A DNA stretch of 45,610 nt. It comes from Alphaproteobacteria bacterium (GTDB lineage: Bacteria; Pseudomonadota; Alphaproteobacteria; CAAHEQ01; UBA3637). The stretch spans positions 1 through 45,610 of the forward strand of contig JAGCYU010000016.1 of the NCBI GenBank assembly GCA_017960645.1, read 5' to 3'. Of this stretch, positions 1-45,610 are shown one piece after another; position 1 is the first letter of the stretch; every line of letters begins with the position of its first letter. The translations under genes were made by a program, and so were the position numbers. The notes beneath the pieces were generated by a model. The model had not been told where the DNA came from. It saw only the letters and a program-made list of their open reading frames with translations, and searched no databases.

Positions 1-201
1 ACACCCTTCGTGGACAAACAGATCTGTGCCAACATGAAAGGACTTAGCTCCAGTGCCATCAAAGTCACAACAAGCATGCCTATGGATAATAATAGAGGTC
101 ATTACATCTACTTACCTGATGGTAAAATTACATTTGGGTCCAGCTGTACTCGTGCGCACGGGGCGGCAGGTTCATGTAGTCATTATGCTTTGTGTGAATA
201 A
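1..201 (+). CDS. Secreted Cys-containing protein, C-terminal fragment (partial at left edge)
   Basis: The frame is open from the first base and stops at 199-201, so only the last 66 residues are visible and the start lies outside the window. The fragment has Cys residues in the ICANMKG, SSCTR and GSCSH contexts and ends in YALCE. The gene at 8686-9147 (minus strand) ends in the same YALCE. It also shares the pattern of C-x-N-x-x-G, then TT/TS, then P-x-DN, then a hydrophobic strand before the last Cys. The two are therefore probably paralogues. From the complete copy, a secreted protein with a C-type-lectin-like disulphide-bonded fold is possible, but this is a guess. No function can be assigned. 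The next gene is a convergent tRNA-Pro. Confidence 0.6.
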   Translation, partial: TPFVDKQICANMKGLSSSAIKVTTSMPMDNNRGHYIYLPDGKITFGSSCTRAHGAAGSCSHYALCE

Positions 202-255
202 ATAAAAAAATTACAGCAGTTTACTTTTGGAATTATCATACATATTTTGTAGGTT

Positions 256-332
256 TGGTCGGAGAGACGGGATTCGGACCCACGACCCCTACGTCCCGAA
301 CGTAGTGCTCTACCAGGCTGAGCTACTCTCCG
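256..332 (-). tRNA. tRNA-Pro (anticodon CGG), CCA encoded
   Basis: On the minus strand the sequence folds as a complete cloverleaf. The acceptor stem is CGGAGAG/CTCTCCG, the D-arm contains AGCTCAGCCTGGTAGAGC, and the anticodon stem is CTACG/CGTAG around loop TTCGGGA. The T-arm is GTGGG TCCGAAT CCCGT (last pair imperfect), followed by discriminator A and an encoded CCA. The anticodon CGG reads the Pro codon CCG. A good promoter lies just upstream (342-370). Confidence 0.96.
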
Positions 333-341
333 ATTGTCCCC

Positions 342-370
342 ATTATATAAAATCTTTTAAAAAAAATCAA
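342..370 (-). promoter_or_regulatory. sigma70-like promoter of tRNA-Pro
   Basis: On the minus strand, TTGATT (365-370) is followed by a 17-nt spacer and a perfect TATAAT (342-347). The predicted start is a few bases before the tRNA 5' end at 332. Confidence 0.75.
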
Positions 371-384
371 GTCTTTTTCCATAA

Positions 385-412
385 CAAAAAGCCCTCTCAA
401 AAAGAGAGGGCT
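385..412 (-). terminator. Rho-independent terminator of the aaxC-like gene
   Basis: A perfect 9-bp stem, AGCCCTCTC/GAGAGGGCT (390-398/404-412), has a 5-nt loop. On the minus strand it is followed by a short T tract. It lies 18 nt after the permease stop codon. Confidence 0.85.
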
Positions 413-429
413 GGCATCCTTAATTGCAT

Positions 430-1884
430 TTATATCTGGATAATCCCTCGGTAAAAGGCATAAACTGCCACAAAGGATATCAAAATCAAAGCGATTGCTA
501 ACATGCGCTCTTTCCGGCTAAAGACGCAGCCAATAATGCCTTGCTCACGTTTAGCCCACACATAGACGGGCAAGCCAAGAGCTATCAACACAACCGCCAT
601 TAGCAAGTATTCTAAACCCGCCGCATAAATTAACCAAACGGCATAGGCACTTCCAATGATACCTGTCAACAATGCACTCCACCGCGAAATGCCCAGTTTA
701 GTATTAAATTCGCCGTCTTCGCAAATTTTCCACAAATACAAGCAAGACATTAAATAAGCAGGCAACACCATCACGCCTGTAATCGACAACATGGTGTTCC
801 ACGCATTATGTGAAAAATAAACCAACAACATGGCCATTTGCATCAAAGCACTCGTCACCCACAAAGACGTACACGGGGCCCCTACTTTGTTTTCAGTCTT
901 AAAGGCCTTAGGAAAATCACCTTGCTCTGCAATAGACTGTGGCATTTGAGCCGTAATCATCGTCCAACTGAGCCAGCTGGCCAATACTGCGATGATCAAT
1001 CCTATATTCATCATCCAAGCCCCCCATTTACCAACAACGGCTTGTAACACGCCTGCCGTAGATGGATTAGGAACGTTTGCCAATGTGCCTTGTGTCATAA
1101 AACCAAAGGGAATCACAGACAACAACACATAAATGGTTAAACATCCTAAAAAGCCCAAAACCGTGGCCTTACCTACATCCGATTGACTGCGGGCGCGACC
1201 GGATAGAACAACCGCACCTTCTATGCCAATAAAAGACCACAATGTCACCAGCATTGTATTTTTAATCTGGGTCCCTATATTGCCTAATTTAGCATGGTGC
1301 AACTTGCCCCAAAAATCAAAATCAAACTTGTCTATATTGAAAACAAACGCCATAATAATAATGAATAAAATCAATGGAATAATCTTAGCAATTGTAGCGA
1401 TTAAGTTGATTTGAGTAGCCTGTTTGACCCCACGCAAAACCAAATAATTAAAAAACCAAATCAAAATTGACCCACCAATGATGCTGGCTAAATTATTACC
1501 ACCGGTAAAAACCCCCGGATAAAAATAATTCAACGCATCCATCGTAATGACAGCATAGCCTACGTTCCCAAAGATCTGGCATAACCAATAACTCCAACCT
1601 ATGTTAAAGCCCATATACGGGCCAAAACCGGACCGAGCATACATATAAATACCCGCAGTTAAATCTGGTTTAACATCTGATAAAATTCGAAATGTATTTG
1701 CTATAAAATAAATACCCAAACCCGTTATCAACCAAGCCAAAATCACAGCGCCTACAGAAGCAGATTGTGCCATGTTTTGGGGCAAAGAAAAGATGCCCCC
1801 TCCAATCATTGAGCTGATAACGATACCAGCCAAACCGACAACACCCAATGTTCCTGCTATTTTTTTTGTTTGCTTGCGTTTCAT
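430..1884 (-). CDS. aaxC: Arginine/agmatine (or arginine/ornithine) antiporter, APC superfamily, AaxC/ArcD-like
   Basis: This 484-residue polytopic inner-membrane protein has about 12 hydrophobic segments. The APC substrate-binding motif GGGIFSLP sits at residues 28-35. The helix reading LWSFIGIEGAVVLSGRA is near residue 215, where this family carries a conserved substrate-gating Trp. Family knowledge: such antiporters swap external arginine for internal agmatine or ornithine. The next gene upstream on the same strand encodes a pyruvoyl-dependent arginine decarboxylase, so agmatine is the likely counter-substrate, as for chlamydial AaxC, which is of nearly the same length. A clear ribosome site (GGGGAGGT) precedes the ATG. 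A terminator hairpin (1904-1940) separates the two genes, so expression needs read-through or a promoter I did not find. Ornithine exchange remains possible. Confidence 0.85.
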   Translation of the reverse strand: MKRKQTKKIAGTLGVVGLAGIVISSMIGGGIFSLPQNMAQSASVGAVILAWLITGLGIYFIANTFRILSDVKPDLTAGIYMYARSGFGPYMGFNIGWSYWLCQIFGNVGYAVITMDALNYFYPGVFTGGNNLASIIGGSILIWFFNYLVLRGVKQATQINLIATIAKIIPLILFIIIMAFVFNIDKFDFDFWGKLHHAKLGNIGTQIKNTMLVTLWSFIGIEGAVVLSGRARSQSDVGKATVLGFLGCLTIYVLLSVIPFGFMTQGTLANVPNPSTAGVLQAVVGKWGAWMMNIGLIIAVLASWLSWTMITAQMPQSIAEQGDFPKAFKTENKVGAPCTSLWVTSALMQMAMLLVYFSHNAWNTMLSITGVMVLPAYLMSCLYLWKICEDGEFNTKLGISRWSALLTGIIGSAYAVWLIYAAGLEYLLMAVVLIALGLPVYVWAKREQGIIGCVFSRKERMLAIALILISFVAVYAFYRGIIQI

Positions 1885-1903
1885 CTGAACCTCCCCGCAT
1901 ACG

Positions 1904-1940
1904 AATAAAAATCCCCTTCCCTTATTGGAAAGGGGATTTT
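1904..1940 (-). terminator. Terminator hairpin between the decarboxylase and antiporter genes
   Basis: The minus strand reads AAAATCCCCTTTCC, then loop AATAAG, then GGAAGGGGATTTTT, a near-perfect stem ending in a T run. It lies directly after the arginine decarboxylase stop. Because the antiporter follows on the same strand, the hairpin may attenuate its expression rather than end the operon. Confidence 0.8.
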
Positions 1941-1945
1941 AAGAT

Positions 1946-2545
1946 TTACTTTTTCTTTTTTTGATTTAATTCAACAACCGGCGCATATTCAAAATTCAAA
2001 AAGCCCAAAGCCGTTAAACAATAACCAAAATTTTGTGTAATATTGATATAGTTATGATAAAATTCAAAGTAACTATGTTGTTGACAGCCACGAATTTCCA
2101 ATTCATGATTCAAAGATTTTGTCAACCACATTTCACAATGAGCTTTGGCAATATCATCATCAATAAAGGTATCAAAATATTCCACATATTCTGCGGCCCA
2201 GCCGCCAATGAAACGACCTTTTTTATCCTTTCCCCAAACGATACCAACACCCGTGGCAATGGCTTTATGTTCATCAGACCTTGCACCATTTCCAGCCATA
2301 ATCACCTCTAAAACCGCACCATGTTTAAAATGGCTTGTTACTTGATCTACTGGTACAATATTGCCATACAATTCCGGTGGCAATACAGATGTGTATGGAA
2401 TGACATTGAAATCCTGAATCTTTGCTTGCAACAAAGCAGAATCATAACAAAATGTTTCAAATGGTTGTGGTGGGATACCATCATCAGCTTGCCCTGCTCC
2501 CCCCGTATGAAAGGCAAGTGTCGGATACCTAGTTCCTAATTGCAT
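1946..2545 (-). CDS. aaxB: Pyruvoyl-dependent arginine decarboxylase (AaxB type)
   Basis: The 199-residue proenzyme would self-cleave to give a pyruvoyl group and decarboxylate L-arginine to agmatine plus CO2, consuming a proton. The cleavage motif is YTSVLPPEL with Thr52-Ser53. Archaeal enzymes usually have Ser-Ser there, whereas as I recall the Chlamydia pneumoniae enzyme is cut at Thr52-Ser53, so both motif and numbering point to the chlamydial subtype. Other family features are an N-terminal [20 protein letters not shown] segment, [19 protein letters not shown] near residues 84-102, and a C-terminal FNFEYAPVV strand. The start has a strong AGGAGG site. The antiporter lies downstream and the AaxA-like porin is at 4019-5158. 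The likely role is acid resistance or arginine use. Confidence 0.92.
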
Positions 2546-2596
2546 ATTTTCCTCCTGTAATAAAGTTGTTCAGTGATTGCAATAACAATCCATCCT

Positions 2597-2625
2597 CATT
2601 TAGAAACTTTATAAACAAAAGACAA
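2597..2625 (-). promoter_or_regulatory. Probable promoter of the arginine decarboxylase gene
   Basis: On the minus strand, TTGTCT (2620-2625) is followed by 17 nt and TAAATG (2597-2602), about 50 nt upstream of the aaxB start. It fits reasonably but not perfectly. Confidence 0.45.
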
Positions 2626-2700
2626 TCTAGCCCTAAGGATAGGATGACTTTATCAATCTTAAGTTCTATTTATGATATGTTTTTTAACCAAGGAGGAAAA

Positions 2701-3042
2701 ATGAAAAAAACATTATTATTAAGCGCATTTGCAATAGCATTTATGGTTTCATATCAAGCACATGCGGCAACAGCTTCTGGCAAAGTCACTTCGGTCAATG
2801 GCAATAACATTACCGTACAAGCAGAAAATGGACAGCAAATGACTATGGCAACAACTGATCAAACAACATATCGCAAGAAAAAAATGCATAAAAAGAACAA
2901 AATGAAACGCGGAAAACGGCCTGCAGAATGGACTTATGCACCTATCGCAGAAGAAGATGATTGGGTAGAGGTCGTTTATAATCCTGCCACGGGAAATGGA
3001 ACAGTCTCAGAAGTTCAAGAAGTTGTCGTCTATGACGATTAA
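2701..3042 (+). CDS. Small secreted basic protein, DUF5666-like
   Basis: This 113-residue protein has a typical signal peptide (residues 1-22, ending YQAHA before ATASG). The start at 2701 is chosen because of the AAGGAGG site just upstream and the signal peptide; an upstream in-frame ATG has neither. The mature part begins with a beta-rich GKVTSVNGNNITVQ segment, as in proteins of the DUF5666/OB-like type. A very basic stretch (KKKMHKKNKMKRGKR, about residues 58-72) and an acidic Val-rich tail follow. It is probably periplasmic, but its function is unknown. It is transcribed away from the decarboxylase gene and ends in a strong terminator, so it is a single-gene unit between the two aax-like blocks. 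Confidence 0.75.
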   Translation: MKKTLLLSAFAIAFMVSYQAHAATASGKVTSVNGNNITVQAENGQQMTMATTDQTTYRKKKMHKKNKMKRGKRPAEWTYAPIAEEDDWVEVVYNPATGNGTVSEVQEVVVYDD

Positions 3043-3068
3043 GTTTAACAATATATTGACTTTCAAAG

Positions 3069-3098
3069 AATCCCCGTTTAATGCGGGGATTTCTTTTT
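3069..3098 (+). terminator. Rho-independent terminator after the small secreted protein gene
   Basis: The stem AATCCCCG/CGGGGATT (3069-3076/3084-3091) has a 7-nt loop and is followed by TCTTTTT. It overlaps the stop codon of the convergent gene that ends at 3078. Confidence 0.88.
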
Positions 3099-4016
3099 AT
3101 CACATATCCAATATGGAATGAAATATAAACACCCCAAAATAAATGGCACAAAAAAGTATAAAACGCGGAACAAAATTAAACTGGCCAAAATAGCAGCACT
3201 CTCATGCGGCGTATGTGGCAATAACAAAAGGATTAAGCCCTCAAAGATACCCAAACCTCCCGGGGACTGCATACACATCCCGATTGTCATAGCTAAAACA
3301 CAGGCAACAAATGACGTCACAAAATCAATATCCAGATGATACCTTAATAATATAAAAAACACAATATTCAACAACAGATTGTCCATACAACTGATAATAA
3401 CTTGCGCAATGGTGCTTTTCGGTGTCGGCGTTGCTATATGTGTTTTAAATATGCACAGCTTTTTATGAAATTTACATACACAAGAACCGTAAAAGATTAA
3501 ACATAATAACACCAATACTCCAGACAAATATAATAGGTATAAATGTATCTTTGATAATTGTAAATGTGCCGAAGGCAATAAAGCAATAGCGACGCAATAT
3601 GTCACCATAAGCCCTAAACAAAACATCACTGTTTCAAATGTAATTAACATTACAATATTCGTACGACTGAGTCCATGTTTTAAATAGAAAAAATATCTTA
3701 GAGCTCCGCCGGAAATAGAACTGTGCCCCACTGTATTTCCAATAGCAAAACCAACAGAGCTTGCCTTAAAAATTAAAGAATATGGCAATTTCTTTTTTAA
3801 ATATTTTAAAGCTAAAATATCATATCCAGATAAGACTAGGTAATCCGCACCCAAAACGATAAATACAGCACCTATAATCCACCAAGGGGTTGTCAACACC
3901 AAAGCGATTAAATGGTGAAGACCAACTTTATGCACCTCTTGTGCAATAATAAAGAGAGCAAAGGCAAAAATAGCCAAACCGACAACTTGGATAATTCTAT
4001 CAAATATATGTTTCAT
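3078..4016 (-). CDS. MprF-like flippase domain protein (LPG-synthase transmembrane family), no synthase domain
   Basis: This 312-residue protein has about eight membrane helices. The SISGGALRYFFYLKHGLS segment (about residues 99-116) and MQSPGGLGIFEG (about 250) are hallmarks of the N-terminal membrane half of MprF, known as the lysylphosphatidylglycerol synthase TM or UPF0104 family. In MprF that half flips aminoacylated lipid to the outer leaflet. The soluble aminoacyl-transferase half is absent here. The protein may flip another lipid or work with a synthase encoded elsewhere. The ATG starts two bases after the porin stop codon with only a weak ribosome site, which suggests translational coupling. 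The upstream genes encode the AaxA-like porin and EptA, so an envelope-modification role fits. Confidence 0.82.
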   Translation of the reverse strand: MKHIFDRIIQVVGLAIFAFALFIIAQEVHKVGLHHLIALVLTTPWWIIGAVFIVLGADYLVLSGYDILALKYLKKKLPYSLIFKASSVGFAIGNTVGHSSISGGALRYFFYLKHGLSRTNIVMLITFETVMFCLGLMVTYCVAIALLPSAHLQLSKIHLYLLYLSGVLVLLCLIFYGSCVCKFHKKLCIFKTHIATPTPKSTIAQVIISCMDNLLLNIVFFILLRYHLDIDFVTSFVACVLAMTIGMCMQSPGGLGIFEGLILLLLPHTPHESAAILASLILFRVLYFFVPFILGCLYFIPYWICDKKKSPH

Positions 4017-4018
4017 AC

Positions 4019-5158
4019 CTAAAACATCAAAGTTGCGCGCAAACTAACGACTGTGGCAGTATTGGATTTTTCATTAGCACCGGGATTAATATAAAATTGC
4101 ACGTCTGGCGTAATTGTCATAAAATTGGATACACCTACGGAGATATATCCTTCCAATACATTTTCCCAAGAACGTGTCCCTGCCCCATTTACAGAACGAT
4201 TTAATTTATTCATCGCTGCGGCCAATCCGATTTGATCCAAACTGTTACGATTTAACGGATTGTTATATACTGCCCCAATCACATACGATTGCTTAATGGA
4301 AGATAAACTTTTATTAGTTCCGTTAGCCCTTGCAAACAGCGCCATTTTTTTATTGATAAATTGCTGGGCATTAAAACTCCAACCTTGAGAGTGAACAGGC
4401 TGTGCACTAACAGACGGTTGATCATATAAAGTAATACTATACTCACCTGCTAACCCCATGATGGTTGGATTCCAACTGGCAGACACAAAACTGGTCCACT
4501 TGCCTTTTTGAAAATCGTCCCAACTGATTGTTTCCCCCGAAACATTATTGGCATTTTGTCCACCAACTGTAAAGCTCCAAGTATTATTGGGCGCCCATGT
4601 AATGTATCCTCCCAGGCTGGCTGTAGGATATACCGAACTAGCATTTTGAGACAGGGCAAAATTGATAAAGTTAATTTGTTGATTACTGTTATAATCCGTC
4701 CCATCAAAATTGTACATCGGGAATTGCCCTAAGGTAACAGAAATTGACTTTAACTTACCAGGCAATGTATGTGTATAACTTAACTCATCAAAGTTATTCA
4801 CATTACTTGGATAATCATTAACTGAAGAAATCACGCCTATATTATTTCCTAAAACATTGGCATTATTACCCCAGTAACGAACAGCTGTATAAGCGGCTTG
4901 CAATACACCAGAACCAAAAGTATCAGATGAAAACATATTCCATGAAGCAGATCCATAATATTGTGTTTGCCACGCCGTTACTTTACCAGATGGCGCACCA
5001 CGTTGTGGCAAAAAAGACACATCCAAAGAATAGGACAAACCCGTTTTATTTTGTAAATCTGTTTTAAATGATTGATAAGCATCCGCCCATGCATCTACAC
5101 CTGCAAACGCCGGCATTACATAAAAAGCAAAAACTCCCAATAAAAGCATCTTTTTCAT
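4019..5158 (-). CDS. aaxA: Outer-membrane porin, OprB superfamily, AaxA-like
   Basis: This 379-residue protein has a signal peptide (cleavage after residue 19, PAFA before GVDA), alternating beta-barrel strands and a C-terminal Phe (SLRATLMF), as expected for an outer-membrane barrel. Segments such as FDGTDYNSNQQINFINFALS and QSYVIGAVYNNPLNRNSLDQ match my memory of the chlamydial arginine porin AaxA better than general sugar porins. This was not checked by search. AaxA lets arginine and agmatine cross the outer membrane. AaxB- and AaxC-like genes lie 1.5-3.6 kb away. The start has a very good AGGAGG site. The gene follows eptA by 58 nt and precedes the flippase gene by 2 nt, so the three are probably one operon. 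The alternative is a carbohydrate-selective OprB porin. Confidence 0.78.
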   Translation of the reverse strand: MKKMLLLGVFAFYVMPAFAGVDAWADAYQSFKTDLQNKTGLSYSLDVSFLPQRGAPSGKVTAWQTQYYGSASWNMFSSDTFGSGVLQAAYTAVRYWGNNANVLGNNIGVISSVNDYPSNVNNFDELSYTHTLPGKLKSISVTLGQFPMYNFDGTDYNSNQQINFINFALSQNASSVYPTASLGGYITWAPNNTWSFTVGGQNANNVSGETISWDDFQKGKWTSFVSASWNPTIMGLAGEYSITLYDQPSVSAQPVHSQGWSFNAQQFINKKMALFARANGTNKSLSSIKQSYVIGAVYNNPLNRNSLDQIGLAAAMNKLNRSVNGAGTRSWENVLEGYISVGVSNFMTITPDVQFYINPGANEKSNTATVVSLRATLMF

Positions 5159-5216
5159 CGTAACCTCCTGTCATACTATGATGCTTATATAGGATGGTAA
5201 ATAAGGAAAATGTATT

Positions 5217-6809
5217 CTACTTTAGTTTAGGAAAGCACTGAGAAAAGATATCTAAATTAGCATCATACACATTTGTTGCTATTCCGAAAAGGCCTAAAAT
5301 AGAATGGAAAATATAATCTTGGGAAACTTGATGTTGAGCCATATCTTGCAAACATTTAGCATCTAAGCCTAAACTTTTGCGTGTCGCCGATGGCATCCAC
5401 ACAAAGAACGGCACTTCCTTTTGATAAGCGGGTGCAAATTCGTACTCTGCCCCATGCCCATAAAGGTTATCCTCGCCCAACGATTGCCCATGATCAGAGA
5501 TATACAGTAACACGGGATTATACTCATCTGTCAATTTTGATAAGTGTTCCATTAAATCTGCTAATAATATACTTGTATAATACAAGCTATTGTCATACGA
5601 ATTGACAACAGCTTCACGTGAACACATATCCAAATCTGCCTGTTCACAAATAGGTTGAAATTTCTGATACTGTTTTGGGGTTCGCAAATCATATCTGGGC
5701 CCATGGCTACCACGTTGATGCAATACAACAAATGTATCTTTATGAAAATCTGGTAGCATCTGATATAACTCGTTATTCAAAGAAGCATCAAAACAACTCC
5801 TGGTAGTACAAGTATATACAGTAGGCACATGACGACATACTTTATTGCAACCCAATTCATTATCCACCCAATAAACATCTATTCCCTCATGCTGTAAAAT
5901 ATCCAAAGCATTCGCTGCATATTTTGCAGACCTTTCATCATAACTTTTGCGCGAATAATGGCTGAACATACATGGAACAGAAACTCGTGTCACAGTCCCA
6001 CAAGATTGGGTATGTTTAAACGCTATTATATCATGGGCATAGGGCATCAACGGCCCGTTCGTGTCTTTTGAATAACCAGTTAAAGAAAAATTGGCATCTC
6101 TGGCCGATTCCCCTAAGACAAAAACAAATAAATTTTTTTTATGAGGTTCTGTATTTCTGTCTGTTTTTTTTACCCATTCCATTGTGTTTTCTTTATGCTT
6201 AGTTGAAAAAGTATAAATACCTAAATCTACTGCTGAAGATATATAATTCGTCGGCACCAAAAAATAACGTATATTGTAATGGCGTTTTAGATATAAACTA
6301 AGATCTGTGTGCCAAACACATCCGATAATCAACCCGCTCAAAAGCCATACAAACAACATTGCCAAACGCTGCTTTATTAACACTTTCACAGCTGGAAATT
6401 TTAAGTTAATTTTATACAATAAGAATATCGGACAACATATTAAAAACAAAAAACAAATTATAAATGATAGCCCAATCCAATCTGAAGCCTCTATAAAGTT
6501 TGTTTCAAACAAAGATGCTACTGTTGAACGGGTAATATATATATGATAGTGATAATTAAAATAAAAGGCAGTTCCTCCAAACAGGATAAATAAAGCAGCA
6601 AAGATTTTAGTCACTTTAGGCCAAAAAAACAGGGAATAAAATAAGTATAAAAAAGTAAATACTAAGAACCACATACCGATATTGTTTATTACAGGCAACG
6701 TCGGCCATACTATTTGAAAAAACGGCACATTAAAAACAATACCAACTAGCAACGAGAACCAAAGGATAAACCAATGTATGTGCATTGTTAATTTATTTTT
6801 CTTTTGCAC
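5217..6809 (-). CDS. eptA: Lipid A phosphoethanolamine transferase (EptA/MCR family)
   Basis: This 530-residue inner-membrane enzyme has five N-terminal helices and a periplasmic alkaline-phosphatase-like domain. It would transfer phosphoethanolamine from phosphatidylethanolamine to lipid A, lowering its negative charge and giving cationic peptide tolerance. The metal and nucleophile residues are visible: Glu in VLGESARD (about 234), nucleophile Thr in SCGTVTRVSVPC (about 274, flanked by a Cys pair), and Asp-His in YISDHGQSLGE (about 439-440), then LYGHGAEY. I chose GTG at 6809 because an AAGGGG site lies 5 nt upstream. The GTG at 6845 lies only about 8 nt after the expected transcript start of the promoter at 6860-6888. 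ATG at 6785 is another option. The porin and flippase genes follow in the same direction. Confidence 0.9.
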   Translation of the reverse strand: MQKKNKLTMHIHWFILWFSLLVGIVFNVPFFQIVWPTLPVINNIGMWFLVFTFLYLFYSLFFWPKVTKIFAALFILFGGTAFYFNYHYHIYITRSTVASLFETNFIEASDWIGLSFIICFLFLICCPIFLLYKINLKFPAVKVLIKQRLAMLFVWLLSGLIIGCVWHTDLSLYLKRHYNIRYFLVPTNYISSAVDLGIYTFSTKHKENTMEWVKKTDRNTEPHKKNLFVFVLGESARDANFSLTGYSKDTNGPLMPYAHDIIAFKHTQSCGTVTRVSVPCMFSHYSRKSYDERSAKYAANALDILQHEGIDVYWVDNELGCNKVCRHVPTVYTCTTRSCFDASLNNELYQMLPDFHKDTFVVLHQRGSHGPRYDLRTPKQYQKFQPICEQADLDMCSREAVVNSYDNSLYYTSILLADLMEHLSKLTDEYNPVLLYISDHGQSLGEDNLYGHGAEYEFAPAYQKEVPFFVWMPSATRKSLGLDAKCLQDMAQHQVSQDYIFHSILGLFGIATNVYDANLDIFSQCFPKLK

Positions 6810-6859
6810 TTTTTCCCCTTTTTCCCAACATACTATCTTAACCACTCTAATTGTTTGCC

Positions 6860-6888
6860 ATAATACACATCCTGAATCTAAAAGTCAA
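6860..6888 (-). promoter_or_regulatory. Promoter of the eptA-porin-flippase unit
   Basis: On the minus strand, TTGACT (6883-6888) is followed by a 17-nt spacer and TATTAT (6860-6865). It is the only strong promoter seen ahead of these three genes. Confidence 0.7.
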
Positions 6889-6899
6889 ATATTTTTTAC

Positions 6900-6928
6900 T
6901 TGTATTTGTTAAAAAAAAATGCTAGCAT
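6900..6928 (+). promoter_or_regulatory. Possible promoter of pfp
   Basis: TTGTAT (6900-6905), 17 nt and TAGCAT (6923-6928) lie just upstream of the ribosome site. It matches less well than neighbouring promoters and sits back to back with the eptA promoter. Confidence 0.4.
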
Positions 6929-6956
6929 ATGCGCTAAAGTAACCAAGGAGAACATT

Positions 6957-8672
6957 ATGTCAATTTCTATTTTACAAAGCTATAGAACAAAGTATCAACC
7001 TCGCCTGCCACGCGCCTTGCGCAAAGGAATTCGTCGTGTTGCTGTTGTAACAGGGGATGTGACAGATTCTATTTCACATCAACAGGAATTGAGGTCTATG
7101 TTCCCCAATACCTACGGGCAACCGGTTTTGACTTTTAAATCAGGAAAAAAGCCAAAATATTTGCAACCAAAAAATATCGGCGTTATTTTGTCCGGGGGGC
7201 AAGCTCCAGGCGGTCACAACGTTATTATTGGTTTATACGACGCCCTAAAGCAAATTCATCCACGCAACCAACTGTATGGTTTTTTGGGTGGTCCAAGCGG
7301 TATTGTGGACAATAGATATATGCTTTTTACTGATGAGATCATAGATTCATACCGTAATACCGGCGGGTTTGACTTAATCGGTTCCGGCCGTACCAAATTG
7401 GAAAAAGAAGAACAATTTATGAAAGTTTGGGCCAACTGTAAAGAATTGGACATATCTGGCATTGTGATTATTGGCGGAGATGATTCAAATACAAATGCGG
7501 CTTTATTAGCAGAATGGCTTAAATCCAAAAATGCTGGCATCAATGTTATTGGCTGCCCAAAAACAATTGACGGCGATTTAAAAAATGCCCAAATTGAAAC
7601 ATCTTTCGGTTTTGATACTGCAACAAAAACTTATGCAGAAATGGTCGGTAATATTGAACGTGATGCTATTTCGGCAAAAAAATATTGGCATTTTATCAAA
7701 CTTATGGGACGCAGCGCCACACATGTTGGATTGGAAGTTGCTTTACAAACTCATCCGAATATCACATTGATTTCCGAAGAAGTGGAAGCTTCAGCTATGT
7801 CTTTAAATCAAATTGTTACCGAGATGACTGATATAATCGTCACTCGCTCACAACAAGGAAAAAATTATGGGGTAGCTGTGATCCCAGAAGGATTAATTGA
7901 ATTCATTCCAGAAATGAAAAAATTGATTGTCAATCTAAATGATTCTATGGCTTTGGTTGAAAACAGCGCCGAATACAAACAAGCAACGGATGATCAAACG
8001 CGTTTTGGGGTTATTTTGAACCATCTGTCACAAACAGCACCAGATAGTGCTCAAGTGTTTAATTCTTTACCAACGTTAATTAAAGCCCAGCTGTTATTGG
8101 ATCGTGATCCGCATGGCAATATTCAAGTGTCTAAAATTGATACAGAACAATTGTTGATTAGCATGATAAAAGAACGTTTGAATGCATTAAAAGCCGAAGG
8201 CAAATATGATGGCAAATTCTCCGGGCAAGCCCACTTTTTTGGATATGAAGGGCGTTGTGCTTTCCCATCTAATTTTGATGCAAATTATTGTTATGCTTTG
8301 GGATATAATGCTTGCGCTTTATTACAAGCAGAACAAACAGGTTATATTTCCTGTATTAAAAACTTGTCTGCCCCTACAAGGAAATGGATTGCGGGCGGCA
8401 CTCCCTTAACTATGATGATGACTGTTGAAAAACGCCATGGCGAATTTAAGCCTGTTATTCAAAAGGCTTTGGTCGATTTAAACGGACCTGTTTTCAAGTG
8501 TCTGCAAAATAATCGTCAAAAATGGGCATTGGAAGATGACTATCAATTCCCTGGGGCTATTCAATACTTTGGCCCAGATGAAGTTGTCAACGCTACAACA
8601 AAAACGCTTGAGCTGGAAAAAGGCAAGATGAAACAGCGCAAATGGTATAATCGTTTAAGACTGTTTAGGTAA
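6957..8672 (+). CDS. pfp: Diphosphate-fructose-6-phosphate 1-phosphotransferase (PPi-dependent PFK, long form)
   Basis: This 571-residue cytoplasmic enzyme interconverts fructose 6-phosphate and fructose 1,6-bisphosphate using pyrophosphate, so it can serve both glycolysis and gluconeogenesis. The Gly-rich loop ILSGGQAPGGHN is at 77-88. GGDDS is at 173-177, and the second Asp is the hallmark of PPi use, where ATP enzymes have Gly. The catalytic PKTIDGD is at 201-207, with Lys as in PPi enzymes, and MGRSA is at 250-254. The length fits the long class known from plants, spirochaetes and Chlamydiae rather than the roughly 320-residue ATP-PFK. The start at 6957 has an AAGGAG site. The gene stands alone; no ATP-PFK is visible in the window. 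Confidence 0.95.
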   Translation: MSISILQSYRTKYQPRLPRALRKGIRRVAVVTGDVTDSISHQQELRSMFPNTYGQPVLTFKSGKKPKYLQPKNIGVILSGGQAPGGHNVIIGLYDALKQIHPRNQLYGFLGGPSGIVDNRYMLFTDEIIDSYRNTGGFDLIGSGRTKLEKEEQFMKVWANCKELDISGIVIIGGDDSNTNAALLAEWLKSKNAGINVIGCPKTIDGDLKNAQIETSFGFDTATKTYAEMVGNIERDAISAKKYWHFIKLMGRSATHVGLEVALQTHPNITLISEEVEASAMSLNQIVTEMTDIIVTRSQQGKNYGVAVIPEGLIEFIPEMKKLIVNLNDSMALVENSAEYKQATDDQTRFGVILNHLSQTAPDSAQVFNSLPTLIKAQLLLDRDPHGNIQVSKIDTEQLLISMIKERLNALKAEGKYDGKFSGQAHFFGYEGRCAFPSNFDANYCYALGYNACALLQAEQTGYISCIKNLSAPTRKWIAGGTPLTMMMTVEKRHGEFKPVIQKALVDLNGPVFKCLQNNRQKWALEDDYQFPGAIQYFGPDEVVNATTKTLELEKGKMKQRKWYNRLRLFR

Positions 8673-8685
8673 GGTTAAAAGGAAC

Positions 8686-9147
8686 CTACTCACAGAGAGC
8701 ATAACTACCCTTAGAACTCTCCTCTGAGCGACTGGTAAAACCCATTGGGCCCGAATTTAGGTTCACATGAAAAGCTTTATTATCGGCTCCTGGTAGAGTG
8801 GTCCAGCCCCAGTTTTGAGAAGTTCCAGTAACATTAAGACATGCACGAGCGTTGCTATTCTCTGCTAACGGCACTCCAGGGCAAACGTGATTGGCATCAG
8901 CCAGATTTCTACCAATAGATTTACACCAGATCAATGCGCTAAACCAATTCATATATGCGGTACTTTTACAAAAATTAAGGCCGTTGCAATGGGCGGCATC
9001 ACAACCTTCGTCACTAGCGCTGTGGGCTGTGATCCATGTCCCTCCAACGGATTGGCACCCAGCTTGTGTCCATTCAATGGTTGTTTCTGCATGTGCAGCA
9101 GTTGCAAATGTCAAACTTAAAGCCAATACAAATATATTTTTCTTCAT
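8686..9147 (-). CDS. Secreted Cys-rich protein, possibly C-type-lectin-like; paralogue of the gene at the left edge
   Basis: This 153-residue protein has a clean signal peptide (residues 1-20, TAAHA before ETTIEW). The mature part holds eight Cys. It also has the segment MNWFSALIWCKSIGRNLADA, which resembles the W-x-A-x-x-W-C-x-x-x-G-x-x-L-A block of C-type-lectin-like or FGE-like folds; this is a weak resemblance, not an assignment. It ends in YALCE like the partial gene at 1-201. A GGGGGAAAG ribosome site precedes the ATG. The 240-nt region upstream holds two CGATCG palindromes, and a possible promoter overlaps one of them. It is probably an exported or surface-associated protein; function unknown. 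Confidence 0.7.
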   Translation of the reverse strand: MKKNIFVLALSLTFATAAHAETTIEWTQAGCQSVGGTWITAHSASDEGCDAAHCNGLNFCKSTAYMNWFSALIWCKSIGRNLADANHVCPGVPLAENSNARACLNVTGTSQNWGWTTLPGADNKAFHVNLNSGPMGFTSRSEESSKGSYALCE

Positions 9148-9197
9148 CTTTCCCCCGTTGTTGTTGAAGTTTTTGTCATTTCTCCCCCCATTAAATC

Positions 9198-9346
9198 AAA
9201 TACGATCGTTTTGTGCCAATCAAAATCGGGACATTCAGCTCGGAAAAATGAATTTACCTAAAACCCTTATAGGACGGGGATTTTAGCTCATTTTTACAAA
9301 ATTTAAAAAAAGATTAAAAAGGTCTTGACAAAAACGATCGTTTTTG
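9198..9346. repeat. Inverted pair of CGATCG-centred palindromes upstream of the secreted Cys-rich gene
   Basis: An 18-bp perfect palindrome, CAAAAACGATCGTTTTTG, lies at 9329-9346. A second imperfect copy with the core ACGATCGTTTTG lies at 9202-9213, with centres 132 bp apart. Read outward, each copy is preceded by a TTGRCA hexamer (TTGACA at 9325-9330 on plus, TTGGCA at about 9215-9220 on minus), so the two are arranged as inverted repeats. They could be a repressor operator pair, with the minus copy lying in a promoter spacer, or the ends of a small inverted-repeat element of about 145 bp. The sequence between them is AT-rich with no gene. Confidence 0.5.
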
Positions 9347-9391
9347 GTCAGCGTACAAGCCTTATGTTACGGGCATTTCGTCCATTTTAAT

Positions 9392-10609
9392 CTATTGATA
9401 TCTCAACGCCTCAATAGGATCCAATTTCATTGCCTTTCTGGCCGGCATAATACCGGAAATCACACCGACCAACACGGCAACGCTGGCAGAAATAATCACA
9501 GATAAAATTGAAATTGGCACATCTTTGTCATAAATCACACCTGCAATTTGGGATAAAACAACGCCTAAAATCAAACCGACAAAGCTGCCCATAAAAGAAA
9601 TAATTAAAGACTCTGCTAAAAACTGAGTCATAATCCAACGATTTGGCGCCCCTAAAGCCTTACGCGTGCCAATTTCCCGCGTCCGTTCGGTCACCGATAC
9701 AAGCATCATGTTCATAATACCAATAGACCCTACAACCAAAGAAATGGAAGCAATGGCAGACAACAAAATGGATAGAATCAAGCCGATACTCCTGACCTTT
9801 TCAACCATTTCCGTCATCAAGTTGATAGAAAAATCATTATCCGCTCCTTCTTTAATATGATGACGCGCACGCAATTGATATTCTATACGTTTAGCCACCA
9901 TTTCCATCTTATTTTCCTCTGTCACCTTTACAAAAGCAACATCAGTATAGTTGGGACGATACGAACCTCTAAGTCTTTGACGCACAGCAGTTGCTGGGGT
10001 TAAAATCACATTATCCTCATCTTGTCCCATTAAATTATCACCCTTTGCCTTTAAGGTGCCAATAACTGTAAAAGGTTGACCTTTCAAACGCAAAACCTTA
10101 CCCAAAGGATTTTGCAAACCAAACAATTCATCTATCACCGTCTGACCAATTAAAACATAAGGCTTCCCAGTCTTTACATCTTTCTCTGTAAAAGGAACCC
10201 CCGTTTCAATCTCCCAGTTATTCACTTTTAAAAAGTCCGGTGTTGTTCCTCGCACATTGACCCCATAATTATTGGATCCATAAACAGCTTGAACCGCCGT
10301 AGCCACAATATAAGAGACAGCTTCAACATCCTTTAAATTTCGCAAAGATTCCACATCATCAAAAGTGATACTGGGACGACCGCGCCCTCCGCGTACGCCA
10401 CCGCTCACAACCTCGGCCGGCCCCAATATAATTAAATTAGTCCCCATTGAATCAAATGTCTTGGTAATTTCATTCTGCACAGTTTGGCCGGCCGCGACCA
10501 TCAACACAACTGCCGCCACACCGATAACAATACCCAGCATCGTCAAAAAAGTCCGCATTTTATAAGCAGAAATAGAAATCCATGCCTCTTTTAAAATTTG
10601 GTAAATCAT
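9392..10609 (-). CDS. ABC transporter permease, MacB/FtsX family
   Basis: This 405-residue inner-membrane protein has one N-terminal helix (about 18-40). A large periplasmic MacB core domain (about 45-265) follows, then three C-terminal helices (about 275-395) ending in the typical MPARKAMKLDPIEALRYQ tail. MacB proteins drive tripartite export of macrolides, peptides or other substrates through a TolC channel by mechanotransmission. Here the permease is separate from its ATPase, whereas classical MacB fuses the two. The start overlaps the ATPase gene by 4 nt. It is the last gene of the outer-membrane factor, adaptor, ATPase, permease operon. The substrate cannot be told. Confidence 0.9.
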   Translation of the reverse strand: MIYQILKEAWISISAYKMRTFLTMLGIVIGVAAVVLMVAAGQTVQNEITKTFDSMGTNLIILGPAEVVSGGVRGGRGRPSITFDDVESLRNLKDVEAVSYIVATAVQAVYGSNNYGVNVRGTTPDFLKVNNWEIETGVPFTEKDVKTGKPYVLIGQTVIDELFGLQNPLGKVLRLKGQPFTVIGTLKAKGDNLMGQDEDNVILTPATAVRQRLRGSYRPNYTDVAFVKVTEENKMEMVAKRIEYQLRARHHIKEGADNDFSINLMTEMVEKVRSIGLILSILLSAIASISLVVGSIGIMNMMLVSVTERTREIGTRKALGAPNRWIMTQFLAESLIISFMGSFVGLILGVVLSQIAGVIYDKDVPISILSVIISASVAVLVGVISGIMPARKAMKLDPIEALRYQ

Positions 10610-11319
10610 GGGTGATAATCCTTTCTTGGGCCATCGTATTCAACCTGACCATCCGTAATTTTAATCAAGCGTTTTGCATAATCTGCAACATCTTCTTCGT
10701 GTGTCACAAGCACGATAGTGATTCCTTGTTTGTTCAGATCAGCAAATAAATTCATGATTTCATCGGACGTACGCGTATCCAAGTTCCCCGTTGGTTCATC
10801 CGCAAAAATGATTTTAGGATTATTAATTAAAGCGCGTGCAATCGCTACCCGTTGTTGCATACCACCGGAAATTTGAGTCGGCAGCCTGTTTTCATACCCT
10901 TCCAAGCCTACACGCTTTAACATTTCAATAGCACGCTCGCGACGCTCGTGATCCGATACTCCTTGATAAATCAAAGGCAATGACACATTATCCGCAATCG
11001 TCCGCTTCATCATTAAATTAAAATTTTGGAAAACAAACCCTATCTTGCTCCCACGAATATCAGCCAGTTCTGCATCTGTCGCCTGTGCCACAGGTTCTTC
11101 TGCCAAAAAATACCCACCGGTAGTAGGCCGATCTAAACATCCCAATATATTCATCAAAGTTGACTTTCCGGATCCGGAATGGCCCATAATAGCCACAAAC
11201 TCACCGGAATAAATTTTAAACGATAAATGTTTTAAAACAACCTGACTTGCTCCACCCGACATAAAATATGTCTTGCATAAATCTTTTACTTCTATGACGA
11301 TTTCAGGCGATTTTGTCAT
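10606..11319 (-). CDS. ABC transporter ATP-binding protein, MacB/LolD type
   Basis: This 237-residue cytoplasmic ATPase has Walker [10 protein letters not shown] (46-54), a Q-loop FVFQNFN, the signature [15 protein letters not shown], Walker [13 protein letters not shown] and the switch His in LVTHEE. The signature has Met where LSGGQ has Gln, a common variant in this subfamily. It pairs with the FtsX-type permease directly downstream. The ATGA overlaps with both neighbours indicate coupled translation. LolD-type lipoprotein release is an alternative in principle, but the adjacent adaptor and outer-membrane factor genes argue for efflux. Confidence 0.92.
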
Positions 11320-12443
11320 TTCTTACGTCTGCCACCTCCAACAGCTTCTAAAATAACTTCATCCCCAACTTTTAACCCTGACTTAATTTCCATATTGGTC
11401 ATATCTGTCAAACCCTTGACAATGACCTTTGGCACCAAATGCCCCTTTTCAAACTGATAAACAACCTCTTCATTTTCACTAGGATCAATTTCTACCTTTT
11501 GAGTAATGGATTTACGCAAAGCTGTTGAAGGTTTATACTGTAAAACCATAGCAGGCAATACTGGTACATCATTTGCTTCCTCTATTTTAATAGTTACGCT
11601 GGCAGTCATGCCCGGCAACAACTTACGAGAAGAATTATCCACTTCAATCACCACTGTGTACATCACAACATTGGATTCCACTGTAGGTGACAAACGAATT
11701 TGTTGAACTTTCCCTTCAAAATCATCATTAGGATAAGCATCAACCGTAAAAACTACAGGCATACCTGACTTAATCACCCCTATATCAGCCTCAGCAATAC
11801 TTGCTTCAATTTGCATTTTTGTTAAATCTTCAGCAATTGTGAACAAAGTTGGCGTAGATAAACTAGCCGCCACGGTTTGTCCCTGCTCTACTTCTTTAGA
11901 AATAACTGTCCCAGAAACAGGGGAAGTAATCGTTGCATACCCAAAATTACGCTCGGCCTTGTTAAAATCGGCTTGGCTACTTAAAACATTGGCTTTGGCC
12001 GTCTCACGTTCAACCTCAACTTCTTCCAAAGTTGCCTTGGCAATCAATTTATCTTTATATAATTTATTCAAACGCTCATAATTTAAATCGGCAATTTTCT
12101 TTTTGGCCACCGCTAAATCCAAACGCGCTTGGGCATCGTTCAAAGTTTCTTTGAGTACAGACATATCCAACTTGGCCAAAATCTGTCCTTCTTTAACCTC
12201 ATCATTATAATCCACCAAAACTTCTTCAATAATTCCAGAAACCTGAGTTCCGACAGACACTTTGTTAATCGGTTGAATTTTGCCAGATGCCGTCACAACA
12301 TAGGACACGTTTCCTTTTTCAACTTTTGCCATTTCAAAATCTTCAGGCTTTAAACGGACAACACTATCTGACCGCATAAAATACCACGTACCGGCACCTA
12401 ATGCGATCAAAGCAACTCCGACAATCAGCCATTTCTTTTTCAT
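11316..12443 (-). CDS. Periplasmic adaptor (membrane fusion) protein, MacA/HlyD family
   Basis: This 375-residue protein has an N-terminal membrane anchor (about 5-25), then a lipoyl-like half motif GKIQPINKVSVGTQVSGIIE. A coiled-coil hairpin (about 100-165) comes next, then the second lipoyl half (FGYATITSPVSGTVISKEV, about 167-185) and beta-barrel domains. Such adaptors link an inner-membrane ABC permease to a TolC-type channel. The gene begins directly after the outer-membrane factor stop and overlaps the ATPase gene by 4 nt, so all four products are probably made together. The highly basic GGGRRKK end is a minor peculiarity. Confidence 0.92.
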   Translation of the reverse strand: MKKKWLIVGVALIALGAGTWYFMRSDSVVRLKPEDFEMAKVEKGNVSYVVTASGKIQPINKVSVGTQVSGIIEEVLVDYNDEVKEGQILAKLDMSVLKETLNDAQARLDLAVAKKKIADLNYERLNKLYKDKLIAKATLEEVEVERETAKANVLSSQADFNKAERNFGYATITSPVSGTVISKEVEQGQTVAASLSTPTLFTIAEDLTKMQIEASIAEADIGVIKSGMPVVFTVDAYPNDDFEGKVQQIRLSPTVESNVVMYTVVIEVDNSSRKLLPGMTASVTIKIEEANDVPVLPAMVLQYKPSTALRKSITQKVEIDPSENEEVVYQFEKGHLVPKVIVKGLTDMTNMEIKSGLKVGDEVILEAVGGGRRKK

Positions 12444-13781
12444 TTAAAACCTCCCAATTGCACGATATAAATTTGCCTTACTAATTAAAACAGCATAGAA
12501 TGCATTAACCAATTCTTGTCTAGCATTTGACATTTGCGAAGTTGCGGTTAACAGGTTTAAAATATCCCCCTGTCCGACTTCATATGATTTCATGGCAACC
12601 CGTTCATTTTCTTTTGCTGACTTTAAGACATCATTTGCAATACCGTAGGCAGACACAGCGGTTTTATAATTTTGATAAGCTTTCCACACTTCATTTTTGA
12701 TACTATCCTGCGTTGCGGCAACAGCTAAAGAAGCTTGTTGTTCTTGATAGATCGCACCAGCAACTTTATAAGTATCAGCAAAACCTGTGAACAACGGGAC
12801 AGACACTTTCAATCCCGCAGATGAAGTCATTTGATATGGATTAGATTGTTTCCAACTATCTCCATAACCAACAGAACCGCTAGCGGATAAACTTGGTAAA
12901 GTTGAAGCACGTACGGCAGATACATTTTCTCTGGCCGCCTTTAACTCACTTTCTTTTCCTTTAAGCTCAGGCCGTTGTGTTAAAGCCAATTCCATTAACT
13001 CTTCAACTGTATTTTTTGTCTCAAGCTCTGTAATTTTCTTATCCTTAGGCGGTTTTTTCAGCTTAAACGAAGTACTGGGCGACAAATTTAACAACACTGC
13101 CAAATTACCTTGATTTTGTTTGACCGTGTTTTCTGCTTGAATAGTTGCTAGCTTTGATTGCTCATAACTTGTTTGTGCCATCAATTTATCACTTAGCGAC
13201 ACTAATCCTAAATCAAAACGTTTAGAAGATTCTTCATAAGCTTTTTTATATGATTTTTCACTATCTTTTGCGCTGGACAAAACTTCCTCAGCCCCTAATA
13301 AATTCAAATAAGCATTGTTAATTGCTAAAAATGTTTCTTGTAATTGTGCATTATAGTTAAATTCAGCGGCATCTAAATAAGCCTTAGTCCGTTCAACGCG
13401 CGCCGAACGTCCACCAAAATCAAATAACAACCAACTGGCACCTATATTCCCAGAATATGGCTCGGATTGCCGCCAATGATCATGCTCATTCTTATTTCCC
13501 GAAATTGAAGCTGCTCCAGATGCTTCTACATTTGGTAAATATTCAGCCTTAGCAGTTCCCAGTGAAGCTTCCTGCGCCTTAACCGCCATATATTCACGGC
13601 TTAGGGTTGGATTAGAACAGATCCCGATTTGAATAAGCTCAGGCAAACCAAGCTCAGTCTTAGTTAGATCTTTATCTAAACACCCTTCGGGAGTTTGTAG
13701 CTTATAAACAGAAAAAGGATCCATTGCTGCATGTGCAGACACAGCAATCCCACAAACAAACAATAAAAGAAGTCTTTTCAT
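12444..13781 (-). CDS. TolC-family outer-membrane efflux channel
   Basis: This 445-residue protein has a signal peptide (about 1-18, AVSAHA). It contains two outer membrane efflux protein repeats, each with long helices and short beta segments. Examples are YLPNVEASGAASISG near residue 76, SWLLFDFGGR near 113, TLPSLSASGSVGYG near 295 and LKVSVPLFTGF near 325. It would form the trimeric exit duct for the MacAB-like pump encoded immediately downstream. No lipobox is present, unlike the second outer-membrane factor at 24664-26046. It is the first gene of its operon, with a GGGGG ribosome site and a promoter with perfect hexamers. Confidence 0.92.
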   Translation of the reverse strand: MKRLLLLFVCGIAVSAHAAMDPFSVYKLQTPEGCLDKDLTKTELGLPELIQIGICSNPTLSREYMAVKAQEASLGTAKAEYLPNVEASGAASISGNKNEHDHWRQSEPYSGNIGASWLLFDFGGRSARVERTKAYLDAAEFNYNAQLQETFLAINNAYLNLLGAEEVLSSAKDSEKSYKKAYEESSKRFDLGLVSLSDKLMAQTSYEQSKLATIQAENTVKQNQGNLAVLLNLSPSTSFKLKKPPKDKKITELETKNTVEELMELALTQRPELKGKESELKAARENVSAVRASTLPSLSASGSVGYGDSWKQSNPYQMTSSAGLKVSVPLFTGFADTYKVAGAIYQEQQASLAVAATQDSIKNEVWKAYQNYKTAVSAYGIANDVLKSAKENERVAMKSYEVGQGDILNLLTATSQMSNARQELVNAFYAVLISKANLYRAIGRF

Positions 13782-13804
13782 ATTTCCCCCTTATTAAGAA
13801 TTAG

Positions 13805-13831
13805 ATTATAATAGCAAAAAAAACTTGTCAA
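13805..13831 (-). promoter_or_regulatory. Promoter of the tolC-macAB-like operon
   Basis: On the minus strand, perfect TTGACA (13826-13831) and TATAAT (13805-13810) are separated by a shorter than usual 15 nt. The -35 box overlaps that of the divergent promoter. Confidence 0.6.
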
Positions 13832-13853
13832 GAAAAAAAATATAAGCTAAACT
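13825..13853 (+). promoter_or_regulatory. Promoter of the forward xseB-ispA-nth gene run
   Basis: TTGTCA (13825-13830), 17 nt and TAAACT (13848-13853). The -35 is shared, on opposite strands, with the tolC-side promoter inside CTTGTCAAG, so the two may compete for polymerase. Confidence 0.65.
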
Positions 13854-13876
13854 GAGTTTATCTTAAGGAGAATCAC

Positions 13877-14272
13877 ATGCAAAAAAAACTGGAAAAATTA
13901 ACCACGCAATTAATAGCCTTATCTGACTGTGCCGAAAATCCAACGCTTTTATTTGAAGAAATGCAAAAAATTCAAGAAAAAGCTTTTAAAGTTCAAGACG
14001 AACTGATGCAGCTTTTAGAAGAAATGGAAAATGATACAACCGACATTACCCAACTACAAAATATCTTTCAAATCCGAGAAAACGTGTGGGATATCATGAG
14101 CAAGCTGGCCGATAAGGAGCAAGAAATTAAAGCCACTAAAAACAAAAAAGCACCAGCAGAAAAAAAAGAAAAATGTCATTGTGGATGTCAACATGTGCAT
14201 CATGAAGGTTGTTGTTGCCATAAAGAGAAAGGCAATTGCAAAAAGGAAGGCAAAACATGCAAGAAAAAATAA
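13877..14272 (+). CDS. Unknown small protein: helical domain plus Cys/His-rich tail
   Basis: I do not recognise this 131-residue protein. The first 90 residues are strongly helical and acidic, and may form a coiled coil. A Lys-rich hinge and a tail dense in metal ligands follow (about residues 100-131). The tail starts CHCGCQHVHHEGCCCH and continues with two further spaced Cys among Lys residues, giving eight Cys and five His in about 30 residues. Metal binding or storage is a reasonable inference but unproven. The start has an AAGGAG site. The tail codons contain the ribosome site and first codons of xseB (16-nt overlap), so the two are translationally linked. Confidence 0.75.
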   Translation: MQKKLEKLTTQLIALSDCAENPTLLFEEMQKIQEKAFKVQDELMQLLEEMENDTTDITQLQNIFQIRENVWDIMSKLADKEQEIKATKNKKAPAEKKEKCHCGCQHVHHEGCCCHKEKGNCKKEGKTCKKK

Positions 14273-14496
14273 CTTTTGAAGCTGCTATGGCAGAATTGGA
14301 AGAAATTGTCCGGAAACTAGAAAATGGGCAAATTCCATTGGAAGATGCGGTTAAAGCCTATGAAAAAGGCATGCAACTCAAAAAAATCTGTGAAACCAAA
14401 CTCAATGATGCTCAAATGAAAATTGAAAAACTGGTTATCAAAAATGGCAAACCAGAAAAATTGGAGACATTTGATGTCGCAAACTCTGAAGAATAG
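14257..14496 (+). CDS. xseB: Exodeoxyribonuclease VII small subunit
   Basis: This 79-residue subunit of the XseA/XseB single-strand exonuclease is used in repair and in degrading ssDNA. It shows the family pattern FEAAMAELEEIVRKLENGQI, then PLEDAVKAYEKGMQL, then CETKLNDAQMKIEKL. The start at 14257 is preferred to an in-frame upstream codon because of the AAGGAAGG site and alignment with the family. As in many proteobacteria it is followed by ispA, which starts inside its 3' end. The large subunit gene xseA is not in the window. Confidence 0.93.
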   Translation: MQEKITFEAAMAELEEIVRKLENGQIPLEDAVKAYEKGMQLKKICETKLNDAQMKIEKLVIKNGKPEKLETFDVANSEE

Positions 14497-15364
14497 ACTG
14501 GTTGAAACACGAAAACTTGTGGACAGCAATCTTGAAAGATGGTTGCCCCTGCCGGCTTCTTTGGATCGGCGCGTTGTAGAAGCTATGCGCTATTCATCCA
14601 TCGGCGGAGGAAAAGCTTTTCGTGCTTTTTTAATTTTGACCATCAGTGCTATGTACAATGTGCCACAAGATCAAGCCCTTAATATCGCCACGGCCTTAGA
14701 AATGGTACACGCCTATTCTTTGATCCATGATGACTTGCCTGCTATGGACAACGATACGATGCGCAGAGGAAAACCCACTAATCATATTCAATTTGATGAA
14801 GCAACAGCAATTTTGGCTGGTGACGGTTTATTAACTAATGCTTTTGAGGTTTTAGCACATCCCTCTACTCATCCGGATGCTTCCATTCGTATCAAATTAG
14901 TTGGATTATTGGCTCAGCTGGCGGGAAAATCAGGAATGATTGGGGGGCAGATGATGGACTTAATCGGAGAAAAAACGCCTCTTGATTTAAAAGAAATTGA
15001 ACAAATGCAAGACAAAAAAACAGGGGCCTTATTAACCTTTGCCTGTATTGCTGGTGCGATTGCAGGTTATGCCTCAGAATCAGACCTTCAAGCATTAACA
15101 ACTTACGCTAAATGTATTGGCTTGACTTTCCAAATTACCGATGATATTTTGGATGTCACGGGGGATACGGCTTTAATGGGAAAGACTTTAGGCAAAGATA
15201 AACAAACAGCAAAATCTACTTTTGTGTCATTATTGGGCTTGGATCAAGCCCGCAAAATGGCTGAAGATTTAATGCATAAAGCGGACGATGCAATCGCTAG
15301 TTTTGGAGAAAAAGCAGATTTACTGCATCAAGCAAACCATTTCATTTTGGAAAGGAATTATTGA
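14474..15364 (+). CDS. ispA: Farnesyl diphosphate synthase (short-chain polyprenyl synthase)
   Basis: This 296-residue enzyme condenses IPP with DMAPP/GPP to give C15 farnesyl diphosphate for undecaprenyl and quinone synthesis. The first Asp-rich motif DDLPAMD is at 86-92 and the second, DDILD, at 223-227. The IPP-binding segment GGGKAFRAFL (about 44-53) departs from the usual GGKRLRPLL, keeping Lys and one Arg. The start at 14474 has GGAG upstream and overlaps xseB by 23 nt. No dxs follows; nth overlaps the stop by one base. Confidence 0.93.
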   Translation: MSQTLKNRLVETRKLVDSNLERWLPLPASLDRRVVEAMRYSSIGGGKAFRAFLILTISAMYNVPQDQALNIATALEMVHAYSLIHDDLPAMDNDTMRRGKPTNHIQFDEATAILAGDGLLTNAFEVLAHPSTHPDASIRIKLVGLLAQLAGKSGMIGGQMMDLIGEKTPLDLKEIEQMQDKKTGALLTFACIAGAIAGYASESDLQALTTYAKCIGLTFQITDDILDVTGDTALMGKTLGKDKQTAKSTFVSLLGLDQARKMAEDLMHKADDAIASFGEKADLLHQANHFILERNY

Positions 15365-16014
15365 TGACAAAGTTAATGACAGCAAAACAAAGGGGGGATT
15401 TTTTTGATTGTCTGCATCAAGCCTATCCTAATCCGAAATGCGAACTCAAATGGACAAATACATGGGAATTGATTGTTGCCATTATTTTGTCCGCACAAAC
15501 AACAGATAAAAATGTGAATTTAAGGACCCCTGCCTTATTTCAAGCAGCTGATACACCGCAAAAAACATTAGCCTTAGGGGAAGAAAAAGTAAAATCTTAT
15601 TTGACATCAGTTAACTATTATAACAATAAAACACGTGCTATCATGGCACTAGCCGAAATTTTACACAAACAATACCATGACAAAATGCCCGATGATTTTG
15701 AAACTTTACTCACTTTGCCAGGTATCGGCCGCAAAACCGCAAGTGTTTTTTTAAATGTAGCTTACAATGCTCCTTATATTGGCGTAGATACACATGTTTT
15801 TCGTTTGGTACATCGCCTTGGCATTTGTACAGGGAAAACCCCCGAGGAAGTACAAGATAAATTACAAAAAATCGTTCCGGAAAAATATAAATCCAGTGTT
15901 GCATTAGCCCTCGTCCTTTTGGGCCGCTATATTTGTACAGCCAAAAAATTAAAATGCAATGAATGTCCTATGTATCATGTGTGTTGCAGTGACGAAAAAC
16001 AGGAGTTAAAATGA
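15364..16014 (+). CDS. nth: Endonuclease III (DNA glycosylase/AP lyase)
   Basis: This 216-residue base-excision repair enzyme removes oxidised pyrimidines. The helix-hairpin-helix LPGIGRKTA carries the catalytic Lys124, and VDTHVFR carries Asp142. A 4Fe-4S cluster is expected from C191-x6-C198-x2-C201-x5-C207. The start at 15364 overlaps the ispA TGA by one nucleotide and has an AAGGAA site. The gene overlaps the next by 4 nt, consistent with one transcript. Confidence 0.95.
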   Translation: MTKLMTAKQRGDFFDCLHQAYPNPKCELKWTNTWELIVAIILSAQTTDKNVNLRTPALFQAADTPQKTLALGEEKVKSYLTSVNYYNNKTRAIMALAEILHKQYHDKMPDDFETLLTLPGIGRKTASVFLNVAYNAPYIGVDTHVFRLVHRLGICTGKTPEEVQDKLQKIVPEKYKSSVALALVLLGRYICTAKKLKCNECPMYHVCCSDEKQELK

Positions 16015-17531
16015 AATACATTTGCCTTATTTTTTCCATTTTATTCAGCACTTTTGCCTTTGCAATAGATTATACAAAACTGATGCAAAATCATGAACCT
16101 TATTTAGTCAATTTAAACGAAGATATTCCTGTAGATGGTTCCCCGTTGATTTATATTGAAGGGAAAAAAGCCTTGAAAAAGAAAGATCCAAATCATTTGG
16201 AACTAGACAATAACATGACATTAAGTGTCCCCATTCAACAAGAATTAAATTTTTCTTTTCAAACGCCCTTTCACCATCCAGCACAGGCAGGAATGGTTGA
16301 CCATGTATCCGATTTAGTCAGTATTGTCCAACCCCTTGATCCAGAAACTGTTATGGTAACAGAAGATTTAATACAGCTGAATACTCAATCAAATCGTAAA
16401 TTTGCCCGAACAATTACTTTGCCAGACAAAGCATCCTTTGAGCTCATCTTATTTACTCAAAACGGAAAGGCAACTATGCCCTATCAAGTTAAGCTCAATC
16501 ACTCAGATATGGTGTTACTTGGCACAGATAATATGGATGTTGGGCCAAATAAGATACATCTGCGCTATCTGATTAAAAATCCATTTACTTTTGATGAGGA
16601 TAAAGCCACTTTAAACCTGCATTTAACGGGGAATAATTTTTTCTTGCCGATTAACCGTCTCCAGGCGCTTGTTTTGTTTCCTCTTCAAACTGAAATTTTT
16701 AACAAGCAATTACTTTTCGGTAGCAATAAGCAACAGGTTCCGGAGGCATTTGAATCAACCCATGATAAACAAGGGAATGTTACATACCGTTCCACACATT
16801 TAATTCCTGCTCAAACAGACATTCAAACAGATTTAACTTTTGAAAAACAAGCGTTACCACAAGATACCCTTATTGAGCGTATCTTTGCTTCCCAAATAAC
16901 TTTTATTTTTATACTTGCCATCATTTTAAGTCTTTACTGGTTTGCTTCAGTTTATTGGGATACACACAAACCCTTACCAACATATATTCCTACAGTTTTA
17001 AAAGATGTAACCTTAGCCGAAATCAGAGTTTTATTTAATGTTAGTAACACTTTAGCATTTTTAAATAACGTATTGATATGTAACAATAATAATTACATTA
17101 AATCATTAATAAAAATTTTACACCATAAACCTTTATTAGTTTTATATAAGATATACTTACACCTTAGAACTTTCATCTCCATTTCAGGAGAAATTTGCCT
17201 TGGCACGATTGTTTTGATTATTATAACAAACGTCATAACGTCCATGATCATCACCCCCCTCTCTTATGAACTTTTAGCTGGCATCATCATTATCTCATTT
17301 CTGATCATTTTGATCCTTTATATGTTCTTTTTGCAACCATACTACCGAAAGGTTCTGGTCACTTACGCACACATGGCAATGGATGTGGAAAAGCTGCCAT
17401 TACTGACGAATAACCAAATTCGGTCTTTAGCTCCACTGATGATGGCGACTAAGCGTTACGAAGCCTGGCAAGCATTATTGAAGAAATACAATCCTAACTA
17501 TCTGATTCAAAACACAGGAGATTTACAATGA
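16011..17531 (+). CDS. Unknown envelope protein: secreted beta-rich domain plus membrane helices, weakly DUF2207-like
   Basis: This 506-residue protein has a signal peptide (about 1-18, FAFA before IDYTK). A long, probably periplasmic, beta-rich region (about 20-285) follows, then a transmembrane helix (about 290-312). A roughly 80-residue cytoplasmic or loop segment comes next, then two more strong helices (about 390-445) and a cytoplasmic tail. The layout, and segments such as DVGPNKIHLRYLIKNPF, recall DUF2207-type membrane proteins, but I cannot assign it firmly. It overlaps nth by ATGA and the next gene by ATGA, so it is part of the same operon. Function unknown. Confidence 0.7.
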   Translation: MKYICLIFSILFSTFAFAIDYTKLMQNHEPYLVNLNEDIPVDGSPLIYIEGKKALKKKDPNHLELDNNMTLSVPIQQELNFSFQTPFHHPAQAGMVDHVSDLVSIVQPLDPETVMVTEDLIQLNTQSNRKFARTITLPDKASFELILFTQNGKATMPYQVKLNHSDMVLLGTDNMDVGPNKIHLRYLIKNPFTFDEDKATLNLHLTGNNFFLPINRLQALVLFPLQTEIFNKQLLFGSNKQQVPEAFESTHDKQGNVTYRSTHLIPAQTDIQTDLTFEKQALPQDTLIERIFASQITFIFILAIILSLYWFASVYWDTHKPLPTYIPTVLKDVTLAEIRVLFNVSNTLAFLNNVLICNNNNYIKSLIKILHHKPLLVLYKIYLHLRTFISISGEICLGTIVLIIITNVITSMIITPLSYELLAGIIIISFLIILILYMFFLQPYYRKVLVTYAHMAMDVEKLPLLTNNQIRSLAPLMMATKRYEAWQALLKKYNPNYLIQNTGDLQ

Positions 17532-17974
17532 AAAAATGGCTTTTTATATCTTTGATTTTGGCACTTCCCGCATTTGCACAAACAAAAAACTCAGAAAAAG
17601 CAAATTTATTGGATTTATCACGCCAATCACGAATAGAATTAGTACAAATGCAAGATCGCTTGTTAGAGCAAATTTTAAAAATTCCTTTTGAAAAACGAGC
17701 CTATATTTACCCTGCTCTTTTTGAAGAAGAAACGATGCCTAAAAAGGTATTAACGCATCCACAAATTGCTATTTGGAAAGGCAAAAAACCCACACGAATT
17801 GCGCCACAAATGCAAGAATATGCGAGCAAACATTTAGATACGATGGCAGCTAAATTTTACCCTGTGTTAGATCCTGATGGATGGGGCACCCCTCAAAAGG
17901 AAAGTGTATGGAAAGATTTACAACAAATGACTCCTGGTTTATGGAGCAACAATTTACCCCAAATGAATAATTGA
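17528..17974 (+). CDS. Unknown periplasmic protein, partner of the preceding gene
   Basis: This 148-residue protein has a signal peptide (about 1-17, PAFA before QTKN) and a mostly helical mature part. There is no lipobox, Cys or recognised domain. Its start overlaps the stop of the preceding membrane gene (ATGA), so the two are probably co-translated and act together. Its TGA stop is embedded in the -35 box of the gcrA promoter. Function unknown. Confidence 0.7.
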   Translation: MKKWLFISLILALPAFAQTKNSEKANLLDLSRQSRIELVQMQDRLLEQILKIPFEKRAYIYPALFEEETMPKKVLTHPQIAIWKGKKPTRIAPQMQEYASKHLDTMAAKFYPVLDPDGWGTPQKESVWKDLQQMTPGLWSNNLPQMNN

Positions 17975-17999
17975 CTTTTATCGAAATTTATCTTATACT
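17971..17999 (+). promoter_or_regulatory. Promoter of gcrA-polA
   Basis: TTGACT (17971-17976), 17 nt and TATACT (17994-17999). The -35 contains the stop codon of the preceding gene. I saw no GANTC methylation site between it and the gcrA start. Confidence 0.8.
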
Positions 18000-18024
18000 C
18001 CCCTTATATAAAGGAGAGAAAACG

Positions 18025-18414
18025 ATGGTTTGGACAGATGAAAAAGTTAATAATTTAAAAAAACTATGGGCAAAAGGCACAAGTACGGCGGAGATTGCCA
18101 GACGCTTGGGATTATCAAAAAATTCCATTATTGGTAAAGTACACCGCTTGAATTTAGATACCCGCCCTTCTCCACTAAAAAAGAAAAAAAATGTTGTGGC
18201 TCCCCAAAAAGCTGTTTCACACCCTAAAAAACATAAAATCAGCATCTTGGATTTAAAGTTAAACACATGTCGTTGGCCAATTGGCGAACCTACTGATCCA
18301 GATTTCCATTTTTGCGGAGAAAACACAGTTGTAGGAAAACCTTATTGTGCCAAGCACTGTATACTTGCCTATACAACAATTAAAGAATCCACTCAAGGTA
18401 CAAAATCTGAATGA
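18025..18414 (+). CDS. gcrA: GcrA-family cell-cycle regulator
   Basis: This 129-residue protein opens with the diagnostic helix-turn-helix block MVWTDEKVNNLKKLW, then GTSTAEIARRLG and SKNSIIGKVHRL (residues 1-42). A basic linker follows, then a C-terminal Cys-containing domain (CRWPIGEPTDPDFHFCG, about 84-100, and KPYCAKHC, about 106-113). In Caulobacter GcrA binds sigma70 and CcrM-methylated promoters to drive S-phase genes; the family is essentially alphaproteobacterial. The start at 18025 has an AAGGAG site and its own promoter. The stop overlaps the polA start (ATGA), directly coupling this regulator to DNA polymerase I. Confidence 0.95.
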   Translation: MVWTDEKVNNLKKLWAKGTSTAEIARRLGLSKNSIIGKVHRLNLDTRPSPLKKKKNVVAPQKAVSHPKKHKISILDLKLNTCRWPIGEPTDPDFHFCGENTVVGKPYCAKHCILAYTTIKESTQGTKSE

Positions 18415-21119
18415 ATACAAAAGAAAAAACGCTTTGTCTGGTTGATGGCTCCGGATATATTTTTAGGGCGTTTTATGCATTACCACCTATGACCAGACCG
18501 GATGGTACATCCGTGAATGCTGTGTATGGCTTTACAAACATGATGATGAATTTAATCAAAGAAAATTCTACATCACACTTAGTCGTTGTTTTTGATGCTG
18601 CACGTAAAAACTTTCGTAACATCATCTATCCAGAATATAAGGCAAACAGAAAAGAACTACCTCCAGAACTTATTCCCCAATTTCCTTTGATACGAGAAGC
18701 CTGTAATGTTTTGAATGTTCCTTGGATTGAAATGGAAGGCTATGAAGCTGATGATCTAATTGCAACCTACTCTCGTCTAGCAACAGAACAAGGATGGCAA
18801 GTCACCGTCATTTCTGCAGATAAAGATTTGATGCAATTGATGTCTTCAAGCATATCTATTTACGATCCTATGAAGAAAAAAATGCTTGATGCGCAAAATG
18901 TGATGGATAAATTTGGCGTAACTCCTGACAAAGTTCCTGATGTCCAAGCTTTGATGGGAGATTCAACTGATAATGTTCCAGGGGCAAAAGGCATCGGCCC
19001 CAAAACAGCGGCAGAACTCATCAATACATTTGGATCCCTGGAAAATCTTTTAAATCATTTGGATGAAGTTAAACCGGAAAAGCGCCAAGAAGGACTTAAG
19101 CGTGATTTAACACAAATTAAAATCTCAAAACAATTGGTCGAACTGGATAAAAATGTTCCTGTATCAACTGATTTTCAAGCCTTTCAAATAAAGCCTTATA
19201 ATTCACAAATTCTTATTCATTTTTTACAAAAAAATAATTTTCAAAGTTTGATCAAAAAAGTTGAAGTTACAAAAGATAGTGTTAAAAATTCAAATATAGA
19301 GTTTGCAAAACAAACTGTTACACCTCATCGTGTTCTTGATAAATCATCAGATATTACTCTTTATTTACAACGCGTTTCTACAGCCCTAGCCATGTTCCCA
19401 ATTTTAGAAAATGATCAAATAATTGGGTTAGCTTTTGCCTCACCTAATAAGGAAACAGTCTATATTCCTTTTTCTCAACACGATATTCAACCAGCACCAG
19501 ATTTATTTTCAACTGCAGCCTCCAGTACGATTACTCAAGCACAATTAATTGATTTATTAACTCCTATTTTGAAGAATAACACCATCATTAAAATCGGGCA
19601 TGATATTAAAAGTTTGTGTCACGCTTTAAACTTGGATAATATTCCACCAAATTGTGCTGATATTGAATTGATGAGCTATGAATTGGATGGTTCTAAACAC
19701 AGTCATGATTTACAGACGCTTGCCTCTATATTTTTACAAAAATCTTTGATCACGCAAGAATCTCTGTGTGGTACAGGACGTTCCAAGCAATCTTTATCAA
19801 CCCTCAATAACGAACAAATTTTATCATATGCTGCCCCACAGGCTAATGCCATCTTGGCGGTATATAATTATTTATGTGCCCACTTACAACAAGATGCAAA
19901 ACTTTGGGAAATTTATCAAGATATTGACAACCCCTTACTCTCTATTCTGTACAAAATGGAAAAAAATGGCATTTTAGTTGATGTAGCCCACCTAAAACAG
20001 CTCGATTTTGCTTTCACAAATAAATTATCCGAAATTGTTCAACAAATTTATCAAGAAGCTGGCGAAGAATTTAATATTAACTCTACCGTCCAACTGGGAA
20101 AAATTCTGTATGAAAAACGTGGATTTTCGGGTGGCAAACGCGGCGCTAACGGACATTGGATCACGGATGTAAAAGCATTGGAAAATCTAGCAGAAAACAA
20201 AGATGTACTGGCTAAGTTATTATTAGTTTATCGTTCACTCAGCAAATTGAAATCCACTTATATTGATGCTTTAATAAGCTTGGCGCAAAAAACACTGCGT
20301 ATTCACACAACGTTTTCATTAACCAGCACAAATACAGGCAGATTAGCTAGTTCCAATCCTAACCTGCAAAATATTCCTATCCGCACGGAAGAAGGCAAAG
20401 AAATACGACGGTCATTTATTGCAAAAAAAGGCTATGTTTTGTTGGCAGCAGACTATTCGCAAATTGAACTGCGCTTAATGGCACATGTTGGGAATGTTCA
20501 AAAATTAAAAGAATCCTTTTTAAATAATGAAGACATTCATGCCCGAACGGCAAGCCAAATCCTGCATTTACCATTGGAAGAAATTACGCCGGATTTACGC
20601 CGTCAAGCAAAGGCTGTTAACTTTGGGATTATTTATGGAATTTCTGCTTTCGGTTTAGCCGCAAACTTGGATATTTCACGCGAAGAGGCTAAACAATATA
20701 TCAACAGCTATTTTGAACAATATCCAGAGATTAAAACCTATATGCAACAAACACAACAGTTTGCCGAAGCTAATGGATATGTTGAAACACCTTTCGGACG
20801 TAAAATTTATCTGACTGGTTTAGACAATAAAACGACCAAAGCCTTTGCTTTGCGCGCCGCCATTAATGCACCTATTCAAGGGGGCGCAGCCGACATTATC
20901 AAAATGGCAATGATCCGAATTAACCAAGTACTCAAGCAAAAGCAATTAGATTGCACACTCCTGTTACAGGTACATGATGAATTGGTTTTTGAAGTTGCAG
21001 AAAAAGATGCTGAAACCGCAAAATCTATCATTAAAACTGCCATGGAAAAGGTCGTTTCTTTGAGCATTCCTTTAATTGCCGATGTCAATTGTGGTTCCAA
21101 TTGGAAAGAAGCCCATTAA
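18411..21119 (+). CDS. polA: DNA polymerase I
   Basis: This 902-residue repair and Okazaki-fragment polymerase has three regions. The N-terminal 5'-3' exonuclease (about 1-290) contains LVVVFDAARKNFR, EADDLIATYS, SADKDLMQL and GDSTDNVPGAKGIG. The middle 3'-5' exonuclease-like region (about 305-500) lacks the usual metal ligands: DxE is replaced by FPILEN, and the later Asp motifs read HDIKSL and YAAPQAN. Proofreading is therefore probably absent. The polymerase region has motif A DYSQIEL (Asp681), motif B RRQAKAVNFGIIYG (Lys734, Phe738, Tyr742) and motif C VHDELVF (Asp856-Glu857). It overlaps gcrA by ATGA. Confidence 0.97.
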   Translation: MNTKEKTLCLVDGSGYIFRAFYALPPMTRPDGTSVNAVYGFTNMMMNLIKENSTSHLVVVFDAARKNFRNIIYPEYKANRKELPPELIPQFPLIREACNVLNVPWIEMEGYEADDLIATYSRLATEQGWQVTVISADKDLMQLMSSSISIYDPMKKKMLDAQNVMDKFGVTPDKVPDVQALMGDSTDNVPGAKGIGPKTAAELINTFGSLENLLNHLDEVKPEKRQEGLKRDLTQIKISKQLVELDKNVPVSTDFQAFQIKPYNSQILIHFLQKNNFQSLIKKVEVTKDSVKNSNIEFAKQTVTPHRVLDKSSDITLYLQRVSTALAMFPILENDQIIGLAFASPNKETVYIPFSQHDIQPAPDLFSTAASSTITQAQLIDLLTPILKNNTIIKIGHDIKSLCHALNLDNIPPNCADIELMSYELDGSKHSHDLQTLASIFLQKSLITQESLCGTGRSKQSLSTLNNEQILSYAAPQANAILAVYNYLCAHLQQDAKLWEIYQDIDNPLLSILYKMEKNGILVDVAHLKQLDFAFTNKLSEIVQQIYQEAGEEFNINSTVQLGKILYEKRGFSGGKRGANGHWITDVKALENLAENKDVLAKLLLVYRSLSKLKSTYIDALISLAQKTLRIHTTFSLTSTNTGRLASSNPNLQNIPIRTEEGKEIRRSFIAKKGYVLLAADYSQIELRLMAHVGNVQKLKESFLNNEDIHARTASQILHLPLEEITPDLRRQAKAVNFGIIYGISAFGLAANLDISREEAKQYINSYFEQYPEIKTYMQQTQQFAEANGYVETPFGRKIYLTGLDNKTTKAFALRAAINAPIQGGAADIIKMAMIRINQVLKQKQLDCTLLLQVHDELVFEVAEKDAETAKSIIKTAMEKVVSLSIPLIADVNCGSNWKEAH

Positions 21120-21145
21120 CCCTTTAACTTTAGAAAGGATTGAAC

Positions 21146-22261
21146 ATGTTATACGCTGTTTTTTGTTTATTGGGGTTAGTCGTTATTTTATGTGTCATTT
21201 TAATAATTCGATTAAATGGCATTGTGCAGGGCCCTAAAAATTCGGAAGAAATGGAACGTTTAGAGCGTATTTTACGCAGTGACGCCAAAGATTTGCGTGA
21301 GGAAATGAACCAAAATTTATTAAATTTTAATGATTCTATCCGCCGATCATTAGAGGAAAGATTGGAAGTTATGCGTGCTACTGTTGACGAAAAATTACAT
21401 TCTACATTGGAAAAACGTTTAGGCGAATCCTTTTCTCAAGTTTCAGAACGATTAGAGCAAGTCCATAAAGGATTAGGAGAAATGCAAAATCTAGCCCAAG
21501 ATGTCGGCGGATTAAAACGCGTACTTACAAACGTCAAAACACGCGGTACATGGGGCGAAGTTCAACTTGGCAACCTGTTGGAACAAATGCTGGCGGCGGA
21601 ACAATTTTTAAAAAATGCTCATATAAAAGACAATGGAGAAGTTGTAGAATATGCCGTTAAATTACCAGACGATGTATTGATTCCTATTGATTCTAAATTT
21701 CCTATTGAAACCTATGATCGCCTTATTCAAGCGGGAGAACAAGCAGATACTGCTGCCGTTGAACAATATGCGAACGAACTGGAAAAGGCTATTAAACTAC
21801 AAGCAAAAACTATTTCAGAAAAATATATTCTTGTGCCTAAAACCACTAATTTTGCTATCATGTTTTTACCCACAGAAGGATTATATGCTGAAGTAATGAA
21901 GCGACCAGGATTGGATGATTTTGTTCAACGAAAACACCATATTGCCATTACTGGGCCCAGCACTTTGGCGGCTTATTTAAACGCTTTACAAATGGGATTT
22001 AAAACTTTGGCCATTCAAAAACGGTCCAGTGAAGTATGGCATATATTGGGCGAAGCTAAGACAGAATTTAATAAGTATGGTGATTGGGTTGAAAAAGTTA
22101 AACGACAACTGGAACAAGCCCACAAAACGCTGGATGAAGCAGAAACAAGAACACGCGCGGTCAATCGTAAACTACGCGATATAGATTCTGATACGGAACT
22201 TCCAACCAATCCCCTGCCTGATTTATTGCCAGACACATCCTCGGCAAATAAAACCGTTTAA
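21146..22261 (+). CDS. rmuC: DNA recombination protein RmuC
   Basis: This 371-residue protein has an N-terminal membrane anchor (about 1-22) and a long coiled coil (about 30-125). The conserved RmuC nuclease-like domain follows: GTWGEVQLGNLLEQML, LIPIDSKFPIE, FLPTEGLYAEV and ITGPSTLAAYLNALQMG. A C-terminal coiled coil ends it. RmuC limits inversions at short inverted repeats. The ATG at 21146 is favoured over a TTG two codons earlier because of the AAAGGA site spaced 6 nt upstream. It lies 26 nt after polA, so is probably co-transcribed. Confidence 0.93.
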   Translation: MLYAVFCLLGLVVILCVILIIRLNGIVQGPKNSEEMERLERILRSDAKDLREEMNQNLLNFNDSIRRSLEERLEVMRATVDEKLHSTLEKRLGESFSQVSERLEQVHKGLGEMQNLAQDVGGLKRVLTNVKTRGTWGEVQLGNLLEQMLAAEQFLKNAHIKDNGEVVEYAVKLPDDVLIPIDSKFPIETYDRLIQAGEQADTAAVEQYANELEKAIKLQAKTISEKYILVPKTTNFAIMFLPTEGLYAEVMKRPGLDDFVQRKHHIAITGPSTLAAYLNALQMGFKTLAIQKRSSEVWHILGEAKTEFNKYGDWVEKVKRQLEQAHKTLDEAETRTRAVNRKLRDIDSDTELPTNPLPDLLPDTSSANKTV

Positions 22262-22282
22262 TATTTTATGCGCCCGCAAATC

Positions 22283-22311
22283 TTGCTTAATACTCAATAA
22301 CGCCTTATATC
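22283..22311 (+). promoter_or_regulatory. Possible promoter of the EamA transporter gene
   Basis: TTGCTT (22283-22288), 17 nt and TATATC (22306-22311) lie 20 nt before the start codon. Confidence 0.45.
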
Positions 22312-22330
22312 CTTATCCGAGGACAAGGAC

Positions 22331-23227
22331 ATGATATATCCATATATTTTAGCCATCTTGGCAGTTTTATTTTGGAGCGCAAATGTTGTGGTAGGCAATG
22401 CTTTAGTTGGGATTTTAACCCCGTGGCAAATTGCTTTTTTCAGATGGGGTATTGCCTGTCTTTTATGTTTGCCTTTTGCTTGGAAAAGAATGGTTATAGA
22501 ATGGTCAGAAATGAAAAAACATCTGTGCTGGTTAATTTCTACCGCTATTATAGGAATCACTATCAGTAATACATTGGCATACTATGCTTCAGAAACAGTC
22601 AAGGCGATTGATTTATCCTTAATTGGTGTGACTGGTCCAATTTTTTTAATTCTCTGTTCTAAAATTGCAGGCGATATTGCCTTAAGCAAGCAACAAATTT
22701 TAGGATTATTATGTACCTTGGTCGGACTTTTTATTGTGATTTTACATGGACGAATGGAAAATTTAAAAGCCTTTCATTTTGCCATAGGCGACCTATGGAT
22801 GCTAGGCATGGCTTTCACCTTTGGTTTTTACAGCTTTTTGATGACAAAACGCCCCGATCATTTATCACAAAATTCCATTTTAAGTTGGCTTTTATGTTTA
22901 GGTTTTTTGGGAACAATTCCACCTTTTATTCATGAAACATTACAGCATCCGCTTGTTCTTGGAGACAATGTGACCCCAACCGTCTCGCTTATTATGCTAT
23001 ACATGGGCATTTTCAATTCGCTTTTAGCCTATTTATTTTGGAACTTAGCGTTGGAAAAAGGTGGTCCTGTACGTATCGGCATGCTTTATTACATCATGCC
23101 AATTTTTTCTGCAATAGAGGCACACTTCTTCCTAAACGAACAACTGTATTCCAGCCAGCTTTATGGAGGCATTATCATCCTGATGGGGATTTATTTAGTC
23201 AACAGACAACGTTCTACAACCGCATAA
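22331..23227 (+). CDS. EamA-family (drug/metabolite superfamily) transporter
   Basis: This 298-residue protein has ten hydrophobic helices in two repeats. The first repeat starts ILAVLFWSANVVVGNAL and holds ISNTLAYYASETVKAIDLSL. The second starts GDLWMLGMAFTFGFYSFLM and ends with FLNEQLYSSQLYGGIIILMGIYLV. Members export amino acids, nucleosides or other metabolites; the substrate cannot be told here. The gene ends inside the convergent cysS (14-nt tail-to-tail overlap at 23214-23227), so no separate terminator exists. Confidence 0.9.
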   Translation: MIYPYILAILAVLFWSANVVVGNALVGILTPWQIAFFRWGIACLLCLPFAWKRMVIEWSEMKKHLCWLISTAIIGITISNTLAYYASETVKAIDLSLIGVTGPIFLILCSKIAGDIALSKQQILGLLCTLVGLFIVILHGRMENLKAFHFAIGDLWMLGMAFTFGFYSFLMTKRPDHLSQNSILSWLLCLGFLGTIPPFIHETLQHPLVLGDNVTPTVSLIMLYMGIFNSLLAYLFWNLALEKGGPVRIGMLYYIMPIFSAIEAHFFLNEQLYSSQLYGGIIILMGIYLVNRQRSTTA

Positions 23228-24608
23228 GTTGGACGCTACCATCCGGCATATCCTTAACAGCCAATCCTTTTTCAGCTAACAAGTTTCTGATCTCATCAGA
23301 TCTGGCCCAATTTTTTGCGGCGCGAGCCTCTTTTCTTTCTTGCAACAACGCTTCAATTTCTGCATCAGGTGTATAGGCTTCCTCTTTAAAATCAGCCATA
23401 TCAAAACCTAAAACAGTGTCCATCTCTTGCAAAATTGCCCATTTTGTTGGTGCAGATAAAGTACCAGACTTCACTACTTCCCACATCACAGCTAACGCTT
23501 GTGGTGTTCCAACATCATTGAATAAAGCGGCATCAAAACGAGCTAAGGCTTCAGCTTTCGCTGCATCATCTATATTGCCTTGACTATTCTTTTTAATTTC
23601 AATAACTCTGGCTTTCAAATTGTCATAGGCTTTTTGTGCACTGTCTAATGCTTCAAAGGTAAACAACAAAGGGGATTTATAATGTGCAGTCAATGCCAAA
23701 TAACGGTATGCCAACGGATCATAGCCTTTTTCTTTCAAAGCGGCAACAGTTAAAATATTGCCCAAAGACTTACTCATCTTAATCCCTTTAAGCTGCAACC
23801 ATTCATTATGCACCCAATAATTCACCCACTTATGGCCAAAGCATCCTTCAGATTGAGCCCGTTCATTTTCGTGATGCACAGCAATATGATCTACGCCACC
23901 ACAATGGATATCTATTCTTTCACCCAAATATTTAGAGGACATCACCGAACATTCAATATGCCAACCGGGATAGCCTCTACCCCATGGGGAATCCCATTGC
24001 AAAATCTGATTTTCAAACTTGGAAGACGTGAACCACAAAACAAAGTCCGTTGGATTGCGTTTATTAGTGTCTTCCTCCACTCGTGCACCGTGTTGCAAAG
24101 AAGCTAAGTTCTGACCAGACAACGTACCATAGGAACCAAACTTGACTGTATCAAAGTAAACGTTCCCGCCTGCAACATAAGCCAATCCTTTTTCTTCTAA
24201 TTTTTTGACAAAAGCAATCATATCATCAATATGCTCAGTCGCACGACACACAACAGTTGGACGCAAAATATGCAAAGCCTGACATTGCTCAAAAAAGGAA
24301 TTTTCATATTTACGAGCCAATGCCAACACATCCATTTTTTCTTTCTCTGCCGCTTTCAGCATTTTATCCTCACCGGTATCACCATCACTTGTTAAATGGC
24401 CAACATCTGTAATATTCATCACATGGGTAACATCATATCCTGCCCGCACCAAAGTCCGGCGTAAAAAATCCTCGTTCAAATACGTTCTTAAATTACCGAT
24501 ATGCGGCCAGCTATATACAGTCGGACCACAACAATACATTTTCACGTGTCCCGCTTCAATAGGTTCAAACTCATCAATTTTACGTGTCAATGTATTATAA
24601 AGTTTCAT
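23214..24608 (-). CDS. cysS: Cysteinyl-tRNA synthetase
   Basis: This 464-residue class I enzyme charges tRNA-Cys. The HIGH-like motif is in VYSWPHIGNLRTYL. Zinc ligands come from YCCGPTVY, HIECSVMS and the GGVDHIAVHHENE segment, and the KMSKS loop is in GIKMSKSLGN. The C-terminal region is of standard length with the helical anticodon-binding part. The ATG at 24608 is chosen because family members begin MKLYNTLTRK; it has an AAAGGA site and a strong promoter just upstream, while the frame upstream of it runs into the neighbouring gene. It converges on and overlaps the EamA gene. Confidence 0.97.
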   Translation of the reverse strand: MKLYNTLTRKIDEFEPIEAGHVKMYCCGPTVYSWPHIGNLRTYLNEDFLRRTLVRAGYDVTHVMNITDVGHLTSDGDTGEDKMLKAAEKEKMDVLALARKYENSFFEQCQALHILRPTVVCRATEHIDDMIAFVKKLEEKGLAYVAGGNVYFDTVKFGSYGTLSGQNLASLQHGARVEEDTNKRNPTDFVLWFTSSKFENQILQWDSPWGRGYPGWHIECSVMSSKYLGERIDIHCGGVDHIAVHHENERAQSEGCFGHKWVNYWVHNEWLQLKGIKMSKSLGNILTVAALKEKGYDPLAYRYLALTAHYKSPLLFTFEALDSAQKAYDNLKARVIEIKKNSQGNIDDAAKAEALARFDAALFNDVGTPQALAVMWEVVKSGTLSAPTKWAILQEMDTVLGFDMADFKEEAYTPDAEIEALLQERKEARAAKNWARSDEIRNLLAEKGLAVKDMPDGSVQLMRL

Positions 24609-24633
24609 GTTATATCCTTTCTGTAACGCCAAC

Positions 24634-24661
24634 ATTATAACGTATTTGGATATAAAGTCAA
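24634..24661 (-). promoter_or_regulatory. Promoter of cysS
   Basis: On the minus strand, TTGACT (24656-24661), a 16-nt spacer and a perfect TATAAT (24634-24639). It directly follows the stop of the RND operon's last gene. Confidence 0.8.
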
Positions 24662-24663
24662 GA

Positions 24664-26046
24664 TTATTTCGGAAAAACACCGATTACTTTATAGAAATTG
24701 ACAATGTTTTGATACAGAGCGGCATTTGATGACAACCAATTTGTTTGAGCACTTAAGCGTCTTTCCTCTGCATCCAATACTTGGCTATAATTGATTAAAC
24801 CAGCTTTATACTTGGAACGAGTTAACTCTGCCGCTTTTGTGATTCTATCATAGGCTTTTTTAAGATACTCGTTATGTTTTTGCTCTTGATTCAACGCCGT
24901 CAAGGCATTTTTGATATCTGCTATAGCCTGCAATATTGCTTGTTCATAGGCGGCCAATGCCATTTCTTTTTTGGCTTTTTGGATCAGTACGTTATTTTTT
25001 AACGCACCAAAATGGAAAACGGGCAGTTTGACAGAAGGAATCAACTCATACATCCAACTGGCATGATTTAAAACAGGCTTGTTTTTTAATGCTTCAAAGC
25101 CAAACAAGCCCGCGAAACTGATTTGAGGATATAGTTCAGCCACAGCAACTCCTATGGCGGCATTTGCACCTATTAAATCTGCCTCAGCCATTTGCACATC
25201 CGGCCTTTCACGAATAACATCCGCATTCAGTGTATAAAAACTGTTTATATCATAGGTCAACACATGGGCAATGGGATTATCCTTTTTAACATTTAAATAC
25301 CTTTCAACTTCATCCGGCAGAATCCCCAACAACAAACTTAAGGCCACTTTATTGGCCACAATTTTTTGTTCCATAACAGGAATATTGGCTTGGGTATTTT
25401 TTGTCAAATAATCAGCTTCATTTAGGTTAATTTTATCAGTTAAACCATTACTGTATAAATCATTTGTAATATGTTGTAATTCCTTTTGAATTTTAATATT
25501 ATCTTTTGTCTTTTTAATCAAAATTTCATTTAATCTTAGATCATAATAAACCCGTGCAATTTCTGCACATAAAGACACCAAAACATTATTTAAATTAGCT
25601 AAAGATTTAGCCCCTTCTGCTGCCGTTTGTTCTATTAAACGCTGTTGATGCCCAAAAATATCCAGTTCCCAACTGGCATCTATCCCTAATTGATAAGAAT
25701 CTTCCTTAAGCAACGTTTCCATGTTCCGGCTATTGCGGATTTCTTGATATTGAGCTGTGGCATCTAAAGTTGGAGCCAAACCAGCAATATCTATATGCAA
25801 AGCATAGCGTGCCGCTCTTAATGCCGCTACAGCTTGTCTCACAGATAAATTACTTTTTAATGCTTGCTGAATCAACGCATTCAAAGTTTCATCTTGAAAT
25901 TTTTGAAAATCTACAACTTGTCTAGAATCAGGATGAAGATTCAAAGTCTTTGTCACTTCATTATCTGTCACAACCTGAGGCCTTTCATAATCAGGCCCCA
26001 CAACACAACCGCTCAATAAAAAAAACAACCACATGATTCCTGTCAT
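24664..26046 (-). CDS. Outer-membrane efflux lipoprotein, NodT/OprM family
   Basis: This 460-residue TolC-like channel has a lipoprotein signal (LLSGC, lipidated Cys14) and the family start VVGPDYERP. Two efflux-protein repeats follow, with long helices and strands such as LDATAQYQEIRNSR near residue 84 and YPQISFAGLFGFEAL near 300. It would be the exit duct of the RND pump encoded just upstream, whose stop overlaps its start by 4 nt. An AGGAG site lies inside the upstream gene. The family exports drugs, detergents or bile salts, but the actual substrate is unknown. Confidence 0.93.
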   Translation of the reverse strand: MTGIMWLFFLLSGCVVGPDYERPQVVTDNEVTKTLNLHPDSRQVVDFQKFQDETLNALIQQALKSNLSVRQAVAALRAARYALHIDIAGLAPTLDATAQYQEIRNSRNMETLLKEDSYQLGIDASWELDIFGHQQRLIEQTAAEGAKSLANLNNVLVSLCAEIARVYYDLRLNEILIKKTKDNIKIQKELQHITNDLYSNGLTDKINLNEADYLTKNTQANIPVMEQKIVANKVALSLLLGILPDEVERYLNVKKDNPIAHVLTYDINSFYTLNADVIRERPDVQMAEADLIGANAAIGVAVAELYPQISFAGLFGFEALKNKPVLNHASWMYELIPSVKLPVFHFGALKNNVLIQKAKKEMALAAYEQAILQAIADIKNALTALNQEQKHNEYLKKAYDRITKAAELTRSKYKAGLINYSQVLDAEERRLSAQTNWLSSNAALYQNIVNFYKVIGVFPK

Positions 26047-29000
26047 TTTCTTCTCCTGTAACGCCGCCGTACTTTTGGCTCTTTTTTACGAGTGGCCAGA
26101 CGATAAAAAACACAAAACAAAGCAGGAACAAAGATAACCCCGATACCTGTGGCAAATAACATGCCAAACCATACTGTTGTGCCCATAGAAATTTGACTAG
26201 CGGCCCCTGCTCCTTTAGCCAATAACATCGGCAAAACACCCAAGATAAAGGTAAGTGCGGTCATCACCACAGCCCGATAACGTTCTTGTGCACCTTTGAT
26301 GGCGGCCGCAATCATATTCATCCCTTGTTCGCAATTACGAACAATAAATTCTACGATTAAGATTGCATTTTTGGATGCTAAACCTATTAACAAAACCAGG
26401 CCTAATTGTGCATAAATTGATAAAGATTGTTGCATCACAAAAACACCAATTAAAGCACCTAAGATAGCGAAAATATTCGTGATGACGACACTGAAAGCGA
26501 TAAGCCAGCTTTCGTATAACGCTACTAAAAACAGATAAGAAAATAAAAATGCCAAGGCAATTAAAATCAACACTAAACCTTGAGTTTGTGCTTCTTGTAA
26601 ACTTAAACCAGTCCAGCTGATAGCAAAAGAAGTGCCCAAAGTTTGTGACAATTTTTCTATTTCTTTCAATGCACTGCCAGAGCTAATATGCGGGGCAGTT
26701 TCAGCACTGACAGCTGCAGACAGGTATTGATTAAATCTGTAAATAGTTTTGGGTGACAACACCGTTTTAACAGTCATAAAATCCTTTAATTGCACCAATT
26801 GTCCATCCATACTAGGAATATATAAATCTTCGATATTTTCTATAGATTGACGCGCATTAAAATCTGCTTGAATAATAACTTTATTTGTTTGACCAGCCAA
26901 CGTAAAAGTATTGACATACCTGGATCCCAGATAATTTTGCAACGTTGTAAATACATTAGATATAGGAATATTATAGTATTGCAATAAACTTCTGTTTAAA
27001 TCCAAAAATAAATGTGGGGTATCCGAACGAAAGGGGCTATACGCAAATACAAAATCTGGATTATGATTTAACGCATTGGTTAATTTAGTTGTGGCAATTT
27101 CTAATTCTTTTGGCTGAATATTTTGGTTCACAGCATTTAATTGGAATGACACACCACTGCTGGTTCCAATACCTGGCACAGCGGGTAATGCAAAGAAATC
27201 AATCACAGCTTGATGATTATCTCTATACTCTTGGATCAGCTCTTCTAAAATAGCATTTGCTGATAATGAAGCTGTCGTTCTTTGATCCCAATCTGTTAAG
27301 CCTACAACCAACATTCCTATATTTTCTCCACCACCACTTAATAAACTTGCGCCTGCAATACCTATCACATATTCAATGCCTTGCTTTTGTAAAATATCTC
27401 CACTCATTTGTGATAGTAATTCCACAGTCTCGTTCGTACTAGAAATATCTGGTAATTGAACACTAGCCAATAAAATCCCTTGATCTTCTTGAGGGACAAA
27501 AGAAGTGGGTGTTCGATAAAACAAACCAATAATGACTCCTAAAAGTATAATGAATAACAAAACAATACTTTTTAAATGATGACAGCTCCAATCCACACAC
27601 AATAAATAATGCTTTTGAATCCACCCAAACCCCCGATTAAAAAGATCAAAAAATTTGGAAATATTATTTGTGTGCTTTAAAAAGATAGCGCATAAAGCTG
27701 GTGACAAAGTCAATGCATTGATTGCAGAAAACACAATAGCAACAGATATTGTAATGGCGAATTGAGCATATATTTTTCCTGTCATCCCTGCCATTAAACC
27801 CACAGGAATAAAGATTGCCAACAAAACAAAGGTCGTTGCTAAAACAGAACTGGCTATATCCAATATGGCTTGAATGGAAGCATCCAATGCTTGCATTTTT
27901 TGTTGTTTCATTAAATACTGTACACGTTCTACCACAATAATAGCATCATCCACCACAAGCCCTATTGCCAAAATCATGGCAAACAAAGTCAAGATATTGA
28001 TATCCATGCCAAAGCAATAAATCACCATAAAGGTGGCAATCAAAGAAACAGGGATAGTAATTAAAGGTATCAGTGTGGCCCATATATTTTGCAAAAACAG
28101 GTACACAACCAAAATCACTAATAAAAATGTTATGACCAAGGTTGAAAGGATGCTTGAAATGGACGCCTTTACAAACGTTGTAGAATCATAAGCAATTTTT
28201 AATTCCATATCTTCTGGGAAAGATTGTGATAGCTTGCTGATTTCTTGTTTTAACTCGGCCATGGTTTGCAAAGCATTTGAGTTTGGTAACTGACTGAGCG
28301 CAATAACAACAGCAGGCGCCCGATTATACATAGCATTGATCCGATAATTTTCAGCACCTAATTCCACCTCTGCTACATCGGCTAAAGTTACCATACTGCC
28401 ATCTTTATCCATTTTTAAAATAATTTGTTGAAATTCTTGGGGCGTTGATAACATCCCATAAGCCGTTAAAGATAAAACAGCAGGTTTGCCTTTGGCCGGA
28501 GCAAAACCCAATCCCCCGATGGACGCTTGTATATTTTGGTTTTCAATTGCATTGACCACATCTGTTGCTGTCAGGTTATATTGCACTAATTTAGTGGGAT
28601 TCAACCAAATACGCATACTGGCTTCGGGTGAATAAATTGTTAAGTCACCAATACCGGGAACTCGCGCTAAAGGGTTTTGAATATTTGTGTAAGCATATTG
28701 ACTTAATGCCAACGCATCATAAGTTCTATTGGGAGATTCTAAAACTAAAAAGCCCAAAATATTTGCGCTTTGTTGAACAACATCCAAACCTTCCTGTATC
28801 ACAATATCCGGCAATAAAGATTGCACCTGTTGCAATCTGTTTTCTACTTTAACTTGAGCAATATTAGCATCCGTTCCAATATCAAAAGTCAACGTTAAAG
28901 TATAAGTTCCATCATCTGTACTGTTAGAACTCATATACAACAATCCCTCTAAACCATTTAATTTATTTTCAATAGGTGTCGCAATCATATCTGCCACTAT

Positions 29001-29171
29001 TTGAGCGCTGGCTCCGGGATAAACAGTACTGACCACAATCTGTGGAGGTGTAATAGCTGGATATTGGGAAACAGGTAAGACCAAACAGGCAATTAAACCT
29101 AATAAGACCATAACAACAGCAATAACACCTGAAAATCTGGGATGTGTAATAAAAAAAGCAGAAGGATTCAT
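26043..29171 (-). CDS. RND efflux pump inner-membrane subunit (HAE1/AcrB family)
   Basis: This 1042-residue proton-driven pump has 12 helices and two large periplasmic loops. It begins FFITHPRFSGVIAVVMVLLG, as the family does. The proton-relay Asp pair is in LVVDDAIIVVERV on TM4 (about residues 405-417), and the matching Lys is in GLASKNAILIVEF on TM10 (about 930-942). Length is normal for AcrB-type proteins. It is co-translated with the adaptor (4-nt overlap) and the outer-membrane lipoprotein (4-nt overlap). No transcription regulator gene of the TetR or two-component type is adjacent, which is unusual for such pumps. Confidence 0.96.
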   Translation of the reverse strand: MNPSAFFITHPRFSGVIAVVMVLLGLIACLVLPVSQYPAITPPQIVVSTVYPGASAQIVADMIATPIENKLNGLEGLLYMSSNSTDDGTYTLTLTFDIGTDANIAQVKVENRLQQVQSLLPDIVIQEGLDVVQQSANILGFLVLESPNRTYDALALSQYAYTNIQNPLARVPGIGDLTIYSPEASMRIWLNPTKLVQYNLTATDVVNAIENQNIQASIGGLGFAPAKGKPAVLSLTAYGMLSTPQEFQQIILKMDKDGSMVTLADVAEVELGAENYRINAMYNRAPAVVIALSQLPNSNALQTMAELKQEISKLSQSFPEDMELKIAYDSTTFVKASISSILSTLVITFLLVILVVYLFLQNIWATLIPLITIPVSLIATFMVIYCFGMDINILTLFAMILAIGLVVDDAIIVVERVQYLMKQQKMQALDASIQAILDIASSVLATTFVLLAIFIPVGLMAGMTGKIYAQFAITISVAIVFSAINALTLSPALCAIFLKHTNNISKFFDLFNRGFGWIQKHYLLCVDWSCHHLKSIVLLFIILLGVIIGLFYRTPTSFVPQEDQGILLASVQLPDISSTNETVELLSQMSGDILQKQGIEYVIGIAGASLLSGGGENIGMLVVGLTDWDQRTTASLSANAILEELIQEYRDNHQAVIDFFALPAVPGIGTSSGVSFQLNAVNQNIQPKELEIATTKLTNALNHNPDFVFAYSPFRSDTPHLFLDLNRSLLQYYNIPISNVFTTLQNYLGSRYVNTFTLAGQTNKVIIQADFNARQSIENIEDLYIPSMDGQLVQLKDFMTVKTVLSPKTIYRFNQYLSAAVSAETAPHISSGSALKEIEKLSQTLGTSFAISWTGLSLQEAQTQGLVLILIALAFLFSYLFLVALYESWLIAFSVVITNIFAILGALIGVFVMQQSLSIYAQLGLVLLIGLASKNAILIVEFIVRNCEQGMNMIAAAIKGAQERYRAVVMTALTFILGVLPMLLAKGAGAASQISMGTTVWFGMLFATGIGVIFVPALFCVFYRLATRKKEPKVRRRYRRRK

Positions 29172-30268
29172 TCTAACACTCCATGTGCTTTTTGCCCAAT
29201 CATCGTTGGCTCTAAACGTTGGATAATTAACTGATCATGAGGATTGATATTTCCTTGTACATAATATTGATCTCCTACAGTCCCTTCTATTATAATTGGC
29301 AATTTTGTGATAATCCCATCTCTTAACACATAAATACTGTTTTCTTTATCATCCATTTGAACTGCGGTTTGCGGAATCAATATTTCTTGCTTTAATTGTT
29401 TTTTTAAACGGACTGTTACGGAACTATTAGGCAATAAAATCGCTTGAGGATTTTCTGCCAATACATACACGATTGCAGAATTAGTTCCTTGATTAAATTG
29501 ATTATCCATAAAAACAAGTTCTGCTTGTTCGGGGTATACCGATCCATCCGGCAATAAAAGTTGGACATCATAGTCATCAAAAAAATCAGGATTCATATAA
29601 TCTCTGGCCGGCACTGAAAAAGCTATTTTAACAGGTGATATTTGTAATATGTAACCCAAGTTTGTTTGAGGAGATACGTAATCCCCGACAGATACAGAAA
29701 AATTACCAACAATGCCATCCAGACGAGAACGCAACACCGTATAGCCCAATTCTATGTGCGCTTGTTCCAAAGCAGCAACGGCCGCCAAATAGGCTGCATG
29801 AGCACTTTTATACGAATTTTGAGCATTATCCAATAAATTTTCTGACACAGCTTCGCTGGGAGTATGTTGAACACGCTTTAAATAAATACTGGCATTTTCC
29901 ATATCTGCTTTGGCTTTTGCCACATCAGCTTCGGCTTGTGCGACTTTTGCACGATATATATCTTGATTCAAAACAAATAAAGGTTCGCCAATGCTGACTG
30001 CATCTCCTCCATCTATTAAAATCTCTTGAATAAAACCGCTAATCATAGGATAAATCGTTTGTCCTTGATAAGCCTCTACACGCCCGATAAAATCTTTGGT
30101 CATAATAAAATCTTCACGGTGAATGGGTTGAACCAAAACCGACATTGGATTTAATTGACCTTTTGATGATTGTTCAATATGTTTCTGATGATCATAATGA
30201 ACACTAAAACATATAATTAAGGTAATAACAATAACAAACCACGGAATAAATTTTTTCCACTGTAACAT
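29168..30268 (-). CDS. RND efflux periplasmic adaptor protein
   Basis: This 366-residue membrane fusion protein has an N-terminal anchor (about 8-25). The lipoyl-domain motif GRVEAYQGQTIYPMISGFI and a short helical hairpin (about 105-165) follow. The second lipoyl half (GYTVLRSRLDGIVGNFSV) and a beta-barrel region complete the family pattern. It has no lipobox. It bridges the RND subunit and the outer-membrane lipoprotein. It is the first gene of the operon; its ribosome site (GGAG) sits in one arm of an inverted repeat (30274-30301), which may control its translation. Confidence 0.93.
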   Translation of the reverse strand: MLQWKKFIPWFVIVITLIICFSVHYDHQKHIEQSSKGQLNPMSVLVQPIHREDFIMTKDFIGRVEAYQGQTIYPMISGFIQEILIDGGDAVSIGEPLFVLNQDIYRAKVAQAEADVAKAKADMENASIYLKRVQHTPSEAVSENLLDNAQNSYKSAHAAYLAAVAALEQAHIELGYTVLRSRLDGIVGNFSVSVGDYVSPQTNLGYILQISPVKIAFSVPARDYMNPDFFDDYDVQLLLPDGSVYPEQAELVFMDNQFNQGTNSAIVYVLAENPQAILLPNSSVTVRLKKQLKQEILIPQTAVQMDDKENSIYVLRDGIITKLPIIIEGTVGDQYYVQGNINPHDQLIIQRLEPTMIGQKAHGVLE

Positions 30269-30273
30269 AACAA

Positions 30274-30301
30274 CACTCCTCTAAAATCAGAAATGGGAGT
30301 G
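30274..30301 (-). promoter_or_regulatory. Inverted repeat covering the ribosome site of the RND operon
   Basis: In the minus-strand leader, CACTCC (30296-30301) can pair with GGAGTG (30274-30279) across a 16-nt loop. The second arm contains the GGAG site just before the adaptor ATG, so pairing would hide it. Confidence 0.4.
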
Positions 30302-30330
30302 ATTACTTGGCTTGTCAATTCAAATTAAAA

Positions 30331-31104
30331 CTAACGTATATGTTGAGCTATTTGTTTTGCTAACAATATTTTAGGATCAAACATCAGCCGTACACTTTTT
30401 TGATGATTCAAAGCTATACGACACGATGAAATTGGCTCTTTGCATTCTTGATTATCACCGGACACGGTCACAGGACGATGAAATGGGTCTATTGGCTTCA
30501 CGACGATTTCTGTATTATCATTCACCCGTGAAGCTAACTTCGCACGTGAACAAATTGAATGAATTCCCAATACGGGACGGGCCCAAGGAATTGAACGGCC
30601 ACCAACCGCCTGCCAATAGGCTCTACTTCCCAAAGGGGTTGCAACAATACATCCATCACAATGCTTCAGTTCTGAGCCCCCCTTTTCCTGCCCATTGATG
30701 ATATATCTAACTTGTAAATGGGCACTTTGAGTACTCATACGCCTGATTACACCCTCGTTAAAAGCGCACAGTTGTACTTCTTTTGGTTCATTACGTAACG
30801 TTGCCGTTATATTCAACGGATGAAAAGTTACTGTTACAGCTTTTTTTATTCTCTCCAGCAAAGACTCTTTTTGATATGATGGATTCATTAAATATCCCAA
30901 ATGTCCAAAGTTTTCTCCAAAAAGAGGTGTTCCATAGCGCAAAGCCAATCTCATTGCAGCCAACATTGTACCGTCCCCACCCAATGGGACAAAAACATCA
31001 GCATTTTCTGCCGAAGTCTCACCATAAAGACTACGATACGCTTCTGCAACTTTTTGAGCTAAAGGCGCAGCCGAGGCTATAAAATGTAAGTGCATAGATG
31101 GCAC
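30331..31104 (-). CDS. nadK: NAD kinase (divergent)
   Basis: This 257-residue cytoplasmic enzyme phosphorylates NAD to NADP. The GGDGT motif (about residues 43-47), the NFGHLGYLMN segment and the FNEG motif (about 115-118) identify the family. The usual TPTGSTAYNLSAGGP block is altered to TPLGSRAYWQAVGGRS, and the following ISP segment is not recognisable, so its substrate pocket differs from well-known enzymes. GTG at 31104 is chosen because AAAGGGG lies 5 nt upstream; the next ATG (31095) is too far from this site. A near-perfect promoter lies divergent to that of lexA. Confidence 0.88.
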   Translation of the reverse strand: MPSMHLHFIASAAPLAQKVAEAYRSLYGETSAENADVFVPLGGDGTMLAAMRLALRYGTPLFGENFGHLGYLMNPSYQKESLLERIKKAVTVTFHPLNITATLRNEPKEVQLCAFNEGVIRRMSTQSAHLQVRYIINGQEKGGSELKHCDGCIVATPLGSRAYWQAVGGRSIPWARPVLGIHSICSRAKLASRVNDNTEIVVKPIDPFHRPVTVSGDNQECKEPISSCRIALNHQKSVRLMFDPKILLAKQIAQHIR

Positions 31105-31143
31105 GTTTTCCCCTTTAAAATAACAATCTTAACCAATGCATAT

Positions 31144-31172
31144 ATTATACACCGCAACCAGTTTTTTGTCAA
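31144..31172 (-). promoter_or_regulatory. Consensus promoter of nadK
   Basis: On the minus strand, a perfect TTGACA (31167-31172), a 17-nt spacer and a perfect TATAAT (31144-31149). Confidence 0.88.
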
Positions 31173-31202
31173 TTTTTTTATTTTTTGTCACAAAAAAAGC
31201 CC

Positions 31203-31231
31203 TTGACAGTTTAAATTAAGTCCTTTATAAT
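31203..31231 (+). promoter_or_regulatory. Consensus promoter of lexA
   Basis: A perfect TTGACA (31203-31208), a 17-nt spacer and a perfect TATAAT (31226-31231). Such a strong promoter suits a gene held down by an operator. Confidence 0.92.
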
Positions 31232-31233
31232 AA

Positions 31234-31248
31234 GAACAAAACAGGAAC
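31234..31248 (+). promoter_or_regulatory. LexA operator (SOS box, alphaproteobacterial type)
   Basis: GAACAAAACAGGAAC matches the alphaproteobacterial consensus GAAC-N7-GAAC exactly. It begins three bases after the lexA -10 box and covers the transcription start, so LexA should repress its own gene. Confidence 0.92.
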
Positions 31249-31262
31249 AAGGGAGGAAACAG

Positions 31263-31877
31263 ATGCTGACCAAGAAACAACTAGAATTATTTGATTTTAT
31301 ACAAAAATATACTGCTGATAATGGTGTTGCGCCATCATTTGATGAAATGAAAGATTATATGGGCTTGAAATCCAAATCCAGCATACACCGCCTGATTTCC
31401 GCATTAGAGCGCAAAGAAGTTGTTCACCGCCTGCCCCGCCAAGCTCGTGCTATTGAGTTGGGTCTATCTCAACAAGCCATAGATATTGCCAATGACGTTG
31501 TACAAATTCCTATGTATGGGAAAATTGCAGCAGGTTTACCTATTGAGGCTGTTGCTGATGAACACGAAACGGTATCTGTTCCTGCCAATATGACAGGAGC
31601 TGGTGAACATTATGCCCTGTTGGTTGAAGGTGATTCTATGATCAATGCTGGCATTTTAAATGGGGATACCGTTATTATTAAACGTGCACATCAGGCAAAT
31701 GACGGCGATATTGTGGTTGCTTTAATAGACGGCATGGATGTGACTTTAAAGAAATTTTATCGACGCCACAATTCCATTGCATTGGAGCCTGCCAATCCTG
31801 CTTATGAAACACGTATTTTTACGGACGACAGAATTGAAATTCAAGGTATCTTGGTCGGCCTTATGCGTACCTATTAA
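31263..31877 (+). CDS. lexA: LexA repressor
   Basis: This 204-residue SOS repressor has an N-terminal winged helix (about 1-65: MLTKKQLELFDFIQKY and KSSIHRLISALERK). The C-terminal autoprotease has a cleavage site at Ala90-Gly91 (GKIAAGLPIEA), nucleophile Ser125 (EGDSM) and general base Lys163 (DVTLKKF). RecA-ssDNA filaments would stimulate self-cleavage after DNA damage. The recognition segment differs from that of E. coli LexA, consistent with the different operator seen upstream. A GGGAGG site precedes the ATG, with the operator and promoter close by. Confidence 0.97.
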   Translation: MLTKKQLELFDFIQKYTADNGVAPSFDEMKDYMGLKSKSSIHRLISALERKEVVHRLPRQARAIELGLSQQAIDIANDVVQIPMYGKIAAGLPIEAVADEHETVSVPANMTGAGEHYALLVEGDSMINAGILNGDTVIIKRAHQANDGDIVVALIDGMDVTLKKFYRRHNSIALEPANPAYETRIFTDDRIEIQGILVGLMRTY

Positions 31878-31892
31878 AACATGAATTTTCAC

Positions 31893-31921
31893 TAGACAAT
31901 TTTGTCAAAAACAGCTATACT
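31893..31921 (+). promoter_or_regulatory. Promoter of the RNA methyltransferase gene (leaderless start)
   Basis: TAGACA (31893-31898), 17 nt and TATACT (31916-31921). Only six bases separate the -10 from the ATG at 31928, so transcription should start at or next to the A of ATG. Confidence 0.65.
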
Positions 31922-31927
31922 GGAAGC

Positions 31928-32929
31928 ATGTTAGAAAAAAAGTGTCAATATTTTGGTTCTTGCGGTGGTTGCGTTTGGCAAGATTTATCCGAAAAAGAAT
32001 ATGTTACCAAAAAAGAAAATTTTATACGGCGTGCTTTTCAAGACGCTGGATTTAAGAACATTCCATTACAACCGCTTATCCTTGTTCCCACAGGCACACG
32101 CCGGCGCGCTTGTTTTGCGCTTAATCACGGACACATAGGTTTTAATCAAGAACACTCTCATCAAATCATAGAAATTTTCTCTTGCCCATTGTTAGTGCCT
32201 GCTATTAATGCAATCTTACCTATTTTACGAGAAAAACTACAGCACCTGAAATTATCCGGGGATATTTTTATTCTAGCCACAGATTTTGGACTGGATATTC
32301 ACATTAAAACAAAACAAAACTCTAAATTGTCTCTAGATCTTTTAGAAAATCTAAATCAACTGGCTCAAGAACCTTCTATTATACGGCTTGTGTACAATAA
32401 TCAGCCTTTATTTGAAAAAATGCCACTAGGAGCCTTTGCAGATACCTTTATGCAGCCCAGTAAAGAAGGTGAAAAAACTTTAATTCAATTGATGCTTCAA
32501 AATATCTCAGATGAAAAAACAGTGGTTGATTTATTCTGTGGTAAAGGCACTTTTACAGTTCCATTATTGGAAAGACACATTGCCACCACGGGTTACGATA
32601 ACGTACCTGAGGCTGTAGCTTGCCTCAAAGAAAATGGGCAAGTGCGGGATTTATTTCGCTCACCTTTAACCAGCAACGAACTAAATGGCACAGATTTAGT
32701 GATTTTGGATCCTCCACGCGCGGGGGCATTGGCTCAAATCGAAGAAATAGCCGCAAGCAATGTCACTAAAGTCATTATGATATCATGCAATCCCAAAACC
32801 GCCGCTCGTGACAGCTCTATTTTGTGTCAATCTGGTTTTCAATTACAAACCATAACACCGGTGGATCAATTCACTTATTCTAATCACGTTGAAATTGTTG
32901 CTACTTTTATAAAAAGCACAAGTTTTTAG
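31928..32929 (+). CDS. Class I SAM-dependent RNA (uracil-C5) methyltransferase, TrmA/RlmD family
   Basis: This 333-residue enzyme is shorter than RlmD (about 430) because the N-terminal TRAM domain is missing. Cys6, Cys12, Cys15 and Cys86 fit the family's 4Fe-4S site. The SAM-binding motif is VDLFCGKGTFTVPL, then LDPPRAG. The nucleophilic Cys287 is in ISCNPKTAARD, and the C-terminal FTYSNHVEIVATF carries the general-base Glu. It would methylate uridine C5 in rRNA or tRNA; which base cannot be told. The start codon has no usable leader, since the promoter puts the transcript start at the ATG. Confidence 0.92.
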   Translation: MLEKKCQYFGSCGGCVWQDLSEKEYVTKKENFIRRAFQDAGFKNIPLQPLILVPTGTRRRACFALNHGHIGFNQEHSHQIIEIFSCPLLVPAINAILPILREKLQHLKLSGDIFILATDFGLDIHIKTKQNSKLSLDLLENLNQLAQEPSIIRLVYNNQPLFEKMPLGAFADTFMQPSKEGEKTLIQLMLQNISDEKTVVDLFCGKGTFTVPLLERHIATTGYDNVPEAVACLKENGQVRDLFRSPLTSNELNGTDLVILDPPRAGALAQIEEIAASNVTKVIMISCNPKTAARDSSILCQSGFQLQTITPVDQFTYSNHVEIVATFIKSTSF

Positions 32930-32958
32930 TTGACAATACATATTTTTCTATGTACCAT
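32930..32958 (+). promoter_or_regulatory. Promoter of the Xre regulator gene
   Basis: TTGACA (32930-32935), 17 nt and TACCAT (32953-32958). The leader to the ATG is about 27 nt. Confidence 0.75.
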
Positions 32959-32990
32959 GTTACTCACGTAAAAGTAGTAAGGAGTTCAAC

Positions 32991-33503
32991 ATGAAAAAAG
33001 ATAGACAAGGAAATTTGCGCGGGCGTTTGCTGAATGGAGAACCCAATCCAGTTGATGTATATGTTGGTTCCCGTGTACGAATGCGCCGCACTATTTTGGG
33101 AATGAGTCAACAACGCTTAGCCAAAGAATTGTCTGTTACTTTTCAACAAATTCAAAAATATGAAAAAGGCTTAAATCGTATTGGAGCCAGCAGATTGTGG
33201 GATTTAGCACAAGTTTTGGGCGTCAATGTGGACTTTTTCTATGAAGATTTAGATCCGGTAGCAAGTGATCAAAGCCCTCGCAAATTAAATTGTTCTTTAC
33301 AGTTGTCTCAAGATCCTGCTGTGTTTGATGCCGATATATTATTGCGTAAAGATGTTTTAACGCTTATCCGTTGCTATATCAGGATTAAAGATCCTAAAAT
33401 GGCCAAGGCCATCCTATCCATGGCGAAAGCAGCCATTCCAGAAAATGAACGTCTTGCGTTGAATGCAGATATGAACGACATAGAGGATGAGGAAAACACT
33501 TAA
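32991..33503 (+). CDS. Xre-family helix-turn-helix regulator, alphaproteobacterial type
   Basis: This 170-residue protein has a Cro/C1 helix-turn-helix (about 22-82: GSRVRMRRTILGMSQQRLAK, then SVTFQQIQKYEKGLNRIGAS) and ends the domain with NVDFFYEDL. A helical C-terminal region (about 110-170) follows. This arrangement is common in Alphaproteobacteria, where such regulators often have global or cell-cycle-linked roles, but its targets are unknown. The start has an AAGGAG site. It is convergent with the suf operon, with only three bases between the two stop codons. Confidence 0.88.
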   Translation: MKKDRQGNLRGRLLNGEPNPVDVYVGSRVRMRRTILGMSQQRLAKELSVTFQQIQKYEKGLNRIGASRLWDLAQVLGVNVDFFYEDLDPVASDQSPRKLNCSLQLSQDPAVFDADILLRKDVLTLIRCYIRIKDPKMAKAILSMAKAAIPENERLALNADMNDIEDEENT

Positions 33504-33506
33504 GCT

Positions 33507-33926
33507 TTAAATCCCCATCATGATTTTGATTTCATCGGATAATCTGTCCATAGACCATGGCGGATCAAAGGTTAGTTCTACCTTGACTTCACCTACCCCA
33601 ACCACAGAAGAGACAGCATTTGCCGCCATTTGAATCATCTCGGCCCCCATTGGACAGGTCGGACTTGTCAAAGTCATTTTGATATACACATTTCCATCAG
33701 GCTCTTGTTTAATATCATAAATTAACCCTAAATCAAACACACTAAGCATCAATTCAGGATCCTGAACGGACTTTAAAGCCGCCACAATATCTTCATGCGC
33801 CGCAATTTTACTTCCTTTTGGTAAAGGAGTTCCAGCCTTTGCTGTAAAATCCATGTCCAACATGGGTGCATCTAACTCTATTGGCTCCGGCAAAATTGGC
33901 TCTGGTTGTTTGATATTGTTTGTCAT
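33507..33926 (-). CDS. sufT: SufT-like Fe-S assembly factor (DUF59/MIP18 family)
   Basis: This 139-residue protein has a Pro-rich N-terminus (1-45). The DUF59 domain follows, with ALKSVQDPELMLSVFDLGLI, the conserved Cys in MTLTSPTCPMG (about 93) and VELTFDPPWSMDRLS. SufT helps mature Fe-S proteins, probably at the transfer step. It overlaps sufS by 4 nt and ends the suf operon; no terminator is visible after it and the stop nearly abuts that of the convergent Xre gene. Confidence 0.92.
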   Translation of the reverse strand: MTNNIKQPEPILPEPIELDAPMLDMDFTAKAGTPLPKGSKIAAHEDIVAALKSVQDPELMLSVFDLGLIYDIKQEPDGNVYIKMTLTSPTCPMGAEMIQMAANAVSSVVGVGEVKVELTFDPPWSMDRLSDEIKIMMGI

Positions 33927-35104
33927 TTAAAAAATCCTATAGCCTTATTTAGAGCTGATATGAATGCATCAATATCTTTTGAATCATTATACAGGCCTAA
34001 AGATACACGCAAGCTGGCTTTTATCCCTAAAAAGGTGTGTAGTGGCATTGCACAATGATGACCAACGCGCACACAAACATTTTCCTTTGATAAAATAGCA
34101 CTTAAATCATTGGGATGAATTCCTTTTATATTGAACGAAACGAGTCCTGTTTTATACTTCGGCTCTCCCAAAAATTCTATATTTTTAATATGTTGTAACT
34201 TGGCAATCAGTTTTTCAAATAGCGCTTGCTCACGCTTTTGGATAGTGGTAAATCCGATTTTATCCATATAATTTATTGCTTCGGCCAAGCCAATAGCTTC
34301 TGTAATCGGCGGCGTTCCGGCTTCTAATCTGGCCGGTACTGGTGCAAATGTTGTCTTTTCAATTGTCACTTTATCAACCATTTCCCCACCAAATTGATAA
34401 GGCGACAAAGATGCCAATGCCTCTGTCGTCCCATATAACACACCAATCCCTGTCGGGCCATAAAGCTTATGTCCCGAAAAAGCCAAAAAGTCACAATCCA
34501 ATTTTTTGACATCCGTTGGAACATGTGCAATACTTTGAGCTGCATCCACTAACACTTTTGCACCAACCCTATGTGCCATCGATACAATATCTTGAACAGG
34601 ATTTAATACGCCCAAAACATTGGACATCCCAGCGACAGCAACTAACCGTGTTTTTTGACTTAACTTAGCTTTAAAATCATCCAAATTCCAACGACCATCT
34701 GGCAATATATTGAAAACTTTAAATGTCGCTCCGGAACGCAAACAAGCTTGTTGCCATGGGACAAAGTTGGCATGATGTTCCGCTGTACAGATTAACACTT
34801 CATCCCCTGGCTTTAGCATTTGAGCATAACCGCTGGCAACTAAGTTTATGGATTCTGTTGCTCCCTTGGTAAAAACAATATTATCGGCTTTTGTATTCAA
34901 AAACAGGGCAACTGTGTAACGCGCATTTTCATAGGCTTCTGTCGCCATATTTGCCAAATGACAAGTCCCTCGATGTACATTGGAATAACTTGTTTTGTAA
35001 AAGGTATCCATGGCCTTTAAAACAGCTTTAGGCTTTTGGGCACTGGCCGCCGAGTCTAAATAAATCACCTTAGAACCTAGTAACGGAAAATCTTTTTTAA
35101 ACAT
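33923..35104 (-). CDS. sufS: Cysteine desulfurase, SufS type
   Basis: This 393-residue PLP enzyme takes sulfur from cysteine for cluster assembly. The PLP Lys is in FSGHKLYGPTG (about 224), AEHHANFVPWQ holds the cofactor-stacking His, and the persulfide Cys is in RVGHHCAMPLH (about 362), as in type II desulfurases. The ATG at 35104 (MFKKDFPLL) is favoured over in-frame codons further upstream because it aligns with the family start. It overlaps sufD by 8 nt. No SufE or SufU partner is encoded nearby, so the sulfur acceptor may be elsewhere. Confidence 0.95.
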   Translation of the reverse strand: MFKKDFPLLGSKVIYLDSAASAQKPKAVLKAMDTFYKTSYSNVHRGTCHLANMATEAYENARYTVALFLNTKADNIVFTKGATESINLVASGYAQMLKPGDEVLICTAEHHANFVPWQQACLRSGATFKVFNILPDGRWNLDDFKAKLSQKTRLVAVAGMSNVLGVLNPVQDIVSMAHRVGAKVLVDAAQSIAHVPTDVKKLDCDFLAFSGHKLYGPTGIGVLYGTTEALASLSPYQFGGEMVDKVTIEKTTFAPVPARLEAGTPPITEAIGLAEAINYMDKIGFTTIQKREQALFEKLIAKLQHIKNIEFLGEPKYKTGLVSFNIKGIHPNDLSAILSKENVCVRVGHHCAMPLHTFLGIKASLRVSLGLYNDSKDIDAFISALNKAIGFFK

Positions 35105-35717
35105 TTTCATCCATCCATTGTTGAACCGATTGTTCAAAATCATCCGGTATTATATCATTAAAAAATGAAGACAACAAGAGTTTTTGTGCCGAAGCTTTAT
35201 CCACCCCGCGCGTTTCTAAATAAAACAGTTGTTCGTGTGGTAACGGACCAATAGCAGAGCCATGGGCACATTTGACATCGTCCGCCCAAATTTCCAGTTG
35301 AGGTGTAGCAGAAATCACAGCTTTATCCGATAATAATATGCCACGATGAGATTGCATCCCATCACAATTTTGACTGTTTTTAGGAATCACAATCTGACCA
35401 TTAAAATTAACCTGAGCCTGATCTGTCGCCAAGCCCTTTATTTGCTGTTTTGAGATCGTTTTTTTTGATTTATGCAATACTTGAATATTTATATTTATCT
35501 TGTTGTTTTTATTTGTTAAATATATACATTTTAGATCACACTTTGCATTTTCATTATTTAAATTGACAATCACAGATAAATCTGCATCAAATTGCAAAAA
35601 ACAAGCATCTAAGCATCCATTTTTTGACACATTAAAAATCCAAGAAGCATCATCAGGATGTTGCACTTCAACTCCGTCTTTGTTTAATAACAAAAAAGGA
35701 TTAGCCAATGGCGTCAT
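35097..35717 (-). CDS. sufD: SufD, N-terminally reduced Fe-S scaffold subunit
   Basis: This 206-residue protein is about half the length of E. coli SufD (423). What remains is the beta-helix core and the C-terminal helical region: SHRGILLSDKAVISATPQLE and ADDVKCAHGSAIGPLPHEQL, then LETRGVDKASAQKLLLSSFF. His152 in CAHG matches the cluster-site His360 of E. coli SufD as I recall it. The missing part is the N-terminal half. The start at 35717 lies inside the sufC end, with an AGGAG site; five codons further up is another ATG without one. The frame has no stop, so this looks like a compact functional protein, not a broken gene. Confidence 0.88.
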   Translation of the reverse strand: MTPLANPFLLLNKDGVEVQHPDDASWIFNVSKNGCLDACFLQFDADLSVIVNLNNENAKCDLKCIYLTNKNNKININIQVLHKSKKTISKQQIKGLATDQAQVNFNGQIVIPKNSQNCDGMQSHRGILLSDKAVISATPQLEIWADDVKCAHGSAIGPLPHEQLFYLETRGVDKASAQKLLLSSFFNDIIPDDFEQSVQQWMDENV

Positions 35718-36447
35718 ACCCCTGCTCCTCAATCAATTTAACCAATTCTGGGCCACCAGTTTTCACAACTGTTCCACGCCGCATAATAGAGACTGCATCT
35801 GGCTTTACATATTTTAACAAATCATCATGGTGTGTAATAATTATAAACGAACGTTTTGCTTCCCGCATAACGGATACGGCTTTACCAACAACTTTTAATG
35901 CATCCACATCCAATCCAGAGTCCATTTCATCCAAGATACAAAAATCAGGTTCCAACATTGCCATTTGAAAAGTTTCCAAGCGTTTCTGCTCACCACCTGA
36001 AAAACCAACATTTACAGGACGTTTTAACATTTCATCTGTGATACCCAAAGCTGTGGCACGAATTTTCATATGTTTCATAAATTGAACAGCATCCATAGCC
36101 TCTTGCCCCAAATATTTACGTTTGGCGTTAATGGCTGTTTTAAGCAACAAAGCCATCCCGACACCAGGTAATTCTACAGGATGTTGAAAAGCCAAAAACA
36201 CGCCTTCATTGGCTCTTTCATCCGCACTCATTTTTAACAAATCTTTTCCCTTAAATGTGATAGAACCACTTGTCACAACATAAGCTGGATCTCCGACAAT
36301 CACTTTGGAAAGAGTGCTTTTTCCACATCCGTTAGGCCCCATAATGGCATGGATTTGCCCTTCAGGAATTGATAAAGACAAATCCTTTAAAATTTCCTTA
36401 TTACCCACTTTGACATTCAAATGTTCAATTTTTAATAACTCAGCCAT
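35701..36447 (-). CDS. sufC: SufC ATPase of the Fe-S scaffold complex
   Basis: This 248-residue ABC-type ATPase has Walker A GPNGCGKST (about 37-45), the Q-loop in FLAFQHPVELPG, the signature FSGGEQKRLE, Walker B CILDEMDSGLD and a switch His in IITHHD. It works with SufB and SufD in the cytoplasm, driving changes needed for cluster formation, and is not a transporter. It sits three bases after sufB and overlaps sufD. Confidence 0.97.
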   Translation of the reverse strand: MAELLKIEHLNVKVGNKEILKDLSLSIPEGQIHAIMGPNGCGKSTLSKVIVGDPAYVVTSGSITFKGKDLLKMSADERANEGVFLAFQHPVELPGVGMALLLKTAINAKRKYLGQEAMDAVQFMKHMKIRATALGITDEMLKRPVNVGFSGGEQKRLETFQMAMLEPDFCILDEMDSGLDVDALKVVGKAVSVMREAKRSFIIITHHDDLLKYVKPDAVSIMRRGTVVKTGGPELVKLIEEQGYDAIG

Positions 36448-36450
36448 ATT

Positions 36451-37890
36451 TTACCCCACACTTCCTTCTAATTGAATACCGATTAATTTTTGAGCCTCTA
36501 TTGCAAATTCCAACGGCAACCGCTGCATAACCTCGCGGCAAAAACCATTAACAATCAAAGCAACTGCTTCTTCCGAGGTCAAGCCACGTTGCTGCACATA
36601 AAACAATTGATCCGCACTGATTTTACTGGTCGTTGCTTCATGTTCTACAACGGCTGTCGGGTTGGCACATTTCATAACAGGGATTGTATGTGCTCCACAT
36701 TTATCACCTATCAGCAAACTGTCACATTTACTGACATTTTTGGCATTTTCAGCCCCTATTCCCATATGTACTAAGCCACGATATGTATTGGAACTTTGCC
36801 CAGCAGAAATACCTTTGGAAATAATAGTCGACTTGGTATTGCGGCCCAAATGAATCATTTTAGTTCCTGTATCAGATTGCTGTAGATTATTTGTCATAGC
36901 AACAGAATAAAACTCACCAACAGCATTGTCACCTTTTAAGATACAACTTGGATATTTCCAAGTAATAGCACTACCTGTTTCAACTTGAGTCCATGATAAA
37001 CTGGCATCATTCATGACAAGCCCACGCTTTGTCACAAAATTATAAATACCGCCTTTGCCTTCTTTATCGCCGGGATACCAGTTTTGGACAGTTGAATATT
37101 TAACCTTAGCCCTGTCTTTCACAATAATTTCTACAATAGCGGCATGTAATTGATTTTCATCCCGTTGCGGGGCAGTACACCCTTCTAAGTAACTGACCTC
37201 AGCATCATCTTCCACAATAATCAAAGTCCGTTCGAATTGCCCTGCCTGCTTGGCATTGATGCGAAAATAGCTACTTAACTCCATCGGGCAATGAACTCCT
37301 TGTGGAATATAAACAAAAGATCCATCCGAAAACACAGCGCTATTCAAACAAGCAAAAAAATTATCCTTGTACGGCACCACAGAACCCAAGTATTCTTTCA
37401 CCAATTCGGGATATTGTTGCACTGCCTCAGAAATAGAACAAAATAAAATACCTTGTTTTTTTAACTGTTCAGAATAAGTCGTCATAATGGAAGTACTATC
37501 AAAAATTGCATCCACAGCCACCCCGGCCAACACCTTTTGCTCATTCAATGGAATCCCCAATTTTTCATAAGTTTTTAAAATTTCAGGATCTACTTCATCC
37601 AATGATTTTAGCCCAGATTTTTTAGGGACACTGTAATAATAAATATTTTGGTAATCAATAGGCTCATATTGGCCTTTTAGCCAATGAGGCTCTTGCATAG
37701 TTAACCAATGTTTATAAGCCTGAAGCCTAAAATTCAACAACCATGCAGGCTCATTCTTTTGCTGCGAGATATATCGAATAATATCTTCGTCCAACCCTTT
37801 TGGGGCTGTCTCATTTTCTACAAGCGTTTCAAACCCCTCTTGATAAGGGGTTTCTAAGTTACGCGACAATGCTTCTTTTGTTTTATTCAT
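36451..37890 (-). CDS. sufB: SufB Fe-S scaffold protein
   Basis: This 479-residue core scaffold of the SufBCD complex keeps the key C-terminal residues: Cys in SKCDSLLIG, Glu in VEHEATTSK, and the ending [20 protein letters not shown]. The start region [10 protein letters not shown], then [12 protein letters not shown], aligns with family starts. ATG at 37890 is therefore preferred, though no ribosome site precedes it. The promoter at 37898-37926 lies so close that the mRNA should begin at this ATG (leaderless). It is the first gene of sufBCDST. No IscR-type regulator, SufA or SufE is adjacent. Confidence 0.96.
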
Positions 37891-37897
37891 GCAGTTA

Positions 37898-37926
37898 AAT
37901 ATGCCAAATTTTTTCCCAAAAGTCAA
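37898..37926 (-). promoter_or_regulatory. Promoter of the suf operon (leaderless start)
   Basis: On the minus strand, TTGACT (37921-37926), 17 nt and CATATT (37898-37903). Seven bases then lead to the sufB ATG, so the transcript is expected to start at the A of the start codon. Confidence 0.7.
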
Positions 37927-37992
37927 GGAAAAGCATTTTTTTCTTGCATCGTTCAAAAAAAAAGATTACGCTTATATCGAAAGGGAGGCAAC

Positions 37993-39048
37993 ATGGATCA
38001 AACACCCGTCATTATTATTTCAATTTTAAGTTCATTTTTATGTACATTTGTTGTCATTTCCTTTGTTTTAGTACACAAAATTCGTCAATTAAGACATCGC
38101 TTGAACGCTTTATTGGAAGAAAATGCAAAAAAAACTGTTGAATTGGATGAATATTTGCAAAGTAAAAAACAACCTTTGGGCACTTTGTTCAATCAAGGAA
38201 GCAAAGGTTTGATCATGCAAATGGATGCCAATGGCAAAATAAAAAAAGCAAATGATACCTTATATCGCATTCTTGGCTTTAACAAGAATGATTTAATTGG
38301 GAAAAATGCGGTAGGCACTATCTTTCCTATCCCTGAGAAAAATAAAAATGACATTGTTAAAAGAATTTTTGCCAATCCCAAACTATTCACAGAATGCGAA
38401 ACAGAATCTTTAAGAAAAGACAAGTCCTCTGTTTGGATTGCATGGACTAATCGTTTTATTTATGACAAAAAAAATCACCCAATTGAAGTCAATGCCGTTG
38501 GGTTTGATATTTCTAAGCGTAAAGAGCTGGAAGCAGAATTAAAATATATGTCCTCTATGGATCCGCAAACTGGCGTGTTAAATCGCACAGCATTATTAGA
38601 AACAGGGACCATAGAATTAAAACGCGCTATGCGCTATAAACGGGACTTATCTATAGCCATCATTAAGATTAAACATAAAAATACAGGCGACTTTTTATCG
38701 GATAATTTTACAGACACCGTGTTGCACAATTTAATTCAGATGTTCCGTAAAGTTATGCGCTCGGTTGATTATCTAGGCCGTATTGGGGATGTAGAGTTTG
38801 CTATGATATTGCCGGAAACACAGGCCAGCAATTTACCATTTTTAATTCAACGGATCAATGAACACTTATTAGCTTATAATGACAAAGCCAACTTAAAAAA
38901 TTCTGTAGAAATTATGTATGGTGCAGCGGCCTATACAAAACCAACAGATACTATTGATTCTTTACTACACCAAGCCGATTTAAATTTACAGCAAAAAGAA
39001 AGACAAAGTAAAAAACAAGCAACAGCTACAAAGCGGAGACGTCAATGA
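37993..39048 (+). CDS. Membrane protein with PAS domain and degenerate GGDEF domain
   Basis: This 351-residue protein has an N-terminal helix (about 7-28) and a short coiled coil (30-55). A PAS domain follows (about 65-178: DANGKIKKANDTLYRILGF, ending in VGFDISKRKELE), then a GGDEF-type domain (about 185-335). In the signature the expected RIGGDEFA reads RIGDVEFA, so the catalytic GGDEF is lost, although DPQTGVLNR and AMILPET are kept. It probably does not make cyclic di-GMP, and may instead bind nucleotide or act as a scaffold. The ATG has a GGGAGG site. It overlaps the next gene by ATGA. Confidence 0.85.
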   Translation: MDQTPVIIISILSSFLCTFVVISFVLVHKIRQLRHRLNALLEENAKKTVELDEYLQSKKQPLGTLFNQGSKGLIMQMDANGKIKKANDTLYRILGFNKNDLIGKNAVGTIFPIPEKNKNDIVKRIFANPKLFTECETESLRKDKSSVWIAWTNRFIYDKKNHPIEVNAVGFDISKRKELEAELKYMSSMDPQTGVLNRTALLETGTIELKRAMRYKRDLSIAIIKIKHKNTGDFLSDNFTDTVLHNLIQMFRKVMRSVDYLGRIGDVEFAMILPETQASNLPFLIQRINEHLLAYNDKANLKNSVEIMYGAAAYTKPTDTIDSLLHQADLNLQQKERQSKKQATATKRRRQ

Positions 39049-39914
39049 TTACATTAGAAAATAACGTTCTTTCTTTGGGAATTTCCCCAAAAATAGGTGG
39101 CTCCGTTTTATTTTTCCGCTACAAGGGGCAAGATATTTTACAGCCAACAATTAACCCTAAAACAGCAGAGCACGCCTCACTTTTTGTCATGTTACCATAT
39201 TGCGGACAAATTACCGATAACAAATTCACATATTTTGGTATTACACGGCATGTTACGCCATTACCAGAACAAAACTCAACAGCAGTCAACGGAGATGGTT
39301 GGGTAAATAGTTGGGAAAAGGAATCTGTCACTAAAAATCAAGCAATACTTACTTATCAACATAATAAAAAAGACGGAGGATTCCCATTCGATTACCTGGC
39401 AAAGATCATTTATACACTTGAAAAAAATCAATTACGAATCACTATCTGTCTGAAAAACCCTAGTAAATTACCGATTCCGTGCGGCATGGGAATTTCCCCT
39501 TGTTTTATGCAAAAATCTGCTGCAAAACTTTATTTTAATACGACACATATATGGCATCATGAAAATACACCTATTTTTGATCGTCCCTATGAAACGCCTA
39601 AAGAATGGAATTTTAGTGATGGAAAGACTATCACAGAAAATTTTGATACCGCTTTTGGCGGATGGGATGGCCAGGCTGTAGTCAAATATACAAATGGATT
39701 ACAAATCCACATTCAAGCGCCCAATATTTTCCACCATATTGCATTAAATACACATACAAGCGCAGATGACAGTTTTTATTTGGCGCCCATATCCAATACG
39801 CCAGATGCGTTTAATTTAGCGGCACTGGGTGTTATTAACACCGGGATTCAAAGTATCGGGCCGGACCAAACTTTAACGCAAACACTCACTCTTTCTGTTG
39901 AAACCGCGTCCTAA
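39045..39914 (+). CDS. Aldose 1-epimerase family protein
   Basis: This 289-residue protein has the galactose-mutarotase beta-sandwich pattern: LGISPKIGGSVLFFRYKGQD at the N-terminus, a FVMLPYCGQI segment (usual PY..R/G), the beta-rich centre PCGMGISPCFM near the usual active-site His, and a conserved Glu/Asp-containing strand region later. The family interconverts alpha and beta sugars, though many relatives act on unknown sugars. It overlaps the PAS/GGDEF gene by 4 nt. Its stop lies just ahead of the rpsD promoter. Confidence 0.82.
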   Translation: MITLENNVLSLGISPKIGGSVLFFRYKGQDILQPTINPKTAEHASLFVMLPYCGQITDNKFTYFGITRHVTPLPEQNSTAVNGDGWVNSWEKESVTKNQAILTYQHNKKDGGFPFDYLAKIIYTLEKNQLRITICLKNPSKLPIPCGMGISPCFMQKSAAKLYFNTTHIWHHENTPIFDRPYETPKEWNFSDGKTITENFDTAFGGWDGQAVVKYTNGLQIHIQAPNIFHHIALNTHTSADDSFYLAPISNTPDAFNLAALGVINTGIQSIGPDQTLTQTLTLSVETAS

Positions 39915-39937
39915 TTTTATTTTTTCTTAAAAAACAC

Positions 39938-39966
39938 TTGCCTTCTAAGTCAAAATCTGTTATAAT
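39938..39966 (+). promoter_or_regulatory. Promoter of rpsD
   Basis: TTGCCT (39938-39943), 17 nt and a perfect TATAAT (39961-39966). Confidence 0.8.
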
Positions 39967-39972
39967 GCGCCT

Positions 39973-40077
39973 ACTCCCTGAGAATGTGGATGTCTTGGAA
40001 TAAACCAAAATGTCACGCTTTACTGAATATCGGGCAAAGACTATCGGGGGCAAACATATTAAAGAAAAGGAAAAAAT
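39973..40077 (+). promoter_or_regulatory. Long 5' leader of rpsD, possible S4 autoregulation site
   Basis: From the promoter, about 105 nt of untranslated leader precede the rpsD ATG, much longer than other leaders in this window. S4 is known to repress its own operon mRNA in several bacteria. I could not identify a known S4-binding fold by eye, so this is an inference from length and gene identity. Confidence 0.35.
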
Positions 40078-40704
40078 ATGGCAAATTCAAAGTCTAAAAG
40101 ACAACCACGCAAATTCGGTCAAGATCGCCGTTTTGGCGTCAATTTATGGGGAAAAGCAAAATCTCCTGTTAACAAAAGAAATTATGGTCCTGGTCAACAC
40201 GGGGCCGAACGCAAAAAGCCAACTGATTATGGCGTTCAATTAAATGCAAAACAAAAATTGAAATTCGTTTATGGTAACGTTTCTGAAAAGCAATTGCGTA
40301 AATACTATGCAGAAGCTATCCGTCGTAAAGGCGACAGCTCTGAAAACTTGGTCGGTATTTTGGAATGCCGTTTGGATTCATTGGTCTATCGTATGAAATT
40401 CGTAAATTCCGTGTTTGCTGCACGTCAATTCGTCAGCCACGGACATGTTTTAGTGAACGGTAAACGCGTCAACATTCCATCCTATTTGTGTAAAGTTGGC
40501 GATGAAATCGCTGTTCGTTCCAAAGCAAAAGAAATGGCAGTTGTCATTGAAGCTTTGGCAGCTCAAGATCGTTCTGTTCCAGATTATTTAGCTGTTGATG
40601 AAAAGGAAATGAAGGGTACGTTTGTTCGTATTCCTCAATTAGCTGATATTCCTTATGCAGCTCCTATGGAACCAAACCTGGTTATCGAATTCTATTCTCG
40701 GTAA
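40078..40704 (+). CDS. rpsD: 30S ribosomal protein S4
   Basis: This 208-residue primary 16S rRNA-binding protein has the N-terminal part [19 protein letters not shown], then [20 protein letters not shown]. The S4 RNA-binding domain follows (about 97-160: [11 protein letters not shown], then [20 protein letters not shown]), and the C-terminal [10 protein letters not shown] completes it. It lacks the N-terminal zinc Cys motif found in some bacteria. It is transcribed alone, from its own promoter to a strong terminator, rather than in an rpsM-rpsK-rpoA operon, as is usual in alphaproteobacteria. Confidence 0.98.
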
Positions 40705-40723
40705 TTCTGGACAGATTCAAATC

Positions 40724-40757
40724 AAACAACCACCTTTTCAACGGTGGTTGTTTTTTT
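40724..40757 (+). terminator. Terminator of rpsD
   Basis: The stem CAACCACC/GGTGGTTG (40727-40734/40743-40750) has an 8-nt loop and a run of T. Confidence 0.95.
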
Positions 40758-40814
40758 ATATATTGACTTTCTTTTCAGACATCATTTTATTTCAAAGTAA
40801 ACCCCTTTTATTTC

Positions 40815-40843
40815 TTGACATTTGACCTATTTTATATTAGAAT
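40815..40843 (+). promoter_or_regulatory. Promoter of the DapA-family gene
   Basis: A perfect TTGACA (40815-40820), 17 nt and TAGAAT (40838-40843). Confidence 0.82.
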
Positions 40844-40878
40844 GTCACGCCATAAGTTGAGGTGCAAAGGATTTTTAT

Positions 40879-41886
40879 ATGGATACATTAGCAGAAAAAG
40901 ACTTAAAAAGATCAAATTTTATAGATGATTTACAGGACATCGATGTCATTACCGCTATGCCAACACCTATGTTGCCCCCACGCAACGGAAAAATCAATGG
41001 GGCTGTGGATTACGATGCTGTCTATCCTTTAATTCATTACTATTTACACCACAAGGTTGATGGCATCTTGGTTGGAGGTTCTACAGGCCAGGAACCAACT
41101 ATGGATCGCCACGAAAAAAGAAAACTTGTGACAACTGTTTTGAAAGCCTTAAAAAAGGAAGGTGGATCAACGAAACTGTTTGTAGGAACAGGCAGTGCTT
41201 CGACACAAGAAACCCTGGAAGAAACAAAATGGGCAGCCAGTATAGGTGCCGATGCTGCTGTTGTTATTCTACCACCTCAAGTAAAGCCAAACCGGGATGG
41301 CCAAATTTATCACTATGGACTTATTGCAAGTCAAGTGCCAAACTTGCCTATCATTATTTATAACATTCCATCACGCACAGGCGTGAACATGCAACCTGAT
41401 ACTGTCGCAGAATTAGCACACAGATGGCCAAACATTATTGGAATTAAACAAAGTTATCCCGATCTGGCGCAAGTAGAAGAAATGAAAAAGCTATGCCCTG
41501 AAAACTTTTTAATCTATTCCGGCGATGATAATTTAACGTTGGAAATGTTGAAACGTGGCGCACACGGGGTTATTAGTGTGGCTTCTAATATGGATAACGA
41601 AGCAATTGTACAAATGGTGACGGCATATAAAAAAGGGCGCCTTACAGAAGCAGAACATCGTAATAAGATATTAGATGATCTTTTTAATGCATGTTTTGTT
41701 ACAACAAATCCTATTTCTATTCAGACTTTGTTATCGGAGAATGTTGCTCCTTGGATGACAAGTACAGTACGTCCTCCATTAACTTCGATGAATCCCCACG
41801 ATCATCAAGAAATGCTCAAGCTATATAGGACATATCTTTCAAAAAAACATGCCTTCGTAGCAGGACTAAACAACCAAAGGGATTAA
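40879..41886 (+). CDS. DapA-family aldolase/lyase (dihydrodipicolinate synthase-like, atypical active site)
   Basis: This 335-residue TIM-barrel enzyme carries the family Schiff-base Lys in IIGIKQSYPD (about 193) and the Tyr/Arg motif IIYNIPSRTGVN (about 160). In true dihydrodipicolinate synthase the catalytic triad also needs Thr in GTTGE and Tyr in PYYNKP. Here these read GGSTGQE and LPPQVKP, so the second-subunit Tyr is missing. It is also about 40 residues longer than the E. coli enzyme (292), with extra residues at both ends. It could be a divergent DapA, or a related keto-acid or sialic-acid-type lyase. It has its own strong promoter and terminator. Confidence 0.8.
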   Translation: MDTLAEKDLKRSNFIDDLQDIDVITAMPTPMLPPRNGKINGAVDYDAVYPLIHYYLHHKVDGILVGGSTGQEPTMDRHEKRKLVTTVLKALKKEGGSTKLFVGTGSASTQETLEETKWAASIGADAAVVILPPQVKPNRDGQIYHYGLIASQVPNLPIIIYNIPSRTGVNMQPDTVAELAHRWPNIIGIKQSYPDLAQVEEMKKLCPENFLIYSGDDNLTLEMLKRGAHGVISVASNMDNEAIVQMVTAYKKGRLTEAEHRNKILDDLFNACFVTTNPISIQTLLSENVAPWMTSTVRPPLTSMNPHDHQEMLKLYRTYLSKKHAFVAGLNNQRD

Positions 41887-41904
41887 TATGCCCTTTGGAT
41901 TTTA
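41874..41904 (+). terminator. Terminator overlapping the end of the DapA-family gene
   Basis: The perfect 8-bp stem CCAAAGGG/CCCTTTGG (41874-41881/41891-41898) is followed by ATTTTAAG. The stop codon lies in the loop. The T tract is short, so efficiency may be modest. Confidence 0.6.
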
Positions 41905-41972
41905 AGAAAGAAAATAGTCTGCTACAAAGAACTGGGCTATTTCAGCTCAATCATGTGGCTTTTCACGGCAAT

Positions 41973-43265
41973 TTATTTTTTCTTAGGTGTCAAAACGGAC
42001 ATACCGCCCATATAAGGTCGCAATACTTTAGGAATTAGCACAGATCCGTCTGCTTGTAAATTATTTTCCAAAAATGCAATCAACATACGTGGCGGTGCAA
42101 CAACCGTATTATTCAAAGTGTATGGGAAATACTTTTTACCATCCTTAGCTTGCACACGAATTTTCAAACGGCGTGCTTGAGCATCCCCTAATGTGGAACA
42201 TGACCCCACTTCAAAATACTTCTTTTGCCGAGGAGACCATGCTTCAACATCGCAAGATTTTACTTTTAAATCAGCCAAATCGCCCGAGCAACAGTCCAAT
42301 GTTCTGACAGGAATATCCATAGAACGAAAGAAATCAACAGTATTTTGCCATAATTTATTATACCAATTCATACTGTCCTCTGGCTTACACAAAACAATCA
42401 TTTCTTGTTTTTCAAACTGATGAATACGGTAAACACCGCGCTCTTCAATACCATGAGCGCCCTTTTCTTTTCTGAAGCAAGGAGAATAGCTGGTCAACGT
42501 ATATGGCAATTCATCCTCTGGCAAAATCTGGTCTATAAACTTACCAATCATAGAATGCTCAGAAGTTCCGATAAGGTATAAATCCTCGCCTTCAATTTTA
42601 TACATCATTGCATCCATTTCAGCAAAGCTCATCACGCCTTCGACAACCTGCCCTCGAATCATGAAAGGCGGTACATAATACGTAAAACCACGATCTATCA
42701 TAAAATCACGTGCATAGGACAAGATGGCTGAATGCAACCTGGCGATATCGCCTTTTAGATAATAAAAGCCATTACCGGCCACACGCCGTGCATTATCTAA
42801 ATCAATTCCATCCAAAGCTTCCATAATATCTGTATGATAAGGCACTTCAAAATCAGGCACCTTTGGCTCCCCAAACTTTTCCAGCTCAACGTTTTCACTG
42901 TCATCCTTTCCCACGGGAACAGAAGCATCAATGATATTAGGAATCTGCATCATACGTTTTTTGATTTCTTCAGCCAACTTTTCTTGTTCAGCTTCTAAGG
43001 CAACAATTTCATCTCCGATTTGTTGGCTTTCTTTTTTAATAGCCTCAGCATCATCCTTTTTCCCCTGCCCCATCAACGCACCGATCTGCTTGGACAAAGT
43101 CGTTCTTTTGGCCCGCAAAGCTTCAACTTGAGTAATGGCTGCACGATTTTGTTTGTCTAACTCTCTTACCTCATCTACCAAAGGCAATTTAGCTTCTTGA
43201 AACTTTTTCTTAATATTTTCACGCACGATATCGGGATTTTCCCGTATCAATTTAATATCTATCAT
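41973..43265 (-). CDS. serS: Seryl-tRNA synthetase (divergent motif 3)
   Basis: This 430-residue class II enzyme charges tRNA-Ser. The N-terminal coiled-coil arm spans about 30-105. Motif 2 is FRKEKGAHGIEERGVYRIHQ. Motif 3 reads TLNNTVVAPPRMLIAFLENN, where E. coli has TLNGSGLAVGRTLVALMENY; the ATP-binding Arg is kept. The LKVKSCDVEAWSPRQKKYFE segment also differs from the common bacterial type, so it belongs to a less common serS branch. It is the last gene of the SPOR-protease-serS set, nine bases after the protease gene. Confidence 0.96.
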   Translation of the reverse strand: MIDIKLIRENPDIVRENIKKKFQEAKLPLVDEVRELDKQNRAAITQVEALRAKRTTLSKQIGALMGQGKKDDAEAIKKESQQIGDEIVALEAEQEKLAEEIKKRMMQIPNIIDASVPVGKDDSENVELEKFGEPKVPDFEVPYHTDIMEALDGIDLDNARRVAGNGFYYLKGDIARLHSAILSYARDFMIDRGFTYYVPPFMIRGQVVEGVMSFAEMDAMMYKIEGEDLYLIGTSEHSMIGKFIDQILPEDELPYTLTSYSPCFRKEKGAHGIEERGVYRIHQFEKQEMIVLCKPEDSMNWYNKLWQNTVDFFRSMDIPVRTLDCCSGDLADLKVKSCDVEAWSPRQKKYFEVGSCSTLGDAQARRLKIRVQAKDGKKYFPYTLNNTVVAPPRMLIAFLENNLQADGSVLIPKVLRPYMGGMSVLTPKKK

Positions 43266-43274
43266 CTTTGCTCC

Positions 43275-43934
43275 TTATAAAAACACACTAATAAAGCGCA
43301 TAAACATCGGATATAAAGTACCAACGAATAAATTGATAATATCTATACCCAACACTGGTAGGACGAATATTACACCAAATAAAATAAAAAGTCCATATTT
43401 TTCTGTTTGGTGATATTGGATGGCCCATTTGTTTGGCAACAGGCTTTCCAAAATACGTCCGCCATCCATAGGCAAAATTGGCAACAGATTAAAACAGGCT
43501 AAAATAATGGACAGGCTGATCCCATTTCTTAAATTAGCCACAATCCAAGTCGTTAAAGACCATTGCATTGGCATAACTGCTATCACTACCCGACCAACTA
43601 AAACAAATGCTATTGCCAATAAAACATTTGCCAAAGGACCTGCCACCGCAACCAATCCCATGTCACGTTTGGGATTATGCAACCTTGAAAAATCAACAGG
43701 CACAGGCTTTGCCCATCCAAATAACATATGCGAACCGGACAATAACAATAAACAAGGCACAATAATACTGCCAACAATATCGATATGTTTTTCGGGATTT
43801 AAGGTTAATCGTCCCATTAACCAAGCCGTTTTATCACCTAGTTTATACGCCACATATCCATGTGCAATTTCATGTAAAATTACACACAAAAACAAAGGGA
43901 TAAGCCAAGTTGTTAAAGAATAAATAAAAGTCAT
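43275..43934 (-). CDS. Site-2-protease family (M50) membrane metalloprotease
   Basis: This 219-residue protein has about five to six helices. The zinc motif HEIAH (21-25) lies in the first helix, and the third ligand Asp157 is in NLLPILPMDGGR (149-160). The GWAKPVPVDFSRLHNPKRDM segment is typical of the short M50B group without PDZ domains. It would cut substrates within the membrane; the target is unknown. The 4-nt overlap with the SPOR-domain gene upstream suggests joint expression. Confidence 0.93.
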   Translation of the reverse strand: MTFIYSLTTWLIPLFLCVILHEIAHGYVAYKLGDKTAWLMGRLTLNPEKHIDIVGSIIVPCLLLLSGSHMLFGWAKPVPVDFSRLHNPKRDMGLVAVAGPLANVLLAIAFVLVGRVVIAVMPMQWSLTTWIVANLRNGISLSIILACFNLLPILPMDGGRILESLLPNKWAIQYHQTEKYGLFILFGVIFVLPVLGIDIINLFVGTLYPMFMRFISVFL

Positions 43935-44863
43935 TTATCTGCCTTTACGGGGATACAATCCTGCTTCTTCTTTTTTAACTTATCACATAAATTCAACACC
44001 ATTTCTTTTGTGGTAAATTCCCCGACTTGCAAGCGATAGAAAGTTCCTTTTCCTGGGATTTTGACAGGCACAATTTGATAAGGCATATCCGATAACAAGG
44101 CATTATTCTTTTTTAAAATCCCTTTCCAGGCACTTTCAACCTTGCCTTTATTGGATGAAGATAGCAACTGAGCACGCCACAGTTCTTTAGGAGTTGTAAC
44201 CACGGGCTTTTCCTGTGGTTTGGCTTCAACCTTGATAACGGTTTTTTCTTCTTTTTGTACAGACACCTTTTGTACAGGCTGAACAGGAACTTCCTCTTGA
44301 ACAACTGGTCCCTCAACCACTTCTTCAGGCACCACCGACATAACGGCCTCGGTCGCGTCTTCTACCTCTTGTGGCACTGGTGGCAATATTTCTTCAGGCG
44401 TCAAAATCTGTTCTACTGGCGGAGCAACGGGCTGTTCTGGTTCAGGGAACAACTTTTCTACAACCTCTGCTTTATGAGCCGAAGTACGATTATAGGCCAC
44501 TTTATCCGTCCCAGAAATTTGCAAACCGCCTGGATTTTCCGGCCGAACTTTTACAGGGGTCGGCGTTGGTGCAATCACAACGATTTCTTGAGTATTATCC
44601 GATGGCGCATAAAAATAAAAGAATCCCCCTACTCCTGCCAACAAAACTAAAGCTAATCCGGACAAAGCCCAAACCAATAAATTAGATTCTTTTTTTTCTT
44701 CTGTTACTTGAGGACGAAATTGGCTCAAATACTTTGGAAAATCCAACTCAGAATTCTCTTTTGTTTGATCTTGAATATCCTTAACATCGGCGTTTTCCGC
44801 CAGATTAGCCTGGCGTTCTGCCACACTTTCCGAAAAAGCTTTAATTTTATCAAATTCTTCCAT
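43931..44863 (-). CDS. SPOR-domain cell-envelope protein
   Basis: This 310-residue bitopic protein has a cytoplasmic N-terminus (1-60), one helix (about 62-86), a long Pro/Val/Glu-rich periplasmic linker (about 90-225) and a C-terminal SPOR domain (about 228-305: WRAQLLSSSNKGKVESAWKG and YRLQVGEFTTKEMVLNLC). SPOR domains bind denuded glycan strands and target proteins to the division septum. It is the first gene of the protease-serS unit, with a good promoter upstream. A role in division or cell-wall remodelling is likely. Confidence 0.9.
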   Translation of the reverse strand: MEEFDKIKAFSESVAERQANLAENADVKDIQDQTKENSELDFPKYLSQFRPQVTEEKKESNLLVWALSGLALVLLAGVGGFFYFYAPSDNTQEIVVIAPTPTPVKVRPENPGGLQISGTDKVAYNRTSAHKAEVVEKLFPEPEQPVAPPVEQILTPEEILPPVPQEVEDATEAVMSVVPEEVVEGPVVQEEVPVQPVQKVSVQKEEKTVIKVEAKPQEKPVVTTPKELWRAQLLSSSNKGKVESAWKGILKKNNALLSDMPYQIVPVKIPGKGTFYRLQVGEFTTKEMVLNLCDKLKKKKQDCIPVKADK

Positions 44864-44883
44864 TTTTCATCCCTCTTAAGGGG

Positions 44884-44912
44884 ATTGTAGCTTTTTTTGT
44901 ACGACTTGACAA
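44884..44912 (-). promoter_or_regulatory. Promoter of the SPOR-M50-serS operon
   Basis: On the minus strand, TTGTCA (44907-44912), 17 nt and TACAAT (44884-44889). Confidence 0.78.
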
Positions 44913-44941
44913 GGATTTTTTTACATTTTTAAAAAAAAGAC

Positions 44942-44970
44942 TTGACCTTATGCTAAAATTTTAGTATTTT
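44942..44970 (+). promoter_or_regulatory. Promoter of tRNA-Leu
   Basis: TTGACC (44942-44947), 17 nt and TATTTT (44965-44970) lie about 20 nt before the tRNA. Confidence 0.65.
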
Positions 44971-44990
44971 ATAGAGGCTGTCAGTTTTAT

Positions 44991-45077
44991 GCGGATATGG
45001 CGGAACTGGTAGACGCAACGGACTTAAAATCCGTTGGAGGCAACTCCGTGCCAGTTCGATTCTGGCTATCCGCACCA
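44991..45077 (+). tRNA. tRNA-Leu (anticodon TAA), CCA encoded
   Basis: The 87-nt tRNA has acceptor stem GCGGATA/TATCCGC and anticodon stem ACGGA/TCCGT around loop CTTAAAA (anticodon TAA). The long variable arm TGGAGGCAACTCC is typical of Leu. The T-arm is GCCAG TTCGATT CTGGC, and ACCA is encoded at the end. An integrase-like gene starts 134 nt downstream, so its 3' end is a candidate attachment site. Confidence 0.97.
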
Positions 45078-45086
45078 ATTAAAAAA

Positions 45087-45108
45087 GCTTGAAAAATCAA
45101 GCATTTTA
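45087..45108 (+). terminator. Terminator after tRNA-Leu (first hairpin)
   Basis: The stem GCTTGA/TCAAGC (45087-45092/45097-45102) has an AAAA loop and is followed by ATTTT. Confidence 0.65.
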
Positions 45109-45112
45109 AATC

Positions 45113-45146
45113 AAGGTCAAGGTTTTATCCTTGGCCTTTTTTGTTT
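45113..45146 (+). terminator. Second, stronger terminator after tRNA-Leu
   Basis: The 10-bp stem AAGGTCAAGG/CCTTGGCCTT (45113-45122/45129-45138, one G-T pair) has a 6-nt loop and is followed by T-rich sequence. Confidence 0.85.
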
Positions 45147-45211
45147 TTGAAAAACACTTGTGTATCAACGGTTTATCCTATTTTTATTCAATTTGAACGA
45201 AAGGAAAAAAT

Positions 45212-45610
45212 ATGGTAAAAAACTGTGTTGCAAAGTGGGATGCGCACCAATTTTCTGCACCAATACGTTTATGGTTGCGAAATCGTGTATTTTATAGTAT
45301 AATGGAGCTCCCTCGTGTGAATGGGAAAAGAAGATACCATCGAATTTCTTTGCATACGACCAATTATTATGAAGCGAGGTCATTAATGAACGAACAGCAA
45401 GAATTACTTAATAATATCAATGAATTGCGCCGATTGTACAAACAATTAAGTTTTGCTGATTCTACTGGCGTTGATTTCCCGTTCTTTGATGATTCTCCAT
45501 CACATGATTTACCAATTGGAAATTTGGGCCTTGGCAATTCGTCATTTCTGCGGAAAATATCCAAGTATAACAGCAAAAACCTTTTAGAACGGATTTGGGG
45601 ATTGTTTAAA
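45212..45610 (+). CDS. Probable tyrosine-type integrase, N-terminal part (cut by right edge)
   Basis: The frame starting at ATG 45212, with an AAAGGAA site, stays open for 133 codons to the end of the window. The N-terminal half has the pattern of the arm-binding region of phage/island integrases: LWLRNRVFYSIMELPRVNG, then KRRYHRISLHTTNYYEARSL, meaning an aromatic strand, a basic KRR turn, a SLxT strand and an A-containing helix. The catalytic R-H-R-Y domain would lie beyond the window, so the call rests on the N-terminus and on the position just after a tRNA gene, a classic integration site. The region from 45147 to 45211 holds no other gene. Confidence 0.68.
   Translation, partial: MVKNCVAKWDAHQFSAPIRLWLRNRVFYSIMELPRVNGKRRYHRISLHTTNYYEARSLMNEQQELLNNINELRRLYKQLSFADSTGVDFPFFDDSPSHDLPIGNLGLGNSSFLRKISKYNSKNLLERIWGLFK

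Follow-up and report, generated by a model that had tools for sequence, protein, structure and literature searches.

The window, a stretch of 45,610 nucleotides, is contig C8 in the genome of an uncultured gut bacterium, an assembly of 32 contigs and 1.14 Mb. Its right end is very probably the attL side of an integrative element, since decayed, which a tyrosine integrase inserted into tRNA-Leu(UAA) at its 3′ end. The left edge lies at the tRNA end, the integrase gene is truncated, and the order of the genes that follow is common to related elements. The boundary is genuine and the element at this tRNA is dead, its kind, the tRNA-targeted integrative element, being well known. At this site the value of the finding is mainly one of annotation.

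The tRNA-Leu(UAA) gene and the left edge

The integration target was located on the forward strand at 44991–45077, where ARAGORN gave a tRNA-Leu(taa) with exactly these limits and Rfam gave a match to RF00005 (62 bits, E 4.3e-12). It was the sole tRNA-Leu(UAA) found in the genome. Two terminator-like hairpins follow on the same strand at 45087–45102 and 45113–45138, the second with a T tail. Both lie inside the element, and the first has the same sequence in an element from another genus. Terminator-like sites numbered five in the stretch, compared to 0.4 expected from shuffles. A reading frame that starts at 45212, 135 bp past the tRNA, stays open over 133 aa to the end of the window. These searches together bear out the arrangement described in the original prediction, a tRNA-Leu with two terminators followed by a frame that leaves the window.

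The left edge was examined by comparison with an element that occupies tRNA-Leu(UAA) in another genus (G012, a metagenome-assembled genome from roe deer abomasum). Identity was about 50% upstream of the tRNA and 85% in the tRNA, and rose to 181 of 183 bases over 45069–45251, position 45069 being the ninth base from the tRNA 3′ end. Because of this jump the edge of the element was placed in the last tRNA bases. The attL core corresponds to the tRNA 3′ end at 45061–45077 (forward strand), its length being taken from intact relatives, in which the core shared with the displaced fragment measures 17 bp (G029) or 19 bp (G001 and G006). The core of about 38 bp at 45040–45077 that had been expected is too long, given these lengths and an identity between genera that begins at 45069. 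In an intact element at tRNA-Leu(UAA) the repeat expected distally would be TCTGGCTATCCGCACCA. Near-repeats of the tRNA 3′ end about 165–185 bp past the tRNA (11 bp in G001) were considered as a possible att core within the integrase gene, and were dropped as a family feature because they are absent from most members.

On the other side of the tRNA, serS and the genes for an M50 peptidase and a SPOR-domain protein occupy 41973–44863 on the reverse strand, in synteny with relatives. At least nine relatives, belonging to seven genera, have the SPOR and M50 peptidase genes next to tRNA-Leu(UAA), so that the proposed core chromosome to the left of the tRNA holds for the immediate flank. No clean empty site could be aligned, the sequence past tRNA-Leu(UAA) differing among the relatives examined. 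Both the switch in identity between genera and the placement of the relatives at tRNA genes confirm the boundary as the edge at which an integrative element adjoins the tRNA.

Decay of the element behind tRNA-Leu(UAA)

The 133-aa fragment encoded at 45212–45610 (forward strand) gave no integrase profile in Pfam, the best match being DUF6538 below the cut-off (E 0.061), and so its assignment was not decidable from the window. The fragment is 52% identical to an intact 540-aa integrase on contig C31 of the same genome, which matches the Pfam family Phage_integrase (5e-14). It was on this basis identified as the N-terminus of a tyrosine integrase, as its appearance had suggested.

Contig C24 of the same assembly begins with the same 141 bases that end the window (45470–45610, forward strand), and a search of the genome found this overlap in these two contigs only. 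Short identical overlaps between contig ends are what k-mer assemblers leave at branches. The main caveat is that the continuation into C24 depends on this one 141-bp overlap between two contig ends in one draft assembly. Along the joined sequence, identity to the G012 element past 45251 was 71% over 45252–45361, then 100% over 364 bases (45362–45725), and then dropped. This mosaic within the integrase gene suggests either that integrase alleles have recombined or that the assembly crossed over at this point. The 141-bp overlap falls within the 364-bp stretch, where an assembler could cross over.

The joined frame encodes 364 aa and ends with LFTGSRANAAITLQ, followed by a TAA stop directly past box I. 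The box I motif (TGSRANAA) is retained with its arginine, and HxxR, H/W and the tyrosine are absent. Intact relatives of about 475–564 aa go on to HSFRK, GWEG and YSN, and both the C31 sibling and most relatives have the full catalytic set R, HxxR, GW and Y. As the stop follows box I and the relatives are longer, the gene was classified as a pseudogene that lacks most of the catalytic domain. The R...HxxR...H/W...Y set of an active tyrosine integrase is thus reduced in the tRNA-Leu copy to a single residue, and of the R-H-R-Y residues sought downstream only the box I arginine is present. Closure of the frame without a catalytic domain had been named beforehand as evidence against a genomic island boundary, and for this copy it is what was found.

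Beyond the integrase, C24 runs collinear with the G029 element, which occupies the same tRNA, through a C5 methyltransferase, Rep, Fic and DUF3768. The order of integrase, C5 methyltransferase, Rep-like gene and DUF3768 behind a tRNA places the copy in the family of G029_C1 and G000_C31. Relative to G029, about 1.4 kb is absent between integrase box I and the start of the methyltransferase and about 1.2 kb between the methyltransferase and Rep. The two deletions cut the integrase, C5 methyltransferase and Rep genes, while Fic and DUF3768 are kept; the p96 gene is absent. The remnant is about 3.7 kb long, has no right att site, and stops abruptly past DUF3768 at a gene fragment which, from a reading of its sequence, we take to be MBOAT-like. 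This fragment has no match in Pfam, and a longer copy of it is present on contig C29. A 230-aa gene beyond the end of the remnant has no relative in 24 other genomes. Host synteny on the right flank could not be used, since this gene is without relatives and the MBOAT-like fragment is a partial copy of the C29 gene.

No attR for the tRNA-Leu copy was found elsewhere in the genome assembly, either as a 16-bp match with up to two mismatches or as a 26-bp match with up to three, although it could be in unassembled sequence. The direct repeat of the tRNA 3′ end predicted downstream is therefore missing from the genome at these thresholds, which was a second outcome named as adverse for this site. 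A third, the absence of mobile genes downstream, is contradicted by the mobile-element genes that follow in C24. Of the proposal that a mobile element with cargo begins here, the boundary and the integrase stand; a working element with cargo is not supported, given the stop at 364 aa, the missing attR and the two deletions.

These observations are consistent with a history in which a tyrosine integrase would have driven insertion into the 3′ end of tRNA-Leu(UAA), with the incoming element, judging from its relatives, bringing its own copy of the tRNA end and leaving the tRNA gene whole. After insertion the element very probably eroded in place. Deletions took out the C-terminal catalytic half of the integrase, the greater part of both the methyltransferase and the Rep gene, and all that had lain to the right of DUF3768, attR included; the remnant can no longer excise by itself. 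We infer both the catalysis of tRNA-directed integration by this integrase family and the order of the losses.

Target tRNAs of the family and alternative explanations

At 15 of 19 loci from other genomes a whole tRNA gene was found 131–161 bp upstream of the integrase gene on the same strand, with the identities Leu(UAA), Leu(UAG), Gly(CCC), Gly(GCC) and Gly(TCC). A further two loci begin at a contig end inside the 3′ part of a tRNA, one of them tRNA-Lys. One locus could not be evaluated and one has no tRNA, so that 17 of the 18 evaluable members lie just behind a tRNA 3′ end. Direct repeats representing attR were found 14.2 kb downstream in G029 (17 bp), 13.9 kb downstream in G001 (19 bp), 17.6 kb downstream in G006 (19 bp) and 7.0 kb downstream at L109 (18 bp). 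Control repeats did not exceed 13 bp at nine tRNA-Leu sites without the integrase family, or 11 bp in the opposite orientation and in shuffles. The remaining members gave no tRNA-end repeat within the 2–23 kb of downstream sequence covered, and attR is accordingly established for four members only.

In a tree of the integrases, members labelled Leu and members labelled Gly are each scattered, and well-supported branches force at least three and at least four label changes, which makes switching of the target between tRNAs likely. It is an evenly balanced question whether the family to which the relic belongs is an undescribed one, made up of 7–18 kb integrative elements of gut Alphaproteobacteria, with an integrase that switched several times between tRNA-Leu, tRNA-Gly and tRNA-Lys, a core of HUH-like Rep and C5 methyltransferase, and exchangeable defence and envelope cargo. 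A literature search of limited scope found no description of the element family.

Three other explanations of the window end were weighed against a decayed insertion. It is unlikely that the element at tRNA-Leu(UAA) is intact, with C24 chimeric or a strain variant and the real continuation unassembled. The contig does break exactly in the stretch that is 100% common to the other genus, and G010 contigs also break inside tRNA-Leu and tRNA-Lys, as expected for mixed populations at att sites; however, C24 keeps the reading frame of C8 together with the gene order of the G029 element, and the 141-bp overlap is restricted to these two contigs. The genome is also estimated to be 99.45% complete, and contains no other attR-like repeat and no further integrase of the same family besides that on C31. 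A chance placement of an unrelated pseudogene beside the tRNA is barely credible: it would suit an N-terminal fragment that by itself matches no integrase profile, but not the 17 of 18 evaluable members that lie directly behind a tRNA or the matching attR in relatives, and it is already contradicted by an identity between genera that begins at the tRNA end.

A prophage remnant, as opposed to an integrative element or satellite free of phage, was also considered and is very unlikely. The gene that favours it, a Mu-F-like head protein with a lysozyme-like tail on the same contig (L006:8197–9063), lies outside the remnant, beyond tRNA-Asp, tRNA-Gln, L31 and inositol monophosphatase. No structural or packaging gene was identified in the remnant or in the profiled proteins of the bounded relatives, capsid, portal and terminase genes being among those missing from the latter. 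A phage origin was rejected, there being no relative in viral contigs and a single weak phage match.

Two further observations concern the target and the integrase gene. In G018 and G022 (L087 and L089) tRNA-Leu(UAA) is also flanked, in convergent orientation, by an unrelated integrase family, indicating that this tRNA is an integration hot spot. At the start of the integrase gene (L041:10255–10305 and similar) there are TGTGATGCA direct repeats and an ATCACAC...GTGTGAT inverted repeat, which are perhaps arm-type or operator sites.

Comparison with known systems and cargo of the relatives

Tyrosine-integrase elements in tRNA genes with a displaced fragment are well established and have been catalogued (Islander, PMC4383910), and the window element is one more, decayed, case of this known tRNA-targeted insertion. 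Islander calls for an integrase gene next to a tRNA gene, for a tRNA 3′ fragment displaced downstream without a change of orientation, and for a candidate length of 2–200 kb from tRNA to fragment. As in the Islander tDNA islands, the integrase gene adjoins the tRNA, the insertion is at the tRNA 3′ end, and the intact relatives carry the displaced fragment, likewise with its orientation unchanged, at their far end. The window copy has the tRNA and an adjacent integrase gene, though a broken one; unlike those islands, it has neither a working integrase nor the displaced fragment that is present in G029, G001, G006 and L109, and so is a relic that would not pass the Islander filters. The remnant of about 3.7 kb compares with lengths of 7.0, 13.9, 14.2 and 17.6 kb in the relatives.

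Integration hot spots at tRNA genes have been described in Alphaproteobacteria such as Sinorhizobium meliloti (PMC11476347), where likewise different elements re-use tRNA genes and the att sites are tRNA 3′ ends. The present case differs in its small gut genomes, in an integrase family that is not common to known phages, and in a shorter core, of 17–19 bp, the length reported in one strain for tRNA-Lys being 49 bp. Integrative mobilizable elements and phage satellites resemble the family in their bounded size of 7–18 kb, the integrase at one end, the replication gene and the defence cargo, but in the present family neither a relaxase nor a coupling protein was identified, nor any gene for packaging or capsid. 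Small gut alphaproteobacterial genomes appear to be shaped by a recurrent tRNA-targeting family that moves restriction-modification, Fic and envelope-modifying genes, and the family offers natural integrases with mapped 17–19 bp attachment sites at several tRNA genes.

The intact sibling in the same genome is located behind tRNA-Lys(UUU) on C31 (L007:1–11848) and leaves the contig at the contig start. It contains the 540-aa integrase, a C5 methyltransferase, a Rep-like gene, DUF3768 and a type III restriction-modification pair. No attR for this copy, which runs off the contig, was found elsewhere in the genome. The cargo of the G029 element consists of type IIG-like restriction-modification genes and a resolvase, and that of the G001 element of a DUF5906-kind protein and polyol-phosphate genes. 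The G006 element, bounded by attL and attR (G006:C66; L042:196–1836, L095:16274–19695), carries an EptA-type phosphoethanolamine transferase, adjacent membrane proteins and a two-component system.

Both an HxH and a Y..K motif occur in the Rep-like protein. It shows a weak Pfam resemblance to HUH endonucleases that is below the cut-off (2.4e-5), and its structural model (pLDDT 72.7) gave weak fold matches to the AAV and circovirus Rep proteins (E 0.03 and above). No canonical relaxase was found in the elements examined. A conserved protein of 96–98 aa is encoded beside DUF3768 in five fuller members examined (L007:3711–4001 and relatives), the G029 copy of which has no match in Pfam. One copy of the element lies on a contig labelled Christensenella (Bacillota; L114), with a Rep that shares 97% identity with its counterpart in the alphaproteobacterial G029 element, which reflects either a binning error or distant transfer.
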